Shown here piece by piece: positions 1 to 64,000 of a DNA stretch of 64,000 nt (position 1 is the stretch's first letter; every line of letters starts with the position of its first letter). The notes beneath the pieces were generated by a model, which had not been told where the DNA came from, did no database searches, and worked only from the letters and a program-made list of their open reading frames with translations. Position numbers and translations under genes: made by a program. This stretch comes from an unicellular cyanobacterium SU3 (lineage in GTDB: Bacteria; Cyanobacteriota; Cyanobacteriia; Cyanobacteriales; Microcystaceae): assembly GCA_002172675.1 (NCBI GenBank), contig NETF01000110.1, positions 1 through 64,000 on the forward strand, given 5' to 3'.

Positions 1-126
1 GGCTAGTAGAGGGCTAACTACACCCCCTTGGGGGGTTCCTTGTTCTGGAAATTCTGGGCTAACTCCAGCCTTTAGACATCTCCAAAGACCGAGCTTAATA
101 GCTAATGGAGCTATGACCCTTTCCAT
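1..126 (-). pseudogene. Group II intron reverse transcriptase fragment, 5'-truncated, cut by window edge
   Basis: Read on the minus strand from 126 towards 1, there is an open 42-codon stretch containing WRCLKAGVSPEF and then GTPQGGVVSPLLA. The TPQGG(V/I)xSPLLAN block is the conserved palm segment (RT block 4) of group II intron-encoded reverse transcriptases, and a preceding WLKAG is also usual. In an intact protein this block lies well over 150 residues from the N-terminus; here an in-frame stop (151-153) lies only eight codons upstream of the first ATG, so the N-terminal part is missing. The frame is still open at base 1, so the rest lies outside. Retrohoming introns often leave 5'-truncated copies. 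The motif is seen; the degraded status is inferred. Confidence 0.7.
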
Positions 127-253
127 AATTGCGGTGTGTATGATATGCCGTTAGTTTTAGCATCTACTGTTAAAAGAGTAGAAGATTGTTCTAGCAAATA
201 GATAAAAATATCTAGAAAATATAGTTAATATTTTATTTAACTTGATAATAATT

Positions 254-1384
254 TTAATCTAAATCATCTTCAAATTCTTCTAGTTCTTCTAAACTTTGAT
301 TTTCATATAAGTCTTGTAAATTTTGATGTTTTTGTCGTCGAGACGTTCGGCGATATTTCTTACTTTCTAATTTAGGTTCATAATATTCTTGTCCTGATGC
401 TTTAACTTTCAATTTAACGGTTGATTCTTGATCCGTCATTTGTTGATTTGCTTCTTTTTGGGCGATCGCTTCTTCTAAAAAGGTTAAATAATGGTCATAT
501 CGTTCCCAATTATTATCTACAATACACTTAGGTTCCCCTCGATGAAAACAATCACTAAATTGACAATTTCCTTGTTCTAACATTTGTCTTGCTTCAGGAA
601 AGTAGTGAATTAATTGACGAGGAGAACAATTTAAATGAGGTTGATTAAATCCGGGGGTATCGGCCAATAATCCCCCGTCAGGTAACTCAAATAATTCCAC
701 ATGACGGGTAGTATGACGACCTTTTTGTAACTTTCCTGAAACTTGATTAACTCGTTGCTTAACATCAGGAATTAAGGTATTAATTAAACTAGATTTTCCT
801 ACCCCAGAAGGTCCAGCTAAAATAGTAATTTTATCCTTTAAACAATCTTTTATCTCTGTTAACCCTTGAGAAGTCATAACACTAATTAATAAAGGGTTAT
901 AACCCCATTTTTCTAAGCGTTCTTGCCATTTTTTTTGTTGGGTGGAGGTTAGTAAATCTGCTTTATTCAGACACAATAAAAAGGGAATCTCCGTAGACTC
1001 AGCTTTGACCAAAAAACGACTTAACTGCCAAGGTTCTAACGGTGGTTCATCTAAGGCAAAAACCAGAAGCATTTGCTCAGCATTGGCCACAGGAGGACGA
1101 GATAACTCGGTTTTTCGCGGTAAAACTTGAGCGATCGCTCCTCTTGCGTCTTGATAGTCAGGTTCTTCAACAATAACGCGATCACCTACCATCACCATTT
1201 GACCAATTTTCTTTAAACGAGTGCGTCGAGTACACAATAAATGGTAGATAGACGTATTATTTTGGTCTTTTAACGGTTCATCGAGACGAACCTGATAAAA
1301 ATTAGCCTGAACTGCTATCACTGTCCCTAAAATACCTGAGACAGTGGAAGAGGAGGAGGGTTTAAAGGATGTTAAATCATGCAC
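254..1384 (-). CDS. rsgA: Small ribosomal subunit biogenesis GTPase RsgA
   Basis: Circularly permuted GTPase that acts in late maturation of the 30S subunit in the cytoplasm. The protein has 376 residues: an OB-fold from about residue 15 to 95, then the G domain with motifs in permuted order, G4 NKAD at 140-143, G1 GPSGVGKS at 191-198, and G3 DTPGF at 242-246. A zinc knuckle follows with C274, C279, H281 and C287. The C-terminal tail (about 320-376) is lysine/arginine rich and then strongly acidic, longer than in E. coli. The G4-G1-G3 order is diagnostic for the RsgA/YjeQ family. It lies 24 bp downstream of the tusA-like gene and may be cotranscribed with dnaJ and that gene. Confidence 0.95.
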   Translation of the reverse strand: MHDLTSFKPSSSSTVSGILGTVIAVQANFYQVRLDEPLKDQNNTSIYHLLCTRRTRLKKIGQMVMVGDRVIVEEPDYQDARGAIAQVLPRKTELSRPPVANAEQMLLVFALDEPPLEPWQLSRFLVKAESTEIPFLLCLNKADLLTSTQQKKWQERLEKWGYNPLLISVMTSQGLTEIKDCLKDKITILAGPSGVGKSSLINTLIPDVKQRVNQVSGKLQKGRHTTRHVELFELPDGGLLADTPGFNQPHLNCSPRQLIHYFPEARQMLEQGNCQFSDCFHRGEPKCIVDNNWERYDHYLTFLEEAIAQKEANQQMTDQESTVKLKVKASGQEYYEPKLESKKYRRTSRRQKHQNLQDLYENQSLEELEEFEDDLD

Positions 1385-1408
1385 AGGAGTGTAATTCCCC
1401 GTTCTTTC

Positions 1409-1651
1409 CTATTGGGGACGACGAACCTTCAGGGAGAAAAACCCCTGACGATCATCAACCGTTTCCACTTGGTATCCTTCCATGGTGAGGCTATCGGGAA
1501 CTTGTTCAATGGGTTCTCCAGGGTCTAACCACACCTCAAGAACCGAACCAGGGGACATTTGTTCTAACTTTAGTTTAGTGCGAACGAAATTGATCGGGCA
1601 AGGGGTTCCCCGAAGATCCAACAAAGATATATCAGAAGTTGCAGGATTCAT
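1409..1651 (-). CDS. TusA/SirA-family sulfurtransferase-like protein
   Basis: Small 80-residue protein of the TusA/SirA/YedF family, whose members carry a persulfide on a conserved cysteine and pass sulfur to acceptors such as tRNA thiolation enzymes. The family signature CPxP appears here as CPIN at residues 18-21, so the catalytic cysteine C18 is kept but the second proline is replaced. The rest of the fold ([20 protein letters not shown]) is well kept. The start codon overlaps the stop codon of dnaJ by 4 bp (ATGA), implying translational coupling. The coupling of a sulfur carrier to a zinc-finger chaperone is typical in cyanobacteria; its exact client is unknown. Confidence 0.85.
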
Positions 1652-2778
1652 TTATGAAACAAACTCCCTAAAAACCCTTCTAAACCGCCTTTGCCGTGAC
1701 TTTGACCTTTAATATGGGCTAACTTTTCTAGTAATTCCCGTTCTTCGGCGTTGATACGAGTGGGAATATCCACTTTAACGGTAATAAGATGATCTCCGCG
1801 AATGGCATCATTTCCTAGTTTAGGAACCCCTAAATTTTCTAGGGTCAAGATGGTATTAGGTTGAGTTCCTGCAGGAATCGTTAATTCTTGTTCTCCGTCT
1901 ACGGTATCCACCGTTACGGTACATCCTAAAATCGCTTGGAGATAACTAATGGTAATCTCCGAAAGGATGTTCATTTTGTCGCGGGTAAAGACCCTATCAG
2001 GTTCAACATAGAGGTAAACGTATAAATCCCCTGCCGGGCCGCCCCGTAAGCCTGCATCTCCTTTTCTGGAAACTCTTAGACGGGTTCCATCGTCAACTCC
2101 AGCAGGAATGGTTATTTTCACTTTTTCTGTGACTTGTCTACGTCCGGCCCCGTTACAGACTTCACATTTTTCTTCGATCACTTGTCCTTGACCGTTACAA
2201 GCAGGACAAGCCGATACTTGAGCAAAACTACCGAAAGGGGTACGAGTAGCCCTGCGAACTTGGCCTTGACCGTTACAAGTTGAACAGGTTTTTGCCCCTG
2301 TTCCAGGTTTTGCCCCATCTCCTTTACACACTTGGCAAGTTTCTAGGTGAGGAATGCGGATCTCTTTTTCTCCCCCGAAAACCGCTTCTCGGAAGTCTAA
2401 TTTAAGATCGAGGCGTAAATCATCTCCTTTAGTTGGTCCAGTACGACGACGGGCTCCGCCGGTTCCCATACCGCCCCCAAAACCACTAAAAATGGTTTCA
2501 AAAATATCGGCAAAACCGCCCATGTCACCCATATCGCCGTAGTTAAAGCCTCCGGCACCACTGACTCCTGCTTCTCCAAACTGATCGTAACGACTGCGAG
2601 TGTCAGGTTCGGATAGCACTTCGTAGGCGCGGTTAATTTCTTTAAACCGTTCTTCTGCTCCTGGTTCTTTGTTAACATCAGGATGATATTTTCGCGCGAG
2701 ACGGCGATAAGCTCTTTTTAAATCTTCTTTACTGGCGTTACGGTCAACCCCAAGAATATCGTAGTAGTCACCTGGCAT
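1648..2778 (-). CDS. dnaJ: Chaperone protein DnaJ (type I Hsp40)
   Basis: Co-chaperone that delivers unfolded clients to DnaK and stimulates its ATPase in the cytoplasm. The 376-residue protein has the full type I layout: a J domain at 1-70 with the HPD motif at 32-34, a glycine/phenylalanine-rich linker (about 70-115), four CxxCxGxG zinc repeats ([32 protein letters not shown]) between about 148 and 210, and a C-terminal substrate-binding domain. Length matches the family. The gene is not preceded by grpE or dnaK within the window, so it is separated from dnaK. No CIRCE-like element was seen upstream. It is followed by the overlapping tusA-like gene. Confidence 0.96.
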
Positions 2779-3089
2779 AGATCGTTAGTTTCGCTTGTTT
2801 GTGGGTAATGGTTGAGTGATAGGCTTAGTAGTTACTTTAGCAAACTATTGTAAACAAAACACTATTTTAGCTCGTTTTTATGATCTTCTTTGATGTGAGT
2901 TCACGGTTTGCAGTGATCATTTATTCAATTTCAGCGATGCAAGTACAACAATCTACTTGTAATTTTAACCTTTGCTGTCGGCATAATGCCACCATTAGCA
3001 ATCAGTTATCAGTAATTCATTGAACAAGACGAATATTGATAGCTTTTGATTTTATAACTATTATCATAACTCTCCTATTCGATAATTTT
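2779..3089. other. Intergenic region without recognised gene
   Basis: 311 bp between the dnaJ start and the 3' end of the acetyltransferase gene, both on the minus strand. It must hold the dnaJ promoter. It is A+T rich with several stops in every frame. I see no tRNA, no CIRCE repeat and no clear intrinsic terminator. Confidence 0.6.
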
Positions 3090-3719
3090 CTAATTTAAAC
3101 GTTTCAATGCTTCTACATTATTGCTAGATAAAATAGAAATATTGTTAGTGATTTTTTCAATAGGCCAATCCCACCACCTCATTGTTAATAGTATCTCAAT
3201 CACTTCGTCACTAAACCGTTTTCTAATCAGTTTCGCTGGATTTCCTGCCACTACAGTATAAGGTTCCACATCTTTTGTTACCATTGAATTTGTGGCAATA
3301 ATGGCTCCGTCTCCGATTTTCACACCAGGCATAATTGAGGCATTGTAACCTAACCAAACATCATTATCAATAACTGTGTCTCCTTTAGATGTTCCTTCAA
3401 CAGACATTATATTTTCCCACCCATGACCAAAAATAGCAAAGGGATAAGTTGTAAAATAATTAAGGGGATGATTACCCCCATTCATAATGAATTTTACATC
3501 ACTGGCAATGGCGCAAAATTTTCCGATAATTAATTTATCCCCGATAAAATCAAAATGATACAAGACGTTTTTTTTAAAGTTATGAGGATTTTCTAAGTCA
3601 TCGTAGTAGGTAAAGTCTCCGACAATAATGTTAGGATTTTTAATAATATTCTTGAGAAAACAAAGACGGTGATAGTGCTTTAAAGGATAAACTGTATTGG
3701 GATTGGGATAAGTGGTCAT
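3090..3719 (-). CDS. CatB/Vat-type hexapeptide-repeat O-acetyltransferase
   Basis: Left-handed beta-helix acetyltransferase of the xenobiotic acetyltransferase (CatB/VatB-like) group, using acetyl-CoA to acetylate a hydroxyl on a small molecule. The 209-residue sequence shows hexapeptide periodicity (for example IGKFCAIASDV and VIDNDVWLGYNASIMPGVKIGDGAIIATNS), the expected catalytic histidine in GGNHP (H84), and the C-terminal GNPAKLIRKRF motif that closes the active site. Length fits the family (about 205-215). CatB itself inactivates chloramphenicol, but many chromosomal relatives have unknown acceptors, so resistance should not be assumed. It stands alone, divergent from the lipoprotein gene at 3819. 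Confidence 0.85.
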   Translation of the reverse strand: MTTYPNPNTVYPLKHYHRLCFLKNIIKNPNIIVGDFTYYDDLENPHNFKKNVLYHFDFIGDKLIIGKFCAIASDVKFIMNGGNHPLNYFTTYPFAIFGHGWENIMSVEGTSKGDTVIDNDVWLGYNASIMPGVKIGDGAIIATNSMVTKDVEPYTVVAGNPAKLIRKRFSDEVIEILLTMRWWDWPIEKITNNISILSSNNVEALKRLN

Positions 3720-3818
3720 TCTTGATTATTTCTCTTAGAGTCGTTATTATATTGAGCCAAGTATGTTAGTTAAACAGGGTGTAGGCTATCAACTCAAAAT
3801 TAGTTAACGAGAAAACTC

Positions 3819-4250
3819 ATGATAAAAACAAAGAAACAATTGCCTATTTTCACCATGATTCTCAGTTTTAGCTTACTGTGTCTTGGATGTACTCCTGAAA
3901 CCATGAATTCAACGGAAGATGCTTATCAACCTATCAATTTAGCAGAAGTAGACGGAGAATTAACAGGAGATGACCCAGAAATAATAGCATTAAGTTTATT
4001 TGGTAATCAAGAACCGATTGAAGGAAATTTTTCTCAAGAAACTGAAGTGATTGAAAAAGATGGATTTAATCAAACAATCCTTTTAACTCAAATGAATTTA
4101 CCAGATGATTCGGTTAAGGGGTTACGTTATCAGCTAAAGTTTGAATTTGATCAATCTATTGGTCAATGGCGTTTACAAGAAGTTGGTCGTCAACAGTCTT
4201 GTTATCGAGGTGATTCTCCTGATAATTGGACAATTGAACCTTGTCCTTAA
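3819..4250 (+). CDS. Small exported protein, probable lipoprotein
   Basis: 143 residues with a lysine-rich N-terminus, a hydrophobic stretch (about 10-22) and a cysteine at 24 within LLCLGC, which resembles a lipobox although the -3 residue is cysteine instead of leucine. The mature part is acidic, with a region (about 55-130) that reads as a small beta-sandwich ending in two cysteines, QQSCYRGD and EPCP, which could form a disulfide outside the cytoplasm. I do not recognise the family. It is likely membrane-anchored on the periplasmic side. It converges with the TPR gene that ends 15 bp downstream. Confidence 0.7.
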   Translation: MIKTKKQLPIFTMILSFSLLCLGCTPETMNSTEDAYQPINLAEVDGELTGDDPEIIALSLFGNQEPIEGNFSQETEVIEKDGFNQTILLTQMNLPDDSVKGLRYQLKFEFDQSIGQWRLQEVGRQQSCYRGDSPDNWTIEPCP

Positions 4251-4264
4251 ATTGACTCTTATTC

Positions 4265-4780
4265 TTATTTTAATCGTTCATTGAGTTCGTCAATATTGTT
4301 TTGGGTTCTTTCAATTCCAGAATCATCTTCTATTTCTATGTAAATTTTTAAAGCTTGTTGATAATAGTTAACTGCATCAGCAGCTTTTCCCATATTTACG
4401 TAAACACTACCCATATTGCTGAGAACGGTGGCTACCCCAGAAAGATTATTAATGTCTTGATAAATGCTTAATGCTTGTTTATAACTTTCTAAAGCTTGAG
4501 GATATTCTTGAATTTGACTATGATTGAATCCCAATCCTAACCAAGACCAGGCTTCTAATTCTTGGTTGTTTTCTTGTTGTACAATGGTTAGTAACTGTTG
4601 TAGGGTTTCGATTGCTTTTTCACTTTCTCCCTGTCTAGCTTGTTGTTTTGAGTCTTGTATTAATTGTTCAATTTGTGTGTTTAGATTCGTTTGTCCCCAG
4701 GTTATTTTTTCGGTTAAAGGAATACTTAAAATGATTAAACTTAGACTAAGTAATATTAGATATAAGGGTTGACGTTTCAT
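4265..4780 (-). CDS. Exported TPR-repeat protein
   Basis: About 171 residues. The N-terminus holds a hydrophobic signal or anchor segment (LYLILLSLSLIILSIPL), followed by about three tetratricopeptide repeats. The clearest are residues about 75-108 (LEAWSWLGLGFNHSQIQEYPQALESYKQAL) and 110-150 (SGVATVLSNMGSVYVNMGKAADAVNYYQQAL). TPRs mediate protein-protein contacts; no catalytic domain is present. I chose the second methionine (4780, MKRQPLY), which gives a cleaner signal; the alternative start is 4786. Partner and role are unknown. Such short exported TPR proteins are numerous in cyanobacteria. Confidence 0.75.
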   Translation of the reverse strand: MKRQPLYLILLSLSLIILSIPLTEKITWGQTNLNTQIEQLIQDSKQQARQGESEKAIETLQQLLTIVQQENNQELEAWSWLGLGFNHSQIQEYPQALESYKQALSIYQDINNLSGVATVLSNMGSVYVNMGKAADAVNYYQQALKIYIEIEDDSGIERTQNNIDELNERLK

Positions 4781-4786
4781 GTTCAT

Positions 4787-5296
4787 TACACAGGTTATCT
4801 TAATTGATTATAAATTATTCCATAATAAGACATCCCCACCATTAATAACTGATAGGGATGAACATTTAGATACTATATTGTGGCCGTTGGTCTCACACTA
4901 TTCAACATGAAACTTTAATTTCACGATCAACACAACGTTAAGCTGGGAAACTACAAAAACCAGCAAGCTATAAATTACCCTATATTAGAAAAAAACAATA
5001 AAACAGCTATTTTGATTGGTTTTAAAGAGTCTTCTTGACTTGACGCAGTTCTCCTTCAGCAAGAAACGAATAGGAGTTAATAGCGAACCTCCCAACCTCT
5101 CAATCATGAGACTGTTTTTAAGTTTATATCTACATCAATTTTCTTTTCTTGGTAAAAAAGAAAACATTTTTATGAGTATAGGGTTATCTTTGATACTTTT
5201 ATGTTAAACAATAAAATTCGATGCAATTCTTAAATTAACCTTAAAAAAGCTGATAAGCTTAAATACTTATGCTATTTTCTGAGGGTAAATCAAGAA
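4787..5296. other. Long intergenic region without recognised gene
   Basis: About 510 bp between the TPR gene start and the 3' end of the membrane protein gene at 5297. It is A+T rich with stops in all frames. A 63-codon frame on the plus strand at 5016-5207 lacks a ribosome binding site and family resemblance, so I do not call it. No tRNA, CRISPR or clear hairpin was found. Confidence 0.5.
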
Positions 5297-5998
5297 TTAA
5301 GACTGACGCAAGATATTTTGTTGACGATTAAATTCTCTTTCTTCTAAGGTCAATACTTGAGACTCTATTGGAGGTCGCATATCCCATTGTAATTCTGCTA
5401 ATAAGAATAAACAACCAGCCATAATTAACCCAGTCAAGAGAAACTGCCATTGAACGAAATAAGTTAACAAGTGTATTCCGAATAAATGAATCAATCCGCT
5501 AATAATAAACGTTTGTGAACTCATTCCGATTCCCATGACAATATAGCCAATAGCACTTAATCCTAACCAGAGAGGACAGAGATTGATTAAAATAATCCCA
5601 AGTCCTCCAAAAATACCGACATCGGTAAGCACTAACCCCATTACCATTAATCCTATCCAAAAGTAGACTACCCAGCGTAATTGCTCAACCTTGACCCAAA
5701 AATGAGTTAAACAGGCCATGATTACACTACCCACTAAGGTAAGGATAGACCAGAGAATTGCTTGAAAATGCCAACTAATGGGAAAAAAATGAGCCGTTAT
5801 GAAGATAACTCCTGTAATGATTCCCCATAGTAGAAAAACTTGATCGATTCTTGTATAAAATCTATAAAAGAGTGTTTTTTGACCAATTCGCCCGTCAATC
5901 TTTAAAAGTCCACACAAGTCCTGAATATCGAGGTCTTTCTGTTTAAACCGAATAATAGGTTGAGATATTTTAAACAAGGGCTTTTTTATTGAAATCAA
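5297..5998 (-). CDS. Multi-spanning membrane protein of unknown function
   Basis: 233 residues. A short basic N-terminal cytoplasmic part (1-50) is followed by about six or seven hydrophobic helices (for example VFLLWGIITGVIFITAHFF, AILWSILTLVGSVIMACLTHF, VVYFWIGLMVMGLVLTDVGIF, LLTGLIMAGCLFLLAEL) and a short polar tail. I cannot place the family with confidence. The gene is alone on the minus strand, with the psbEFLJ terminator 55-90 bp upstream of its start, so it has its own promoter. No catalytic motif is visible. Confidence 0.7.
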   Translation of the reverse strand: MISIKKPLFKISQPIIRFKQKDLDIQDLCGLLKIDGRIGQKTLFYRFYTRIDQVFLLWGIITGVIFITAHFFPISWHFQAILWSILTLVGSVIMACLTHFWVKVEQLRWVVYFWIGLMVMGLVLTDVGIFGGLGIILINLCPLWLGLSAIGYIVMGIGMSSQTFIISGLIHLFGIHLLTYFVQWQFLLTGLIMAGCLFLLAELQWDMRPPIESQVLTLEEREFNRQQNILRQS

Positions 5999-6052
5999 CT
6001 TTAATGATGCTTATAGTGTAACATTAATTTATGATTCTTAACAATACTTCAT

Positions 6053-6085
6053 GAAAAACACCGCCCATTATCGTTAACAGGCGGT
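6053..6085 (-). terminator. Intrinsic terminator of the rubA-ycf48-psbEFLJ unit
   Basis: On the minus strand, ACCGCC (6085-6080) pairs with GGCGGT (6065-6060) and is followed by a run of T residues (6058-6054). It lies about 75 bp beyond the psbJ stop. A second hairpin-forming segment with CCCCG/CGGGG arms at 6126-6145 lies closer to psbJ but has no U-run. Confidence 0.75.
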
Positions 6086-6158
6086 TATTGAAAAATCATC
6101 TTAAAGCTTTCAACTTCAGATAAGACCCCGTCCTTAAGGTCGGGGTTTCGGTCAACTT

Positions 6159-6278
6159 CTACATAGAAGAACCAATGCCAGCATAAGCACCGTAGAAGAA
6201 AAGACCAAGAACGGAAATAGCTCCGATACCAGCAATTAAACCGACAAGCCAAAGGGGAATTCTACCTTCTGCAAACAT
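6159..6278 (-). CDS. psbJ: Photosystem II reaction center protein J
   Basis: 39-residue single-helix thylakoid membrane subunit of photosystem II, near cytochrome b559, affecting plastoquinone exchange and assembly. Translation of the minus strand from 6278 gives [20 protein letters not shown] and then a second hydrophobic half ending in GIGSSM, a full-length PsbJ. It is the last gene of psbEFLJ, 35 bp after psbL, with a GGAGG-like ribosome site (complement of cctcc at 6287-6291). It is too short for default gene callers. Confidence 0.97.
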
Positions 6279-6313
6279 AATTTTACCTCCTAGATAATAC
6301 CCAAAAAAATGAA

Positions 6314-6433
6314 TTAGTTAAAGAAATAGCTCGAAAAGAGAATACCAAGAACCGCGATTAACAGTAATCCTAAATATAAGGATGTACGGTTCAATTCTAC
6401 AGGTTGACGGTTGGGATTTTGATTTCTATCCAT
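6314..6433 (-). CDS. psbL: Photosystem II reaction center protein L
   Basis: 39-residue single-helix photosystem II subunit at the monomer-monomer interface, needed for a functional quinone acceptor side and dimer stability. The minus strand from 6433 reads [20 protein letters not shown] followed by a hydrophobic helix and the end SSYFFN, which matches PsbL exactly in length and layout. It lies between psbF (10 bp upstream) and psbJ, the universal cyanobacterial and plastid order. Confidence 0.97.
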
Positions 6434-6443
6434 GAATAAACTC

Positions 6444-6578
6444 CTATCGTTGAATAAACTGCATAGCGGCGATCGCACCGACAAAAAAGACAGTAGGAAC
6501 GGCTAAGGTATGAACCGCTAACCATCTTACGGTGAAAATAGGGTAAGATGTAGGCTGATTGGGGGCGTTGTTTACCAT
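6444..6578 (-). CDS. psbF: Cytochrome b559 subunit beta
   Basis: 44-residue beta subunit of cytochrome b559 of photosystem II. The minus strand from 6578 starts [20 protein letters not shown] and continues with [12 protein letters not shown]; the histidine in this segment is the axial haem ligand that pairs with the PsbE histidine. One membrane helix ends in AAMQFIQR. It follows psbE by 25 bp. Length and sequence fit the family fully. A HIP1 octamer (gcgatcgc) lies inside the 3' part of the gene. Confidence 0.97.
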
Positions 6579-6603
6579 TGTTTTAAACCTCTTCTAAACT
6601 AAA

Positions 6604-6849
6604 CTACTTATTAAACTCTTCGATTTGGTTTTTGGCTTCAAAACGGTCTTGAATAATGGGTAATTCTTGACGCTCTTGAGTGTAATATTGGTCAGGACGA
6701 GGAGTCCCGAACACATCGTAAGCTAAACCGGTGCTAACAAATAGCCAACCGGCGATGAATAACATAGGGATGGTGATACTATGAATAACCCAGTAACGAA
6801 TACTGGTAACAATATCAGAAAATGGACGTTCTCCGGTAACACCTGACAT
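6604..6849 (-). CDS. psbE: Cytochrome b559 subunit alpha
   Basis: 81-residue alpha subunit of cytochrome b559, essential for photosystem II assembly. It starts [20 protein letters not shown] and carries the haem-ligating histidine in [18 protein letters not shown] (about residue 23), a single transmembrane helix, and a lumenal tail with the family's [12 protein letters not shown] segment. It is the first gene of the psbE-F-L-J cluster and lies 84 bp after ycf48, whose product helps assemble the same complex. Confidence 0.98.
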
Positions 6850-6933
6850 TTTAAGTTTCTCCTCTGAAAGTTAATTACGAATGGCAAAATCTAGTCTACT
6901 ACGATTTGCGAAACAGTCTTAAATAGAAAAGTA

Positions 6934-7926
6934 TTAAGCTGCTTCTGATGTAGGTTCATATTTGAGCAAGATACCATCTTGTCCTAAGATAAAACCCTTT
7001 TCTGGATTAACAAAAACGATTTTATAGAAGTTAGATGGCACGGTTTCAACCTCGCGATCTTTCTTCCAAGTTTCCCCGTTATCAGAGCTTACCAATAAGT
7101 TGGCACTGCCACCGGCCACCCAAACTTCTTCGGGGGTACGATAGGCTAAGTCCAGTAAGCCCCAACTGGTAGACGGTTCAGGATAAACCACTTCTTGCCA
7201 GTCTTCTAAATCTTCTGGGGAAGTAAATTGAAGTTGTCCGCCTCTGGCCAATAACCAAAGACCTCCTTCTTCACTGTAACCCATTGCCTGTAGTCTCCGA
7301 GATGAGTTGCGGTTATGGGGAGTCCATTCGCTTTGTCCAGGTTCCCAGGTGGAATAGAAGTTACCCCGCGCCGAAACCGCGACATAACGACCATCAGGCG
7401 ATCGCGAAATATTGCGAGCCACACCCACAGCCCCTTCAACTAAAGCATTCCAGGTTTTACCCCCGTTATCGGTTTTGTAAATTGCCCCTAAGTTGGTGAC
7501 CATTTCGGCGGTTTCAGGACTGAGGGCTACCACCCCATCCGGCGCACCGGGAAGTTTCTCACTGAGGGGAATACGGGACCAGTTTTCGCCACCATCTTCG
7601 GTATGTAATAGAATAGCAGGTTTTCCTGTGATCCAACCTTCATCCCCGTTGAAACTCACCCCAGTGAAACTTACTTTTTCTTCGCCGAGGTCGAGTTTCC
7701 GTTCTTCCCAGGTATCTCCGCCGTCGGTGGTTTCAAAGAGGGCGGCTTTTGTCCCTACTAACCAACCGTGATCGGGATCATCGGTAAAGGCAATGTCGGC
7801 AAAGGTGACATCGGTTTGCAGAGAAAGGGTTTTCCAGGGATTATTGAGAGTAGACGGGACTTGACTGCAACTAATGCAAAATAAGGAAACGGCTATTAAT
7901 ATTACAAATTGTTTCAGTTTTCTCAT
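6934..7926 (-). CDS. ycf48: Photosystem II assembly factor Ycf48 (HCF136)
   Basis: Lumenal or thylakoid-associated beta-propeller protein that binds precursor D1 and helps build the photosystem II reaction centre. About 330 residues. The N-terminus has a basic start, a hydrophobic segment and SLFCISC, consistent with lipoprotein processing near residue 20. The body shows repeated BNR-type propeller motifs of the form SxDxGxTW (TTDGGDTWEE, HTEDGGENWSR, KTDNGGKTWN, SSDNGETWKK). I prefer the start at 7926 (MRKLKQ); an in-frame methionine lies two codons upstream. The position between rubA and psbE is the conserved cyanobacterial arrangement. Confidence 0.96.
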   Translation of the reverse strand: MRKLKQFVILIAVSLFCISCSQVPSTLNNPWKTLSLQTDVTFADIAFTDDPDHGWLVGTKAALFETTDGGDTWEERKLDLGEEKVSFTGVSFNGDEGWITGKPAILLHTEDGGENWSRIPLSEKLPGAPDGVVALSPETAEMVTNLGAIYKTDNGGKTWNALVEGAVGVARNISRSPDGRYVAVSARGNFYSTWEPGQSEWTPHNRNSSRRLQAMGYSEEGGLWLLARGGQLQFTSPEDLEDWQEVVYPEPSTSWGLLDLAYRTPEEVWVAGGSANLLVSSDNGETWKKDREVETVPSNFYKIVFVNPEKGFILGQDGILLKYEPTSEAA

Positions 7927-8002
7927 AAACACAAGGTAAATAGGCTGATAAAAGTTCGATCTTGTTGGTCAATTCTGTTTCAAACAGTATTTCGGTCTAG
8001 GG

Positions 8003-8350
8003 TTAACCTAATCCGTATAAACTGAGGAAAAACAGGAACCCTAAAGCCAGTCCTCCGAAAATTAGGAGGTTTTTTTGATTCGGGGTCAGTTTATTGACTC
8101 CAAAGCCATAGTTTAGGTTTTCTTGGAACCCAGAGGGGGCATTGGTTGCGCCAATACTGACGAACTGGTTGGGCTTTGCGCCACAGACGGGGCATTTCCA
8201 GCCTTCAGGGAGTTCGGAAAAGGGGGTTCCAGGGGGAACATTTCCCTTGCTATCGCCTTTGTTTGGCTCATATACATAGCCACAGAGACGACATTCGTGA
8301 TTAGCTGGTGCGAGTTCAGCTAGAGTCTTTTCTTCAGGTCGTTCAGTCAT
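8003..8350 (-). CDS. rubA: Membrane-anchored rubredoxin RubA
   Basis: 115-residue thylakoid rubredoxin needed for early photosystem II (and reported photosystem I) assembly. The rubredoxin domain has its two iron-binding pairs, CRLCGYVYEP at about residues 20-28 and CPVCGA at about 53-58. A linker precedes one C-terminal transmembrane helix (NLLIFGGLALGFLFFLSLYG), the feature that separates RubA from soluble rubredoxins. It heads the rubA-ycf48-psbEFLJ gene set; the gap to ycf48 is about 75 bp. Confidence 0.96.
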   Translation of the reverse strand: MTERPEEKTLAELAPANHECRLCGYVYEPNKGDSKGNVPPGTPFSELPEGWKCPVCGAKPNQFVSIGATNAPSGFQENLNYGFGVNKLTPNQKNLLIFGGLALGFLFFLSLYGLG

Positions 8351-8589
8351 TGCTCTGCTTTAAGCAAATCTTAATATCTATGTTACAAATTATCCCATAA
8401 ACTTAACAATCTGAACAAATCTTGCTATGGAAAATCAGGGTTTGGGGGTTGGGGATGGTTAGAAAGAGAAGTTATTGTTAATTATTCTGTCCCGTTAATA
8501 CTTTGATTAACAGATAAAAATACAGACAGTAATGGATAAAAAGCCACAGTAAAAAGATAGATATAAGTTTCAGCAACATAACGAATAAT

Positions 8590-8793
8590 TTAGACTTCAA
8601 CCCCTTTCTTAACTGCATCTTCAGCTTTCGTTAAAACTGTTTCTGTCACTAATTCACTTAAATAATATTCACCACAATTCTTACAAATATCTGCGGGAAC
8701 TTGTTTGAAAATGACAATACAATCATCTCTTTCTATGGTTACGGTAACAAATCCTTGTTTAGTTTTTCCGTGTTTACAACTTACACCTTCCAT
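8590..8793 (-). CDS. Orphan YgiT/MqsA-type zinc-finger antitoxin
   Basis: 67-residue YgiT-type zinc-finger protein. In this family two CxxC knuckles bind zinc, and the protein neutralises a partner toxin (MqsR or DUF4258 type) encoded just upstream. Here the second knuckle CKNCG is intact but the first, normally CxxC at residues 3-6, reads GVSC, with the first cysteine lost. No toxin gene lies upstream: 8794-8897 is non-coding and the next gene is divergent. It is therefore an orphan, possibly decaying or repurposed. The C-terminal helix (ETVLTKAEDAVKKGVEV) is normal. Confidence 0.8.
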   Translation of the reverse strand: MEGVSCKHGKTKQGFVTVTIERDDCIVIFKQVPADICKNCGEYYLSELVTETVLTKAEDAVKKGVEV

Positions 8794-8833
8794 AATGATT
8801 ATCTCTGTTTTCTAAAATTATTAGTCCATAATG

Positions 8834-8864
8834 AATTATAATAACTATATTTTATGTTATAATT
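8834..8864. promoter_or_regulatory. Inverted repeat, candidate toxin-antitoxin operator
   Basis: AATTATAA (8834-8841) and TTATAATT (8857-8864) form an 8-bp inverted repeat in the 104-bp gap between the divergent YgiT-like and PIN-antitoxin genes. Antitoxins usually autoregulate from such sites. The region is very A+T rich, so a chance repeat is possible. Confidence 0.35.
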
Positions 8865-8897
8865 GAAAGAGATTTAGTTTAATAAAAAAAGGTAAAA

Positions 8898-9116
8898 ATG
8901 GATAAAATAACCATTGAAGTTGATAATGAAATTGCCCAAGCTTATCGAGAAGCTAAAATAGATAAACAACAAAAGATGCAAACTATTATCAACGATTTAC
9001 TTAAGCAGATGATAAACAATAAAAGTCTTGATGAGATTATTCAAGAAATGCAAACTCAAGCTAAAAATAATGGATTAACTCAAGAAATTTTGGACAATAT
9101 TCTCAATAATGAATAG
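8898..9116 (+). CDS. Antitoxin of a PIN-domain toxin-antitoxin pair
   Basis: 72-residue, charged, helix-rich protein starting MDKITIEVDNEIAQAYREAK, a pattern typical of the small antitoxins encoded in front of COG1569-type PIN toxins in cyanobacteria. The first strand-like segment is followed by a helical region and a C-terminal helix (LDEIIQEMQTQAKNNGLTQE) that would wrap the toxin. Its last 8 bp overlap the toxin start, so translation is coupled. A purine-rich AAAGG ribosome site precedes the ATG. Identification rests mostly on gene context. Confidence 0.8.
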   Translation: MDKITIEVDNEIAQAYREAKIDKQQKMQTIINDLLKQMINNKSLDEIIQEMQTQAKNNGLTQEILDNILNNE

Positions 9117-9528
9117 ATTTAGATTTGTCATTGATACTAACGTTTTAGTTAGCAGTATTCTGATTGAAAAATCTCCAGCAGATCAAGCCTTTAAAAAAAT
9201 TAGAAGCTTGGGTAATCTTTTATTTTCAGAGAGTACCTTACAAGAATTACAAGAAATTTTACAACGTCCTAAATTTAATAAATATGTATCTTATCAAATT
9301 AGAAATCAATTTATGATGAAACTTAAACTCGAAGCAGAAACAATTACTATTTTTGAAAAAATCAATCTCTGTCGAGATCCAAAAGACAATAAATTTCTTG
9401 AAGTTGCTGTTAATGGAAATGCTGATTTTATTATCACGGGAGATAAAGATTTATTAGTATTAAATTCTTTTAAAAATATCGAAATCATCACAGTGAATGA
9501 GTTTTTAAGCAGTTTCAAGGTTAATTGA
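9109..9528 (+). CDS. PIN-domain ribonuclease toxin (VapC-like, COG1569)
   Basis: 139-residue PIN-domain protein, predicted Mg-dependent ribonuclease that would cleave RNA when released from its antitoxin. The acidic active site is visible: D9 in FVIDTNVLVS, E44/E48 in STLQELQEIL, D110 region in RDPKDNKFLEVA, and the terminal aspartates in ADFIITGDKDLL. Length matches the family (130-145). It overlaps the antitoxin by 8 bp. The pair appears intact and is expected to be functional, lying next to the caspase gene that converges on it. Confidence 0.88.
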   Translation: MNRFRFVIDTNVLVSSILIEKSPADQAFKKIRSLGNLLFSESTLQELQEILQRPKFNKYVSYQIRNQFMMKLKLEAETITIFEKINLCRDPKDNKFLEVAVNGNADFIITGDKDLLVLNSFKNIEIITVNEFLSSFKVN

Positions 9529-9575
9529 TTATTATCTCATAATAGTTGCTAAGTAACTTGGAAATATAGTTGACT

Positions 9576-12500
9576 TTATCTTGAGTCTGAATTTTTCAGA
9601 ATAATGATCCATTCTTTCGCTATTTTTATAAATTCAGTTCTATATTGAAACTTAGAATTTTTGTCAAAAGTTTTGTCAATATTTTCAAGGGTATTAATAA
9701 GTCCTTGAATACCAATTGGATTATCTAATATTTTTTCTGATATTAAGAATTGGTTAATAGAATCATCAGTCATCATGCTAATAATTAAAAATACATGAAA
9801 TGATGGATAAAAAACCACAGGAATAGGATGAGGAGTCCAAGCTAATTCTTGATATATCTTTGCTATGTCATCTTTATTTTTACATTTCTGTAATATGGGT
9901 ACTATGATTTCATATAAAACTAAAGTACGGTTTTTTGGAAAAGATTCTATCCACAAACCAACTGCAATTTTAGCCTCTACTAAATTATCCTGATACTCTT
10001 GTAATATTTTAATTAAGCTTACTTTAGCATAAAATTTTTCGATTAAATCTCTATTGAGAAAATAGGTTACAATTGTTGTAATTAAAAACATTAATAAACT
10101 AGGAACAAAGGGCAACCACCAACCAAAAGTAAAGAAAATTAAATAAGAAATTGTGAGTAATAGTACAATACCAAATATAGTATAGGCGAACCATAAAAAG
10201 TTCTTGAAAGACCAATAAGACCATGCCATAACTGCGCCAATAAATCCCCAAGAAATAATCAATATCCATTCTAAATAATCAGGGAGTGGAACTAATAAAT
10301 TTTCTCCGTCTAAAACTGCACTTAAAATTTGGCTGATTAAAGTACCATGAATTTCAACACCAGGCATTTCAAAATTATAGATTTTGGTTGCACTATAAGG
10401 AGTCGGAACAGTATCCCCTAAACTAGGTGCAACAAGACCAATTAAAACAATTTTATCTTTAATCCATTTAGGTTCAAATTTACCTGTTAATAGTTCTTCT
10501 AAGCTAATTTTGCGAGCTATCTTTTGTGATCGATATCGTACTAAAACTTGCCAACCTAGAGTTTCTGATGCTGGTAACTGATAACCACCTGATGTTGAAA
10601 CCAGACGAGGAAATATAGTAGAGTTAATTTTGAGACTATCGGAACTAACGGCAAAATTTTCCAGCTTTTTTTGAAGTTTTAGATATTGAAGACTGACTTG
10701 AAGAGAAAATGAATATTCTTGTATTCGACGAGTGGGAGATTCTACATATAAAAATGAACGACGTACTACATTATCATAATCAATTATTAGATCAGAATAT
10801 CCCACTTGTGAACTAGGAATGTTTCGGGGTGCAGGTACTCCTACATCATCATTTATAGGTAATTTCTTGACGAGAATAATATTATCTAGCCTGAGTGTCT
10901 GAGATAGTTTTTCTGTTCCAGGAGGTTCAGGAATATCTCGCAATATATTTAAGCCAATAACAGCAGGTTTATGGTTTTGTATCGTTTCAATAACTTGAGC
11001 AACTGTTTGATCAGATAATACTGATGTTTGCTGATTTTGCAAATCCTGTTCAGTAATTCCGACAATCAGAAGACGAGGATCAGGCGAGTCATGAGAAGAA
11101 AGGCGAATCATGTGATCATAAGACGCTAATGCTAACCACTGAAGCCAACCTGACTGACGAACACTCCATAGAACCAAGGTTGTTATTGCCACTGAACCAA
11201 GAATTGATAAAACAGATTGTTTCAAACGAAAAGCTTTTATATGGGGTTTTTGTTTTTTAGCTTCCTTTTGAGCGTTGATAAAGATTTCAGAGGCTTTTTT
11301 CCAGGAATTATAAGACTTTTCTGCTTCTATTTGCTTTATTTTTGCGCTTTCTAACTCTTTAATTCGTGCTTTGTCATATTCATCACTTTGGTTATAAAAT
11401 TCTGCTGCTTCGCTAGGATACAGTAAATAAGGCTGTAACTTTTTCCATTGTTGTCTTACCTGTATTAATAATCCTCCCATCATCAAATTTTCATTAATGG
11501 GATGATTTAGCCATTCTTTTCGTTGATCTTCTAATCTTTCACTGAGTCGCAATAAATCTCTAGTTTCCTCTCGCCACTGTTTAAATCTTTGCCATCCATC
11601 AATTAACGCCTCATGTACCAAGTCAACCCATCCATTATGAATATTATTAGAACATATATCACTACCTGTAACTAACAAACGAGCATTAACTAATCCTTGC
11701 TTACCATAAATCAGTTTTTCTAAAATTTTCTGTTTTTCTATGTCTTCAGTAGCAATATTTAATAAAATGTCTTTTGGTTGTCGTTGTCTAGTATCTTGTT
11801 CTTGATTATTGGTACGAATTAACCGCAGAAAAATTAACTTAATTAACTCTTTTTCTGTTTCTTTTCGCTCTTTTTGAGGATTATCTCTATTATAGTCTTG
11901 ATAGTTATAAACTTTCTCTGCATAAATATCCAAAGCTTTCGTTAACCCTGTATTATTGCTCTCTTTATCTTTTTGTCTTCCAGTTTCTCCTTCCCCTAAC
12001 TTTTCATAAGCATTTAACGTCAAAACCTGATGATCTTCATCTCGTTTATCCCATAAAAGAGTCAAAGCAAACTCCAATAAAGGCAAAAATCCTTGCTTTT
12101 TCCCGACATCACTCAATAAGCGAAGCAATAAATCATGTTCTATTTCATATCCTTGACGTTGAGCCGGTTCAATAATAATGTCTTGTTTATCTTTTTCTTC
12201 CAACGGAGGCATATAAATGGCCTGATGTTGGATAATTTCATATAAGGATTGATATTGTAAACAGCGATCTAAAAAATCTGCTCTCATGGCGATCGCAATC
12301 ACTATATTTTGCTCATTTTTGTTCCTAAAATTAGTGATGAGTTCAATAAATCGTCTTCTGCCTTCTTCTGAACGACAAATAGTGAAAATTTCTTCAAATT
12401 GATCAATAAATAAAAAATATTTGCGAGAATTGGGCAAAATTTCAACAATATTCTGAATATTTTGATCTTTATCCTCAATGATCTCTTTTAACTCTTCTTC

Positions 12501-13598
12501 ATCTAAACTGACATAATTCTTAAAAACTCGTCTCAACTCGCTTAAAGGCTCAATACCTGGTTTAATCGTCGGTAAAATACGCCATTCTTGACTTTCCGCT
12601 TCTAACCATGCCATAACACCTGCATACACTACCGAAGATTTACCAGTACCAGAAGCCCCAATAATGGGAATAACGCCAAAATTATCTAATTTTTGCTTAA
12701 TATCTTCCGTTAATTGCTGTCTACCAAAGAAAAAAGCTTTTTCTTTAGCGGTAAACACATTTAACCCTTGATAGGGACAAACAATTTCACCGTTATTATC
12801 TCGTATTGGTTCAATTTCTGGGATTTCTTCGTTATTAGATAGAGGATACTTAACCAAGGTAATTGATCCACCAATTCCCATGTGTCTTGGTGTTTGTAAC
12901 TTACCTCCGATTTTTGTATTGACAAAATCAAACAACCGATTGCAACTTATTTTCCCGTTTTTATCTTTATTCTTATCAGATAATCCCTCAATAATAGCTC
13001 CAGAAAATACACTATGTTCTTCTTTTCTAATCGTTTTAGCTGTTTCAAAAGAACGACACGCGGTTATTAAATAATAATTCTGTTTATGTGCAAATGTCTT
13101 TAAACTCTTTTCTATTAAATAAGTTTCAATAAAATTGCCACTATGACAACAATCTAATAATAAAACTAATTCACTTAAATTTGCTTGCTCAATTAAATAG
13201 TTTAAATCTTCTAACGGAAAACTATTTTTTTCTTCAATTATTTTATTATCTTTAATTACTACCTGACAATTTGAAGTAGCTAAATATCCCTTTTCTCTTC
13301 CCAAGCGATCGCAAATCGTAAACCCATGACCTGTAAAATAAATTAAAGCTGGTTGATTTTCGGCTGTTTTAGTTAAAAATAGTTCTAATTCATTATATAA
13401 CTCTTCATCTGTTACTTTTCCTGCTTTCATCTCGTAGTCTGCTGTCTCAAAATTTCCTTTTCTGGGAAATCTTGTTATGTCATAATCTCCATATTGATGT
13501 AGAATTTGAGCGATCGCTTCTGCATCTTGAGTTGTTTTCTCAAGGGGTTTAAAGTGATCGTATTCAGGAATAGCAATAACTAGAGCATATTTCGTCAT
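9576..13598 (-). CDS. Caspase-nSTAND ATPase-CHASE2 membrane protein
   Basis: 1340-residue multidomain protein. Residues 1-250 form a C14 caspase-like (orthocaspase) domain with the catalytic pair H91 in YFTGHGF and C151 in LLLDCCHSG. Residues about 275-760 are an nSTAND NTPase: PYQGL lead-in, Walker A GASGTGKS (314-321), Walker B FLFIDQFEE (395-403) and IAMRADF (427-433). One membrane helix (about 795-813) leads to a CHASE2 sensor (about 815-1100, predicted extracytoplasmic), then three helices (about 1107-1192) and a 150-residue cytoplasmic tail. The layout predicts an outside sensor regulating an ATP-driven internal protease. It is divergent from a TRYPCO1-type gene 262 bp away. Catalytic residues are seen; the death or immunity role is inferred. 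Confidence 0.9.
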   Translation of the reverse strand: MTKYALVIAIPEYDHFKPLEKTTQDAEAIAQILHQYGDYDITRFPRKGNFETADYEMKAGKVTDEELYNELELFLTKTAENQPALIYFTGHGFTICDRLGREKGYLATSNCQVVIKDNKIIEEKNSFPLEDLNYLIEQANLSELVLLLDCCHSGNFIETYLIEKSLKTFAHKQNYYLITACRSFETAKTIRKEEHSVFSGAIIEGLSDKNKDKNGKISCNRLFDFVNTKIGGKLQTPRHMGIGGSITLVKYPLSNNEEIPEIEPIRDNNGEIVCPYQGLNVFTAKEKAFFFGRQQLTEDIKQKLDNFGVIPIIGASGTGKSSVVYAGVMAWLEAESQEWRILPTIKPGIEPLSELRRVFKNYVSLDEEELKEIIEDKDQNIQNIVEILPNSRKYFLFIDQFEEIFTICRSEEGRRRFIELITNFRNKNEQNIVIAIAMRADFLDRCLQYQSLYEIIQHQAIYMPPLEEKDKQDIIIEPAQRQGYEIEHDLLLRLLSDVGKKQGFLPLLEFALTLLWDKRDEDHQVLTLNAYEKLGEGETGRQKDKESNNTGLTKALDIYAEKVYNYQDYNRDNPQKERKETEKELIKLIFLRLIRTNNQEQDTRQRQPKDILLNIATEDIEKQKILEKLIYGKQGLVNARLLVTGSDICSNNIHNGWVDLVHEALIDGWQRFKQWREETRDLLRLSERLEDQRKEWLNHPINENLMMGGLLIQVRQQWKKLQPYLLYPSEAAEFYNQSDEYDKARIKELESAKIKQIEAEKSYNSWKKASEIFINAQKEAKKQKPHIKAFRLKQSVLSILGSVAITTLVLWSVRQSGWLQWLALASYDHMIRLSSHDSPDPRLLIVGITEQDLQNQQTSVLSDQTVAQVIETIQNHKPAVIGLNILRDIPEPPGTEKLSQTLRLDNIILVKKLPINDDVGVPAPRNIPSSQVGYSDLIIDYDNVVRRSFLYVESPTRRIQEYSFSLQVSLQYLKLQKKLENFAVSSDSLKINSTIFPRLVSTSGGYQLPASETLGWQVLVRYRSQKIARKISLEELLTGKFEPKWIKDKIVLIGLVAPSLGDTVPTPYSATKIYNFEMPGVEIHGTLISQILSAVLDGENLLVPLPDYLEWILIISWGFIGAVMAWSYWSFKNFLWFAYTIFGIVLLLTISYLIFFTFGWWLPFVPSLLMFLITTIVTYFLNRDLIEKFYAKVSLIKILQEYQDNLVEAKIAVGLWIESFPKNRTLVLYEIIVPILQKCKNKDDIAKIYQELAWTPHPIPVVFYPSFHVFLIISMMTDDSINQFLISEKILDNPIGIQGLINTLENIDKTFDKNSKFQYRTEFIKIAKEWIIILKNSDSR

Positions 13599-13758
13599 TC
13601 TTCAAGACAAAAGCAAGTGTTGAGTTTCTATTTTAAATTATTTACAGAAATAGGACATTAATTTCATAAAATTTAACTATTATAAGTTTCAAATCATTTT
13701 ACAATCAACTAGATGCTCTTAGAGACTGTTTATCAACTAAATAAAAGTTTATTTATTT

Positions 13759-13823
13759 GGTGGGTTACGGCGAATGAGTCTATTAAAAATTAATATCAAC
13801 GCTTGACCATTGCCTAACCCACC
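13759..13823. repeat. Palindromic repeat element (GGTGGGTTA arms)
   Basis: GGTGGGTTACGGC (13759-13771) is nearly complementary to TGCCTAACCCACC (13811-13823), with about 39 bp between. GTGGGTTA...TAACCCAC palindromes of this kind occur as small interspersed elements in many cyanobacterial genomes. It sits in the shared upstream region of the caspase and TRYPCO1-type genes and may affect their expression. Confidence 0.6.
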
Positions 13824-13860
13824 CTACCCAAAAGTGACTAACTAGAAATTACCTAAAAAA

Positions 13861-14193
13861 ATGAGCCAAAAACTATATTTTGAAACCGATCAAGGATTAG
13901 ATAATATTGATGTCAACCCTGTTATAATTCCTCTTAAAGAAGATGATGGAATTGATGAGATGGGAGGATTACCTATTAATATAACTCAACAACTGGATCA
14001 AGCACAACAAATGATAAAAGACTGTGCAGAATATACTTTAAATTCTTTCAAGAATTTTGCTGCTGCTGAAGTCGATGAAATTACCTTAAAATTTGGTATA
14101 AAATTAGGAGGAGAAGCAGGAATTCCTTATATTACCAAAGGAACAGCAGAAAGTAATATCGAAATAGAAATTAAGTGTAAATTTCCGCAGTAA
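13861..14193 (+). CDS. TRYPCO1 (CU044_2847-type) domain protein
   Basis: 110-residue protein resembling the trypsin-co-occurring domain 1 / CU044_2847 family. The diagnostic C-terminal pattern is EVDEITLKFGIKLGGEAGIP then ITKGTAESNIEIEIKCKF (residues about 70-108). In the N-terminal half are a strand-rich start and a helix (LPINITQQLDQAQQMIKDCAEYTLNSF). Members are known from comparative genomics as components of predicted conflict systems with trypsin-like or caspase-like proteases and STAND NTPases. Here it stands divergent from the caspase-nSTAND-CHASE2 gene, the expected partner. The molecular role is not established; a regulatory or signal-relay part is an inference. Confidence 0.75.
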   Translation: MSQKLYFETDQGLDNIDVNPVIIPLKEDDGIDEMGGLPINITQQLDQAQQMIKDCAEYTLNSFKNFAAAEVDEITLKFGIKLGGEAGIPYITKGTAESNIEIEIKCKFPQ

Positions 14194-14237
14194 GTCTCTC
14201 TCATACTTGTAGTAATAATAAAATCTTATAATGACTT

Positions 14238-14438
14238 TCATGATTGATTACGTTGTGGTTTGTAGTCATAGTCATCTTCATATTCAATTGTGCCAAACAA
14301 CTCGGTAATTTTTAGTTGTTTTCGTCGTTGAACATACTCTTGTAAAGCTACTTCAACCACTTCACTTTTAGTACGATGCCCACCGAATTTTAAGGCTTCT
14401 TGGATTAATTGATTATCAATCTCCAAATTATTTGCCAT
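14238..14438 (-). CDS. Orphan VapB-family antitoxin
   Basis: 66 residues with the VapB (DUF2191-like) layout: short N-terminal strand, then the helix-turn RTKSEVVEVALQEYVQRRKQ (residues about 22-41), and an acidic C-terminal tail (IEYEDDYDYKP) that in family members binds a VapC active site. A vapC gene would be expected immediately downstream on the same strand, but only 44 bp separate it from the TRYPCO1-type gene. It is thus a solitary antitoxin. It could be a remnant or could counter a VapC elsewhere; the nearby PIN toxin at 9109 has its own antitoxin. Confidence 0.8.
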   Translation of the reverse strand: MANNLEIDNQLIQEALKFGGHRTKSEVVEVALQEYVQRRKQLKITELFGTIEYEDDYDYKPQRNQS

Positions 14439-14561
14439 AGTGACTTACCTTAAATTTATGCAAACTATTATTTATTATAACGCACAAAATTATCTTATAT
14501 AATTTTAATCTAAAATAGTTAATATTCTCACTATTTTCTACGTTACTTAGAAACAATGATT

Positions 14562-15167
14562 TTAACGTACAGCAATTTCTTGTAAAAATTCTGATTCTAT
14601 AATAAGAGGACTTTTAGTCAGTCCTTGATTAACAAATTTTTCTAATATTTCAGATGTTAAATTAGATAAACATTTACTCTGAGCAATTTTTATATATCCT
14701 TTACTTTGTAGTTCATAAAAAGTGATTTTCTCATTTTTCCAGAACCAAACTTCTTTAATTCCTATCGTTTTATATTTATTAAGATCATCAAGACTACCAC
14801 TAGAAAATATAACTTCGACAACTAAATCAGGAATATCTTTATCCATATTGAAAGAAAAACTAACATCAGGTTCTTTTCCTGCTAATGGTTTATTTTCTAA
14901 CCGAGTAGAACCCATCGGAAAATAAAGTAAATTAAACTTTCTACAATAAGCAACTATTAAAATAGCAATGGTTTGAGCAATTCTTTCATGATTTTTGCTA
15001 GGGGACACTAAAGTAATGACTCCATTGAAATAAGAAATTCTATAACCTAAGTATTCTTCTGAATTAAATTGTTCATAATCTGTCCAAGTCATTCCAGCAA
15101 AACTAAGAGTTTGATCTTGTTTTTCAAGGTGTTCAATATTTAGGGGAAATTTTGCATTGATTAACAT
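14562..15167 (-). CDS. Uma2-family (DUF820) PD-(D/E)XK nuclease-fold protein
   Basis: 201 residues of the Uma2/DUF820 family, a restriction-endonuclease-like fold strongly expanded in cyanobacteria. The family core is visible: EPDVSFSF (about 107-114), PDLVVEVIFSS (about 121-131) with the acidic residue of the core strand, and KYKTIGIKEVWFWKNE (about 139-154), in which the K/Y...GVxEVW pattern is characteristic. Length is usual (180-210). Substrate and role remain unknown for the family; association with mobile regions is common. It has no partner gene and sits beside a MITE-like element. Confidence 0.85.
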   Translation of the reverse strand: MLINAKFPLNIEHLEKQDQTLSFAGMTWTDYEQFNSEEYLGYRISYFNGVITLVSPSKNHERIAQTIAILIVAYCRKFNLLYFPMGSTRLENKPLAGKEPDVSFSFNMDKDIPDLVVEVIFSSGSLDDLNKYKTIGIKEVWFWKNEKITFYELQSKGYIKIAQSKCLSNLTSEILEKFVNQGLTKSPLIIESEFLQEIAVR

Positions 15168-15230
15168 AGTCTTATTCTATATTTTTTATATTGTTTCAAT
15201 TAACTACAAGCTAGTTATCGCATATAATAG

Positions 15231-15395
15231 TTATAGCGTTTCTCACTCTCATGAGGTACACTCTTGATTCTTACTATTGCCTGTCTTGAGTGTGTAATTC
15301 CGAGGTGTCCTCGGAATTACACACTCGCTTTTGCCTCTTGCCTTTTGCCTTAGACTAAAAGATACTGTACCTCACCAGCATAGGAATTGCTATAT
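15231..15395. mobile_element. MITE-like element with nested inverted repeats
   Basis: Outer imperfect inverted repeats end in TGAGGTACA (15252-15260) and TGTACCTCA (15366-15374), with further partial complementarity outward (TTATAGC near 15231 versus GCTATATA near 15389). Inside is a perfect 18-bp inverted repeat, GAGTGTGTAATTCCGAGG (15288-15305) and its complement (15309-15326), with a 3-nt loop, followed by a TTGCCT-rich run. There is no open frame. Size, non-coding nature and terminal repeats suggest a miniature inverted-repeat element; no target duplication was proven. Confidence 0.5.
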
Positions 15396-15427
15396 ATTAT
15401 TCTATTTTAATTAGAAATGAAACAAAA

Positions 15428-15625
15428 ATGAACTATCAATATACAGCAAAATATACTAAAATTCCTTCTGGATATATGGGGTAAATCATTGAATAAGAAG
15501 AAGTCATTACAGAAGGAAAAGACTTAGAAGACTGTCGCTTGATGTTACAAGATGCGCTTAAAGAGATGATTCTTGCTTATCAACAACAAAATAAATCCAT
15601 TCCGAAGTTTAGCTATTTTATATAA
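15428..15625 (+). pseudogene. HicB-family antitoxin pseudogene
   Basis: A single frame from the ATG at 15428 reads MNYQYTAKYTKIPSGYMG, stop, IIE, stop, EEVITEGKDLEDCRLMLQDA, LKEMILAYQQQNKSIP and ends at a stop at 15623-15625. This is the HicB antitoxin partial RNase H-like domain (usual text: ...GQIIEWEEVITEG...). Codon 19 (15482-15484) and codon 23 (15494-15496) are TAA where the family has glutamine and tryptophan. The C-terminal end also departs from the family after KSIP. No hicA lies next to it. It is a dead remnant of a toxin-antitoxin locus. Confidence 0.8.
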
Positions 15626-15660
15626 ATGATCGCTTTTTATTGACTCAATTTTTTAAAATA

Positions 15661-15677
15661 CATACTATATATGTATG
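15661..15677. promoter_or_regulatory. Interrupted palindrome over the brnT start codon
   Basis: CATAC (15661-15665) and GTATG (15673-15677) form 5-bp arms around a 7-bp A/T centre and overlap the brnT ATG (15675). BrnA antitoxins are DNA-binding autoregulators, so this may be the operator. The arms are short, so support is limited. Confidence 0.35.
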
Positions 15678-15947
15678 AGCTTTGAATATGATCCCCAAAA
15701 AGCTAAAATCAACCAGCAAAAGCATGGAGTTTCTTTTGCAGAAACTGAAATGGTCTTTTTTGATCCCCTAGCTATTCATGATATTGATCCTGATTCTGTA
15801 ACAGAAGAACGTTTTATCGCTGTTGGGATGGGAAACAAGGGATTACTATTAGTGGTTGTTTATACCCTGCGAGGTGACATAATTCGTTTAATTTCGGCTC
15901 GTCGTGCTACAAAAAAGGAGAAGAAAACTTATGAGAGAGGAATATGA
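15675..15947 (+). CDS. brnT: BrnT-family ribonuclease toxin
   Basis: 90-residue BrnT (DUF497) toxin, a RelE-like fold ribonuclease. The family marks are clear: FEYDPQKAKINQQKHGVSF at the N-terminus (normally F.WD..K...N..KHGVsF), a central TEERFIAVGMGNKGLLLVVVYT strand pair, and the terminal RLISARRATKKEKKTYE with the catalytic/RNA-binding RxxSAR pattern. Length matches. Its last 17 bp overlap brnA in another frame, so the pair is translationally coupled. Nothing suggests inactivation. Confidence 0.93.
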   Translation: MSFEYDPQKAKINQQKHGVSFAETEMVFFDPLAIHDIDPDSVTEERFIAVGMGNKGLLLVVVYTLRGDIIRLISARRATKKEKKTYERGI

Positions 15948-16185
15948 TTTTTCTAAAGGAAAGCGAGGTGCAATTATTCCATCTAAGGGAAAAACACCCA
16001 TCACTATATATCTAGATGATAATATTCTAGCTGAATTTAGAGAACAAGCCGAACAAGAAGGAATTGGCTATCAAACCCTAATCAACCGCGTTTTAAAGCA
16101 ACACATCCAATCTCCTCATCGGCGATCGCTCACTGAAGCAGATTTACGCCGTATTCTTCGGGAAGAATTATCAGAAAAATTATAA
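15931..16185 (+). CDS. brnA: BrnA-family antitoxin
   Basis: 84-residue BrnA antitoxin with the YDFSKGKRGAIIPSKGKTPI lead segment that binds the toxin, followed by a ribbon-helix-helix DNA-binding domain (ITIYLDDNILAEFREQAEQE and GIGYQTLINRVLKQHI). I chose the ATG at 15931, preceded by AAGGAG ten bases upstream; a TTG-type extension to 15904 would add basic residues unlike the family. It overlaps brnT by 17 bp. It neutralises BrnT and likely represses the operon. Downstream, a HIP1 octamer lies inside the 3' end. Confidence 0.92.
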   Translation: MREEYDFSKGKRGAIIPSKGKTPITIYLDDNILAEFREQAEQEGIGYQTLINRVLKQHIQSPHRRSLTEADLRRILREELSEKL

Positions 16186-16382
16186 TTTAGAAATATAAGA
16201 ATATGCTGTTAACTATTTCTGATACCATAATCGACAAATTTTTCTAGGGTTTTTGTATATTTGTATAAACGATCGCAGTTTCAAGATGATTACTTAAGAT
16301 TCTCTGTAGAGAACCCAGGCCACCAAAAAAACGAGGTTAAACTGATCAGTGGTGTTCCCTAGACACTTCAACAGTCAAACAA

Positions 16383-16401
16383 GATCAAAGTTCTCTTGAT
16401 C
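16383..16401. promoter_or_regulatory. Inverted repeat upstream of gnd
   Basis: GATCAA (16383-16388) and TTGATC (16396-16401) are separated by 7 bp, 30 bp before the gnd ATG. It could be an operator or a leader hairpin. The arms are only 6 bp and TGATCA-like words are common here. Confidence 0.25.
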
Positions 16402-16430
16402 AAACAACCCGTAGAGTTGGTAGGAATTAT

Positions 16431-17852
16431 ATGACAAAGCGAACCTTTGGTGTCATCGGCTTGGCGGTGATGGGAGAAAATCTCGCCCTCAATGTCGAAA
16501 GTCGCGGTTTCCCTATTGCTGTATACAATCGTACAGCCAGTAAAACAGAAGAATTCATGAAAACACGGGCCCAAGGCAAAGATGTCAAAGCGGCCTATTC
16601 ATTAGAAGAATTTGTAAAAACCCTAGAACGTCCCCGTAAAATCTTAGTAATGGTAAAAGCAGGTGCGCCTGTTGACTATGTTATCGAAGATTTAAAACCC
16701 CTTCTCGAAGAAGGAGATATGATCATCGATGGCGGTAACTCCCTTTACGAAGATACCGAAAGACGGACCAAAGACTTAGAATCAACGGGTCTTGGTTTCG
16801 TTGGCATGGGTGTCAGTGGCGGTGAAGAAGGTGCCTTAAACGGTCCTAGCTTAATGCCTGGCGGTACCAAAGCAGCCTACGAAGAATTAGAACCCATTTT
16901 AACTAAAATTGCGGCACAGGTAGATGACGGTCCTTGTGTTACTTTTGTTGGACCCGGTGGTGCTGGCCACTATGTAAAAATGGTTCACAACGGCATTGAG
17001 TACGGCGATATGCAGTTAATTGCAGAAGCCTACGACATCATGAAAAATGCCCTTGGCCTCAGTAATGAAGAATTACACGAAGTTTTCAAAGAGTGGAATA
17101 CCACCGACGAACTTAATTCTTTCTTAATTGAAATTACTGCCGATATCTTCAAATATATCGACCCTGATAGCAACAAGCATCTTGTTGACCTTATTTTAGA
17201 CTCTGCTGGTCAAAAAGGAACCGGTCGCTGGACGGTGGTAAGCTCTTTAGAGTTAGGGGTTCCCATTCCCACCATGTACGCTGCAGTGAATGCACGGGTA
17301 ATGTCTTCCTACAAAGAAGAAAGAAAGGCCGCTTCTCAACAGTTAACTGGTCCTGAAATCAAATTTGATGGAGACAAAAAAGCCTTTATTAACAAGGTAA
17401 GAGACGCTCTCTACTGCTCTAAGATGTGTTCCTATGCTCAAGGAATGGCGTTAATTGCTAAAGCGTCTGCTGAGTATTACAACAATCAAGTCAGCTTACC
17501 CGAATCTGCTCGGATTTGGAAAGGCGGTTGTATTATTCGTGCCGGCTTCTTAGATAAAATTAAGAAGGCATTTGTGGATAATCCCAATTTACCTAACCTA
17601 CTCTTAGCTCCTGAGTTTAAGCAAACTATCTTAGATCGTCAAGACGCGTGGCGCGAAGTGCTTGTATTGGCTAACAAAGTCGGTATTGCTGTTCCTGCTT
17701 TTAGTTCTTCTTTAGACTATTTTGATAGCTATCGTCGGGCTGATTTACCCCAAAACTTAACCCAAGCACAACGGGACTACTTTGGGGCGCACACCTACGA
17801 ACGGGTTGATAAGCCTAAAGGCGAATCTTTCCATACCGAGTGGGCAGCTTAA
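16431..17852 (+). CDS. gnd: 6-phosphogluconate dehydrogenase, decarboxylating
   Basis: Oxidises 6-phosphogluconate to ribulose 5-phosphate and CO2 with NADP in the oxidative pentose phosphate pathway, the main route of dark glycogen breakdown in cyanobacteria. The 473-residue protein has the N-terminal Rossmann domain (GVIGLAVMGENLALN), IDGGNSLYEDTERR, the signature GVSGGEEGALNGPSLMPGG, and the catalytic KMVHNGIEYGDMQLIAEAY segment, then the large all-helical dimer domain with GTGRWTV and the C-terminal tail entering the partner site. Full length and intact. It marks the return to housekeeping genes after the accessory island. A strong terminator follows. Confidence 0.98.
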   Translation: MTKRTFGVIGLAVMGENLALNVESRGFPIAVYNRTASKTEEFMKTRAQGKDVKAAYSLEEFVKTLERPRKILVMVKAGAPVDYVIEDLKPLLEEGDMIIDGGNSLYEDTERRTKDLESTGLGFVGMGVSGGEEGALNGPSLMPGGTKAAYEELEPILTKIAAQVDDGPCVTFVGPGGAGHYVKMVHNGIEYGDMQLIAEAYDIMKNALGLSNEELHEVFKEWNTTDELNSFLIEITADIFKYIDPDSNKHLVDLILDSAGQKGTGRWTVVSSLELGVPIPTMYAAVNARVMSSYKEERKAASQQLTGPEIKFDGDKKAFINKVRDALYCSKMCSYAQGMALIAKASAEYYNNQVSLPESARIWKGGCIIRAGFLDKIKKAFVDNPNLPNLLLAPEFKQTILDRQDAWREVLVLANKVGIAVPAFSSSLDYFDSYRRADLPQNLTQAQRDYFGAHTYERVDKPKGESFHTEWAA

Positions 17853-17934
17853 TCTATTCTACTAATACTAACAGAGTTGTTGACCGTTCTTGGTAAAGAA
17901 TGGTTTTAACTCCGTAACCTATCGTTATACATTT

Positions 17935-17963
17935 CCCCAATTTTTCAAGTTGGGGATTTTTTT
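17935..17963 (+). terminator. Intrinsic terminator after gnd
   Basis: CCCCAA (17935-17940) pairs with TTGGGG (17950-17955) and is followed by ATTTTTTTT. It lies 83 bp beyond the gnd stop. Confidence 0.85.
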
Positions 17964-18131
17964 TGATAAACGGATTTATTATTAAGTGACAAGGGTTAAA
18001 ATGTTTTTGCACTGTTCTTTCAAAGCCAAATATTAGAACCTTTAGAATTATTGACCTTTGATCAATTTTTTCGCTGGCGATCGCATTTTTTCACTGAATC
18101 AGAAAAAATCGTGTCTAGTTACTGATGAACA

Positions 18132-19310
18132 TTAAACCATCGATTCAGGAACATACTTGACAATCTTTTCTGCTCGCTTTTCCCAGGAAAATTCTTGAGA
18201 ATATTTAATATTTTCTTGATATCCTGTTGACTTTCGTGGATAAATTTCTAATGCTTTTTCGATAGATTGAGCAAAAATAGAGGACTGATCAGGAGGACAC
18301 CAAACTGCAATGGGAACCGTTTCTTTAAAAAACATTAAAGGAGGAATTTCTGTAGCGACAATGGGGGTTCCTGATGCTAAATACTGGAAAAATTTAACAG
18401 GATTGGTGAAATTTGCTGACTTGCCGGAGAGATGGGGATGGGCTAAAATATCCGCAGCTTGGAACAGACTAATGAGACGCGATCGCGGTACAATCCAACC
18501 TAAAAAAGTGATATTTTCAATCTGTTTACTATTAGCTAATGCTTGATAATGTTGAACTTGATCTTCTGTTCCTCCTGTGATGGCAAATTGAATATTAGGT
18601 AACAATTTAGCCACATCAATTAATAAATCCACGCCTTTAAAAGGATAAAGTGCGCCTGAATAAATGACTAACTTGTCACGGTTATTTTTTAATAATTGTT
18701 TACGCCATGTTTCAGCATCATCTGGATGTCTTTCTAAGAAAGTTTGGTTGAAGCCATTGTGTAACCAAATTGCTTTTTCTGGCGGCATTCCAGCGTCAAT
18801 TATACTCTGTCTAGTTAATTCGGATTGACTAATACAAACCCTAAAATAAGGATTATTAACAATCCCTTGATCAAACTTGTTTTCAGGAAAATAATGACGT
18901 TCAAAAATAGTAGGAATTTGATTGTTAACCGCAGCCTTAGCAAAATTCCAATTTCTCGTATGAACCGCTTTAACTTTATTTTTTAGATAAATGGGTAAAT
19001 AATATTTACATACCAAACTACTTAAATTAAAACGATTAATTCCTTGACGAATCAACTTAGGAATTAACAAAGGCAAAATATTTAATTGATCTTGGATATC
19101 ATAAAACTCGATAAAATCAGTGTTGGGTTGTTGTAGACGAAAAGGAAAAAATAATGACCCTATATTTAAGTCAGATTGAGCCTTATCAGGATAAGTTAAA
19201 ATAGTGTCATAACCCAGATTGGCCATAGCATTGGCACACATAACATCATGAATTTCATGAGCAGAATCAGGTTGTTGTGACAGTTCACTATAAACTAAAT
19301 AATATTTCAT
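18132..19310 (-). CDS. Glycosyltransferase family 4 (GT-B fold)
   Basis: About 392 residues of a GT-B glycosyltransferase. The C-terminal Rossmann half shows KLVIYSGALYPFKGVDLLID, the ITFLGWIVPRS segment, ILAHPHLSGKSANFTNPVKF and EYLASGTPIVATEIPP-like FFQYLASGTPIVATEIPPLM, the usual donor-binding E/x7/E-like region of GT4. It likely transfers a sugar in exopolysaccharide or lipopolysaccharide synthesis. I chose the start at 19310 (MKYYLVYSEL); the frame extends upstream 14 codons with residues unlike the family. It is isolated and divergent from the lipoprotein gene at 19502. Confidence 0.88.
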   Translation of the reverse strand: MKYYLVYSELSQQPDSAHEIHDVMCANAMANLGYDTILTYPDKAQSDLNIGSLFFPFRLQQPNTDFIEFYDIQDQLNILPLLIPKLIRQGINRFNLSSLVCKYYLPIYLKNKVKAVHTRNWNFAKAAVNNQIPTIFERHYFPENKFDQGIVNNPYFRVCISQSELTRQSIIDAGMPPEKAIWLHNGFNQTFLERHPDDAETWRKQLLKNNRDKLVIYSGALYPFKGVDLLIDVAKLLPNIQFAITGGTEDQVQHYQALANSKQIENITFLGWIVPRSRLISLFQAADILAHPHLSGKSANFTNPVKFFQYLASGTPIVATEIPPLMFFKETVPIAVWCPPDQSSIFAQSIEKALEIYPRKSTGYQENIKYSQEFSWEKRAEKIVKYVPESMV

Positions 19311-19501
19311 AGGATAAAAATAATAGCAAAAAGATAAGCTACATTCTAACAAACCTTATCCCTTATGATCTTTGTTTCAAGTGTAGATATTGATCATTGT
19401 TCACTGTTCACTGTTCTCTTAAAGGTTAAGGTTAGAGTTTTTGCAACGCAACTGATATAGTCAAAGATAGACCGATTTTGCCACAAGAAGGAGAGTAAGC
19501 A

Positions 19502-21082
19502 GTGTTTGGGTTAAATCAGCGATCGACATTGATCAAAGTCCTGTCTAGTTCTATTCTCGTTGGTCTTTTAAGTTGGGGGTTAATAGGGTGCAGCGATCGC
19601 GTTATAGCGTCTTCCCCTGGGATAGAACCCTCTCCTGTTCCTGTCACCACCACAAAATTAACAGAAATTGCCCCTCCGATGGTTATTCAAGAACTGAAAG
19701 AGGTTTTAGCCCAATATCATCCTCAAGTTACCATAATCAGTCCCCAACCTCAGCAAATGTTGTCAGAAACTACCGTATCGGTGGAACTAGAGGTAAAAGA
19801 CTATCCCTTATTTAAAGACGAAACCCTAGGACTAGGCCCCCATTTACACCTTTTTGTGGATAATCAACCCTATCGGGCTATTTATAGCGTTGATGAACCT
19901 ATTATTATCGAAGATTTAACCCCAGGAACCCATACCATTCGGGTGTTTGCTTCTCGTCCTTGGCATGAAAGTTTTAAAAATGAAGGGGCCTATGCACAAA
20001 CCACTTTCAGTGTGTTTACAGAAACAGAAGATAATTCCCCCTCTTCTTCCCTTCCTCTGCTTACCTACAGTCGTCCCCAAGGAAGTTACGGGGCCGAACC
20101 GATCATGTTAGATTTCTATCTAACCAATGCACCCTTACATTTTGTTGCCCAAAGTGACCCCAATGATGAGATTATAGACTGGCGCATTAAAGCCACCATC
20201 AATGGGGAAAGCTTTTTAATCGATACTTGGCAACCTATTTATTTAAAAGGGTTTGAACCAGGTAAAAACTGGGTACAGTTAGAATTTATTGACGAACAAG
20301 GAAACGAAGTTAACAACGCCTTTAATGATACTGTTCGAGTCATTACCTACGAACCTAACGGAGATGATACCCTATCGAAACTGGTACGAGGAGAACTCTC
20401 AGTTGAGGTTGCCCGTTCTGTTGTTGATCCTAACTATATTTATACTTTAGAACCCGAACCCATCGAAGAAGAGACTCCCCCCACCCCAGTAGAAGAAACC
20501 ATAGAACCTCAAGAACAAGTTGAAGAGTCTGCTTCTGAACCCATCATCAGTCCTACTTCTGAAAACACCTCTGAAGAATATACGGAACCATTACCGATTT
20601 CTGATGATACCATTACCCGAGAAACTGAAATGATAGAATCTGGATCTCCTTCTCCAGAAACAATTATCCAACAAACCGAAACCATAGAACCTTTACCGGC
20701 TTCTGATGAAACCATTACTCAAGAAACTGAAAAAATAGAACCCGAAACGACTTCTGATGAAACCATTACTCAAGAAACCGAAAAAATAGAACCCGAAACG
20801 ACTTCTGATGAAACTGTAACCTCATCTCAGACTCAAACAGTTATAGAGGAACCAGAAACTATCATTGAACCCACAGAACCAGAGACTGATGAAAGTTTGA
20901 CTGAAGACTCATCAGAGACAGTGATAGAAGAAACTTCAACTCCTTTATCAGAAACCATCGAACCTGAGACGATAACCCCATCGTCTCAAGAAATTCCCAA
21001 TACTAATAAGGTTCAATGGCTACAAAAATTAGTCGATTTCGTCAAAAATATTGATTTAATGGACAAATTAAACCCTAGTTAA
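19502..21082 (+). CDS. Lipoprotein with Ig-like domains and acidic repeat tail
   Basis: 526 residues, GTG start with AGAAGGAGAG upstream. A lipobox LIGC places the lipid cysteine at residue 30. Two beta-sandwich regions follow: about 75-170 (with ISPQPQQMLSETTVSVELEV, LGPHLHLFVDNQPYRAIY and LTPGTHTIRVFA, like DUF4399-type domains) and about 180-290. From about 320 the chain is a Glu/Thr/Pro/Ser-rich linker with near-identical 17-residue repeats (TSDETITQETEKIEPET). It ends in a short amphipathic helix (VQWLQKLVDFVKNIDLMDKL). It is probably anchored in the outer or plasma membrane and spans the periplasm. Function unknown. Confidence 0.85.
   Translation: MFGLNQRSTLIKVLSSSILVGLLSWGLIGCSDRVIASSPGIEPSPVPVTTTKLTEIAPPMVIQELKEVLAQYHPQVTIISPQPQQMLSETTVSVELEVKDYPLFKDETLGLGPHLHLFVDNQPYRAIYSVDEPIIIEDLTPGTHTIRVFASRPWHESFKNEGAYAQTTFSVFTETEDNSPSSSLPLLTYSRPQGSYGAEPIMLDFYLTNAPLHFVAQSDPNDEIIDWRIKATINGESFLIDTWQPIYLKGFEPGKNWVQLEFIDEQGNEVNNAFNDTVRVITYEPNGDDTLSKLVRGELSVEVARSVVDPNYIYTLEPEPIEEETPPTPVEETIEPQEQVEESASEPIISPTSENTSEEYTEPLPISDDTITRETEMIESGSPSPETIIQQTETIEPLPASDETITQETEKIEPETTSDETITQETEKIEPETTSDETVTSSQTQTVIEEPETIIEPTEPETDESLTEDSSETVIEETSTPLSETIEPETITPSSQEIPNTNKVQWLQKLVDFVKNIDLMDKLNPS
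20699..20812 (+). repeat. 51-bp in-frame tandem repeat in the lipoprotein gene
   Basis: Two adjacent and one partial copy of a 51-bp unit (17 codons, TSDETITQETEKIEPET) differ by only one or two bases, much closer than the codon freedom of this acidic linker would require. Recent slippage or unequal recombination is the likely origin, and linker length may vary between strains. Confidence 0.7.
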
Positions 21083-21258
21083 GCCAACCAGTTCGGTCAA
21101 AATAAAACTCGGTTCCCTGTTCCCTGTGCAGCACTGAGCTTGCCGAAGTGTTCCCCAGTTCCTAACTTAACTAGCTAGTTTTATCGAAGGTGCAAGAAGA
21201 TATAAGATATACGCCTCTAGACAGACTGTTTTTCTCAAGCAATCCCGCAAACTTATAA

Positions 21259-21306
21259 AAGGATAGTTAAAATTCCGAGCCTTTACCTGGGAACTAAACT
21301 ATCCTT
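21259..21306 (+). promoter_or_regulatory. Long-range inverted repeat in a 5' leader
   Basis: AAGGATAGTT (21259-21268) is perfectly complementary to AACTATCCTT (21297-21306) across 28 bp. No T-run follows on the plus strand. It lies 65 bp before the secreted protein gene at 21371 and may be a leader hairpin or an operator. Confidence 0.4.
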
Positions 21307-21322
21307 AAAAGTGTCAAAGAAC

Positions 21323-21351
21323 AGTTTACCCAATTTATAGTTTACCCAATT
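21323..21351 (+). repeat. 13-bp direct repeat before the secreted protein gene
   Basis: AGTTTACCCAATT occurs at 21323-21335 and again at 21339-21351, exactly 16 bp apart centre to centre, 20 bp before the start codon and next to the ribosome site GGTTGGAGTGAGG. It may bind a regulator or affect the leader. Confidence 0.5.
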
Positions 21352-21370
21352 AGGTTGGAGTGAGGTCATC

Positions 21371-21979
21371 GTGTTTATCAAACACTCACATATGTTAGCA
21401 GGATTAGCTCTTGGCTTATCCTTATTAGGAATTTCCCCTGCTCAAGCAGAACCTGCTCAAGAAGAGGTTCTTATCAGTCAATTACGGGGTCACGAACTTG
21501 AAGATCCCATTGATGTTTATCGTTCTGAGTGGTTAGAATTCAAATTTGAAGACTATATCATCGGTCGTATCCGTGGTGTTACTGGAGATGTAGCTCAGAT
21601 TCAAATCATTTCCGCCGGTCAAAATAAAGATGCTCACGTCAGAATGACTTATGATGTTGGCTTAACCACTGGAGAACGGGACGTTTGGCACGTTACCAGT
21701 CAATTACCTGGTTACTGGCCAACTCTCGTACCTGGTGCAGATGTCATCATGAGAGAAGTTGACGGTGAATGGGTTATTATTAGTGACGAAACACCTGAGT
21801 TAGATGTCTACGTTGCTGAATCTCGTCCCCGTTGGGTATCTCGTTTAGATTTACGGGAAGTTCCCTTAGTAACAAGAACCGACATTGATTGGGATCGTCC
21901 TGATGTCAGTTTACCTCCTATGGAAGAAAATGTAACTGAAATCGAACCTGCGCCTGAACCCGTTCCTGGTATGTGGTAA
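21371..21979 (+). CDS. Conserved-looking secreted protein of unknown function
   Basis: 202 residues starting with GTG. The N-terminus is a signal peptide (MLAGLALGLSLLGISPAQA, cleavage predicted after about residue 26). The mature protein is beta-rich with an acidic surface. It includes a segment (about 60-130: GRIRGVTGDVAQIQIISAGQ, then WHVTSQLPGYWPTLVPGADV) that looks like an SH3-like or OB-like barrel, and a proline-rich acidic C-terminus (EIEPAPEPVPGMW). I do not recognise the family. The dedicated leader repeats and strong terminator suggest a well-expressed monocistronic gene. Confidence 0.8.
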   Translation: MFIKHSHMLAGLALGLSLLGISPAQAEPAQEEVLISQLRGHELEDPIDVYRSEWLEFKFEDYIIGRIRGVTGDVAQIQIISAGQNKDAHVRMTYDVGLTTGERDVWHVTSQLPGYWPTLVPGADVIMREVDGEWVIISDETPELDVYVAESRPRWVSRLDLREVPLVTRTDIDWDRPDVSLPPMEENVTEIEPAPEPVPGMW

Positions 21980-22043
21980 GGTTGGTATTATCAGGGAGTT
22001 AGAGAATTTGGTGACAAGAGCAAAATTTAATTATTGGTAAAAT

Positions 22044-22089
22044 AAAGGCGGTACTGACTAGAAAATGTTAAGTATCGCCTTTAACTTTT
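22044..22089 (+). terminator. Intrinsic terminator
   Basis: AAAGGCGGTACT (22044-22055) pairs with AGTATCGCCTTT (22071-22082, one G-T pair) and is followed by AACTTTTT. It lies 65 bp after the secreted protein gene stop. Confidence 0.8.
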
Positions 22090-22102
22090 TGTATTGTCAT
22101 TA

Positions 22103-22501
22103 TTATTTTTTGTGAAACCGAAATAGATTCAATGCTTTAGATAACAATTTAGGATGAGAAAAATTATCTTTAAATTTCTTAAATTCCCCTGCATCGAACC
22201 AAATACCTTGACATTGAGGACAGGTTTCGTACCAAATGGGATGTTTATCTATATCCAACAGTTTGATCATTGCAATATTACAATGGGGACAAATAATGTC
22301 AGTTTCTAAAGCTTCTTGATGATTTTCACTATTCAATTCTCCAATGTCAATTTTTTCCGAACCTCTAAGCTTTTTCAAGTTTTCCGCTTCTGAGGAATCA
22401 AACCAAATGCCCCTACATTGACAACAGCGATCAACTTCGATATTCTCATAAATAATCGGCTCTAATTTTCCTCTACACTTAGGACACCTTAATAAATTCA
22501 T
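22103..22501 (-). CDS. Double zinc-ribbon (zf-TFIIB) protein
   Basis: 132 residues with two TFIIB-type zinc ribbons. The first is CPKCRGKLEP...CCQCRGIWFD (residues 6-37) and the second CPHCNIAMIK...CPQCQGIWFDAGE (about 72-108). Each ribbon ends in the family's CxxCxGIWFD signature. A basic helix closes the chain (HPKLLSKALNLFRFHKK). The function of this family is not established. It is divergent from coaE with about 90 bp between. Confidence 0.88.
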   Translation of the reverse strand: MNLLRCPKCRGKLEPIIYENIEVDRCCQCRGIWFDSSEAENLKKLRGSEKIDIGELNSENHQEALETDIICPHCNIAMIKLLDIDKHPIWYETCPQCQGIWFDAGEFKKFKDNFSHPKLLSKALNLFRFHKK

Positions 22502-22588
22502 AGTATTTCCACGTTTCTAGGGTATGTAAAGTTTATCAGCTTTTGTTTATTTTCCTTGAGATTCCTGAGCTTATTGTAGTTTTTGAGA

Positions 22589-23185
22589 ATGAATGAAAGA
22601 GCAAAACGAATTATTGGGTTAACCGGAGGAATAGGAACAGGAAAAACGACAGTTTCTCATTATTTAGCTACTGTTTGTCATATTCCTATTTTAGATGCTG
22701 ATACTTATGCGAGGGAAGCGGTTGAAAAAAACTCGCCTATTTTACAAACGATTAAAAAACGATACGGTTCAGATATTTGTTTAAGCAACGGAGAATTAAA
22801 TCGTAAGAAATTAGGTAATATTATTTTTAATAATTCAACCGAAAAACAATGGTTGGAAAATCAAATTCATCCCTATGTTAGACAACGATTTCAAGAAAAC
22901 ATAAAACAAGGCAAACAGAAGATTATTGTCTTAGATATTCCCTTATTATTTGAATCTCAATTAACCCATTTAGTCACAGAAATTTGGGTGGTTTACTGTT
23001 CTTATGAACAACAATTACAACGGTTAATGAACAGAAATCAGTTAAGTCGAGAAGAAGCGATCGCTCGTATTAAAAGCCAGTTGCCCATTGAAGACAAAGT
23101 TAACAAGGCTGATGTCATTCTTGATAATTCCTCTACAAAAGAAAACTTATATCAACAAATTGAACGAATAATAAACAAGAACTAA
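22589..23185 (+). CDS. coaE: Dephospho-CoA kinase
   Basis: Last enzyme of coenzyme A synthesis: phosphorylates the 3'-OH of dephospho-CoA with ATP. About 198 residues with the P-loop GLTGGIGTGKTTVS near the N-terminus, DADTYAREAV (the acidic catalytic and substrate site), and LDIPLLFESQL plus VYCSYEQQLQRLMNRNQLSREEA, the lid and CoA-binding segments typical of CoaE. I chose the ATG at 22589 (MNERAKR); a TTG two codons upstream also fits. Size is normal. Confidence 0.95.
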   Translation: MNERAKRIIGLTGGIGTGKTTVSHYLATVCHIPILDADTYAREAVEKNSPILQTIKKRYGSDICLSNGELNRKKLGNIIFNNSTEKQWLENQIHPYVRQRFQENIKQGKQKIIVLDIPLLFESQLTHLVTEIWVVYCSYEQQLQRLMNRNQLSREEAIARIKSQLPIEDKVNKADVILDNSSTKENLYQQIERIINKN

Positions 23186-23200
23186 ACTTGCCAATAAAAG

Positions 23201-24052
23201 CTAAAAAGATACTCTACTAAAGATTAAAATAGCCATCCAAAACCTAATCATAATCAACTTTTTCTGAGCAACTTTCTTAATGGATTTTTTTAAGAAAAAA
23301 GGTTTAGTCCAAGCTACTGTATTGATTTTTTGACACACAATTAAGCCAAAAAATGGCATACTTTCAACTAAATAACGTTTCCAGAGCCGTTGAGGTTCAG
23401 ACAATAAACGATATAACCATTCTAATCCTGCTTCACTCATCCACTTGGGAGAACGAGATTTATATCCTGCTTCAAAATCAATAGTGGCACCAATGGCTAA
23501 AAATATTTTCACCCCAGGGAGTTCATGTCTATAACGGTTAATCCATTTTTCTTGTTTAGGGGCACCTAACCCTACAGCCACAACTGTAGCTCCTGACGCT
23601 TTAATTTTTTCTAGAATTCTTTGACATTCTTCTTCATCTTTCTCAAAACCATAGGCAGGGGAATAACAATCTACAATAATATTTCTACCCACTTTATGGT
23701 TAATTCTTTCTTGGGCAATTTTGGCTACTCCTTCTTGGGCTCCTAACAAAAAGATTTTGATGTTTTCGTTCTCTTTGTTGTATTCATAGAAAGCAGGAAA
23801 CAAATCTGATCCTGAAATTTTTTCTTGAATGGGTGTCCCTAAAAAATAAGAGGCAAACTGAACAATCTTGCTGTCACACACTCGATAATCTGACTGTTGA
23901 TAGACATCCCTTAATTCAGCATCTTTACGGAGTTTCATGAAGTGATCTACGTTAGGCGTTACGACAACACCCCCTTTATGATTGAGAGATTTCAGCAGTT
24001 CTTTGATGGAAAGATTGTCAATAGTGACATCAAGAATGTTAACGGTCTTCAT
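23201..24052 (-). CDS. WecG/TagA/CpsF-family glycosyltransferase (GT26)
   Basis: About 283 residues of the GT26 family, which adds N-acetylmannosamine-type sugars to a polyprenyl-linked acceptor for surface polysaccharides. The signature segments are present: VVVTPNVDHFMKLRKDAELR, the Thr/Asp pocket YRVCDSKIVQFASYFLG, FLLGAQEGVAKIA, and VVAVGLGAPKQEKWINRYRH, then GATIDFEAGYKSRSPKWMSE and EWLYRLLSEPQRLWKRYL. The C-terminus continues about 40 residues with a hydrophobic end (LIMIRFWMAILIFSRVSF) that could be a membrane anchor. Starts at 24052 or 24061 are equally possible. It is monocistronic and divergent from the GH15-like gene. Confidence 0.92.
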   Translation of the reverse strand: MKTVNILDVTIDNLSIKELLKSLNHKGGVVVTPNVDHFMKLRKDAELRDVYQQSDYRVCDSKIVQFASYFLGTPIQEKISGSDLFPAFYEYNKENENIKIFLLGAQEGVAKIAQERINHKVGRNIIVDCYSPAYGFEKDEEECQRILEKIKASGATVVAVGLGAPKQEKWINRYRHELPGVKIFLAIGATIDFEAGYKSRSPKWMSEAGLEWLYRLLSEPQRLWKRYLVESMPFFGLIVCQKINTVAWTKPFFLKKSIKKVAQKKLIMIRFWMAILIFSRVSF

Positions 24053-24105
24053 AGGATACACTCAGGATTTGTTTTTTTTCCTCCTGTTCCTATTGTCCGT
24101 GGTTG

Positions 24106-24177
24106 ATGTTAGCGTTAATGTTAGCGTTATGTATAACTTCGTGTATAACTTCGTGTATAACTTTATGTATCACTTAG
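24106..24177. repeat. Two-family 12-bp tandem repeat array
   Basis: Six 12-bp units follow one another without gaps. Two are ATGTTAGCGTTA (24106-24117, 24118-24129). Four are of the type TGTATAACTTCG (24130-24141, 24142-24153), TGTATAACTTTA (24154-24165) and TGTATCACTTAG (24166-24177). The array lies between the divergent WecG-type and GH15-type genes, about 150 bp from the latter. Both families share one period, so all copies fall on nearly the same helical face. Confidence 0.8.
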
Positions 24178-24323
24178 AATGATCAGAGGTTTTACCTAAA
24201 AGTCCAGTCTCGTTGATGACAAATAATACACTTGATCTATGATGATTACACCTACGAGTTACCAGTGATCACTTACGGATGATCAGGTGACTAAAAATAA
24301 TATAGTTTTCTCACTGCAAAAAA

Positions 24324-25637
24324 ATGATTATTCATAATCAAACCATTGATCAGTTAATTTCTTCAGAATATTCTTTATCTGACATTCAAGGGATTACTCA
24401 ACTTTTAGAACAGCACCAAACCTTTGAGTTTCCTCGTTTAGATAATGGCTTGTTTCCGGCCGCTGCGGTTATCTCCGAGACTGAATATACAGGATATAGT
24501 AATGTTTGGGTTAGGGATAATATTTACTTAGCTTATACTCATTATGTTTGTGGTCAAATCGATATAGCCCTGAAGACAGTTCAGACTTTAATGCAGTATT
24601 TTCAGACCCATCGATCGCGGTTTTTGAATATTATTACCGGTCAAGTTAATAAAGATGAAATGATGGAACGTCCCCATATTCGTTTTCATGGAGAAACTTT
24701 AGAAGAAATTGATCAAGAATGGAATCATGCTCAAAATGATGCGTTAGGATATTTTGTCTGGTTTTATTGTAAATTGGTACGAGAAAAAAGATTAGATACA
24801 AATATTGAACAATTAGAAACTATCAGTCTTTTTGTGGCTTATTTTAATGCTATTGAATATTGGCAAGATGAAGATAGCGGACATTGGGAAGAAGAACCTA
24901 AAATTGAAGCCTCTAGTATTGGGGTAGTTATCGCTGGTTTAACTGAGTTTAAACGATTGTTTCAAGAATTACCCTTAACTAATGATTTAAAAGGAAATGA
25001 TACAGTTATTAATCTTGAGTTTATTAATGAGTTAATCGCCAAAGGTAAAGAAGAACTAAATAAAATTTTACCCTCAGAGTGTATTCAGGAAAAACCTAAA
25101 AATCGACGTTACGACTCGGCTTTGCTCTTTTTACTTTATCCTCTTCAAATTATTAAAGGAGAAATGGCTGAGAAAATTCTTGAGGATGTCATTAATCATT
25201 TACAAGGAAACTATGGCATTAGACGCTATTTAAAAGATTCTTTTTGGTGTAAAAATTATAAAGAAGTTCCTACCGAAATTCGGACCACTCTTTCCACAGA
25301 CAGAGAGCAATGGTTTAAAGACAATAATCGAGAATTACAAATAGGAGAAGAAGCGCAATGGTGTATTTTTGATCCTATTGTTTCTGCCATTTATGGAGTG
25401 AAATTTCAAAAAACACAAGACACAAACTATCTACAAAAACAAACTTATTATCTGAATCGTTCTTTAGGACAAATAACCTCCTCAGATAGCCCTTTTGGTG
25501 CCTTCAAATGTCCTGAATTATATTACTTAGATAAAGAAGCTTATGTCCCAGGAGATGCTACTCCTTTATTATGGACACAAGCTAATCTTAGAATTGCTTT
25601 AGAAATGATGAAACATTCTTTATCAATTAATAATTAA
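24324..25637 (+). CDS. GH15-like (alpha,alpha-toroid) glycoside hydrolase family protein
   Basis: 437 residues with the (alpha/alpha)6-barrel pattern of GH15 / phosphorylase kinase alpha-like proteins. Typical segments are FPAAAVISETEYTGYSNVWVRDN (about 42-67, the substrate-facing WVRDN), EEIDQEWNHAQNDALGYFVW (about 125-145), the acidic EASSIGVVIAGL (about 190), and AQWCIFDPIVSAIYG and GDATPLLWTQANLRIAL near the end. It probably acts on alpha-linked glucans or oligosaccharides in the cytoplasm; no signal peptide is present. The catalytic pair is not assigned with certainty. It is alone, with the repeat array upstream. Confidence 0.85.
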   Translation: MIIHNQTIDQLISSEYSLSDIQGITQLLEQHQTFEFPRLDNGLFPAAAVISETEYTGYSNVWVRDNIYLAYTHYVCGQIDIALKTVQTLMQYFQTHRSRFLNIITGQVNKDEMMERPHIRFHGETLEEIDQEWNHAQNDALGYFVWFYCKLVREKRLDTNIEQLETISLFVAYFNAIEYWQDEDSGHWEEEPKIEASSIGVVIAGLTEFKRLFQELPLTNDLKGNDTVINLEFINELIAKGKEELNKILPSECIQEKPKNRRYDSALLFLLYPLQIIKGEMAEKILEDVINHLQGNYGIRRYLKDSFWCKNYKEVPTEIRTTLSTDREQWFKDNNRELQIGEEAQWCIFDPIVSAIYGVKFQKTQDTNYLQKQTYYLNRSLGQITSSDSPFGAFKCPELYYLDKEAYVPGDATPLLWTQANLRIALEMMKHSLSINN

Positions 25638-25640
25638 TAA

Positions 25641-26147
25641 TTATTTCAATCGGGATAACCCATTGAGATCAAACTTTTCTAACCAAGCTTGGCGATCGCT
25701 CTCAGAAAAAGCAGGATCACGAGACAATATTTTCACTTGATAGCGATCGCCCACTAAAACGGCGGTTCCGGTACTTCCTTGAGAAACCGCAGGATAACCC
25801 CCAATACTTTGGGTACTTTTCTCGAATTTTTTGGCGGCACTGGGATTATTGAGGGTATCAGAAATGGCTAACATGGCCATCTCTTTGCCGTCTTTTTTCA
25901 ATTTAGCTTCTGCAAATCCTTTTTTCTCTTGGGTATAAACCCGCTCATATCCGCTACCAGAAGGAGGGAAAAACTGATTAAAACTCCCCCCAGACTCTGA
26001 TTCTTGAACAACGGCACTACTGTCTCTTTGGCTGCTTTCTTGCTGGGCCTGATCAAACCTCGATGGGGTTTGAGTGGCACAGGATGTTAGTAATAAAAGA
26101 ATACTTAAAGCGAAAACCGTAAAAACTTGACGTATTTTTAACAGCAT
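25641..26147 (-). CDS. Lipoprotein of unknown function
   Basis: 168 residues with a strong lipobox, LTSC, lipid cysteine at residue 23 after a hydrophobic stretch. A serine/glutamine-rich linker leads to a globular part from about residue 55 (PPSGSGYERVYTQEKKGFAEAKLKKDGK...) with a small alpha/beta pattern. Genes of this size and layout recur in cyanobacteria, but I cannot name the family. It converges with the GH15-like gene with 3 bp between and may share its terminator region. Two HIP1 octamers are inside the gene. Confidence 0.8.
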   Translation of the reverse strand: MLLKIRQVFTVFALSILLLLTSCATQTPSRFDQAQQESSQRDSSAVVQESESGGSFNQFFPPSGSGYERVYTQEKKGFAEAKLKKDGKEMAMLAISDTLNNPSAAKKFEKSTQSIGGYPAVSQGSTGTAVLVGDRYQVKILSRDPAFSESDRQAWLEKFDLNGLSRLK

Positions 26148-26268
26148 TTTTGAGTGACTCCTTAAATTTTTGGTTTCTCTTTGATTGTGTCAAACCGCTT
26201 ATTGGTCTACAATTTATGTTAAGTTAAGTTTTGTTACTTACTCTGATCATTTTCTTAGGGAACACTTT

Positions 26269-26742
26269 ATGACCATAGATATTCCAGAACCCATTAAGGT
26301 TTGGTCACAATTTGGCCATCCTATTCTGATGTGGATTTTATTTGCCTTAACCCTTTATGCCCTATATTTAGGTATTCAATGGCGACGGACTCGCTTTGCT
26401 GAAAAAGATACCAAAAAAGAATTAATAAAAAAAGATTTTCGCACTCGCCACTATCAATTAGGTTCCTTGCTTTTAGGTTTAATGGTATTGGGTAACCTCG
26501 GCGGTATGGCTGTTACCTACATCAATAATGGTAAATTATTTGTCGGTCCCCATTTATTAGTTGGCTTAAGTATGACTGGGTTGATCGCGGTTTCTGCTTC
26601 TCTTTCTCCTTTAATGCAAAAAGGGAACGAATTAGCCCGTTACACCCATATTACTTTGAACACAGCGATTGTGGGTTTATTCGGTTGGCAAGCCTTTAGT
26701 GGGATGAATATTGTCCAAAAAATTCTTGATAAAATATCTTAA
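26269..26742 (+). CDS. DUF4079-family membrane protein
   Basis: About 157 residues with four transmembrane helices (for example PILMWILFALTLYALYLGIQ, LGSLLLGLMVLGNLGGMAVT, LLVGLSMTGLIAVSASLSPL, ITLNTAIVGLFGWQAFSGM) and histidines in the helices (GHPILMW, RHYQLG, GPHLLVGL, YTHITLNT) arranged as in cytochrome b561-like proteins. This matches DUF4079, a family seen in cyanobacteria and plastid-bearing eukaryotes. I chose the ATG at 26269 (MTIDIPEP); 28 codons upstream are in frame but resemble a leader. Haem binding is an inference from the histidine pattern. Confidence 0.85.
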   Translation: MTIDIPEPIKVWSQFGHPILMWILFALTLYALYLGIQWRRTRFAEKDTKKELIKKDFRTRHYQLGSLLLGLMVLGNLGGMAVTYINNGKLFVGPHLLVGLSMTGLIAVSASLSPLMQKGNELARYTHITLNTAIVGLFGWQAFSGMNIVQKILDKIS

Positions 26743-26783
26743 GCACAACGTAAACACTAGATTAATTTGTCTTGGTTTAATTC

Positions 26784-26816
26784 GGTAACAGGAAAGGTTG
26801 TCTTCCTGTTACCTTT
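26784..26816. terminator. Terminator hairpin between convergent genes
   Basis: GGTAACAGGAA (26784-26794) pairs perfectly with TTCCTGTTACC (26803-26813), followed by TTT on the plus strand. It lies between the DUF4079 and DUF2854 genes, which converge. Confidence 0.8.
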
Positions 26817-26819
26817 GAT

Positions 26820-27380
26820 TTACTTATCTTGATTATTGCCTAAACTAATTAGGAAAACATCTACCTTATTATCTTCTTTACCATCAATTTTTACTATAAT
26901 CCCTGGTCCGAAAAACTTAGCAATTTTTTCTTTTTTCTCTTGCCAAGTTTCTAGGGATATAAAAGGGGATTCAAATTCTAAGATTAACGCATATTTTTCT
27001 TCAACTTTTTCCTCTCGAATTGCCACTAAAATAGGTCTGTCTTCATCCGTAGGACTTAAGCCTAACCGTTCAAGAGAATCATCAAGATGGGCTTCTTGCC
27101 CATAACGATAACGGGTGACATCTTTACGAATTTGGTCTTGGGTTGAGGTTGCTTTTTCTTCCCTTAAGGCGATAATTTCTGGAGATGTCTCTTGACTATA
27201 GGGAATGGGTTTAAGTTCGGCTGCTTTAAGGGCAAGTCCCCCTAATAAAATGGGGATACCATAGAAAAATCCGGCTAAATTCAGGGTAGGATTATCCATT
27301 GCATAGGCGACAAAACCGATAATGGTTAAAATGCCTCCGACTGTTAATCCTACTCGTGCTAATGAAAGTTTGCGTAACAT
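26820..27380 (-). CDS. DUF2854-family membrane protein
   Basis: 186 residues. Two close transmembrane helices lie at the N-terminus (ARVGLTVGGILTIIGFVAYA and LAGFFYGIPILLGGLALKAA), followed by a soluble domain with conserved-looking TRYRYGQEAHLDDSLERLGL and RPILVAIREEKVEEKYALIL segments. This is the layout of DUF2854, conserved in cyanobacteria and chloroplasts and of unknown function, probably in the thylakoid membrane. It is monocistronic, with a HIP1-containing leader. Confidence 0.88.
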   Translation of the reverse strand: MLRKLSLARVGLTVGGILTIIGFVAYAMDNPTLNLAGFFYGIPILLGGLALKAAELKPIPYSQETSPEIIALREEKATSTQDQIRKDVTRYRYGQEAHLDDSLERLGLSPTDEDRPILVAIREEKVEEKYALILEFESPFISLETWQEKKEKIAKFFGPGIIVKIDGKEDNKVDVFLISLGNNQDK

Positions 27381-27560
27381 AAAATTCCTGTATTTTGCGA
27401 TCGCTTTAAATTTTATTATCCTCGTGATGGGTATTTAAGAAAAGAGGGAAACCCTCAAACCCGAAATAATTTATTTTCAAGAAATTTTTTTTGTTAATGC
27501 TAGATCAGAATACTCAATATTGTTTATCCTAGAGTTGGTGTTCACTTTAGGATCAAATAA

Positions 27561-27737
27561 ATGGATAAAGAAACCATTCAAGAACAAGTCAAATTAATTG
27601 AAAGTAAACGAGGATTTTTAGTTGAACTTTTGGAAAAACCAGATTTAGGAATTTTACGAGTGGATGTTAAACAAGCCCTTGAAGAACTTGATGAATTAAT
27701 TGAAGAGTTTGAATTGACTTTTCCGACTAATTCTTAA
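27561..27737 (+). CDS. Small acidic helical protein (58 aa)
   Basis: 58 codons from the ATG at 27561 (MDKETIQEQVKLIESKRGFL, then VELLEKPDLGILRVDVKQAL, ending FELTFPTNS). The sequence is a pair of amphipathic helices around a PDLG turn, rich in glutamate and leucine. The TAGGATC leader gives only a weak ribosome site, but codon use matches neighbours, and a near-perfect terminator follows 12 bp after the stop, supporting a real single-gene unit. It is too short for many gene callers. No family recognised. Confidence 0.75.
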   Translation: MDKETIQEQVKLIESKRGFLVELLEKPDLGILRVDVKQALEELDELIEEFELTFPTNS

Positions 27738-27749
27738 ATTCTCTTTCTC

Positions 27750-27797
27750 CTAAAAGCGACAGTTTATTATCTTGTTTCTGTCGCTTTTAGTTTTTTA
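27750..27797 (+). terminator. Strong intrinsic terminator
   Basis: CTAAAAGCGACAG (27750-27762) and CTGTCGCTTTTAG (27778-27790) form a perfect 13-bp stem followed by TTTTTT. It ends the small-protein gene at 27561 and insulates the rhomboid gene that starts 19 bp later. Confidence 0.92.
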
Positions 27798-27815
27798 TTT
27801 TCACAGAAATTAAGA

Positions 27816-29384
27816 ATGATAGATATTCATATCCTTATTATCATAACAGTTTTTTCTACTTGTTTAGTTACTATCATACAAACGGTTAAAGGTATTATTA
27901 CCAAAAATGATGGCTGGATAACTATTTCTGTTTCAATTATTTTAGTCACGGTTTTATTATTATTTGTTAATCTAAATTTAAGTGCTTGGATAGGAGGAAG
28001 TTTATCTGTAATTTTCTTACTGATTCCTCGGTGGGGATTACGTCGTGTTGATCGTTTATTTGAAATTAAAAACTATCACAAATCTCGCCAACTTTTATCT
28101 AGATTGATAGTTTTACATTTTACTAAATATTGGCAAAACTATTATCAATTATTATTGGCTTTAGAACTTGCTGACAATGGAAATAGACGAAAAGCCATAG
28201 AACTTTTGAATAAAAAACATAATCATCTTCCTATTTTTTGTTGTTACTATCAACTCTTTACTTATGAAATTTTGGGAGATTGGCAGAGTTGTTTACAGTG
28301 GTTTAATGATCAAATTGATAAAAAAATATTATTTTCAAATGCTCTTCTGTTAACTTATTATATAAGAACTTTAGGGGAGACAGGTCAATTAAATCAATTA
28401 TTTCAAAATCTTTTAACAGTACAATCTATTTTATTAAAACACAAAAAATACTCTTATATTTCTCAAATTAAATTATATGCTTTTGCTTTTTCTGGTCAAA
28501 TTGTAGCCATAAAAAACTTGCTTCAATCTGAATTATCTTTTTATCCGAAATATTTACAAATGTTTTGGTTAATTACCGCACAAACAGTAACGAATCAGAA
28601 TAATGATAACGATAAAACTTTACTGACAACCTATTTAGATAATCATTACATATTAAAATCATCCATTGAATGGAGACGCAAAAAAATCTCAATTCCTTTC
28701 TTAAACAGAATTAAAAATAGTGATTATAAAATTCTTTATGAAATTAATTTGAAAGACAAAAAAAATTATAATATTTTCAAGTTTAAAAATAATAAAATAA
28801 CTCTATTTTTTATCATTATTAATGGACTAGGATTTATCACAGAAATTATTTTTGGTGGTAGTGAGAACCTTAAAAGTTTATATCAATTGGGAGCTTTAGT
28901 GCCTATGGTTGTCTGGCAAGGTGAAGTTTGGCGGTTAATTACTGCTAATTTTCTTCACTACGGATGGGGACATTTTTTAATGAATATGTTTGCTCTTTAT
29001 ATTATTGGTAATTTAGTAGAATCTTTAAGTAATAAATGCCATTATTTTGTCATTTATTTGTTCAGTGGAATTGGCTCAATGTTTGCTTTTTCCTGTTTAG
29101 CTCTTTATACTAATACAGTGGATTATATTCTTGTTGGTGCGTCGGCTTCAATTATGGGTTTGGTGGGTAGTTTAACTGCAATTTTTCTGAGAAAATGGTT
29201 ACAGGATAAATCCCCTATTCACCGTAAAAGACTATTAATTATGATTTTAGTCATTAGCTTACAACTGGTGTCTGACTTACTCATTCCTCAAGTAAGTATG
29301 CTCAGTCATTTATTCGGTTTATTAATTGGTTTTACACTAGAAAATCTCGGCTATTTTTTGATGAATAGAAGAACTTATTCGTGA
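27816..29384 (+). CDS. Rhomboid intramembrane serine protease with long N-terminal extension
   Basis: 522 residues. The rhomboid core is C-terminal (about 325-515): WRLITANFLHYGWGHFLMNM (loop 1 and helix 2, including the HxxxN element), the catalytic serine in GASAS (S443) and the catalytic histidine in MLSHLFGLLIGF (H498). It cleaves peptide bonds inside membrane helices of other proteins. The N-terminal 320 residues carry about two membrane helices (1-70) and a helical, TPR-like cytoplasmic region with an ELANNGNRRKAIELL-like repeat, unusual for a plain rhomboid. The substrate is unknown. Confidence 0.9.
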   Translation: MIDIHILIIITVFSTCLVTIIQTVKGIITKNDGWITISVSIILVTVLLLFVNLNLSAWIGGSLSVIFLLIPRWGLRRVDRLFEIKNYHKSRQLLSRLIVLHFTKYWQNYYQLLLALELADNGNRRKAIELLNKKHNHLPIFCCYYQLFTYEILGDWQSCLQWFNDQIDKKILFSNALLLTYYIRTLGETGQLNQLFQNLLTVQSILLKHKKYSYISQIKLYAFAFSGQIVAIKNLLQSELSFYPKYLQMFWLITAQTVTNQNNDNDKTLLTTYLDNHYILKSSIEWRRKKISIPFLNRIKNSDYKILYEINLKDKKNYNIFKFKNNKITLFFIIINGLGFITEIIFGGSENLKSLYQLGALVPMVVWQGEVWRLITANFLHYGWGHFLMNMFALYIIGNLVESLSNKCHYFVIYLFSGIGSMFAFSCLALYTNTVDYILVGASASIMGLVGSLTAIFLRKWLQDKSPIHRKRLLIMILVISLQLVSDLLIPQVSMLSHLFGLLIGFTLENLGYFLMNRRTYS

Positions 29385-29430
29385 ACTTTCAAACTTGAAA
29401 GGAGATGGGAGTTATAGTAAATCTGCTTTA

Positions 29431-29444
29431 GATACTATAGTATC
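29431..29444. repeat. Perfect 14-bp palindrome
   Basis: GATACTATAGTATC is self-complementary. It sits 47 bp beyond the rhomboid stop codon, between two convergent genes; no T-run follows. A regulatory or chance origin cannot be separated. Confidence 0.4.
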
Positions 29445-29529
29445 AAGCATCATTTTCTTTCTCCCCTGCTCCAGTCTCCGACGCTCCTCCGCAATCCTAA
29501 CTAGAATTTTTTTGAGCTACATCAATATA

Positions 29530-29748
29530 TTATTTTATGGGATTATAATAATCACTCTCATGTACTGAACCAATCGTCTCTTGATTTTGATTAATACATC
29601 CCGGTTTTTTTGCGTAATTACACACCCTAGCCCATAAACGGGCCCGAGTCCCCACTGGACCAGACGAAAAGATAACTTTATCACCTCCGACACTTTTGAT
29701 AATTTTTACCCCACACACGGGACAAATTTCTACGTTAGAATTAGACAT
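29530..29748 (-). CDS. Small zinc-ribbon protein
   Basis: 72 residues. A CPVCGVK motif (about 9-15) and a second pair in RVCNYAKKPGCIN (about 42-54) would bind zinc. A basic patch GPVGTRARLWARVC lies between. The same layout is found in a short conserved cyanobacterial protein family of unknown function, as far as I can recall. It is divergent from the LysR gene, whose start lies 230 bp away. Confidence 0.75.
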   Translation of the reverse strand: MSNSNVEICPVCGVKIIKSVGGDKVIFSSGPVGTRARLWARVCNYAKKPGCINQNQETIGSVHESDYYNPIK

Positions 29749-29978
29749 AAGTATTTATTACTAGCAATATAACTCTCTTGGGAGAGAATACAACAACTCG
29801 GTTAAGAAAACAGTTGTTTATGTTACAGTCAACCCTCAGCTTAACAATAGATTTATTTCAACCTCAACTTGATATAGTATGGAAATAAGTCTATGATAGG
29901 AAATATAGAACCTATCCTAAACTGACTAATTAGACCTATTTTTCTATCACTCCTATTGCACAGAAGAGGGCATAAACA

Positions 29979-30908
29979 TTGATACAAGCAACCTTACACC
30001 AATTAAAGGTCTTTGAAGCGACTGCACGTCATGGCAGTTTTACCCGTGCAGCCGAAGAGTTATTCATCACCCAACCCACCGTTTCTAGTCAAATTAAACA
30101 ACTCACCAAATCCATTGGTCTTCCCTTATTTGAACAAATTGGTAAGCGTCTGTATCTGACAGAAGCAGGACAAGAACTATTGAGAACTTGTCAAGAAATT
30201 TTTGAAAGATTAGACAATTTTGAGATGAAAGTGGCCGATTTGAAAGGCACTAAGCAAGGTCAATTAAGGTTAGGGGTGATTACCACTGCTAAATACTTTA
30301 TCCCTAGAATTTTAGGCTCTTTCTGCCAACAATATCCAGGCATAGAAGTGTCTCTTAAAGTCACCAATCATCAACAAATTCAGCGTAGAATGCTAGACAA
30401 TGAAGATGATCTTTACATCGTCAGCAACCCTCCTGAAGCGTTAGATTTATCGACTCAACCTTTTCTAGATAACCCCTTAGTGGTCATTGCTCTAAAAAAT
30501 CATCCCTTAGCCGGTAAACGAAACATTCCTATTAGTGCTTTAGAAGGAGAACCCTTTATTATGAGGGAAGAGGGTTCAGGAACCAGAAGAGCCGTACAAA
30601 ATCTTTTTGAGAAACATCAAGTCTCTGTTCATGTCAGATTAGAACTCGGCAGTAACGAAGCGATCAAACAAGCTATTGCAGGCGGTTTAGGGATTTCTGT
30701 TCTCTCTCAACATACCTTGATTTCTGAAGGGATAGATAGTGAATTAACCGTCTTAGATGTAGAGAATTTTCCCATTCAGCGTCGTTGGTATGTTGCCTAT
30801 TTAGGAGGTAAGCAATTATCGGTCATTACCAAAGCCTTTCTCGATTATTTGTTAGAAGAAAGCACTAACTTCTCAGTCCCCAGTATCCAAAAATTAGCGA
30901 AAGTTTAA
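29979..30908 (+). CDS. LysR-family regulator of the CmpR/NdhR (CcmR) type
   Basis: 309 residues. N-terminal winged helix-turn-helix TLHQLKVFEATARHGSFTRA and EELFITQPTVSSQIKQLTKS, followed by a periplasmic-binding-like effector domain (about 90-300). The N-terminus ATLHQLKVFE and overall length match the cyanobacterial CmpR/NdhR group, which controls inorganic carbon uptake and NDH-1 genes in response to photorespiratory metabolites. Which of the two it is cannot be decided here. The TTG start is preceded by GAAGAGGG. No carbon-uptake genes flank it. The TATAGTATG-rich leader may hold a site for autoregulation. Confidence 0.88.
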   Translation: MIQATLHQLKVFEATARHGSFTRAAEELFITQPTVSSQIKQLTKSIGLPLFEQIGKRLYLTEAGQELLRTCQEIFERLDNFEMKVADLKGTKQGQLRLGVITTAKYFIPRILGSFCQQYPGIEVSLKVTNHQQIQRRMLDNEDDLYIVSNPPEALDLSTQPFLDNPLVVIALKNHPLAGKRNIPISALEGEPFIMREEGSGTRRAVQNLFEKHQVSVHVRLELGSNEAIKQAIAGGLGISVLSQHTLISEGIDSELTVLDVENFPIQRRWYVAYLGGKQLSVITKAFLDYLLEESTNFSVPSIQKLAKV

Positions 30909-31052
30909 TCATTGATCATTCAAACATCAAAAATATTAAAGCCGATATTGGCTTCTCGTTTATCAACAGCAAAGCCTATGTTACAATACTGCCAATTCAA
31001 TCGGTTAATACCCTGAATGCCCTGAACGATCATTGACAACGAGGCGTGACGA

Positions 31053-32933
31053 GTGACTAAACTTCCCTGGTATCCCCTGAGTCTTTTTTCTATTTCCCTA
31101 ACCACAACTTTATTGGTGTATCTGTTTTTCGGTAATTCATCCCCAACAAACACCCGAAACGTTACCTTAACACCAACCATGGCACCAGTAGAAGCCTCTA
31201 ATTCTATTCAGCAAGGACAAGAAATTACCCTCAATGGCAAGACTTATAATATTCCTTGGACTCAATGGCGACAAGGGGATAAAATACGCACGGGAATTAG
31301 TGATGTTGGGGCAATGAATTTACTGGGATTAGAATTACTCAGCACGAAAGATCCCAGTTTACAACCGGTTCGTTGGTTTGGCACAAATTCAGGGGAACCC
31401 TTACCGGTTTTAGCTCGTTTTATTGCTCCCTATCGTTACTTAGATATTACCGAATTAATTCAATTAGCGAATGGGGAATTACAAGTTAATAACAAGACTT
31501 TAAGATTAGACTTTCCCTTAGCGCAAATTAATAACATTCGTCAAGGGAATCAAACCTGGGGAAAACGCATTGTTTTAGAGGTTGATCGTCCTACGGTTTG
31601 GCAAATTAGTCAGGCAAAAGGTCATGGAGTGGTCATGATTTCAGGGAAAGCGTCTAAAAGCAAATTATCTGATTATGACAATTCTTCCTCTCCAAAACCT
31701 TTAATGAACACCGATGAAGATGACCTAGGTAGTCCTGTTTCTGAATCCCTCGATTCTTCTTTGTTCTCTTTAGAAGATACGGGGAATTTAACTAAGGTTC
31801 ATGTTAATTTACCCACGGCACACGGCTTAAATGTCTTTAGTTTGTCGAACCCGAACCGTATTGTTATTGATGTTAGAGCCGATGGCATGGTTCCGAAAGA
31901 AATTATTTGGACTAAGGGGATTATTTGGCGACAACAATTAGTAACGATTAATAATGGGAGAAAACAAGAAACGTTTCCCGTTAATTGGTTAGAAATTGAT
32001 CAGCGATCGCCGAATATTTCTCTTAAACCGATTACCACCAATTTTAACGGACAAATCGGAACCGCACCATTAGTAACAACTGCCCAAAAATGGCAAGCTA
32101 CGGCTGCTATTAATGGAGGCTTTTTTAACCGTAACAATCAACTTCCTTTAGGGGCTATTCGTCAAGATGATAATTGGTTATCCAGCCCTATTTTAGGTCG
32201 AGGTGCCATTGGTTGGAATGATAAAGGTCAAGTTTTCATGAATCGATTGGCTTTACAAGAAAGATTAATGACAGCAACAGGTAATAAAGTTCCTATTGCA
32301 TTCTTAAATAGTGGCTATATTCAAGCTGGAGTCTCCCGTTATACCTCTGAGTGGGGTCAAAGTTATACCCCTTTAAGCGACAACGAAACAATTATTTATG
32401 TAGAAAATAATCAAGTTATTTATCAAGAACAATCAGGAAAAGCGGGAGCGAAAGCTTATCCTATTCCTAGTAATGGCTATCTCTTAACCATTCGTAAAAA
32501 TGCTGTTTCTCCTAATCTTTTTGCTCGCGGTACAGGAGTGACTTTACAAAGCAATACGATTCCCAATGAGTTTAATCAATTATCCCATGTTTTAGGTGCC
32601 GGTCCATTATTAATGAGTAACCGCAGCGTTGTGTTAAATGCTGAGAGTGAAAAGTTTAGTAAAGGGTTCCAAAAACAAAAGGCTTCTCGTAGTGCCATCG
32701 GACTAAGCAGACGCGGTACAATTATGTTAGTGGCTGTTCATACCCGTGTGGGAGGCAGTGGAGCAAGTTTAGACGAAATGGCCTTGATTATGGAACGTTT
32801 AGGCGCAACGGATGCCCTTAATTTGGACGGGGGAAGTTCGACGGGTTTAGTCTTAGGAGGACAGTTAATTGATCGCTCTCCTGTTACTGCCGCTAGAGTT
32901 CACAACGGTATTGGCGTATTTGTTAAACCCTAA
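31053..32933 (+). CDS. Phosphodiester glycosidase (NAGPA/DUF2233) family protein
   Basis: 626 residues. A single N-terminal membrane helix (FSISLTTTLLVYLFFG) acts as signal-anchor. About 50-300 is an AMIN-like/copper-amine-oxidase-N-like region (QEITLNGKTYNIPWTQWRQGD, and later VMISGKASKSKL). The C-terminal NAGPA domain (about 330-625) has AAINGGFFNRNNQLPLGAIR and the signature DALNLDGGSSTGLVLGGQLI. Relatives remove N-acetylglucosamine from phosphodiesters or act on cell-wall and exopolysaccharide linkages. Probably periplasmic. The MEKHLA gene follows within 3 bp, suggesting one transcript. Confidence 0.9.
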   Translation: MTKLPWYPLSLFSISLTTTLLVYLFFGNSSPTNTRNVTLTPTMAPVEASNSIQQGQEITLNGKTYNIPWTQWRQGDKIRTGISDVGAMNLLGLELLSTKDPSLQPVRWFGTNSGEPLPVLARFIAPYRYLDITELIQLANGELQVNNKTLRLDFPLAQINNIRQGNQTWGKRIVLEVDRPTVWQISQAKGHGVVMISGKASKSKLSDYDNSSSPKPLMNTDEDDLGSPVSESLDSSLFSLEDTGNLTKVHVNLPTAHGLNVFSLSNPNRIVIDVRADGMVPKEIIWTKGIIWRQQLVTINNGRKQETFPVNWLEIDQRSPNISLKPITTNFNGQIGTAPLVTTAQKWQATAAINGGFFNRNNQLPLGAIRQDDNWLSSPILGRGAIGWNDKGQVFMNRLALQERLMTATGNKVPIAFLNSGYIQAGVSRYTSEWGQSYTPLSDNETIIYVENNQVIYQEQSGKAGAKAYPIPSNGYLLTIRKNAVSPNLFARGTGVTLQSNTIPNEFNQLSHVLGAGPLLMSNRSVVLNAESEKFSKGFQKQKASRSAIGLSRRGTIMLVAVHTRVGGSGASLDEMALIMERLGATDALNLDGGSSTGLVLGGQLIDRSPVTAARVHNGIGVFVKP

Positions 32934-32936
32934 GTT

Positions 32937-33422
32937 ATGAATCATCAGCCTTGGCAACAAGAAAAGGTTATCCAAAGAACACAATTAATTCTCAGTAGTT
33001 TTGAGCATTGGTTAGGTCGTTCTTTGTTTGAAAATTTTGGTATCACTGAGGTTAAGACCAGTAGGATAGAAGTCTCACAACAACTGTTTGAAGCTGATTT
33101 TATTGTTGTTGCTCATGGGACTGAGATTAACCCTATCTTGAATTATGGTAATCAAAAAGCTTTAGATATCTGGGAATTAACCTGGCCTGAATTTACTCAA
33201 ACTCCCTCAAGACAAACAGCAGAAGCAATAGAACAACAAGAACGCGATCGCCTCTTAGCTAAAACCTCAGAAAAAGGTTATTCTCGTTTCTCTACCATCC
33301 GTATCACTAACACAGGGAAACGCTTTAAAATTAATAACGGTATTGTCTGGAATGTGATAGATGACCAACAAACCTATCAAGGTCAAGCTGCTGTTTATTC
33401 AGACTTCTATTTCTTACCCTAA
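32937..33422 (+). CDS. MEKHLA-domain protein
   Basis: 161 residues matching the MEKHLA domain, a PAS-related fold. Characteristic segments are VVAHGTEINPILNYGNQKALDIWELTW and the C-terminal FKINNGIVWNVIDDQQTYQGQAAVYSDFYFL. The N-terminal helix NHQPWQQEKVIQRTQLILSSFEHWLG fits the family. Bacterial members are single-domain and of unknown function. It starts 3 bp after the NAGPA-type gene stop codon, with no gap for a promoter. Confidence 0.9.
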   Translation: MNHQPWQQEKVIQRTQLILSSFEHWLGRSLFENFGITEVKTSRIEVSQQLFEADFIVVAHGTEINPILNYGNQKALDIWELTWPEFTQTPSRQTAEAIEQQERDRLLAKTSEKGYSRFSTIRITNTGKRFKINNGIVWNVIDDQQTYQGQAAVYSDFYFLP

Positions 33423-33833
33423 TTAGTCCCTACCTAGGCCCACACTTTTTCTATCATACCCTAACACTATCCATAAATATACAAAAAAGTAGTATGCTTT
33501 GTCAAGCCCATTGTCTCGTTGCTTATTGACTATTATTTGCAATAATTCTGTGGGGTACTTGAACAATTTCCAGAGCATTTTGTATCGAAAACTACTCTTT
33601 TTTATAAAATTGGCAAAAAATTCTTTGATAAGAAATACAAATATAATACAGATACTTTTAACCTTAAGGAATTATTAGAAAGAGCAAAAAGCAACTTTAA
33701 CAACAAAAATGTTGCTAAAGTATTGTAAGATAGACATAGACTCAGGTTGAGTCATGAGATTGCATTAACCGTTGAAACAGACGAAACCTGCATCATAAAG
33801 AGAGTTTAACTGTCGATTATTGACCTTAACTGC
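33423..33833. other. Long leader region of sufD with operator
   Basis: 411 bp without a convincing open frame between the MEKHLA gene and sufD. It holds an interrupted palindrome ATTATTTGCAATAAT (33532-33546) and the SufR-type operator at 33701-33714. sufB and sufC, often directly upstream of sufD, are absent. Confidence 0.7.
33701..33714. promoter_or_regulatory. SufR-type operator CAAC-N6-GTTG
   Basis: CAACAAAAATGTTG is an exact CAAC-N6-GTTG palindrome, the binding element reported for the Fe-S repressor SufR upstream of the Synechocystis suf operon. The flanks extend the symmetry (ACTTTAACAAC versus GTTGCTAAAGT, one mismatch). It is 120 bp before the sufD start. The match is seen; SufR binding here is inferred from the known family site. 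Confidence 0.75.
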
Positions 33834-35183
33834 ATGAATAACCCAACCCTCGACAAAACCAGTTCACAAACCTGCTTAAGTAATTTACTACAACAGTGTC
33901 AAGGCAATACTTCGAGTATTGACACTGAATATGTGCAAACCTTAAGAAAAAATGCCGTTTCTCAAGTTCAAGAATTAACCCTTCCTAGCAAAAAAGACGA
34001 AGAATGGCGGTTTACGGATTTATCGGAATTATACCAATTAAACTTTCAAACAGCGAAGACTGAGACAGTTACTCAAACTATTATTGATAATTTTATTTTA
34101 CCTGAAACCGAACAAAGTTACCTCGTTTTTGTTAATGGGGAATACAGTTCTGAGTTATCAAATGTATCTGGGTTATCTAAAGATATCTATGTGGGTAACT
34201 TAAGCAATTTACCCGATGAAAAAAATAGTAAAATTGCTGATTATTTAGGGAAACAAGAAGGAGAAAAAGACGTATTTACTGCTTTAAATACAGCAGGTTT
34301 TAAGGATGCTGCAGTTATTTGGGCGAAGAAAAATAGTGTCATTGAAACCCCCATTCAATTACTCTTTCTTACCGTTGGTAATGAGACTCCAAGTTTAATA
34401 CAACCAAGAACGTTAGTCATTGCAGAAACTGGGTCTAGTGTATCTTTTGTTGAGTATTATGCCACGGTAACAGACTCTTGTTCAGATGATGAAAAGAATC
34501 AACCTTATTTTACCAATTCTGTAACAGAAATTTGGTTAGAAAATAATGCTCAGATTAATCACAGTCGTATTCAGAGAGAGTTAGGAGATAGCTTTCATAT
34601 TGGCAAGAGTGCTATTAGCCAAAATCAAGACAGTCACTACACTTGTAACGAAGTTAATTTAGGAGCCAAACTATCTCGTCATACCCTACAAATTTGGCAA
34701 CAAGGAACACAAACCGAAAGCCATCTTAATGGGTTAACCATGATTGATCATGAGCAACTAGCTGACACTCATACAGCCATTTGTCTCAATCATCCTCATG
34801 GTGTTACCCATCAATTACATAAGTGCATTATTGATGGTAATGGTCGTGGGGTTTTTAATGGCAAAATCTTCGTCCCTAAACCAGCACAATTAACCAACGC
34901 AACCCAGTTAAATCGGAACCTATTATTATCACCAAAAGCACGAATTAATACTAAACCGGAACTACAAATTACAGCAGATAATGTTAAATGTTCCCATGGG
35001 GCAACCATTAGCCAATTAGAAGCCGATGAACTCTTTTATTTACAGAGTCGAGGCTTAAATGAAATCGATGCCCGTCATCTTTTAATTGATGCTTTTGCTG
35101 CTGAAATTTTAGAACGTATTCCCCTTGAATCTCTGCAAACAAGATTAACTCAATGTGTGGTTTGTCGTACTGCAGAGGCATAA
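33834..35183 (+). CDS. sufD: Fe-S cluster assembly protein SufD
   Basis: Scaffold subunit that forms the SufBCD complex for Fe-S cluster assembly in the cytoplasm. The 449-residue protein has the SufD N-terminal helical region with KKDEEWRFTDLSELY (about 50-64), a beta-helix core, and the C-terminal conserved RINTKPELQITADNVKCSHG and ATISQLEADELFYLQSRGL. The histidine of CSHG is the residue implicated at the SufB-SufD interface. It is followed by sufS after 47 bp. Missing sufBC next to it is the notable point. Regulated probably by SufR through the site at 33701. Confidence 0.96.
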   Translation: MNNPTLDKTSSQTCLSNLLQQCQGNTSSIDTEYVQTLRKNAVSQVQELTLPSKKDEEWRFTDLSELYQLNFQTAKTETVTQTIIDNFILPETEQSYLVFVNGEYSSELSNVSGLSKDIYVGNLSNLPDEKNSKIADYLGKQEGEKDVFTALNTAGFKDAAVIWAKKNSVIETPIQLLFLTVGNETPSLIQPRTLVIAETGSSVSFVEYYATVTDSCSDDEKNQPYFTNSVTEIWLENNAQINHSRIQRELGDSFHIGKSAISQNQDSHYTCNEVNLGAKLSRHTLQIWQQGTQTESHLNGLTMIDHEQLADTHTAICLNHPHGVTHQLHKCIIDGNGRGVFNGKIFVPKPAQLTNATQLNRNLLLSPKARINTKPELQITADNVKCSHGATISQLEADELFYLQSRGLNEIDARHLLIDAFAAEILERIPLESLQTRLTQCVVCRTAEA

Positions 35184-35230
35184 AATTGTACTCTAACTTA
35201 TAAAAACACTCCTGATTTCTAACTTCAATT

Positions 35231-36493
35231 ATGACTGCTATTCAAGAAAAAACCCTAGCTTCAAAAGTCCGTGACGATTTCCCAATTTTACATCAAAAAA
35301 TTCACGGGAAGCCCTTACTATATTTAGACAATGCTGCGACTTCTCAAAAACCGATAGCGGTACTTGATGCCTTGCGTCATTATTATGAAAAAGATAATGC
35401 CAATGTTCACCGTGGGGCCCATACCTTAAGTATTAGGGCAACAGAAGCTTATGAAGGGGCAAGAGAGAAGATAGCTAAATTTATTAATGCTGCCTCTTCA
35501 AAAGAAATTGTTTTTACCAGAAATGCTACCGAAGCCATTAATTTAGTTGCCTATAGTTGGGGTTTAAATCATCTGCAACCAGGAGATGAAATTATTACTT
35601 CTGTGATGGAACATCATAGTAATCTGGTGCCTTGGCAAATGATTGCTAAACAAACAGGGGCAGTGATTAAATATGTGCCATTAACTCAAAATGAAGACTT
35701 CGATTTAGATGCTTTTAAAGCCTTGTTATCGGATAAAACGAAATTAGTCACTATCGTTCATGTTTCTAATACATTAGGCTCCATTAACCCCGTTGAAGAA
35801 GTGATTAAATTAGCTCACGAGAAGGGAGTTAAGGTATTAATTGACGCTTGTCAAAGTGTCCCCCATATGCCCATTAATGTGCAGGAAATGGACTGTGATT
35901 GGTTAGTGGCTAGTGGCCATAAAATGTGTGGTCCGTCTGGGGTGGGTTTCTTGTATGGAAAGCAAGCTATGTTAGAAGCCATGCCTCCCTTTTTAGGGGG
36001 TGGAGAAATGATTGATGAAGTCTTTTTTGATGGATTTACTTGCGGAGAATTACCCCATAAATTTGAAGCCGGAACCCCTGCTATTGGAGAAGCCATTGCG
36101 TTAGGGGCTGCTGTTGATTATTTAAACGAAATCGGCATGAATGAGATTCATGCTTATGAAGAAGATTTGACCGGTTATTTGTTTCGCAAATTAGCAGAGG
36201 TTCCTAATCTAAAAATTTATGGACCACAACCGACAAAAGAGGGAAAAGGAAGGGCTGCTTTAGCTGCATTCAATATCCAAGGAATTCACGGCAGTGACTT
36301 ATCAACTCTTTTAGATCATGAAGGGGTTGCTATTCGTTCTGGACACCATTGTACCCAACCCTTACACCGTTTATTTGATGCCTCAGGAAGTGCTAGAGTC
36401 AGTTTATATTTCTATAATACTTATGAAGAAATTAATCAATTTGTCACGGTTTTAAAAGAAACTATTGATTTCTTTACGAATATGATGGGATAA
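35231..36493 (+). CDS. sufS: Cysteine desulfurase SufS (class II)
   Basis: PLP enzyme that takes sulfur from cysteine, giving alanine and an enzyme persulfide used for Fe-S assembly. The 420-residue protein has the N-terminal YLDNAATSQKP, VFTRNATEAINLVAYSW, the PLP-binding lysine in VASGHKMCGPSGVGFLYG (about 228-245), and the active-site cysteine in IRSGHHCTQPLHR (about 371-383). The cysteine-loop sequence RSGHHC is that of SufS, unlike NifS or IscS. It forms an operon with sufD. No sufE gene follows. Confidence 0.97.
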   Translation: MTAIQEKTLASKVRDDFPILHQKIHGKPLLYLDNAATSQKPIAVLDALRHYYEKDNANVHRGAHTLSIRATEAYEGAREKIAKFINAASSKEIVFTRNATEAINLVAYSWGLNHLQPGDEIITSVMEHHSNLVPWQMIAKQTGAVIKYVPLTQNEDFDLDAFKALLSDKTKLVTIVHVSNTLGSINPVEEVIKLAHEKGVKVLIDACQSVPHMPINVQEMDCDWLVASGHKMCGPSGVGFLYGKQAMLEAMPPFLGGGEMIDEVFFDGFTCGELPHKFEAGTPAIGEAIALGAAVDYLNEIGMNEIHAYEEDLTGYLFRKLAEVPNLKIYGPQPTKEGKGRAALAAFNIQGIHGSDLSTLLDHEGVAIRSGHHCTQPLHRLFDASGSARVSLYFYNTYEEINQFVTVLKETIDFFTNMMG

Positions 36494-36703
36494 TAAATAT
36501 ATAGCCTGCGTTTTTGGGGGTGGGGATTGTCCCACCTTTTTCATGTTTATAATTTCAGTCAAATAAGATACAATTTATTTCATTTTTTTCTTAAGTTTCT
36601 GTGTATTTACTAATTTAAAGGAATTCTCATTTTTTTCTCACCATATTTTAACTTTTGAATGATTAGAATAGAAATAGCACTCTTATTTCTCATTTGATCA
36701 TTC

Positions 36704-38890
36704 ATGTTTAGAAGCGTTGACAATCAACAAGATCAAACAACTCAGAAAAAATCCATATCACAATTGCTTCTAAGCAATGTATCTCAACTGTCTATCATTT
36801 TTATATTATTAGCGATCGTTGTTTTTTTAATATCTATTATCTTATTTTACTGTTTAGGAGAGGTAAATATAGGATTAGACAAGACTTATTTATATTTACC
36901 GACAGTTTTTTTAGTTATTCTGACTCAAATTATTATAAAATTATCCCCTCATCCTAAATCTTGGTCACGGGGATTAATTGTTACTATTTTAATGGGGTTA
37001 ACCCTTCGTTATTTATATTGGCGATCACTATTTACGTTAAATTTATCTAATTTAACAAATAGTATTTTTAGTGTACTATTATTAGGAATAGAAATACTGT
37101 TTACATTTGGCACATTGTTACAACTTTATCTAACCTTAAAGATCAAAGATCGTCGTCATCAAGCGACTGAACTCTCCCGCGATGTTATCAATCATAAATT
37201 TATCCCTTCTGTTGCTATTTTAATTACCACTTATAATGAACCACTATTTATTCTTAGACGAACCATTTTAGGCTGTCAAAATATCAATTATCCTAAGAAA
37301 AATATATATTTACTGGATGATGGAAGACGACAAGAAATGAAGCAATTAACAGAAGCATTAGGATGTCACTATATTACGAGAGAAAATAATGATAATGCAA
37401 AAGCTGGTAATTTAAACAATGCACTCAGTAAAATTCACGAAGACTTAATAGCCGTTTTTGATGCAGACTTTATTCCTTCTATTAATTTCTTGAATCGAAC
37501 CGTTGGCTTTTTTCAAAGCTCAAAAATTGCCTTAGTGCAAACGAATCAAAACTTTTATAATATTGATCCAGTTGCCCGTAATTTAGGATTAGAAAAAGAG
37601 TTAACTGATGAAGTAGAAATTTTTTCTCGTCACTATCAATTAGTTAGAGATTCTATTGAAACAATGGTTTGTTATGGAAGTTCATTTATTGTTAGAAAAA
37701 GCTATCTTGATGAGATACGTGGTTTTGTCACAGAATCTGTTAGTGAGGATTATTATACTGGGATAAAATTGAGCGCAAAAGGTTATAAATGTATTTATTT
37801 AGATGAAAAATTGAGTGCCGGATTAGCCCCTGAAAATATTTCAGGTCGTTTATCACAAAGATTAAGATGGAGTCGAGGAACTCTGCAAGCATTTTTTATT
37901 AACGCGAATCCTTTAACAATTCCTGGTTTAAGTTTAATGCAACGGTTAGCCCATTTTGAAGGTATCTTACAATGGTTTGGTGAAATTCCGCGAATCATAT
38001 TCTTATTATTTCCCTTATTGGTTATTTGTTTTGGTATTATTCCTTTAAAATTAACCTTAGTTGGATGGTTAATCTATGGCTTACCTTACTACTTATTAAC
38101 TTGGCAAACCTACCGATGGATTAATCGTTATTCTCGTTCTGCAATTCTCTCTGATTTATATTCAGTTAGTCAATGTATTCCGTTAGCAACTAATGTATTT
38201 AAAGTTCTTTTCCGTCCCTTTTCTGAAGGGTTTAAAGTAACTCCAAAAGGCTTATCACAAAATCGATTTATCTTCAATGGAAACTTTGCTTTTCCTTTAT
38301 TTATCTTATTGGCTTTAAACTGTGTGGCTTTAGGGTACAGTTTACTTTTAGCTTTCAAGGATTATTCTGGTCCTATGGAAATAAAGTCATTAGGCAGCTT
38401 AATATTATTTTGGTTATTGATCCTTTATAACATCTTTATTCTAGTTCTTTCCTTATATACAATGGTAGATGCCCCAAAAATTGATATTTATCATTGGTTA
38501 AGTGTTAGAAAAAAAGTAAATATATTAAATATAAATTGTCATGATTACACAACTGGTATAATTGATAGCTTGTCAGAAATAGGTGCAGAAATTAAAGTTA
38601 AAAATAATCGATTTTTAGTAAATCAAATTATTAAAATAAAGTTTCCAAGTAATAATCTTATAGTTGTTGCTGTTATTAAAAAAATTAACCATAATAAATC
38701 TAGTATTAAACTAATAACTAAATTTCATAATTTGAGTCTATTTGAAGAAAGACAGTTAATCGCAATTTTATATGGTAATTCAGATCAATGGAAACAGAAG
38801 AAAACCCCCGGAGAATTAAAATCTATTTGGTTACTTTTTAAAGTTTTCCTAAGACCAAACTTTTTGCGAAAACAGAAAAAATTACTCTAA
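36704..38890 (+). CDS. Cellulose-synthase-like GT2 (BcsA-type) membrane glycosyltransferase
   Basis: 728 residues. Four N-terminal membrane helices, then a GT2 catalytic domain (about 160-420) with ILITTYNEPL, the DDG motif LLDDGRR, FDADFIP, VSEDYYTGIKL (catalytic base) and QRLRWSRG (the QxxRW motif), then three or four more helices (about 430-590). The tail (about 605-715) shows a weak PilZ-like domain starting with RKKVNILNINCHDYTTG, which in BcsA binds cyclic di-GMP, though the RxxxR motif is not intact. It likely polymerises and exports a beta-glucan. Neither bcsB nor a hydrolase is adjacent. Confidence 0.88.
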   Translation: MFRSVDNQQDQTTQKKSISQLLLSNVSQLSIIFILLAIVVFLISIILFYCLGEVNIGLDKTYLYLPTVFLVILTQIIIKLSPHPKSWSRGLIVTILMGLTLRYLYWRSLFTLNLSNLTNSIFSVLLLGIEILFTFGTLLQLYLTLKIKDRRHQATELSRDVINHKFIPSVAILITTYNEPLFILRRTILGCQNINYPKKNIYLLDDGRRQEMKQLTEALGCHYITRENNDNAKAGNLNNALSKIHEDLIAVFDADFIPSINFLNRTVGFFQSSKIALVQTNQNFYNIDPVARNLGLEKELTDEVEIFSRHYQLVRDSIETMVCYGSSFIVRKSYLDEIRGFVTESVSEDYYTGIKLSAKGYKCIYLDEKLSAGLAPENISGRLSQRLRWSRGTLQAFFINANPLTIPGLSLMQRLAHFEGILQWFGEIPRIIFLLFPLLVICFGIIPLKLTLVGWLIYGLPYYLLTWQTYRWINRYSRSAILSDLYSVSQCIPLATNVFKVLFRPFSEGFKVTPKGLSQNRFIFNGNFAFPLFILLALNCVALGYSLLLAFKDYSGPMEIKSLGSLILFWLLILYNIFILVLSLYTMVDAPKIDIYHWLSVRKKVNILNINCHDYTTGIIDSLSEIGAEIKVKNNRFLVNQIIKIKFPSNNLIVVAVIKKINHNKSSIKLITKFHNLSLFEERQLIAILYGNSDQWKQKKTPGELKSIWLLFKVFLRPNFLRKQKKLL

Positions 38891-40477
38891 AAAGTTAATT
38901 TTATACAAAAAAAGGTGGTCATCATTAAATACCTTTTCAAGTTCAATCATCCCTGAGTTCTCTAATGTTTCTTTTAGGTTATTCTTCGGATTTAGTAAGA
39001 AAATATGGTTAAAATTTCTAGGCAATTGATAATTATCATTATTGGTAAGTAATTGTAACTTAACATTATCATTCAATAAATAACTTAATGCCATCATATT
39101 ACCAGCATGATAACTTTTATCATCCCCAACTAATAAAGGAGAATTACTTTCATTAATAATTTCAGCTACTTGGGGTAAACCGGAGCTAATAACCTTAGTA
39201 TAAGCAGTATCTTTATATAAATTTATCATAGACGATAAAACACTAATTGAAAAAATAAGTAGGGTAATGACTGACCAAAGCTTAAGTTTAAATTGTTGGG
39301 TAGAGATCAGTTTATTCCCTAATAAATAAGCGACAGTTACGTTAATCATGATATAAAAAGGTATCAAATACCGAGGAGAAATAGAACGAACTCCGCCTAT
39401 TATCATATCGGGAATCAGTAAATATAATACTGGAATAAACATCATAGTCACAATAAACAACCAGGACTTTTTAGAAGTATGTTTTATCACAAAATATAAG
39501 GAATAAATAAGTAACACTGAACAGATTGATATGATTAAATTAGTCCATTGACTTTCTAATTGTAAACTGAAGTCCAGAAAAATGCGAGTTAGGTTAAATC
39601 CCCAATATTTTAATAAAATTAAAGGCGAGAAATGAAACTCTTTAGTCCAAGCGGTACTATATTTATATTGTTCGTAACTATTAATAAAAACTATAATCCA
39701 AGGAGAAAATAGAATAACAGAAATAAGCAAAGAAAATCCTTGAAAAACAATGGTTTTAGTTGATTTAATTTTAATCAATAGTAAAGAATAAAATATTTGA
39801 GCAATTACTACAAATAAAGTTAATAAAGAAGTATAAAAACTTAAGGTGGTTAAAATAGTATAAATTCCCCAACTTAAATAACATTTTGATGACTTTATCG
39901 TTTGAGAATTTGTTAACTTGATACATCTTAATAAACTAGCACTTGATACAGTAATTAAAACAGTCCATAAAGCATAGTCTCTAGCTTCTTGAGCATATAA
40001 AATATGAAAAGGAGAAATAGCTATTAGTACTAAAGATATCCCACTAACAATAGGTTGTTTAAATAATTCCCAACTTAACCAATAAATAGCAGGAAAAGTC
40101 AATAAACTAACCCAAGCAGAGAAGCTTCTGATAACTGTTATGGAATCTCCAAAAACTTCTCGCCACTGTCTTACCAAAATATAGTATAAAGGAGGACGAT
40201 GAGGATCTTCGATACTTAAAACCTTGAGGGTATTACCCAAAGTTTTGTGAGGATGACTTTGTAAATAATACTGTAATTCTTTAAGCTTAATAATTTTTCC
40301 TGTGAATAAATTGTCTCTCCATTCACTACTGAAAAACCCATTAATATGTAAAGTGGTATAAATTTCATCATGCCAATAAACTTTTTGATCGATATTAGCA
40401 AATCTAAAAAAAATACCTAATAAAAGAATCACTAAAATAAGCAAGTAAAAGTATCGAAGGAATTTAGGATTGTTCAT
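38882..40477 (-). CDS. GT39-type membrane glycosyltransferase (dolichyl-phosphate-mannose mannosyltransferase family)
   Basis: 531 residues with about 11 membrane helices. The N-terminus reads FFRFANIDQKVYWHDEIYTT; the acidic pair in the first extracytoplasmic loop (DE) is the catalytic mark of GT39/ArnT-like enzymes that use polyprenyl-phosphate sugars. A second acidic loop HRPPLYYILVRQWREVFGDS follows. The end of the chain is a soluble region (about 430-531). Its 3' end overlaps that of the convergent GT2 gene by 9 bp. It lies 10 bp after dnaB on the same strand and is probably cotranscribed with it. Confidence 0.85.
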   Translation of the reverse strand: MNNPKFLRYFYLLILVILLLGIFFRFANIDQKVYWHDEIYTTLHINGFFSSEWRDNLFTGKIIKLKELQYYLQSHPHKTLGNTLKVLSIEDPHRPPLYYILVRQWREVFGDSITVIRSFSAWVSLLTFPAIYWLSWELFKQPIVSGISLVLIAISPFHILYAQEARDYALWTVLITVSSASLLRCIKLTNSQTIKSSKCYLSWGIYTILTTLSFYTSLLTLFVVIAQIFYSLLLIKIKSTKTIVFQGFSLLISVILFSPWIIVFINSYEQYKYSTAWTKEFHFSPLILLKYWGFNLTRIFLDFSLQLESQWTNLIISICSVLLIYSLYFVIKHTSKKSWLFIVTMMFIPVLYLLIPDMIIGGVRSISPRYLIPFYIMINVTVAYLLGNKLISTQQFKLKLWSVITLLIFSISVLSSMINLYKDTAYTKVISSGLPQVAEIINESNSPLLVGDDKSYHAGNMMALSYLLNDNVKLQLLTNNDNYQLPRNFNHIFLLNPKNNLKETLENSGMIELEKVFNDDHLFLYKINFLE

Positions 40478-40487
40478 CTTATAAAAA

Positions 40488-41825
40488 TTAAGAATAATTA
40501 GAACTGTTTTGCATATTCAAAAATTTAGTTAATTCTGGCTGAAATAGTAGCCGAACGGTTCCCGTGGGTCCATTACGATGCTTAGTTAAAAGGATTTCAG
40601 CTATTCCTCTATCTACTGTATCAGGGTTGTAATATTCGTCTCGGTATAACATCATAATTAAATCTGCATCTTGTTCAATAGCACCACTTTCTCGTAAATC
40701 TGACATCATCGGACGCTTATTATTCCGCGCTTCAACCGCACGACTTAACTGAGATAAAGCAATAACAGGGGCTTTAATTTCACGGGCTAAACCTTTCAAA
40801 GAACGGGTAATTTTTGATAATTCTTGGACTCTATTTTCACTACCTGCACCCTCCATCAACTGCAAATAATCAATCAAAACTAAACCAAATTCTCCTTTCT
40901 TTTCTGCTAAAAGACGACGAACTTGGGAGCGAATTTGCGTAACAGTAATATTAGCAGCATCATCAATATAAATTGGTAAATTAGATAATGTTCCAATAGC
41001 AACACTAAGCTTTTCTACGTCATTTTGAACAAATCTACCTGAACGTAAACGATTACTTTCGATTCCTGCTTCTGCTGCTAATAAACGCATAGAAAGCTGT
41101 TCTTTTGACATTTCTAAACTAAACATTGCCACCGGTAAATCAAAGTTTTTGGCAATATTTGCCGCTACTCCTAACCCGAAGGCCGTCTTACCCATCGATG
41201 GACGACCTGCTATTATAATTAAGTCAGACCGTTGTAATCCTCCCGTCATCGCATCTAAGTCATAAAAACCCGTTTCGATACCCGGAAGTGCTGTTTGTTC
41301 GTGAAGTTTTTCTAACTCATTAAAGGTTTTAATAATCGTATCAGAAATCGGAATTAACCCCTCTTGAGGACGCTTTTGAGTTAAGGCAAAAATCTTCTTT
41401 TCTGACTCATCTAAAACAATCTCTAATTGTTGTGTCGTTTCAAACCCTAAATCAACAATTTCATGACCCGCAGCAATCAATTGACGGCGTAAATATTTAT
41501 CCATTACTAACGCTGCGTAACGGTCAATATTCACCGCAGAAACCGTTCTATCTAATAATTGAGTTAATTTATTGAGTCCCCCAACTTGTTCTAATAAATG
41601 ATGGTCATCTAAGGTACTTTTAACCGTTAAAAAATCTGTCGGTTGTCCTTGTCCATGTAACTTTAAAGCAGCTTGATAAATTTCTTTATGGGATTGAACA
41701 TAAAACGCTTCTGGGTTCATTAAATCCACCACCCGTCCCATCGCTTCAGGGTCCAGTAAAATTCCCCCTAAAATAGATTCTTCTGCTTCAATATTTTGGG
41801 GAGGAAGGGTTTGATTAACAACCAT
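40488..41825 (-). CDS. dnaB: Replicative DNA helicase DnaB
   Basis: Hexameric helicase that unwinds DNA at the replication fork. About 445 residues: an N-terminal primase-contact domain (PPQNIEAEESILGGILLDPEAM) and a RecA-like motor with Walker A GRPSMGKTA, the SLEMSKEQLSMRLL motif, Walker B LVLIDYLQLM, and the arginine-finger-proximal DLRESGAIEQDADLIMMLYR segment near the end. No intein is present. The ATG at 41825 (MVVNQTL) is preferred over a TTG at 41831. The GT39 gene follows 10 bp downstream, an unrelated passenger. Confidence 0.97.
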   Translation of the reverse strand: MVVNQTLPPQNIEAEESILGGILLDPEAMGRVVDLMNPEAFYVQSHKEIYQAALKLHGQGQPTDFLTVKSTLDDHHLLEQVGGLNKLTQLLDRTVSAVNIDRYAALVMDKYLRRQLIAAGHEIVDLGFETTQQLEIVLDESEKKIFALTQKRPQEGLIPISDTIIKTFNELEKLHEQTALPGIETGFYDLDAMTGGLQRSDLIIIAGRPSMGKTAFGLGVAANIAKNFDLPVAMFSLEMSKEQLSMRLLAAEAGIESNRLRSGRFVQNDVEKLSVAIGTLSNLPIYIDDAANITVTQIRSQVRRLLAEKKGEFGLVLIDYLQLMEGAGSENRVQELSKITRSLKGLAREIKAPVIALSQLSRAVEARNNKRPMMSDLRESGAIEQDADLIMMLYRDEYYNPDTVDRGIAEILLTKHRNGPTGTVRLLFQPELTKFLNMQNSSNYS

Positions 41826-41952
41826 ACGCAACTGAATAACACAACATCCTAATTTTACTGCAATTTTGTTATTTAGGTAATTGTGTACTAAAGATTGAAT
41901 TAGGACTCCTTGATCAGTTATGCTAAGAGCTATAAGAATAACGATTTAAACC

Positions 41953-42876
41953 ATGAAAATCGCAATTACTGGCGCAACTGGATTTGTGGGAACCCGATTA
42001 GTCAACAGTTTAAAGGATGAAGATCATCAATTTGTTATCTTCACCCGAAACGTTAATCGCGCTAAAACCATTTATCCCCCTTCTACGTTTCCCAATATGG
42101 AAATCGTTGCTTATAACGCCACAGAATCAGGAGAGTGGCAAGATAAAATATCAGGATGTGATGCTGTGGTTAATTTAGCAGGAGAACCCATTGCAGAAAG
42201 ATGGAGTCCTGAACACAAAAAAGCCATCTTAGAAAGTCGTCAGTTAGGAACCCGAAAAATAGTCGAAGCCATTAGCAAAGCAAAAGATAAACCTTCCGTC
42301 TTAATTAACCCTTCTGCTGTGGGTTATTATGGCACTAGCGAAACAAAAACCTTTGATGAAAATAGCCCCCCCGGTGATGATTTTTTAGCCGAAGTTTGCC
42401 AAGCTTGGGAAAGCGAAGCACAAGAAGTAACAAAAGTCAATGTGCGTTTAGTGATTTTGCGCTTCGGTATCGTTTTAGGGACAGAAGGGGCGTTAGCTCG
42501 CATGATTCCCCCCTTTAAACTATTTGCCGGTGGACCTATTGGCAGTGGTCGTCAATGGTTTTCTTGGATTCATATTGATGACTTGGTACAGTTGATTAAA
42601 GAGTCTTTGAACCGTTCAGGAATCGTTGGAACTTTTAATGCAACAGCCCCTGAACCTGTGCGAATGAATGAATTATGTGAAACTCTAGGGGAAGTGATGA
42701 ATCGACCCTCTTGGCTACCGGTTCCCGACTTTGCCTTAGAAATGCTGTTAGGAGAAGGCTCAAAAGTGGTTTTAGAAGGTCAACAAGTCTTGCCCAAAGA
42801 AACCCTAGCATTAGGATTTGAATATCAATATCCTACTATTAAATCAGCATTAATGGATATTGTTCCTAAGATGTAA
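41953..42876 (+). CDS. TIGR01777-family NAD(P)-dependent epimerase-like protein (SDR39U1)
   Basis: 307 residues. Extended short-chain dehydrogenase fold with the N-terminal ITGATGFVGTRLVNSL dinucleotide site, VVNLAGEPIAERWSPEHK (a signature of this group), PSAVGYYGTSETKTFDENSP with the active tyrosine region YYG, and the C-terminal domain PEPVRMNELCETLGEVMNRPSWLPVPDFALEMLLGE found in SDR39U1 / YfcH proteins. Homologues include the plant protein GIANT CHLOROPLAST 1 and E. coli YfcH; in plants the family affects plastid division. The substrate is unknown. Divergent from dnaB. Confidence 0.92.
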   Translation: MKIAITGATGFVGTRLVNSLKDEDHQFVIFTRNVNRAKTIYPPSTFPNMEIVAYNATESGEWQDKISGCDAVVNLAGEPIAERWSPEHKKAILESRQLGTRKIVEAISKAKDKPSVLINPSAVGYYGTSETKTFDENSPPGDDFLAEVCQAWESEAQEVTKVNVRLVILRFGIVLGTEGALARMIPPFKLFAGGPIGSGRQWFSWIHIDDLVQLIKESLNRSGIVGTFNATAPEPVRMNELCETLGEVMNRPSWLPVPDFALEMLLGEGSKVVLEGQQVLPKETLALGFEYQYPTIKSALMDIVPKM

Positions 42877-42922
42877 ATAACTATGTACATTCAATTGTTA
42901 GACATTTTTATAATACCCATAC

Positions 42923-43936
42923 CTAATATCCCTCTCCTTCATTGACAACCTTGCCCCGAAACACGACATAATTGTAGATGTTATAAAACAACATAATCGG
43001 GATAAGAAAGCCGATAAAAATCAGCATAAACACTAAAGCACTAGGAGCAGCCGCCGCTTGATAAATAGTGATTTCTGTGGGGATAATGTAAGGAAAAACA
43101 ATCAATCCTAAGCCAATAAAACTCAATAAAAAGATAAGAATTGTCCAAATCAAAGGGGTTCTTTCTTCTCGTTGATTAAGACTTTGTAGGAGTAACCGAA
43201 CTAACAACAATCCTAAAATGGGAATGGCAGCAAAAATATAAACCAAAGGGGCAGTAAATAAGCGTTCTCTCAAGCTTTGATAAAAAATAGGGGTAGTAAT
43301 GGTAATTAAAATTGCCCCTAATAATGTGGTTATTCCTGCTAATTTAGCCGTTCGATAATGGGTTTGTTGTAGTTCTCCTTCCGTTTTCAAAATTAAGTAA
43401 GTTGAACCAATTAACACATAACCTTGAATCAATGTTAACGCTACCAATAGATTGCGCCAGTTTAACCAATCCCAAGTAGAACCAATAAAATGCCCCATTG
43501 CATCAACTTTAATTCCTTGAATCACCGTACCCAGAGCAAACCCTTGTCCTAAAGCGGCCAATAAACTGCCAATTCCAAACGCAAAATTCCAAAATAACTT
43601 ATTATTAGCCTGTTCTCGAAATTCAAAGGCAACCGCTCGAAAAATCAGGCCAAAAATCATCAGAAAAATGGGAATATACAGAGCATTGAGAATCGTCCCA
43701 TAGGCTAAAGGAAACGCCCCAAATAATCCCCCGGCCATCAACACTAACCAAGTTTCGTTAGCATCCCAGATATTCCCTAAACTGGTCATTAAAAGGGTTC
43801 TTCGTTCCTCATTAGAACTGGTCAAAGACAGGATACCCACCCCCAAATCAAAGCCATCTAACATGACATAGAGGAACAAAAATAGGGCTAAAATGACAAA
43901 CCAAACTTGAGGAAGAAAATGTAATAATGCGTCCAT
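42923..43936 (-). CDS. cydB: Cytochrome bd ubiquinol oxidase subunit II
   Basis: Membrane subunit that stabilises the haems of the bd quinol oxidase with CydA. 337 residues with eight or nine membrane helices and the characteristic N-terminal FLYVMLDGFDLGVGIL, then NIWDANETWLVLMAGGLFGAFP and LIFRAVAFEFREQ. The DGFD and WDxNETW motifs are diagnostic. The start lies 9 bp after the cydA stop, so the two form an operon. In cyanobacteria this oxidase sits mainly in the thylakoid or plasma membrane and removes excess electrons. Confidence 0.96.
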   Translation of the reverse strand: MDALLHFLPQVWFVILALFLFLYVMLDGFDLGVGILSLTSSNEERRTLLMTSLGNIWDANETWLVLMAGGLFGAFPLAYGTILNALYIPIFLMIFGLIFRAVAFEFREQANNKLFWNFAFGIGSLLAALGQGFALGTVIQGIKVDAMGHFIGSTWDWLNWRNLLVALTLIQGYVLIGSTYLILKTEGELQQTHYRTAKLAGITTLLGAILITITTPIFYQSLRERLFTAPLVYIFAAIPILGLLLVRLLLQSLNQREERTPLIWTILIFLLSFIGLGLIVFPYIIPTEITIYQAAAAPSALVFMLIFIGFLIPIMLFYNIYNYVVFRGKVVNEGEGY

Positions 43937-43945
43937 ATCAATTAC

Positions 43946-45388
43946 TTATTGTTGTGCTTCTAAAGGCCGTTGGTCTTTGACAAAAGCTGCTTGTTCAGTT
44001 GACATAGCCACTTTATCCTCTAACCCAGGAAGGGGTAAATCTAACTTAGGCCCTCGGCGAATAATACGACTGCCAAAATATAAAGCTGCAATCAACAAAG
44101 TCGAATAAATTACAGCAAAACAGATTAAAGAAGTCAACACATTGCTTGCAGGTAAATTAGAGGCCGCGTCAACGGTACGAACTTGTTTGTATACCGCCCA
44201 AGGTTGCCGCCCCACACACCGCACAATCCAACCCGATTCTACGGCAATATAACCCAAAGGTGCAGCCAACATCCAAGTCCTTAACAACCATTTTCGCTGG
44301 CTAATTTTTTCAGGGGAAAGATTACCGATCAACCATTGCAGAAGACTCCACCCCATCAACCCAGCTAAGAAAAAACCAATCCCACTCATCACCCGAAAAG
44401 AATAGTAAATTAACCCCACCATTCTCGGTCTTTCATTCACTGGCCATTCTTTTAATCCTTGAACCGGTTCAGAAAGATCGGCTTTGAATTCTAAAATGTA
44501 TCCCAGTCCTTTCGGAATGGTGATTTCCCAGGAATTGAATTCTTGTTTTTCGTTGGGTAAGGCCAATAAACTCCAATCTGCTGGTTGTCCAGCCGGAGAA
44601 GTTTCCCATTTCGCTTCCATGGCTGCTAATTTCGTCGGTTGATAACGATACACTTGTTCTGCACTTAAATGACCGACATAAATTTGTAAGGGAGTCACTG
44701 CAATGGCCACGGCTAAAACAATTTTTAAAGAACGGGCAAAAAAGGCTTGATGTCGCTGATTAATAATATACCAAGCACTAATCCCTCCAATGACAAATAA
44801 AGAGGTTTCTAGGGTGGCTAAAAACATATGGGAGACACTTTTGGCCATGAAAGGATTAAGAATAGCTTGAAAATAATCACTCACCACAAATTTTCCGTTA
44901 ACCATCTCTCCACCAGAAGGAGACTGCATCCAAGAATTGGCCACTAAAATCCAAAACGTGGACAAATTCGCCCCAAACGCAACCATAATCGTCGCTAAAT
45001 AGTGAATTGCCGGATGAACTCGTTCCCATCCGAATAACATAATGCCTAAAAACCCGGCTTCAAGCATGAAGGCCATCGCCCCTTCAAAGCCGAGAATACT
45101 ACCGAAAAAGTCCCCTACCGCTTCTGAAAAAGGGGCCCAGTTGGTGCCGAATTGAAATTCCATCGGTAAACCAGAAGCTACCCCAATACCAAAGTTAAGG
45201 ACGTAGAGTTTGCTCCAAAACCGAGCATGATAGTAATAGTTAGGATTACGGGTTTTCAACCATAATCCTTCAACTACGACTAAATAAATGGCCATTCCTG
45301 TGCTTAACACAGGCCAAAGCATATGGAAAATAGCAGTCAGGGCAAACTGCATCCGAGACAGGGTCACTGTATCTGACAAAAAATTCAT
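43946..45388 (-). CDS. cydA: Cytochrome bd ubiquinol oxidase subunit I
   Basis: Catalytic subunit that oxidises quinol and reduces oxygen to water without pumping protons. 480 residues: TLSRMQFALTAIFHMLWPVL at the start (with the helix-1 histidine ligand region), GFEGAMAFMLEAGFLGIMLF (acidic residues in the proton path), MFLATLETSLFVIGG, and WIVRCVGRQPWAVYKQVRT near the end (GRQPW motif). The Q-loop is short compared with E. coli, as in many cyanobacterial and Gram-positive enzymes. Neither cydX nor cydDC is seen nearby. A 398-bp upstream region holds the promoter. Confidence 0.96.
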   Translation of the reverse strand: MNFLSDTVTLSRMQFALTAIFHMLWPVLSTGMAIYLVVVEGLWLKTRNPNYYYHARFWSKLYVLNFGIGVASGLPMEFQFGTNWAPFSEAVGDFFGSILGFEGAMAFMLEAGFLGIMLFGWERVHPAIHYLATIMVAFGANLSTFWILVANSWMQSPSGGEMVNGKFVVSDYFQAILNPFMAKSVSHMFLATLETSLFVIGGISAWYIINQRHQAFFARSLKIVLAVAIAVTPLQIYVGHLSAEQVYRYQPTKLAAMEAKWETSPAGQPADWSLLALPNEKQEFNSWEITIPKGLGYILEFKADLSEPVQGLKEWPVNERPRMVGLIYYSFRVMSGIGFFLAGLMGWSLLQWLIGNLSPEKISQRKWLLRTWMLAAPLGYIAVESGWIVRCVGRQPWAVYKQVRTVDAASNLPASNVLTSLICFAVIYSTLLIAALYFGSRIIRRGPKLDLPLPGLEDKVAMSTEQAAFVKDQRPLEAQQ

Positions 45389-45786
45389 TATGTTGCAAAT
45401 ACCTTTGAATGAAGTTAGAAGTATCGTTCGATATATTGTTTCTCGAAATCAGAAGATTGACATCTATTTTGTTGCTGTTAACTGTTGCTTAATGTAGAAT
45501 TTTGTGCCTTATCCAATTTGTAGAGTCTTAACATTATATACATTAACATAAATAAGTTTTGCCTAGTTTGTCAAATCGACTGATTTAAAAGTTATTCGCT
45601 ATTTTCTCCTTTATCTTAATAATAATTTAAGCTTAATTCCTTGTTAAAAAAACTAAATCCGATACAGTATAGATGTATCGGATTAAAGATTGATTAGTTT
45701 AATTTTTTAGTTTGCTCACTGCGGAGCAGATCCCTTCGGGATCGCTTTTTAGCTTTTTAATCTACCCTTAGCCTCACAAATTTCTC
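45389..45786. other. Intergenic region with two palindromic hairpins
   Basis: 398 bp between the ABC1 kinase gene 3' end and the cydA start. It contains a 10-bp inverted repeat ATCCGATACA (45657-45666) / TGTATCGGAT (45674-45683) and a GATCCC/GGGATC hairpin (45729-45743) followed by GCTTTTTAGCTTTTT. The second can serve as a terminator for plus-strand transcripts, though no plus gene precedes it. No gene is supported. Confidence 0.6.
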
Positions 45787-47769
45787 TTAAGCTACAGGTA
45801 AAGATTTTTGAGTATTAAGGGTTTCTTTGGGTTGATCAATTTCTAGCAATAAACTACGAACTAAACGAGCAACCATTTTTTGCATTAACCCTTCAGCAAT
45901 TCTTTGACCCATTTTTTGCGTTTCGGGCTTTCCTAATAGTTTCATGACTAAAGGAACCACTTTCATGGGATCAAAACCAGGGGTATTTTGGAGAATTCTT
46001 AAGATATTTTGTAAGTGTTCTACACTATCGCTTTTTGCTTGTAAATCTGCTGGCGTTTCTTGAACAGCTAAGCCCACTTGTTCACGAACCATACTAGACA
46101 TATTAAACCAAGTCCGACGGCTATAAATATCTAAAGCATTGATAATTTCTGTGACTAATCTTTCTCTAATAAATTCACCCCGTGGAGAGAAGAGAAAATC
46201 ACTAGCTTGATCAACGACTTTATCAATATCATAATCTTGGGAATCTTTAGCATTTCTCATCAAATTTTCTAAACGATTCCAGCGAAAACTGCCTTCTTTA
46301 AATAATAAGTCTTTCAAAGAAGCACGCAACTGTGGAGACTGATCCGTTAATAACCGTTTTGCTACATAGGGATAGGCTTTACTTAAAACTTTGAAGTTAG
46401 GATCAATACCAATGGCAATCCCTTCTAATGTTACCATTGAGCGCAAAATTAAAGCATAATAAGCCGGAACAGTGAAAGGAAAATCATACATCATTTCCGA
46501 CATTTGATCCGTAATACTTTTAAAGTTTAATTCAGCGACACTTGATCCCAACGCATTACCAAAAACTTCGTGTAAGGCAGGAATAATAGGAGTGAGGTCG
46601 GTATCGGGGGTCAAAAAGTCTAACTTAACATAGTCATAAGCTAACGAATCAAAATCTCGATTCACCAAATGAACCACTGCTTCGATTAAGCCGTATCTTT
46701 GATAAGGTTTAATGCGACTCATCATACCAAAATCAAGATAAGCTAATCGTCCATCTCTCATAGCCAATAAGTTACCAGGATGGGGGTCAGCATGAAAGAA
46801 ACCATGCTCTAATAACTGACGTAACGAACAATTAACCCCTACTTCTACTAGGTGGGTGGCTTCAATTCCTGCTGCTTGAATTGCCTGAATATCGGTTAAT
46901 TTAATCCCGTCTATCCACTCCATGGTTAACACTCGTCTGGCGGTGTATTCCCAGTAAATTTTAGGGATATAAATTTCAGGTAAATGACCATAAAGTTCGG
47001 CAAATTCTTCGGCATTACGACCTTCTTGAAGATAATTAATTTCTTCAAAAATACGACCGGCTAATTCATCAGTAATGGCCACTAAATCAGACCGAATAAA
47101 AGAAAAAGTTTTTTGCGCCCAAATAGAAAGATGACGTAAAATATAAATATCTAATGTGATGCGTTTAATTAAGTCAGGCCGTTGCACCTTAATGGCGACT
47201 TTTTCCCCTGTTTTTAATCGACCGATATACACTTGACCTAAAGAAGCGGCAGCGATAGGTTTTTCTGATATTTCGGCATAAATTTCTTGGGGACTTTTGC
47301 CTAATTCTTCTTCAATAAAACGAAAAGCCACCTCGTTGGGAAAAGAGGGTAACTTATCTTGTAATGTGGTTAATTCATCTAAATAAACTGGGGGAACTAA
47401 ATCAGGCCGTGTTGATAACGCTTGTCCCACTTTAATATAAGTCGGTCCTAAGTCGGTTAACATCTCTCGCAGATGAATTGCTCGTTTCCTTTCTTGCTTT
47501 GGATTTTTTCCCCTAATTTTATCCCACCATAACCCGATGGCAAAACGGGCAAATAACACAAAAACAGTGATTAAACGACCAATCACTTGGGGAAGACGTT
47601 GACGATAATACTCATTAATCACATCAGGATTATACTGCCAACTCTCAGCCGATATATCACTCATCGGCCCTAAGTCTTCCATGTGTCCCTTGGGAATGTG
47701 ACGAGGTTCTACAGTAATAGTAATTTTATCAGAATTAACCGTGTCTCGAGAAAGGGTTGATTGAGCCAT
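45787..47769 (-). CDS. ABC1/AarF/UbiB-family atypical kinase
   Basis: About 660 residues with the UbiB kinase-like core (about 90-400): the KxGQ motif as YIKVGQALSTRPDLVPP, alanine-rich AAASLGQVYIGRLKTG nucleotide loop, VAIKVQRPD (lysine), ARRVLTMEWIDGIKL, HADPHPGNLLAM (catalytic loop) and LAYLDFGMMSRI (DFG). Family members support quinone synthesis and plastoglobule lipid metabolism. A C-terminal helical extension of about 150 residues ends the protein. I chose the start at 47769 (MAQSTLS); 18 codons upstream are in frame but unlike the family. It follows the GT gene at 47851 by about 80 bp. Confidence 0.92.
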   Translation of the reverse strand: MAQSTLSRDTVNSDKITITVEPRHIPKGHMEDLGPMSDISAESWQYNPDVINEYYRQRLPQVIGRLITVFVLFARFAIGLWWDKIRGKNPKQERKRAIHLREMLTDLGPTYIKVGQALSTRPDLVPPVYLDELTTLQDKLPSFPNEVAFRFIEEELGKSPQEIYAEISEKPIAAASLGQVYIGRLKTGEKVAIKVQRPDLIKRITLDIYILRHLSIWAQKTFSFIRSDLVAITDELAGRIFEEINYLQEGRNAEEFAELYGHLPEIYIPKIYWEYTARRVLTMEWIDGIKLTDIQAIQAAGIEATHLVEVGVNCSLRQLLEHGFFHADPHPGNLLAMRDGRLAYLDFGMMSRIKPYQRYGLIEAVVHLVNRDFDSLAYDYVKLDFLTPDTDLTPIIPALHEVFGNALGSSVAELNFKSITDQMSEMMYDFPFTVPAYYALILRSMVTLEGIAIGIDPNFKVLSKAYPYVAKRLLTDQSPQLRASLKDLLFKEGSFRWNRLENLMRNAKDSQDYDIDKVVDQASDFLFSPRGEFIRERLVTEIINALDIYSRRTWFNMSSMVREQVGLAVQETPADLQAKSDSVEHLQNILRILQNTPGFDPMKVVPLVMKLLGKPETQKMGQRIAEGLMQKMVARLVRSLLLEIDQPKETLNTQKSLPVA

Positions 47770-47850
47770 AGAAATAAAGTTATAAAAATCCTTTTGTAAA
47801 ATATTGTAACAAGTTCTGCTCATTTTGTTGATCAGACCCTGTTCACTGGT

Positions 47851-48621
47851 TTAGCCATAATAAAAATCAAAATCTTTCAGGGCTGACAATCTTTCTTTAT
47901 TTAAGCGATAATGATAGCCTAATCTTCGTTGGAGTTGCTGCCAACCATTTTTTTGAACCGTCAAAGAAGCATCAATATGTTGTGCAATGTGATTCAGTTT
48001 CTCCCATTCATGGGTTTTTAGGGGTTGCCAACCCATTTGAAATGCAGCTAAACCAATGGTAATACCTTCTCCTGAATGAATACCATTAAGTTCTAAATAT
48101 TTCCCTATCTTTCCCCAATTTTCTATAAATCTCCAACTTTGATTATCTTGGTTAGAAAACATTAATAATGACTCTCCAAAATAACTAACTTTTGATAAAT
48201 TAATATTTAATTTATAAGCAACCTTTTTGATAATTTCTAAACGATCTGGACGATATTTTTCAGTATGTTCGATTAAATTTTTATAGACTCCTTGAACCCC
48301 GATAAACTTGGTTATTTCCGTTGGTATTTTTTCCTGAATTCTAGTATCTGCATCGATAAATATAGCAATATCAAACAGAGACAAAGCATGAGCAATTACG
48401 AATCTTTTATCGTTATAACAGTGGAGAATTCCCTGTTGGTTTTGATAATAACTAATTACATTTTTACAATTTTTAAAATCTTGGGGATTATCATTTCCTA
48501 TTATAATCTTGAATCCTGGAGCATACTTTTCTAAATCACTAGCCAACTCTTTAGCCATCATACGATAAGGCCGATTAAAAGCTAAAGTACAAAAACAAAA
48601 ATTTTTAGTTGTGTTGGTCAT
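47851..48621 (-). CDS. GT-A-like glycosyltransferase-related protein
   Basis: About 256 residues. The N-terminus FCFCTLAFNRPYRMMAKELASDL and the acidic triad IFIDADTRIQEK (about 95-106, DxD-like) resemble nucleotide-sugar-binding GT-A domains. The middle and end are aromatic-rich (QMGWQPLKTHEWEKLNHIAQHI, GYHYRLNKERL). I can place it only as a probable glycosyltransferase, not in a named family. The start at 48621 (MTNTTKN) is preferred to the upstream ATG at 48648. It is upstream of and on the same strand as the ABC1 kinase gene. Confidence 0.65.
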   Translation of the reverse strand: MTNTTKNFCFCTLAFNRPYRMMAKELASDLEKYAPGFKIIIGNDNPQDFKNCKNVISYYQNQQGILHCYNDKRFVIAHALSLFDIAIFIDADTRIQEKIPTEITKFIGVQGVYKNLIEHTEKYRPDRLEIIKKVAYKLNINLSKVSYFGESLLMFSNQDNQSWRFIENWGKIGKYLELNGIHSGEGITIGLAAFQMGWQPLKTHEWEKLNHIAQHIDASLTVQKNGWQQLQRRLGYHYRLNKERLSALKDFDFYYG

Positions 48622-48710
48622 GTCATAGACACATTGATGGGAAAACAATGATTAAACTATCATACCTATGATATCGTAGTATGTCATCAGTCACAATTTT
48701 ACTTTATGGG

Positions 48711-49481
48711 ATGAGCGATTCTTCTTCTATCATTTTGGATGCGAAACAATTATCTAAAAGCTTTGGTGGTTTAAAAGCCGTAGACAATGCTCAAATACAG
48801 GTCAAAAAAGGCAGCATTACTGGATTAATTGGACCTAATGGTGCCGGAAAAACTACCTTATTTAATCTTTTATCTAATTTTATTCGTCCCGATCAAGGAA
48901 AAGTTATCTTTGATGGGGAACCGATTCAACATTTATCCCCCCATAAAATCGCCCTACAAGGCTGTATTCGGACATTTCAAGTGGCTAGAGTATTATCCCG
49001 TCTTACCGTCTTAGAAAATATGTTACTCGCTACCCAAAAACAAACCGGAGAAAATGTCTTGCAACTCTGTTTACAAAGAGGACAAGTTAAACAAGAGGAA
49101 AGAGACAACAAAGAAAAAGCCCTTTCTATCTTAGAATCAGTAGGGTTGATAGAAAAACGTCATGACTATGCCGGGGCCCTCTCTGGGGGACAGCGTAAAC
49201 TCTTGGAAATGGCGAGAACTCTGATGACTCGTCCTAAACTAATTTTACTCGATGAACCGGCTGCCGGGGTGAATCCTACCCTAATTGGACAAATTTGTGA
49301 ACATATTATTACTTGGAATCAAGAAGGTATTTCTTTTTTAATTATTGAACATAATATGGATGTGGTTATGTCTTTATGCGACCATGTTTGGGTGTTAGCT
49401 GAAGGCACTAATTTGGCCAATGGAACCCCAGCAGAAATCCAACAAAATGCTACGGTTCTTGAGGCTTATTTAGGGGAGTAA
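48711..49481 (+). CDS. LivG/NatA-like ABC transporter ATP-binding protein
   Basis: About 256 residues with the LivG type of ATPase: LSKSFGGLKAVDNAQIQVKK, Walker A GLIGPNGAGKTTLFN, CIRTFQVARVLSRLTVLENM (Q-loop region), signature LSGGQRKLLEMART, Walker B LILLDEPAAGVNP, and the C-terminal LAEGTNLANGTPAEI. In cyanobacteria this form belongs to the neutral amino acid permease (NatABCDE), whose genes are usually scattered; no permease genes are adjacent here. I used the ATG at 48711 (MSDSSSI); another in-frame ATG lies at 48681. A sugar-type binding protein gene follows 43 bp later but is probably unrelated. Confidence 0.88.
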   Translation: MSDSSSIILDAKQLSKSFGGLKAVDNAQIQVKKGSITGLIGPNGAGKTTLFNLLSNFIRPDQGKVIFDGEPIQHLSPHKIALQGCIRTFQVARVLSRLTVLENMLLATQKQTGENVLQLCLQRGQVKQEERDNKEKALSILESVGLIEKRHDYAGALSGGQRKLLEMARTLMTRPKLILLDEPAAGVNPTLIGQICEHIITWNQEGISFLIIEHNMDVVMSLCDHVWVLAEGTNLANGTPAEIQQNATVLEAYLGE

Positions 49482-49524
49482 CATCAAGAAGTATAATCAA
49501 AAAAATATTCTTAATCATAAAAAA

Positions 49525-50817
49525 ATGAGTAAGTTACTTAATTTCAGTAAATGGGCTTTATTCGGATTACTAGGCTTAATCTTAAGTTTTTTAATTAGTT
49601 GTAATGGCGGACAATCCGCTAGTAGTGGACAAGAATTGGAGTTTTGGACAATGCAACTACAACCCCAATTTACGCCTTATTTTACAGAATTAATTAAACA
49701 ATTTGAACAAGAACACGAAGGGGTTCAAATTCGTTGGGTTGACATTCCTTGGTCAGCGATGGAAAGTAAAATTTTAACCGCTGTTTCTGCTAATACTGCC
49801 CCGGATGTGGTGAATCTGAATCCTAATTTTGCTTCTAAATTAGCCAGTCGTAATGCTTGGTTAAATTTAACAGAAAACGATTATCTTTCCCCTGAAGAAA
49901 AACAAGAATATTTACCCAATATTTGGGAGGCTGGAACGGTCAATAATATTAGTTTTGGTTTGCCTTGGTATTTAACTACACAAATTACGATTTATAATCA
50001 AGAATTACTGAAACAAGCAGGGATTGAAACAGCCCCGACCACTTTTCAAGAATTAGCAGATGTGGCTGCAACTTTAAAAGAAAAGACAGGCAAATATGCC
50101 ATGTTTTTTACCTTTGTACCTGGAGACTCTGGAGAGGTTTTAGAATCTTTAGTGCAAATGGGTGTTACCTTGTTTGATGAAAATGGAAAAGCAGCTTTTA
50201 ACAGTCCAGAAGGGTTAGCCGCGTTCAATTATTGGGTAGATTTATATCAACAAGAATTATTACCCCCAGAAGTGTTAACCCAAGGCCATCGCCATGCGAT
50301 CGACTTATATCAATCAGGAGAAATTGCCTTATTATCAACCGGCGCAGAGTCGTTTCCAGTGATTATAAAAAATGCTCCTACCATTGCCGAAGTCTCCGCA
50401 GCTTCTCCTCAAATAACAGGAGAAACCGGTAAAAGAAATGTGGCAGTCATGAACTTAGTTATTCCTAAAAGTACGGATAAACCGCAAGAAGCCATTGAGT
50501 TTGCCACCTTTGTCACTAACACAGAAAATCAATTGAAATTTGCCAAAGAAGCCAACGTTTTACCTTCAACGGTAAAAGCAATAGAAACCTATATTAACGA
50601 ACAAGAAAAGTCGGCAGAAACAAGCGCATTATCTCAAGCGATCGCAATTAGTGCTAAACAATTACAAGAGGCTCAAGTATTAGTCCCCCCCCAAGATAAT
50701 ATTAACCAATTACAAAAGATTATCTATGAAAACCTACAAGCTGCCATGTTAAATAATAAAACAGTAGAACAGGCTTTACAAGATGCTGCTGACACTTGGA
50801 ATAATCTAAATAGCTAG
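49525..50817 (+). CDS. Extracellular sugar-binding lipoprotein (ABC transporter, CUT1 type)
   Basis: 430 residues with a lipobox LISC (about residue 26) after a hydrophobic leader, and a two-lobed substrate-binding fold: LEFWTMQLQPQFTPYFTELI, FEQEHEGVQIRWVDIPWSAM (the classic FExxxxxI.V), TAVSANTAPDVVNLNPNF, and GLPWYLTTQITIYNQELLKQAG. It belongs to the family 1 maltose/multiple-sugar binding group; family members capture sugars or compatible solutes such as glucosylglycerol. No permease genes are nearby, so the partner transporter must be encoded elsewhere. Confidence 0.9.
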   Translation: MSKLLNFSKWALFGLLGLILSFLISCNGGQSASSGQELEFWTMQLQPQFTPYFTELIKQFEQEHEGVQIRWVDIPWSAMESKILTAVSANTAPDVVNLNPNFASKLASRNAWLNLTENDYLSPEEKQEYLPNIWEAGTVNNISFGLPWYLTTQITIYNQELLKQAGIETAPTTFQELADVAATLKEKTGKYAMFFTFVPGDSGEVLESLVQMGVTLFDENGKAAFNSPEGLAAFNYWVDLYQQELLPPEVLTQGHRHAIDLYQSGEIALLSTGAESFPVIIKNAPTIAEVSAASPQITGETGKRNVAVMNLVIPKSTDKPQEAIEFATFVTNTENQLKFAKEANVLPSTVKAIETYINEQEKSAETSALSQAIAISAKQLQEAQVLVPPQDNINQLQKIIYENLQAAMLNNKTVEQALQDAADTWNNLNS

Positions 50818-50842
50818 ATCACAGATAACTGTAAACTCAGGC

Positions 50843-50848
50843 TATAAT
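50843..50848 (+). promoter_or_regulatory. -10 element of the tRNA-Arg gene
   Basis: A consensus TATAAT lies 14 bp before the first base of the tRNA-Arg(CCU) gene, suiting a short 5' leader. No good -35 hexamer was recognised 17 bp upstream. Confidence 0.65.
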
Positions 50849-50862
50849 AGACAGTGATAAAT

Positions 50863-51199
50863 GGGGCTGTGGCTCAGTTGGATAGAGCAAGCGCCTCCTG
50901 AATCATCGGGCATCCTGTACGGAAACGTCAGGCATGAATGTGGTCAAATTCAAGGAAGCCTAAGTCTAAGCGTTAGATAAGGTAATCTTGAGCCAAACTC
51001 TACAGCCCTGGTAGAGAAGGTGCAGAGACTGGTTATCAGTAACCCAGGGGTTAATTTAAGGGCATAATACAACGCTGATAACATAACGGCCACCACCTAC
51101 GGATAAACCATTATCTAAGGTGAAGGAATAGTCCAGAGAGTAAGGAAACTTACACCAATCTGAAGCGCTAGGTCGCCGGTTCAAATCCGGCCAGTCCCG
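50863..51199 (+). tRNA. trnR-CCU: tRNA-Arg(CCU), split by a group I intron
   Basis: Exon 1 is 50863-50899 and exon 2 is 51163-51199; together they make a 74-nt tRNA. The 7-bp acceptor stem is GGGGCTG/CAGTCCC (one G-U pair) with discriminator G73; the D stem is GCTC/GAGC; the anticodon stem is AGCGC/GCGCT; the 7-nt loop C-T-C-C-T-A-A carries anticodon CCT; the T stem is GCCGG/CCGGC with loop TTCAAAT. The exon boundary falls between anticodon base 36 and base 37. Choosing the boundary one base earlier would break the anticodon stem, so it is well determined. The tRNA reads AGG codons. CCA is not encoded. Confidence 0.95.
50900..51162 (+). ncRNA. Group I self-splicing intron (IC3-like) in tRNA-Arg
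   Basis: 263 nt with no open frame. The exon ends with U and the intron with G, as required for group I splicing. A P1 helix can form between exon end CCT plus intron GA and TC-GGG at about 50905-50910. A hairpin CCTG/CAGG with a GAAA tetraloop follows at about 50913-50932. The conserved R element reads GTGCAGAGACT (about 51020-51030) and the S element AAGGAATAGTCC (51123-51134); their GACT/AGTC segments pair as P7. The layout is that of the small IC3 introns of bacterial tRNA genes. It should remove itself with guanosine as cofactor. Confidence 0.92.
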
Positions 51200-51333
51200 T
51201 CAAATATCTATACTGCATAGGTTTCAAAAGTTGCTTGTCGAGAAAAGCAGAGGAGCAGGGAGCAGAGGAGAACTTTTGTTCTATTATTAGTTAAATAAAC
51301 AATTACTCCTAACTCCGAACCCCGTGCCTCACG

Positions 51334-53979
51334 TTACTGTAAGCTTTCTCTTAGTTGCTGTTTAGCGGTTGATAAGGCTTCAGATAACTTACTAGGTTCT
51401 CGTCCTCCGGCTTGAGCTAAGTTAGGACGACCGCCACCGCCACCCCCGCATATTTTAGCAATTTGACCGATAAATTTTCCAGCTTGAAGTGCCTTTTCTT
51501 TATTGACTTTTTTACTAAAAGCTGCTACTAAACTAACCTTTCCTTCTGAGGGAATAGAGCCTAAAATAACCGCGCCTTCCCCTAGTTTTTGTTGTAATCT
51601 TTCCGCAGCAGTTTGCAAAGCTTTTGCGTCCATTTCTCCCATGTCTGAAACCAACAGTTTATATTCCCCAATTGTCTCAGCTTCGTTTAATAATTGATCA
51701 GATTTTGCTACAGCTAAATCCTGTTTAACCGAGTCTAATTCTTTTTGAGTCGTCTTTAGTTCAGACTGTAAGGCTGTGATACGATCGCTAATTTCTTCGG
51801 GTTTAATTTTAAAGCGATCGCACAGATCCTTAACCACTGTTTCCCTAACTTTCAAATACTCTAAAACGGCTGGTCCGGCCACTGCTTCAATCCGTCTTAC
51901 CCCAGAAGAAATACCACTTTCTGACATAATTTTAAACAAGCCAATTTCTGCAGTATTCTTAACATGAGTTCCGCCACATAATTCCATCGAAACCCCAGGC
52001 ACATCTATCACCCGAACGTCTGTCCCATACTTCTCACCAAACATAGCGATCGCACCTTTTTCTTTAGCTGTTTCTATGGGCATGACTGCGATTTCTGTAT
52101 CATGTGCTTCAGCGATCCAAGTATTAATTAACTCCTCAATTTCTTGTAATTCTTCTGACGTTACAGCGCGAGGACAATTAAAGTCAAATCTTAATCGATC
52201 AAAGGCCACTAATGAACCTGCTTGAGAGATAGAATTATCTACCACTTTCTTCAAAGCTGCTTGTAATAAATGGGTTGCGGTATGATTAGCTTGTACTTGA
52301 CGACGACAAGCCCGATCAATGGTTGCTTTAACCTTATCATTAACAGAAACGCTGCCCCTTTCTACGCGACCAAAATGAACAAAAATACCTGATTCTTTTT
52401 GAACATCGTCGACCCGAATGACTAAATTTTCTCCTGTCAAAAATCCGCGATCGCCTATCTGTCCCCCTGATTCTCCGTAGAAGGGAGTTTGATCTAATAC
52501 GATTTGAACCTCTGATCCTGCTTCTGCTATGTCAACCGATTTTCCTTGAATTAAAACCGCTTCAACTTTAGCAGTGGATTGTAAGTCAGTATAACCTAAA
52601 AATTCCGTCGGATGAATATGTTCAGCTAACTGATCTAAGCTTCCTTGTACCGTTAAATCAATGGTTTCATGGGCAGCTTTTGACCGTTCTTGTTGCTGTT
52701 TCATTTCGGCTTCAAACCCTTCGATATCTACCGTTAAATTACTCTCTTCTGCAATTTCTTGGGTTAGTTCTAAGGGGAAGCCAAAGGTATCATATAAGGT
52801 AAACGCATCCACTCCCGAAATTTGCCCTTGATTTTCGGGTTTCTCGATAATTTCAGCGAGTAACTTTTCTCCCCGTTCCAACGTTTTTAAGAAAGCATTT
52901 TCTTCTCGTTCTAATTCTCCTTTAATAAAGGTTTCTCTTTCCCTAACTTCGGGGTAAGCTTTTTCAGAAAGTTGGATAGCGGTTTCTGCCACTTTATTGA
53001 TAAATTGCCCTTCAATTCCAATTAAGCGACCATGACGCACTACACGACGAATTAAACGACGTAAGACGTAACCTCTATCGGTATTGGATGCAGTAATGCC
53101 ATCACTAATCATGTGAACAACAGACCGCACATGATCCCCGATCACTTTTAAAGAAACTTTCGTTTTTTCTGTTGCTTTATGATAATCAATATTAGCAATA
53201 TTAGCTGCAGTTTCAATAATGGGAAAAATGAGATCCGTTTCGTAATTATTAGGAACTTTTTGTAAGATTTGTGCCATCCTTTCCAACCCCATTCCGGTGT
53301 CAATATTTTTCTTTTGTAATGGGGTCAAGTTTCCTTCAGCATCACGGTTATATTCCATAAATACCAAGTTATAAAACTCGATAAACCGAGAATCATCTTC
53401 GAGATCAATATTGTTTTCTCCGAGTTCCGGATGAAAGTCATAATAAAGTTCTGAACATGGACCACAAGGGCCCGTCGGACCCGCTTTCCAAAAGTTATCT
53501 TTTTCGCCCATGCGTTTAATTCTTTGGGGAGGAATACCGATCATTTCTTCCCAAAGTTTAAAGGCTTCATCATCCTTTTCAAAGACACTCACCACAATAT
53601 TTTCTGGCGGTAATTGATACACTTGGGTAGACAGTTCCCAAGCCCATTTAATCGCTTGTTCTTTGAAATAGTCCCCAAAACTAAAATTACCTAACATTTC
53701 AAAGAAGGTATGATGTCTAGCGGTGCGTCCTACGTTTTCGATATCATTGGTTCTAATACACTTTTGAGACGTGGTAGCACGAGGGAAGTCTGGTTGCTTT
53801 TGACCCAGAAAAATAGGTTTAAAGGGAAGCATCCCTGCAATGGTCAGAAGTACGGTAGGATCTTCAGGAATAAGGGAGGCACTGGGTAAAATTTGGTGAT
53901 GTTGTTGAGCGTAGAATTGTAAAAAGCGATCGCGTATTTGATTTCCGGTCAGAAAAGGTACAGTTGTGGTCATTATCAT
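51334..53979 (-). CDS. alaS: Alanine-tRNA ligase
   Basis: Attaches alanine to tRNA-Ala and edits mischarged serine or glycine. The 881-residue protein has the class II catalytic domain ([40 protein letters not shown]), the RNA-recognition helical part, the editing domain with zinc ligands [12 protein letters not shown] and [11 protein letters not shown], and a C-terminal C-Ala domain ending [15 protein letters not shown]. Start codons at 53979 and 53973 are both possible (MIM). Full length. tRNA-Ala(CGC) is 5.6 kb away and unrelated in regulation. Confidence 0.97.
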
Positions 53980-54293
53980 GTTTCTCGTTTTAGTCCATCT
54001 TTCAGTTTAAAATTTTTTTGCTTTGACTAGCACGAAAAAGGTAAAATTCCTTGTCTGTTGGCTGACTCTGACAAGACTGTCAGGGTTTCGTTTTATCTAT
54101 CTGGATCTCAATCACTGATAATATTTTTAACATTTGTTAAGATAAAACAGGTTCAGAACATAACTTGTGATTAGTTACCTTGTGGTATTTTTATGACAAT
54201 TACCAAAATATAACTATCACGCTGTGTATATTCTGAGCGATTTAGCAGCAGAGTTTTATCACTTGACCTGATGACAACTAAGGGAATAGTAAA
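53980..54293. other. Divergent promoter region without recognised gene
   Basis: 314 bp between divergent alaS and the small-protein gene at 54294. It contains a CTGACA-AGAC-TGTCAG hairpin (54068-54083) and A+T-rich stretches. No T-box, tRNA or open frame was recognised. Confidence 0.5.
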
Positions 54294-54500
54294 ATGACTA
54301 ATGTCAAAGAACTGAATCAGTTAATGGAAAAGATTGAGAGTGGAGATGTTGTTAGTCGTGCCTTTGCCCGACAAAAAGCATCGGACATTTTAGCAACAAA
54401 AAGTATTGACTTATCTTTAAGACAAACTTTAGCAGATCGTCTTAATCAACAAAATTTATTATTAGCCTTAAAAACCACTGTAGGGGATGATAGCTATTAA
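54294..54500 (+). CDS. Small helical protein of unknown function (68 aa)
   Basis: 68 residues, almost wholly helical and highly charged: MTNVKELNQLMEKIESGDVV, SRAFARQKASDILATKSIDL, SLRQTLADRLNQQNLLLALK. Codon use matches neighbours and the ATG is preceded by AGGGAATAGTAAA. A strong terminator follows 53 bp downstream, supporting a single-gene unit. I do not recognise the family and see no transmembrane or metal motif. Not related by sequence to the helical carotenoid protein that converges on it. Confidence 0.7.
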   Translation: MTNVKELNQLMEKIESGDVVSRAFARQKASDILATKSIDLSLRQTLADRLNQQNLLLALKTTVGDDSY

Positions 54501-54553
54501 AGAATTATTATTATAGTTTAATGATCCTTATTGTTTTTTTGCTTTAATAAAAA

Positions 54554-54579
54554 CTCCCTTCGATTGAAGGGAGCTTTTT
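54554..54579. terminator. Intrinsic terminator
   Basis: CTCCCTTC (54554-54561) pairs with GAAGGGAG (54566-54573) around a 4-nt loop, then CTTTTT. It ends the 54294 gene. On the other strand AAAAAC-type flanks offer a shorter T-run (TTTTT from 54548 region) for the converging carotenoid protein gene. Confidence 0.85.
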
Positions 54580-54650
54580 CTATGATTCTCTGTATTAATA
54601 GGAGAGAACTTTGTAACTAGAACAGAAAGGAAACTTGTTTCCTAACAGAA

Positions 54651-55136
54651 TTATGCAGAAGTATTGGTAGTAGGAGAAATGCCCATATTATCAGCTATAT
54701 CACGTAATACAGTAATTTGGGTATTAAAGTCTAAAGATTCAATGGAACCTAACCACTCAGTTTCTTTCTCACCTAAGTCATATTGATCAGGCATAGGAAT
54801 AATTAAACCTTCTACCATTCCTTTCGCTAAAAAGTACCAAAAAGCTAATTTAGTATTAGCACTGAAAGCACCATATTGATGACTGTATTCAGTATCCTTC
54901 TTACTAACAATATCCCGCATAATTTCTAATTGTTCTTCTTGGGATTTTTCGCCAACTTGTTCAAATAATCCGCCGGCGATCGCAGGTTCAGCCGTATTGG
55001 GAGCAGCAGGAGTAATAGAACTTCCCATCTTTTCATAGAGGAACCATAATAAAGCCAGCTTATTATCAACGGTAAAGTTGTCAAATATTTCAACTGCTTT
55101 GTTATAGTCTGCTTTCATTTCTGTATAAAGTGCCAT
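54651..55136 (-). CDS. Helical carotenoid protein (OCP N-terminal domain homologue)
   Basis: 161 residues matching the N-terminal helical domain of the orange carotenoid protein, with no C-terminal NTF2-like domain. Family segments are visible: AVEIFDNFTVDNKLALLWFLYEKMG (about 14-38), SQEEQLEIMRDIVSKKDTEYSHQYGAFSANTKLAFWYFLAKGM (about 65-107) and IIPMPDQYDL (about 112-121). Stand-alone members (HCPs) bind a carotenoid and quench singlet oxygen, some also phycobilisomes. Neither an OCP C-terminal homologue nor frp is adjacent. Likely under light-stress control. Confidence 0.92.
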   Translation of the reverse strand: MALYTEMKADYNKAVEIFDNFTVDNKLALLWFLYEKMGSSITPAAPNTAEPAIAGGLFEQVGEKSQEEQLEIMRDIVSKKDTEYSHQYGAFSANTKLAFWYFLAKGMVEGLIIPMPDQYDLGEKETEWLGSIESLDFNTQITVLRDIADNMGISPTTNTSA

Positions 55137-55275
55137 AAATTAATATTCCTAATTCTACGAAGCAATTACTTGCTTATAAACATATTTATTTTGCTTCTTT
55201 ATAAAACTTAACATTTTATCAAAGTTAACTTGATCCCTCATTAGATAGACATTTTGACTACTTCTAACGATAGAG

Positions 55276-56046
55276 TTAGAAAGATTGTGCATCTTTTTTA
55301 TCTTGAGCTTCCCTAACTTTTTGTTGTTTGTGGACTCCCTTTTGATGAGCTTGTTCCCCTGCAATTCCTGCTTGACGAGAATCTAATTCTTCTAAATCGG
55401 GTAAACGTCCATAGAGAACTAACGTATCTTGAGAACGGATAGAAGTCGAACCCCGTGGAACCCCAATATAAGTACCATCTTGGCGATAAATTCCCAAAAT
55501 CGCCACCCCTTCAGAGAATAAATTAAGTTCTTTAAGACTTCGATTGGCCAGCCAATCCTCTTTTTGAACTTTTAACTCTCGTACCCCGTAATCTCCTGAG
55601 AGTTGAAGGAGGTTAGCATAATCTTGAATTGTCAACTGAGTCCAACGATGTAACGCCTTAGCAATTAATAGTTCAATCATACGGTCAACCCAGTGATTCG
55701 TAGATACAGCCCAAAGGGTTGAGAGTCCTATTACTAGGAGAAAAAATCGGCTAAGCCAACCCTGATTATCCCCTATGGAGATAAACGTTAAGACCAACGA
55801 AGAAATTACAGTAACAATCCCTGCATTACCCAAAAACATCAACCACATAATAATGCGACGACGAACCGGATGGTCTATCACTTGTTCTGATTCGCTGGTG
55901 GTAAACCCTGCCCCTGTAAAGGCAGAACGAGCTTGAAATAAGGCTAGTGGGCGAGATAAACCAGTCATGGCTAAGGCCTGAGTTCCAATACGAGTAATAA
56001 TCAGAGATACCGTTACCGTAATTAACACAGAAGCCAGGGCAGCCAC
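55276..56046 (-). CDS. Membrane protein with TrkA C-terminal (RCK_C) domain
   Basis: 256 residues. Three or four membrane helices at the N-terminus (about 1-25, 75-95, 100-125) with a loop QARSAFTGAGFTTSESEQ (about 38-55) that resembles the TTTGF-type selectivity loop of Trk/Ktr potassium transporters. The cytoplasmic part has an RCK_C domain (about 150-215, with GVRELKVQKEDWLANRSLKE and IGVPRGSTSIRSQDTLVLYG). A basic tail rich in Q and K follows. The family is a cyanobacterial ion-transport-like protein; the ion is unknown. The downstream stop is at 55276 and the gene is likely monocistronic. Confidence 0.85.
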   Translation of the reverse strand: MAALASVLITVTVSLIITRIGTQALAMTGLSRPLALFQARSAFTGAGFTTSESEQVIDHPVRRRIIMWLMFLGNAGIVTVISSLVLTFISIGDNQGWLSRFFLLVIGLSTLWAVSTNHWVDRMIELLIAKALHRWTQLTIQDYANLLQLSGDYGVRELKVQKEDWLANRSLKELNLFSEGVAILGIYRQDGTYIGVPRGSTSIRSQDTLVLYGRLPDLEELDSRQAGIAGEQAHQKGVHKQQKVREAQDKKDAQSF

Positions 56047-56392
56047 AAAAAAGTTCTCCTAATAGAATAATAACTATAACGATAGTAATCTAAAAATCGC
56101 TCAACCCTAACATTTTCCCCTGTCTCAAACTGTATTTACAGCAGTTTTTAATTGAGTGTATTAAAATTTTAGTTAAGTAAGTGTGGGGAGTATTTGCATT
56201 TCAATAGTTTAATCTATGCAAATGAAGATTGACATAGATATAAGTTTTAACACTTACCAGTCAAACCCTTCGTTCATTTTCGAGTCACCATTTGTTTTTC
56301 TGAGTGAAAAGTTAAGATAACTCCGGACTATACAAAGTATAATCTGAGATTTTTGACAACTAAAAAGCTCTATCAAAATAAAAAAATTAGCA

Positions 56393-58909
56393 ATGGCTAC
56401 TTCTGATTTAATCATCTGGCTAAAAGAACGTACTCCCTTAAACGTATTAAGTTCTGAGATACTTGAGGCGATCGCAGTTTCGATGGAGTTAATGACGATT
56501 GACGGTAAACAAACCCTAGTTAGAGGCGGAAGTCCCCCTGACAAACTTTATATTTTCAAATCTGGACAAATTCAAAGTCAAGGAATTCCAGAAGCTAGTT
56601 TACTAACAGGAACATTAATCAATTTAAGAGCATTAATTCTAGAGCAACCCGTTTCAAAAACATTAGTGACCTTAGATAAGTGTGAGTTATGGTGGATAGA
56701 TGTCCAACAATTTAAGTCCTTACTCAAACAATATCCCGAAATAACTCAAGCCTTCTCCCAACAACTGGCTTTAGAACTCAAAGAACTCTCTTCTGAGTTA
56801 AGTTTTCAACAAGACAGACAGACCATTCTGCGCCCATATTTAGTCACAAAAGTAAAACGGGGAGTCATTGGAAAAAGTCGCTACGCTGTTAAATTGCGAT
56901 CGCAGATCAAAAACTTCTCTGATAATCGTCAACCTCTATTGATTTTTGGAGAACCTGGGTTACAAAAAGACAATTTAGCTACCCTAGTTCATTTTAGTTC
57001 CCCTTTTCGTCGAGAACCCATAATCCAAGTCAACTGTTCTCAATTACAAGCCAGTGGGGCTGAATTATTTGGACGAGTTGGGGGCAAATTGAGCTTACTT
57101 GAAGCTTTAGGGAAAGGAACTCTCATACTCAATAATCTTCAAGAACTTTCCCCTGAGTTATTAAAACCCATTGCTCAATTATTAAAAGATGGCACTTATT
57201 ACCCTGTAAGCCGTCAAGGAGACTCTTCTGCAAGTTGTAAAACCAGTCACTGTAGAATTATTATTATTTCTGAAAAAAAGCTCTCTAACATTGATGAGTT
57301 GATCAAAAATATTATTAAAGTCCCCCCTTTACGAGTTCGGAAAACGGACATTGAAGATTTAGTAACGTATTATATCAGTTTAATGTGTCGTAAAAGGGGT
57401 ATAGACAAAGTAACGATTACTCCTGAGGCGACTAGAAAACTACAAGCCTACGACTTTCCTAACAATTTGCAAGAACTCGAAAATCTTATTGAACGGGCCC
57501 TGGTACAGTTAAAAGGCTATCAGGAAATCACAGAAGAAATTATTTGGCCCTCACAAAGTAAAAAACAGCAATTTCGCTTTAATCTGCTCAAAGGATATCC
57601 TCGTTTGCGTCAGTTTTTTCGTAGTCAATGGTATCCTGACAGACTTAATTATGGTTTCACCTTGATAGCCTTTGCTTTAATCAATATTATTCTCTGGACT
57701 GGTCCACAAACAAGAGAAGAAAATTTTGCCTTAAATCTATTTTGGGCTTGGTGGTGGCCACTGGTTTTAATCGGATTTCTCTTTGTGGGTCGATTATGGT
57801 GTGCCGTTTGTCCTTTTATGATTTACGGAGAACTCGCTCAAAAAGTTTCCTTGTGGTTATTTCCTAGAAAACTGAAAAAATGGCCGCGCAAATGGGCTGA
57901 AACTTGGGGAGGATGGTTTTTATGGGGTTTATTTGCCTTAATTTTGTTGTGGGAAGAACTCTGGGATTTAAAAAATACGGCTTATCTATCTTCTTGTTTA
58001 TTATTATTGATCACTGCTGGAGCAATGATTGGTTCAACGATTTTTGAACGTCGCTTTTGGTGTCGTTATTTATGCCCCATTGGTGGCATGAATGGAATGT
58101 TTGCTAAACTCTCTATGACAGAATTACGAGGGCAACAAGGAACTTGTTCGGCAGAATGTACGACCTATCAATGCTATAAAGGAGGTCCTCAAAAAGGGGA
58201 AGGGTTAGAAACTAATGGCTGTCCTCTTTATTCCCATCCTGCCCAACTTGAAGATAATCGAGATTGCGTTTTATGTATGACTTGTTTAAAAGCTTGTCCC
58301 CATCGTTCTGTCGAGTTTAATTTACGACCCCCTGGCATTGAGTTATGGACCACTCATGTTCCTCGAAGTTATGAAGTGGCTTTGCTGCTTTTATTATTAG
58401 ATGCAGTGTTTTTACATCGTTTACCCCAAGTACAAGCTCAATTAGGTTTTTCCTGGAATCTTAGCCAATTTTGGATACATTCAGCACTCGCTATTTTAAC
58501 ATTAGGTTTGCCTGCCTTACTTCCTCTCGTTTTTCATCAAATCATGAGGTTATTGGGAGCGTTTGAATCAACAGTTAAAATTCGCCCATTTAAGGAATTA
58601 GCTTACGGCTATTTACCCTTAGTTTTGGCGGGAAATTTGGCTTATTATTTGCCCCTTGGTTTAGGAGAAGCAGGACAAATTTTGCCCGTTACTTTAGCCA
58701 CCTTTGGCTTCTCAGTACAGGAAGTTCCTATTATAGTTGCCCATCCGGCTGTAATTGCCTTTTTGCAAGGAACCCTTTTAATTTTGGGCGTAATTTTATC
58801 AATCATTTTGACTCAAAAAATTGCTAAATTACCGTTTCATTATTTAATTGTTCAACATCTATGTACTTTGATTTTAGGGATTGGATTATGGAATATTCTT
58901 TTGTTGTGA
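56393..58909 (+). CDS. cNMP-binding / degenerate sigma-54-activator AAA / 4Fe-4S membrane fusion protein
   Basis: 838 residues in three parts. Residues about 10-130 form a cyclic-nucleotide-binding-like domain. About 150-390 resemble the central AAA domain of NtrC-type activators (VNCSQLQASGAELFG, VPPLRVRKTDIEDLV, FPNNLQELENLIERAL), but the Walker A is GEPGLQKD (186-193), the Walker B acidic pair is NN (LILNNLQEL), and GAFTGA is absent. About 400-838 are a NapH/NosR-like membrane polyferredoxin with C470/C473, C557/C561, extra cysteines at 585-610, CVLCMTCLKACP (625-636) and several helices. Cyanobacteria lack sigma-54, so the AAA part is probably non-activating; a redox sensor role is inferred. 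Confidence 0.9.
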   Translation: MATSDLIIWLKERTPLNVLSSEILEAIAVSMELMTIDGKQTLVRGGSPPDKLYIFKSGQIQSQGIPEASLLTGTLINLRALILEQPVSKTLVTLDKCELWWIDVQQFKSLLKQYPEITQAFSQQLALELKELSSELSFQQDRQTILRPYLVTKVKRGVIGKSRYAVKLRSQIKNFSDNRQPLLIFGEPGLQKDNLATLVHFSSPFRREPIIQVNCSQLQASGAELFGRVGGKLSLLEALGKGTLILNNLQELSPELLKPIAQLLKDGTYYPVSRQGDSSASCKTSHCRIIIISEKKLSNIDELIKNIIKVPPLRVRKTDIEDLVTYYISLMCRKRGIDKVTITPEATRKLQAYDFPNNLQELENLIERALVQLKGYQEITEEIIWPSQSKKQQFRFNLLKGYPRLRQFFRSQWYPDRLNYGFTLIAFALINIILWTGPQTREENFALNLFWAWWWPLVLIGFLFVGRLWCAVCPFMIYGELAQKVSLWLFPRKLKKWPRKWAETWGGWFLWGLFALILLWEELWDLKNTAYLSSCLLLLITAGAMIGSTIFERRFWCRYLCPIGGMNGMFAKLSMTELRGQQGTCSAECTTYQCYKGGPQKGEGLETNGCPLYSHPAQLEDNRDCVLCMTCLKACPHRSVEFNLRPPGIELWTTHVPRSYEVALLLLLLDAVFLHRLPQVQAQLGFSWNLSQFWIHSALAILTLGLPALLPLVFHQIMRLLGAFESTVKIRPFKELAYGYLPLVLAGNLAYYLPLGLGEAGQILPVTLATFGFSVQEVPIIVAHPAVIAFLQGTLLILGVILSIILTQKIAKLPFHYLIVQHLCTLILGIGLWNILLL

Positions 58910-59041
58910 AAAAACTTTTGATGTCTGATTTTGTTAAGTTTCTCTCTTATGAGAGATGGGAATTAAACCCGTTTATTTTTAGGCTGAAAATAGCAAAAAA
59001 AATTAACTTTTTAACGACTTTATCAAGGTTTCAAATTATTT

Positions 59042-59488
59042 ATGGCAGAACAAACACAAGAAAAACAAAAATCATTTCTCGCAAAGGTAATCGAGCAAAG
59101 TGGACTTGAAAACGACAATGATGCTCAAGCTGCTACTAAGGTTGTTTTTCGTATTATGCGGGATTTAATCCCCTCTGATCAAATCAAGCAAATCGAGCAA
59201 CAACTCCATACAGAAGCACCAAAAGCGAATATGGAGATAGCTGACTTATGGAATGATCCTAATGTCATGGTAGCGTTTTTTAGTCGTGTCAGTCCTTTTA
59301 GACAGTTACCCATCGGTTCTAATACTTTCTTCTTGAGACTTTCTCAAGAGGCGGCACTTCCCGAAGGAGTAGAAGCCAAAAATGTAACCAAGGCTGTCTT
59401 TTCGGCACTCAAAGACGAATTACCTCAGCAAAAATCTAGAGAAATTGCTCAATATTTACCCGATGATATTCGTCAACTTTGGGGATAA
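59042..59488 (+). CDS. DUF2267-family protein
   Basis: 148 residues of DUF2267: two repeats of a helical unit with the pattern AxxATKVVFRIMRDLIPSDQIKQIEQQLH (about 27-56) and ATKAVFSALKDELPQQKSREIAQYLPDDIRQLW (about 116-148, ending the chain). The family is small, cytoplasmic and of unknown function, often stress-associated. The ATG is preceded by TCAAATTATTT and lies 132 bp after the polyferredoxin fusion gene. Two adjacent genes may form a unit, but a weak terminator follows. Confidence 0.88.
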   Translation: MAEQTQEKQKSFLAKVIEQSGLENDNDAQAATKVVFRIMRDLIPSDQIKQIEQQLHTEAPKANMEIADLWNDPNVMVAFFSRVSPFRQLPIGSNTFFLRLSQEAALPEGVEAKNVTKAVFSALKDELPQQKSREIAQYLPDDIRQLWG

Positions 59489-59510
59489 TTAAACTCTAGG
59501 TTATTGATAT

Positions 59511-59538
59511 AGGTGCATTATATTTCTTTAATGCACCT
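59511..59538 (+). terminator. Hairpin after the DUF2267 gene
   Basis: AGGTGCATTA (59511-59520) and TAATGCACCT (59529-59538) form a perfect 10-bp stem. Only TTATT follows, so it may be a weak terminator or a 3' stabiliser. Confidence 0.55.
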
Positions 59539-59569
59539 TATTCGTCTGAACTATAGTTATCAATTATGA

Positions 59570-59642
59570 TGGAGAATAGGAGACTCGAACCCCTGACCTC
59601 TGCGGTGCGATCGCAGCGCTCTACCAACTGAGCTAATTCCCC
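59570..59642 (-). tRNA. trnA-CGC: tRNA-Ala(CGC)
   Basis: 73 nt on the minus strand. Acceptor stem GGGGAAT/ATTCTCC contains the G3-U70 pair that defines alanine tRNAs, discriminator A73; D stem GCTC/GAGC; anticodon stem CTGCG/CGCAG with loop A-T-C-G-C-A-C, giving anticodon CGC; T stem AGGGG/CTCCT with TTCGAGT loop. CCA is not encoded. A HIP1 octamer (GCGATCGC, 59607-59614 on the plus strand) overlaps the anticodon stem and loop. Confidence 0.95.
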
Positions 59643-59675
59643 AAGTTTTCTTACAATCTGTCATCATAACATTGA

Positions 59676-59999
59676 ATGCTATTATTTGTTATTTTATTTA
59701 ACTTAGTGATTACCTGTATTAATTGTTATCTAGTGGTAAAACTGTGGCAATTATATGGTTCTCTACAACAGATCACTGATCAGTTAACGAATATTGAACA
59801 ACAAGTTGGTGAATTGTTTAGCCTGACTCGCAATCAAATATTAAAAGGACAACAAGAAACAGCGCAACTCCGACAATATTATCAAACCCTTCACATTCAA
59901 CTAGCGATCGCTCAAAAAATGTTACGGACATTAAAATTGTTCTGGACAATAGGGTATCGACTGCAAAATTTTAGACGACTGAAGAAAAAAATCTCATAA
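59676..59999 (+). CDS. Small membrane-anchored coiled-coil protein
   Basis: 107 residues. One N-terminal membrane helix (LFVILFNLVITCINCYLVVKLW) is followed by a heptad-rich cytoplasmic segment (LQQITDQLTNIEQQVGELFSLTRNQILKG then AQLRQYYQTLHIQLAIAQKML) likely to form a coiled coil, and a basic end (YRLQNFRRLKKKIS). No catalytic domain is present. The family is not recognised; possibly conserved among cyanobacteria. It starts 34 bp after the tRNA-Ala gene on the opposite strand. Confidence 0.7.
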   Translation: MLLFVILFNLVITCINCYLVVKLWQLYGSLQQITDQLTNIEQQVGELFSLTRNQILKGQQETAQLRQYYQTLHIQLAIAQKMLRTLKLFWTIGYRLQNFRRLKKKIS

Positions 60000-60193
60000 C
60001 CTCCTCACTCCGATAACAATTTGTAACATAACCCTTAGCCTAGGGAGTCACGGGGCTTATTATGATGAAGTCAACCATTAAGTCAACATAAAATGACGAG
60101 TGGGAGACAATCTTTACTCAGGCTTTGCCCTCAGAGTAAGATATCTTCGATGTACCAGTGATTTTTCCTATCTTGTGTACAACAAACGTTAGT

Positions 60194-60208
60194 CTTTTGT
60201 AACAAAAG
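60194..60208. promoter_or_regulatory. Palindrome CTTTTGTAACAAAAG in the psaF leader
   Basis: Seven-base arms CTTTTGT and ACAAAAG around one base, 13 bp before the psaF ATG. It includes GTTACAAA on the minus strand, a single half of the HLR1 (RpaB) box, but the second half is weak. It could be a protein site; the short centre does not favour an RNA hairpin. Confidence 0.35.
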
Positions 60209-60220
60209 GAAACAACTCTT

Positions 60221-60715
60221 ATGAAACGATTGTTCGCTTTAATTCTCGTTGCAACCCTGTGGTTTAGCTTTGCCCCCACTGCTTCGGCAGCCTACGATAA
60301 TTTAACCCCTTGTAGCGAAAACCCTGCTTACCAGCAAAAATCTAAAAATTTCCGCAATACCACCCCCGATCCTCAGTCTGGCCAAAAACGGGCTGAACGT
60401 TATGCAGAAGCATTATGTGGTCCTGAAGGCTATCCTCATCTCATTACAGATGGTAACTTAGCCCATGTGGGAGAGTTTGGCATTCCTGCGATTCTATTCC
60501 TTTATATTGCCGGTTGGATTGGTTGGGTAGGCCGGGCTTATATCATCGCTATCCGCGATGAGAAAAACACTGAAATGCAAGAAGTTGTCATTAATGTTCC
60601 TCTCGCTATCAGTAAAATGTTAACCGGCTTTGCTTGGCCTTTAGCTGCCTTTGGAGAATTCACCTCTGGTAAATTAACTGCCAAAGATGACGAGATCCCC
60701 GTATCCCCTCGTTAA
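60221..60715 (+). CDS. psaF: Photosystem I reaction center subunit III (PsaF)
   Basis: Lumen-facing subunit of photosystem I that helps plastocyanin or cytochrome c6 docking in some organisms. 164 residues: signal peptide [23 protein letters not shown] (cleaved about residue 23), the mature start [20 protein letters not shown], a cysteine pair (C32 and C65 by position in CSENP and LCGPEGYP), and a transmembrane helix ([20 protein letters not shown]). Length and motifs match PsaF. It is followed by psaJ after 54 bp, the usual pair. Confidence 0.97.
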
Positions 60716-60769
60716 TTAAACACGATTTGCACTTTTTCATTGATCATTAATTAATTGGAGAACTAATTC

Positions 60770-60898
60770 ATGGAAGGTTTGACAAAGTTTTTATCAACTG
60801 CCCCTGTTTTAATTATGGCCTTGTTAACGGTAACTGCAGGGATTTTAATTGAGTTCAATCGTTTCTATCCTGATCTTCTTTTCCATCCTTTACCTTAA
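60770..60898 (+). CDS. psaJ: Photosystem I subunit IX (PsaJ)
   Basis: 42-residue single-helix photosystem I subunit that stabilises PsaF. From the ATG at 60770: [20 protein letters not shown], then [22 protein letters not shown]. The EFNRFYPD(L/I)LFHP ending is universal in PsaJ. It has an AATTGGAG ribosome site. The gene is below default length cut-offs. It ends the psaFJ unit, followed by a strong terminator. Confidence 0.97.
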
Positions 60899-60944
60899 GG
60901 ATAAAAGATTCATTCATAACTCACGTCATTAATTTTTAATTATT

Positions 60945-60981
60945 AAAGGTTAACAAATTTTACTTTTGTTAACCTTTTTTT
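60945..60981 (+). terminator. Intrinsic terminator of psaFJ
   Basis: AAAGGTTAACAAA (60945-60957) pairs with TTTGTTAACCTTT (60965-60977) in a perfect 13-bp stem, followed by TTTT. Confidence 0.92.
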
Positions 60982-61248
60982 ATGGAATGGTTAACAAAAA
61001 TTGATTTGACAAATAGAAATAACTGTGAATTTGTTTGGTATTTAAAATTATGTAAACAAAAGAAAAAAGTAACAGTAAATCCAAGTATTATCGAGAAAAA
61101 TAAAATTAGGATTGAGTTTGAAGGTGCAAGATGTCAGTTAAACCTATCTCAATCAATCTATAAATTATTTGGGTTTAATCATTTCCCGATGATTTTATCG
61201 GTTTTGGAATTAAAGCGATCACCTAACCATACACTTTCTTTTAAATAA
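60982..61248 (+). CDS. Doubtful small open frame
   Basis: 88 codons starting at the end of the psaFJ terminator (MEWLTKIDLTNRNNCEFVWY...). Codon use looks like the genome, but there is no ribosome binding site and a terminator stem lies immediately upstream, so a promoter is hard to place. No family recognised. It may be a chance frame or a degraded gene. Listed so the 450-bp gap before the lipoxygenase is not taken as fully empty. Confidence 0.25.
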   Translation: MEWLTKIDLTNRNNCEFVWYLKLCKQKKKVTVNPSIIEKNKIRIEFEGARCQLNLSQSIYKLFGFNHFPMILSVLELKRSPNHTLSFK

Positions 61249-61357
61249 GCCTAAAAATGGGATGAATTTTTCATTGATTTTATCAGGAGCATGATTGAAC
61301 GTAACGTACTTTCTTATCAATATTTTATCCCGTCAACAATAAGGAGTCATTCAAACC

Positions 61358-63139
61358 ATGTCGAGTAACCCTAAAGATACCTTTCAATGGGTTGACCCCA
61401 AAGTTCGTTATCCTGGCGCACCCCCTTACGTCATTGGACTTCCTAAAGGAGAAGGATTTAGTCCCTTTAAAATCTTCTTTTTTGATTTTACGGCCTTAAT
61501 TTCTGGTTTAAGTTTGTTATTAGCGCAAATTTCTCATATTGTTGCTTATTTTGCTAAACACGGAATTGAATTTAAAGGAGTTGCTGATTTTGGATTAATT
61601 GCATCTTTAGCTCCTACCGATTACTGGGAAAAGCTAAAAGATTTATCTGAATTTTTTAGACCTTTCACCCTTTTACCTAAACCTTTAATTGCTGATAGTT
61701 GGGAAGAAGACGTAGAATTTGGACGGCAATTTTTACAAGGTCTTAATCCTGTTTTGATGAGAAAATGTAAACCAGAAGATATCGAAGTCGGTAGTAAATT
61801 TCCTGTAACAGAAGACCATCTTAAACCTTATTTAGGAAATAATTTTTCTTTAAAAACAGCGTTAGAGGAGGATAAACTTTATTTAGTTAATTACGCAATT
61901 TTTGAGGACATTATTGATGCTGCTAGAGAGGATCAATTAGGACGTTATACTGCTGCTCCTTTGTGTTTATTCTACCTTAACGATAAGGAAGAATTACTAC
62001 CAGTTGCAATTAAAGTTAAGCAAAAATATAACAAAGAAACTGATCCCTATCCTGAAATTTTTACCCCTAAATCTTCTAAAGCTGAATGGAAAGCAGCGAA
62101 ATTAGCTATTTCAGCCACTGATATTGCCTATCAAGGGATTATTGCCCATTTACTGGATACTCATTTGGTCATTGAAGTTTGTGCAGTGAGTACCTATCGA
62201 ACTTTAACGCCCGATCATATTCTTTATCAACTTTTGAAACCCCACTTTTTTGATACCTTAGCTATTAATTATATGGCTCGTTCTGTTTTCTTAGGACGAG
62301 GCGGATTTTTTGATACTACGGGAGCTTTAGGATATACTAGCTCCAATGAATTATTAAGTCGAGCTTATTGGGGCGAAGGGTTAAGCACTGACTATCAAGG
62401 TGAACCTTGGGAATTCTACAAAAAAGCCTTACCCTATAGTTTAGAATCCCGTGAGGTTAAAGACTTACCTAACTACTACTATAAAGACGATGCTCTATTG
62501 ATGTGGAAGGCGACAAAAAAATATGTTAGTGATGTTATTAAAAATCACTACCAAACTAACCAAGCTGTTGAAAATGACGACAAATTACAAGCTTGGAAAA
62601 ATGAATTAATTTCCCCCGACGCAGGCACTATTAAAGGGTTACTTCCCCCAGAAAAAGCATCTCAACTCACAGGACAACTCAATAATGTTGACGATTTAAT
62701 TGAGATTGTCACAACGATGATTTTCTTAGCAACCACTCAACACGCTGCTGTTAACTTTGGACAATATGATTATGGTGCATGGGTGGCAAATATGCCGTTT
62801 GCGTTGTATGAACCTTTTTCTTCTCTTTATACCGTTGACACAGAAGAAGAACGGGAAAAAATACTTTTGAAATGGTTACCCGGACGACAACAAACCATTA
62901 AACAAATTGTCTTAGTTAAAGTCTTAACCATTCTTCCTCCTTTTACTAGCAAGAGTCTTTTAACCTTACCTAACCCCTTCAAAGAAGAGGGTGATAAACA
63001 GGCTTTTAAAGACTTTAAGGAAAAGTTAAGGGAGATTGAATCTCAGTTGAAAGAACGTAATGAACAACTGAAACAAGAAGGTAAAACCCCTTATGTTTAT
63101 TTACAACCTTCTCATATTCCTCAGAGTATCGCTATTTAG
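61358..63139 (+). CDS. Lipoxygenase-family dioxygenase
   Basis: 593 residues with the lipoxygenase iron site complete: H264 and H269 in AHLLDTHLVIE, H462 and N466 in TTQHAAVNFGQ, and the C-terminal isoleucine I593 whose carboxylate binds iron. The helix with STYRTLTPDHILYQLLKPHF is the substrate and oxygen channel pattern. The N-terminal PLAT domain of plant enzymes is absent (mini-lipoxygenase of bacteria). It oxidises polyunsaturated fatty acids to hydroperoxides; regiospecificity cannot be read. A membrane-like stretch (about 38-65) may aid membrane binding. Monocistronic, with its own terminator. Confidence 0.95.
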   Translation: MSSNPKDTFQWVDPKVRYPGAPPYVIGLPKGEGFSPFKIFFFDFTALISGLSLLLAQISHIVAYFAKHGIEFKGVADFGLIASLAPTDYWEKLKDLSEFFRPFTLLPKPLIADSWEEDVEFGRQFLQGLNPVLMRKCKPEDIEVGSKFPVTEDHLKPYLGNNFSLKTALEEDKLYLVNYAIFEDIIDAAREDQLGRYTAAPLCLFYLNDKEELLPVAIKVKQKYNKETDPYPEIFTPKSSKAEWKAAKLAISATDIAYQGIIAHLLDTHLVIEVCAVSTYRTLTPDHILYQLLKPHFFDTLAINYMARSVFLGRGGFFDTTGALGYTSSNELLSRAYWGEGLSTDYQGEPWEFYKKALPYSLESREVKDLPNYYYKDDALLMWKATKKYVSDVIKNHYQTNQAVENDDKLQAWKNELISPDAGTIKGLLPPEKASQLTGQLNNVDDLIEIVTTMIFLATTQHAAVNFGQYDYGAWVANMPFALYEPFSSLYTVDTEEEREKILLKWLPGRQQTIKQIVLVKVLTILPPFTSKSLLTLPNPFKEEGDKQAFKDFKEKLREIESQLKERNEQLKQEGKTPYVYLQPSHIPQSIAI

Positions 63140-63171
63140 TTGTTTTAGTCATCAATAAATAAGTTTAAAAG

Positions 63172-63203
63172 TAGGCGAGTTAATTAGATTCGCCTATTTT
63201 TTT
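63172..63203 (+). terminator. Intrinsic terminator after the lipoxygenase
   Basis: TAGGCGA (63172-63178) pairs with TCGCCTA (63190-63196), followed by TTTTTTT. Confidence 0.88.
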
Positions 63204-63233
63204 ATAGTAAGGCAAGGTAAAGATTTGAGAAGA

Positions 63234-63818
63234 TCAAAAAGATGACCCAGGTTTCTTTAAAAAATCAATTTCTTCTGGTGTACTAATTCGTCCTAAAATT
63301 TTATTTCGGTGAGGAAAACGCCCAAAACGTTCAATAACTTGATAATGACGAGTCGCAAATTCTATGGCACTTTGACTATTAGGATCATCTTTGAGGGTTG
63401 ATAATAAAGCAACAGCTTGCTGTTGATGGGTTAAATTTTCACTATGTTCAAAAGGCAAATAAATAAACCATCGTTGTACAGGCAATAGTTGACGGTCAAA
63501 CTGTTGAGAAACTGCATATTGAGCCAGTTTTAAGGCCTGATTATCGGTAGCGAATGATTGAGGTGAGTTGCGAAACATATTGCGAGGAAATTGATCAAGA
63601 ACAAGAATTAATGCTAAGCAACTCAATGGGGTATTTTTCCAGTGATCTAAATCTCCCCTAACTGCTTGTTCATAAATAGGCAAAAACTGTGATCGTATCT
63701 TTTGATCAACTAAAGCATCTTTCTTAAACCAAAATTTTCGAGGTTTTCCATAGTCTTTGTCTTTCGGTGTCCCAAACCAGAAGTCTAAAATCTTTCTTAC
63801 ATCATTATTGTCAACCAA
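63234..63818 (-). CDS. DUF924-family protein
   Basis: 194 residues of DUF924, a TPR-like all-helical family. Conserved parts: ILDFWFGTPKDKDYGKPRKFWFKKD, LILVLDQFPRNMFRNSP (the LDQFPRN signature), FATDNQALKLAQYAV, VQRWFIYLPFEHSENLTHQQQ, and the C-terminal FGRFPHRNKILGRISTPEEIDFL. Function unknown; no enzymatic motif is recognised. Length is typical. It lies 35 bp after the next gene upstream (63849 onward, minus strand), suggesting one transcript. Confidence 0.93.
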   Translation of the reverse strand: MVDNNDVRKILDFWFGTPKDKDYGKPRKFWFKKDALVDQKIRSQFLPIYEQAVRGDLDHWKNTPLSCLALILVLDQFPRNMFRNSPQSFATDNQALKLAQYAVSQQFDRQLLPVQRWFIYLPFEHSENLTHQQQAVALLSTLKDDPNSQSAIEFATRHYQVIERFGRFPHRNKILGRISTPEEIDFLKKPGSSF

Positions 63819-63848
63819 TCGTTTTCCTCCTCATAAAACTAATATCAA

Positions 63849-64000
63849 CTATTGATTAGGTACTGTAAAACGCTGAAGAGGAACAACCTCTACATTTAAG
63901 AAAATATCTTCACCAATTTTTTTAGCTAAAGCATCCTGAACGACTTCAACTTGTTTTTGCTCAATTGAACCAAGGGGAGCGGATACTTTAATATCTACTT
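63849..64000 (-). CDS. C-terminal part of a gene cut by the right window edge
   Basis: The last 49 codons of a minus-strand gene read VDIKVSAPLGSIEQKQVEVV, QDALAKKIGEDIFLNVEVVP, LQRFTVPNQ and stop at 63849-63851. The alpha/beta pattern with a closing VEVVP strand resembles the cytoplasmic end of DUF389 (TIGR00341) membrane proteins, but the fragment is too short to be sure. Same strand as the DUF924 gene, separated by 30 bp. Confidence 0.55.
   Translation of the reverse strand, partial: VDIKVSAPLGSIEQKQVEVVQDALAKKIGEDIFLNVEVVPLQRFTVPNQ

Follow-up and report, generated by a model that had tools for sequence, protein, structure and literature searches.

The genome of the unicellular cyanobacterium SU3 carries a divergent gene pair within the window analysed here (a 64,000-nucleotide stretch of contig NETF01000110.1): a caspase-nSTAND1-CHASE2 gene on the minus strand and, 262 bp away on the plus strand, a gene of the Trypco1 (CU044_2847) family. 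The pair is probably a cyanobacterial two-gene module, in which a sensor-swappable, ATP-gated caspase switch is accompanied by a dedicated divergent Trypco1 regulator and the SU3 copy reads an external signal. The peptidase type and the orientation of Trypco1 follow a rule: trypsin-linked copies are co-directional with their peptidase and caspase-linked copies are divergent.

The gene pair of SU3

The larger gene (9,576 to 13,598, minus strand, ATG start) encodes a membrane protein of 1340 residues with three domains that score above the curated Pfam cut-offs. The caspase domain (Peptidase_C14, PF00656; E 4.8e-15) occupies residues 3-231 (12,906 to 13,592) and includes the dyad H91/C151. The nSTAND1 NTPase (PF20703; E 2.2e-93, 314 bits) spans residues 275-699 (11,502 to 12,776), with the P-loop GASGTGKS at 314-321 and a Walker B motif that starts at 395 and includes D399, E402 and E403. 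The CHASE2 sensor domain (PF05226; E 3.1e-59, 201 bits) covers residues 806-1122 (10,233 to 11,183). Hydropathy predicts transmembrane (TM) helices on both sides of CHASE2, one before it at residues 795-813 (11,160 to 11,216), with a basic stretch ahead, and three after it, with peaks at 1109-1127, 1141-1159 and 1162-1180 (TM2-TM4 region, residues 1109-1186; 10,041 to 10,274). By family match and dyad the protein is a C14 caspase homologue of the orthocaspase type with putative proteolytic activity, and by profile, P-loop and Walker B it carries an nSTAND1 NTPase. The dyad, the P-loop lysine (K320) and the Walker B aspartate (D399) are invariant in all 69 sampled caspase-nSTAND1 cores, among the matches listed, a sample biased toward intact motifs because resemblance to the SU3 core decided which rows entered it. 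No PDB sequence relative of the 1340-residue protein was found at E 0.01, and a search of the genome contigs with the full protein returned one locus.

The C-terminal tail (about residues 1180-1340; 9,579 to 10,061) extends about 155 residues beyond the last strong TM peak and contains one weaker hydropathy peak at 1259-1277. It has no Pfam match, and a remnant of a known output domain was rejected on that ground. An hhalign comparison relates part of it to a domain found in membrane STAND-like ATPases (probability 96.5 over 83 columns). That the tail serves as a homotypic adaptor for another protein of its own genome was also rejected, as the sole ATPase with a related domain that turned up in the family (G343) belongs to a genome where the CHASE2 form was not observed.

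The smaller gene (13,861 to 14,193, plus strand) encodes a Trypco1 protein of 110 residues and, by tree, of the caspase-linked type. It matches Trypco1 (PF19493) over residues 39-108 with 68.6 bits (cut-off 24.6; E 7.7e-19) and the NCBIfam model CU044_2847 with 82.3 bits (cut-off 23). The dyad, P-loop, Walker B, membrane-spanning CHASE2, tail of roughly 150 residues and divergent Trypco1-type gene had all been read from the letters in an earlier note, and each was upheld by these domain searches, by hydropathy and by the conservation of the motifs. No PDB sequence relative of it was found below E 0.5 and a single-sequence structure model was poor (pLDDT 45, pTM 0.36), so its binding to the core is putative. 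Orthocaspases prefer arginine; the SU3 copy contains none and is thus unlikely to be an Arg-specific caspase substrate. Phage-borne copies of Trypco1 were rejected as well, since 50,697 phage records gave no match at E 1e-3 and none of 68 pattern matches in viral contigs was confirmed as a relative.

Comparison with relatives in the genus gave dN/dS values of 0.10-0.44 over the compared parts of both genes, which indicates purifying selection, and both therefore look maintained; Trypco1 (0.10-0.21) is more constrained than the sensor and tail (0.33-0.44). The four scanned neighbours of the pair belong to the PIN, Uma2, BrnT and BrnA families (Pfam). PADLOC recognised the caspase gene by its generic 'caspase' model only (42.9 bits) and has no model for Trypco1.

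Pairing of Trypco1 with caspase cores

The association was surveyed in 69 caspase-nSTAND1 cores from one cyanobacterial order, among the matches listed, with at most two candidates scored per genome. Among these matches a head-to-head Trypco1 gene accompanies 55 of the 69 cores, spread over 25 of the 32 genera and 11 of the 12 families, and every Trypco1 gene located in a core locus is divergent from the core (55/55). Homologues of the two genes are thus usually adjacent, and the possibility that they would rarely be so, allowed for in the earlier note, does not hold in this sample. Trypco1 is missing at the other 14 cores of the listed matches, of which six are short and lack a C-terminal sensor, six carry WD40 repeats and two have unrecognised C-termini. 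These exceptions, together with a pairing that was gained or lost at least seven times on the core tree, indicate that Trypco1 is not strictly required by the core. Regions on plasmids of three cyanobacteria provide further examples: by NCBI annotation a CU044_2847 gene is divergent from the core gene in three of the seven regions examined, and no annotated Trypco1 lies beside the core in the remaining four.

A reverse survey starting from Trypco1 found a peptidase neighbour at all 29 classified loci. Fourteen of these copies are linked to a trypsin, co-directional with it and directly upstream; the other 15 are linked to a caspase and are all divergent (nine of these loci are shared with the 55 core pairs and six are additional). 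Caspase-linked and trypsin-linked copies fall on opposite sides of one branch of the Trypco1 tree (SH-aLRT 97), and the motif G[IV]Px[ILV]TxG is present in 58 of 62 caspase-linked rows versus none of 15 trypsin-linked rows. Both kinds of neighbour occur in SU3, where a second Trypco1 gene adjoins the gene of a trypsin-NTPase protein.

Exchange of the C-terminal domain

Relatives of the core carry six C-terminal types recognised by Pfam: WD40, FGE, histidine kinase, NfeD, pentapeptide and CHASE2. The type switches at least six times on the core tree, a count in which seven undecided rows were not treated as a separate type, and five times on the 28 rows typed by Pfam. The CHASE2 form was observed in a single genus, among the matches listed, and a congener carries the WD40 form. 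Within this genus the pair is kept at differing locations and with differing C-termini, and the site in a congener that corresponds to the SU3 locus is occupied by other accessory genes. This pattern suggests a modular, signal-triggered protease switch, in which the caspase-nSTAND1 core is constant and the C-terminus would serve as exchangeable input domain. That CHASE2 is one of several such C-termini was beyond the sight of the earlier note.

Relation to known systems

The earlier note had stated that Trypco1 co-occurs with caspase- and trypsin-STAND proteins in predicted NTP-dependent conflict systems. This calls for correction: in the accessible text of Kaur 2020, trypsin is the companion of Trypco1 whereas caspase goes with an alpha/beta-hydrolase, the two pairs being mutually exclusive in VMAP systems (PMC7159879), and only in that of one other paper do caspase-like genes share loci with Trypco1 or Trypco2 (PMC10907252). 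The published accounts, as far as their available text goes, link Trypco1 mainly to trypsin. The Trypco1-trypsin pairs, including those of the VMAP/MoxR-vWA ternary systems in the same partial texts, place the same small domain beside a peptidase, but their Trypco1 is co-directional and of a separate lineage, and the peptidase adjoining the SU3 copy is a divergent caspase. The SU3 pair was thus excluded from this group, and also from the ternary systems, as neither MoxR nor vWA was found by Pfam among the four scanned neighbours.

Two further kinds of two-gene system resemble the SU3 pair. The EACC1 system likewise combines a small constant partner with a caspase protein of highly variable C-terminus, including TM and extracellular binding domains, but its partner, in the available description (PMC7159879), is a single-TM protein encoded co-directionally on the 5' side, unlike the divergent SU3 Trypco1, which has no hydropathy peak over 1.5. 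The SU3 caspase scores 82.9 bits against the NCBIfam caspase_w_EACC1 profile (cut-off 140), and membership was rejected on partner, orientation and caspase score; the variable C-terminus is shared. A Streptomyces sp. NBC_00053 plasmid protein combines a caspase of the EACC1 type (209 bits) with nSTAND1 and SBP_bac_3. The TRADD-N/EACC2-caspase systems, as available excerpts present them (PMC8195603), also have a small partner gene and a caspase with variable C-terminus, possibly TM plus CHASE2; there, however, an EACC2 domain stands ahead of the caspase and TRADD-N is the small partner. The SU3 caspase match begins at residue 3 and no TRADD-N family was found by Pfam among the scanned neighbours, so this assignment was likewise rejected.

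Single proteins of similar design are also known. Partial descriptions of a Trichodesmium erythraeum caspase-CHASE2 protein (PMC2853523, PMC3501461) report an N-terminal caspase, CHASE2 with one TM helix before and three after, and a protease predicted to be cytoplasmic with an external sensor; unlike SU3, they mention neither an NTPase nor a Trypco1 neighbour. The NTPase may have been overlooked, nSTAND1 being named later. Caspase-NACHT-WD40 and caspase-STAND-FGS proteins (PMC3501461, PMC8195603) share the order of the core domains and have repeat or lectin-like C-termini, and the relatives of the SU3 core include WD40 and FGE forms; SU3 differs in having CHASE2 in that place, and a conserved divergent Trypco1 does not appear in the descriptions available. 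A CHAT-nSTAND1-CHASE2 protein found in another family (L109, G096) has the same protease-nSTAND1-CHASE2 order, but CHAT replaces the caspase and no Trypco1 was found in the surrounding 16 kb; it looks like a parallel assembly.

Proposed mechanism and alternatives

We infer topology, ATP gating, proteolysis, ligand, targets and Trypco1 binding as follows. Because one TM helix precedes CHASE2 and three follow, the sensor would lie outside and the caspase and NTPase in the cytoplasm. On sensing a ligand or stress, CHASE2 would relieve the autoinhibition of nSTAND1, and ATP-driven assembly would then bring caspase domains together, with cleavage of cellular targets leading to cell death, dormancy or remodelling. 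The proposed point of action of Trypco1 is the core rather than the sensor, where, as an inhibitor or an activator, it would set the threshold of the protease. The proposal of the earlier note that an outside stimulus triggers an internal protease is a fair inference.

The same architecture might instead belong to a housekeeping or differentiation receptor, in which CHASE2 and caspase form a controlled processing protease of normal signalling with no part in defence or death. We consider this rather unlikely, although the CHASE2 part shares 46% identity with that of a CHASE2-GGDEF-EAL protein encoded in the same genome and 49-54% with further putative CHASE2 proteins of the genus, homeostatic orthocaspase roles are argued in the available part of PMC5756287, and PADLOC assigned no named defence system to the pair. 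The patchy presence, sensor exchange and plasmid-borne relatives resemble accessory or conflict genes, and the congener's site resembles an accessory or conflict region.

A less probable reading has Trypco1 control the divergent promoter, as a transcriptional or antitoxin-like regulator, without acting on the protein. All 15 caspase-linked and 55 core-paired copies are divergent and have a short intergenic region in common; that of SU3 measures 262 bp (13,599 to 13,860). The trypsin-linked lineage, however, is co-directional, so divergent-promoter control does not characterise the family as a whole. Moreover, the intergenic DNA (76-350 bp in four genus relatives) is poorly conserved even inside the genus, five genus sequences reveal no operator kept between both genes except a short TTCTATTTTA-like stretch, and the Pfam and NCBIfam matches of the protein are confined to Trypco1/CU044_2847, with no DNA-binding family. 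That the two genes sit together through inheritance or hitch-hiking and share no function is highly improbable: the neighbourhoods of related genomes are not independent and the 14 unpaired cores would suit it, but the pair persists despite changed location and C-terminus within the genus, occurs on the plasmids of three cyanobacteria, and has a Trypco1 lineage that follows the peptidase type.

Implications

The preferred reading, a caspase switch with its own Trypco1 regulator, recasts Trypco1 as a partner of peptidases that comes in two lineages, of which each is bound to a peptidase class and gene orientation, rather than as a companion of trypsin alone. More tentatively, at slightly less than even confidence, the pairs may represent an undescribed class of bacterial conflict system, 'divergent Trypco1 + caspase-nSTAND1-X', with an invariant ATP-gated core, a private Trypco1 and interchangeable sensors; the SU3 copy would then be a one-polypeptide transmembrane death receptor that connects an external signal to a cytoplasmic caspase. 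Cyanobacteria would possess a simple two-gene, sensor-swappable caspase module, and its CHASE2 form may be a caspase receptor that spans the membrane in a single protein. The natural sensor variants make the question of which stimuli act on cyanobacterial caspases testable by sensor deletion or exchange.

A candidate caspase-nSTAND1-CHASE2 receptor and its divergent partner

The 1340-residue caspase-nSTAND1-CHASE2 protein is encoded by an open reading frame (ORF) at 9576-13598 on the minus strand, and Pfam matches above the curated cut-offs place its caspase domain at residues 3-231, nSTAND1 at 275-699 and CHASE2 at 806-1122. A hydropathy peak at 795-813, preceded by a basic stretch, and three more between 1109 and 1180 form the same 1+3 arrangement as reported for a Trichodesmium caspase-CHASE2 protein in the available text of PMC3501461. 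With this arrangement the caspase and NTPase would be cytoplasmic and CHASE2 external. The earlier note had claimed a TRYPCO1-type gene at 13861-14193; this plus-strand gene, divergent from the receptor gene and 262 bp from it, is indeed matched by both Pfam Trypco1 and NCBIfam CU044_2847.

The same note had called for a neighbourhood survey, which bore out the pairing. The 1340-residue protein was used to search 388 genomes of the order, with at most two candidates scored per genome, and 362 held matches at E 1e-30. From among the matches listed, 75 regions (L035-L109) were taken, and a core was counted where an ORF had a match beginning before query residue 60 and extending past 480; the window and these regions together gave 69 core ORFs. 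Seven regions without a core ORF (L036, L040, L067, L083, L090, L101 and L109) stand outside the count, L067 being the only one of them to hold a Trypco1. With a Trypco1 profile iterated on the same loci, a Trypco1 ORF was found head-to-head at the 5' end of 55 of the 69 cores sampled among the matches listed, with gaps of -80 to 384 bp between stop-to-stop ORFs (median 85), and no other Trypco1 arrangement was found at the 69 core loci. Pairs are present in 25 of the 32 genera and 11 of the 12 families that these cores, again among the matches listed, represent. In a chosen alignment of 24 proteins, Pfam's own Trypco1 model matches every one; 22 of them are caspase-linked, one is trypsin-linked and one lies at a contig edge. 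Of the 14 unpaired cores, six are WD40 forms and two have C-termini of unrecognised type; the other six (L063-L066, L068 and L069), all short caspase-nSTAND1 proteins of 652-668 residues from a single family, lack a C-terminal sensor as well. At least seven changes of pairing state are required on the core tree.

A constant core with exchanged C-termini

Residues H91, C151, G314, G317, G319, K320, D399, E402 and E403 are invariant in 69/69 cores, a result favoured by the choice of core rows for similarity to the window. C-termini of at least 40 residues are present in 59 cores, and 31 of these, the window's among them, were scanned with Pfam: 21 are WD40, two FGE-sulfatase, two CHASE2, and one each HisKA/HATPase, NfeD and pentapeptide, with no match in three. 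The remainder were typed from their cluster or from a simple count of WD motifs that overlooks 2 of the 21 WD40 proteins proven by Pfam, and seven rows were left undecided. On the core tree the C-terminus type changes at least six times (five with only the 28 Pfam-typed rows); one small clade holds both histidine-kinase and WD40 forms, and a WD40 form is sister to an NfeD form.

Within the window's genus, the CHASE2 form occurs in genomes G354, G325 and G345 and the WD40 form in G307; the CHASE2 forms of G325 and G345, each spread over two contigs, are taken to be one gene apiece. Window and G307 DNA match at 11350-13728 (82%) and at 8895-9536 (92%, a PIN module), and the sensor-holding stretch between these blocks has no window-G307 match. 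Nei-Gojobori dN/dS values, computed by script against genus relatives, are 0.21-0.26 for the caspase, 0.22-0.38 for nSTAND1, 0.25-0.39 for the linker, 0.33-0.37 for CHASE2 with its transmembrane segments, 0.35-0.44 for the C-terminal tail and 0.10-0.21 for Trypco1 (excluding that of G354, which is cut by a contig end).

Two lineages of Trypco1

The Pfam Trypco1 model was also searched in 30 hand-chosen genomes, 24 of which hold an already counted core, and gave 61 matches in 25 of them. Among the 29 matches classified, apart from the window's own, a trypsin-like gene lies directly downstream and co-directional at 14 loci and a caspase gene is divergent from Trypco1 at 15; nine of the latter (L164, L167-L170, L172, L173, L177 and L178) were already among the 55 and six are new. 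Another Trypco1 copy in the window's genome (L002) is trypsin-linked and co-directional, and that of L003 lies at a contig edge. With L002 included, a two-sided Fisher test for 15/0/0/15 gives 1.3e-8, only a guide for loci that are related and non-independent. At L154, of the trypsin type, an extra caspase lies about 0.7 kb away on the other side of Trypco1, and at L170 the caspase-type Trypco1 has the divergent caspase on one side and, downstream of it and in its own direction, a second caspase ORF. At four caspase-linked loci (L159, L161, L175 and L176) a co-directional ORF of 240-245 residues follows Trypco1 and is a possible third component.

A 78-row Trypco1 tree separates the two types across one branch with SH-aLRT 97: on one side are 15 trypsin-linked rows, on the other 62 caspase-linked rows, in which one locus appears twice. 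The tree is built on few columns, and its trypsin rows include long branches. The motif G[IV]Px[ILV]TxG is present in 58/62 caspase-linked versus 0/15 trypsin-linked rows, and the alignment, judged by eye, shows the N-terminal part of caspase-linked proteins separated from the helix by a longer stretch that is often acidic. Trypco1 looks soluble, since 76 of the 78 rows lack a hydropathy peak above 1.5.

Origin of the CHASE2 sensor and tail

The window's CHASE2 shares 46-54% identity with CHASE2-only relatives in its genus, and the one relative that was domain-scanned, from the window's own genome, is a CHASE2-GGDEF-EAL protein. That protein has CHASE2 at its N-terminus and a C-terminal output; in the window protein the output is N-terminal and the tail takes the usual output position. 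No Pfam family matches the tail (about residues 1180-1340), which is 72-75% identical among the four genus copies. A weak sequence match links it to the beginning of an AAA/STAND-like ATPase in G343, the one genome out of 50 with such a match (E 3.9e-4; reverse E 5.6e-4); a profile search that re-found this copy is not independent, as the profile already included it. Seven of 110 genomes contain relatives of the G343 ATPase stretch at E 5e-30 or better, and when seven stretches of this kind were built into a profile, it matched that of the tail at probability 96.5 over 83 columns. All six longer ATPase relatives examined (L144-L149) have hydropathy peaks in their N-terminal part, which by coordinates precede the tail-like stretch in L145 and L146; the G343 ATPase has none. 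Because peaks lie ahead of the tail-like stretch in related ATPases, the tail may be a membrane-proximal coupling domain. The STAND/AAA-like ATPases carrying a tail-related domain (L144-L149 and L137), most with N-terminal hydrophobic segments and two (L137 and L145) adjoined by a second ATPase-like or membrane ORF, are possibly an undescribed system.

In a family other than the window's, a domain scan identified a CHAT-nSTAND1-CHASE2 protein with a CHAT protease (L109:7696-12096), near which no Trypco1 was found. This parallel assembly suggests that the protease-nSTAND1-CHASE2 order arose more than once.

Genomic site and plasmids

We take the genes flanking the pair to be rubA/ycf48-like on one side and gnd on the other. 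The pair is accompanied by a PIN-domain toxin (8899-9528; TIGR00305) with a short upstream ORF resembling its antitoxin, a Uma2 gene (14562-15167; Pfam) and a BrnT/BrnA toxin-antitoxin pair (15675-16185; Pfam). The WD40 version in G307 has the same PIN module on its downstream side (L038; PIN 91% amino acid identity). G345 appears, from two contig ends, to carry the pair at the window's site, and in G322 the rubA-gnd site (L127:3225-7250) holds a kinase/WG-repeat-like ORF of 831 residues and a PIN-like ORF (by eye) without a caspase; the site is a possible integration hotspot. In G325 and G307 the pair is located elsewhere and the fetched stretches beside gnd lack it, and it was not found in those of G293, G343 and G328.

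Core relatives (E 1e-30) occur on 38 of 72,556 plasmid records, and Trypco1 relatives (E 0.01) on five, all cyanobacterial. Seven of the 38 core-bearing regions were examined, and in three an annotated CU044_2847 gene is divergent from the core. Two Tolypothrix regions have a divergent hypothetical gene beside the core; the one scanned had no NCBIfam match. A Nostoc carneum plasmid (L179) carries a caspase-nSTAND1-WD40 gene, annotated as a diguanylate cyclase, with a co-directional caspase gene upstream. In a Streptomyces region the core is an EACC1-type caspase-nSTAND1-SBP protein, and the gene upstream of it, also co-directional, had no match among NCBIfam models.

Implications for function

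Trypco1 has been tied to trypsin (PMC7159879), and in the available text of the papers naming Trypco1 or Trypco2 (PMC7159879 and PMC10907252) the divergent caspase-nSTAND1 and Trypco1 pairing was not found; their supplementary tables may list it. Caspase-CHASE2, caspase-NTPase-WD40 and EACC2-caspase-CHASE2 proteins are already known from accessible parts of PMC2853523, PMC3501461, PMC7475262 and PMC8195603.

The protein's anatomy fits a receptor reading. STAND proteins act as switches gated by ATP, and caspases are activated by proximity. The C-terminal domain would read a signal, nSTAND1 would integrate it and the caspase would execute. The most likely target of Trypco1 is the peptidase-NTPase core, as Trypco1 persists beside cores whose sensors have been exchanged and its lineages track peptidase class. 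Having a promoter of its own speaks for a regulator over an operon subunit made in fixed ratio, and this regulator would either restrain or license the protease. The main rival to defence is a signalling protease; the company these genes keep and their mobility make a candidate role of the pair in defence plausible.
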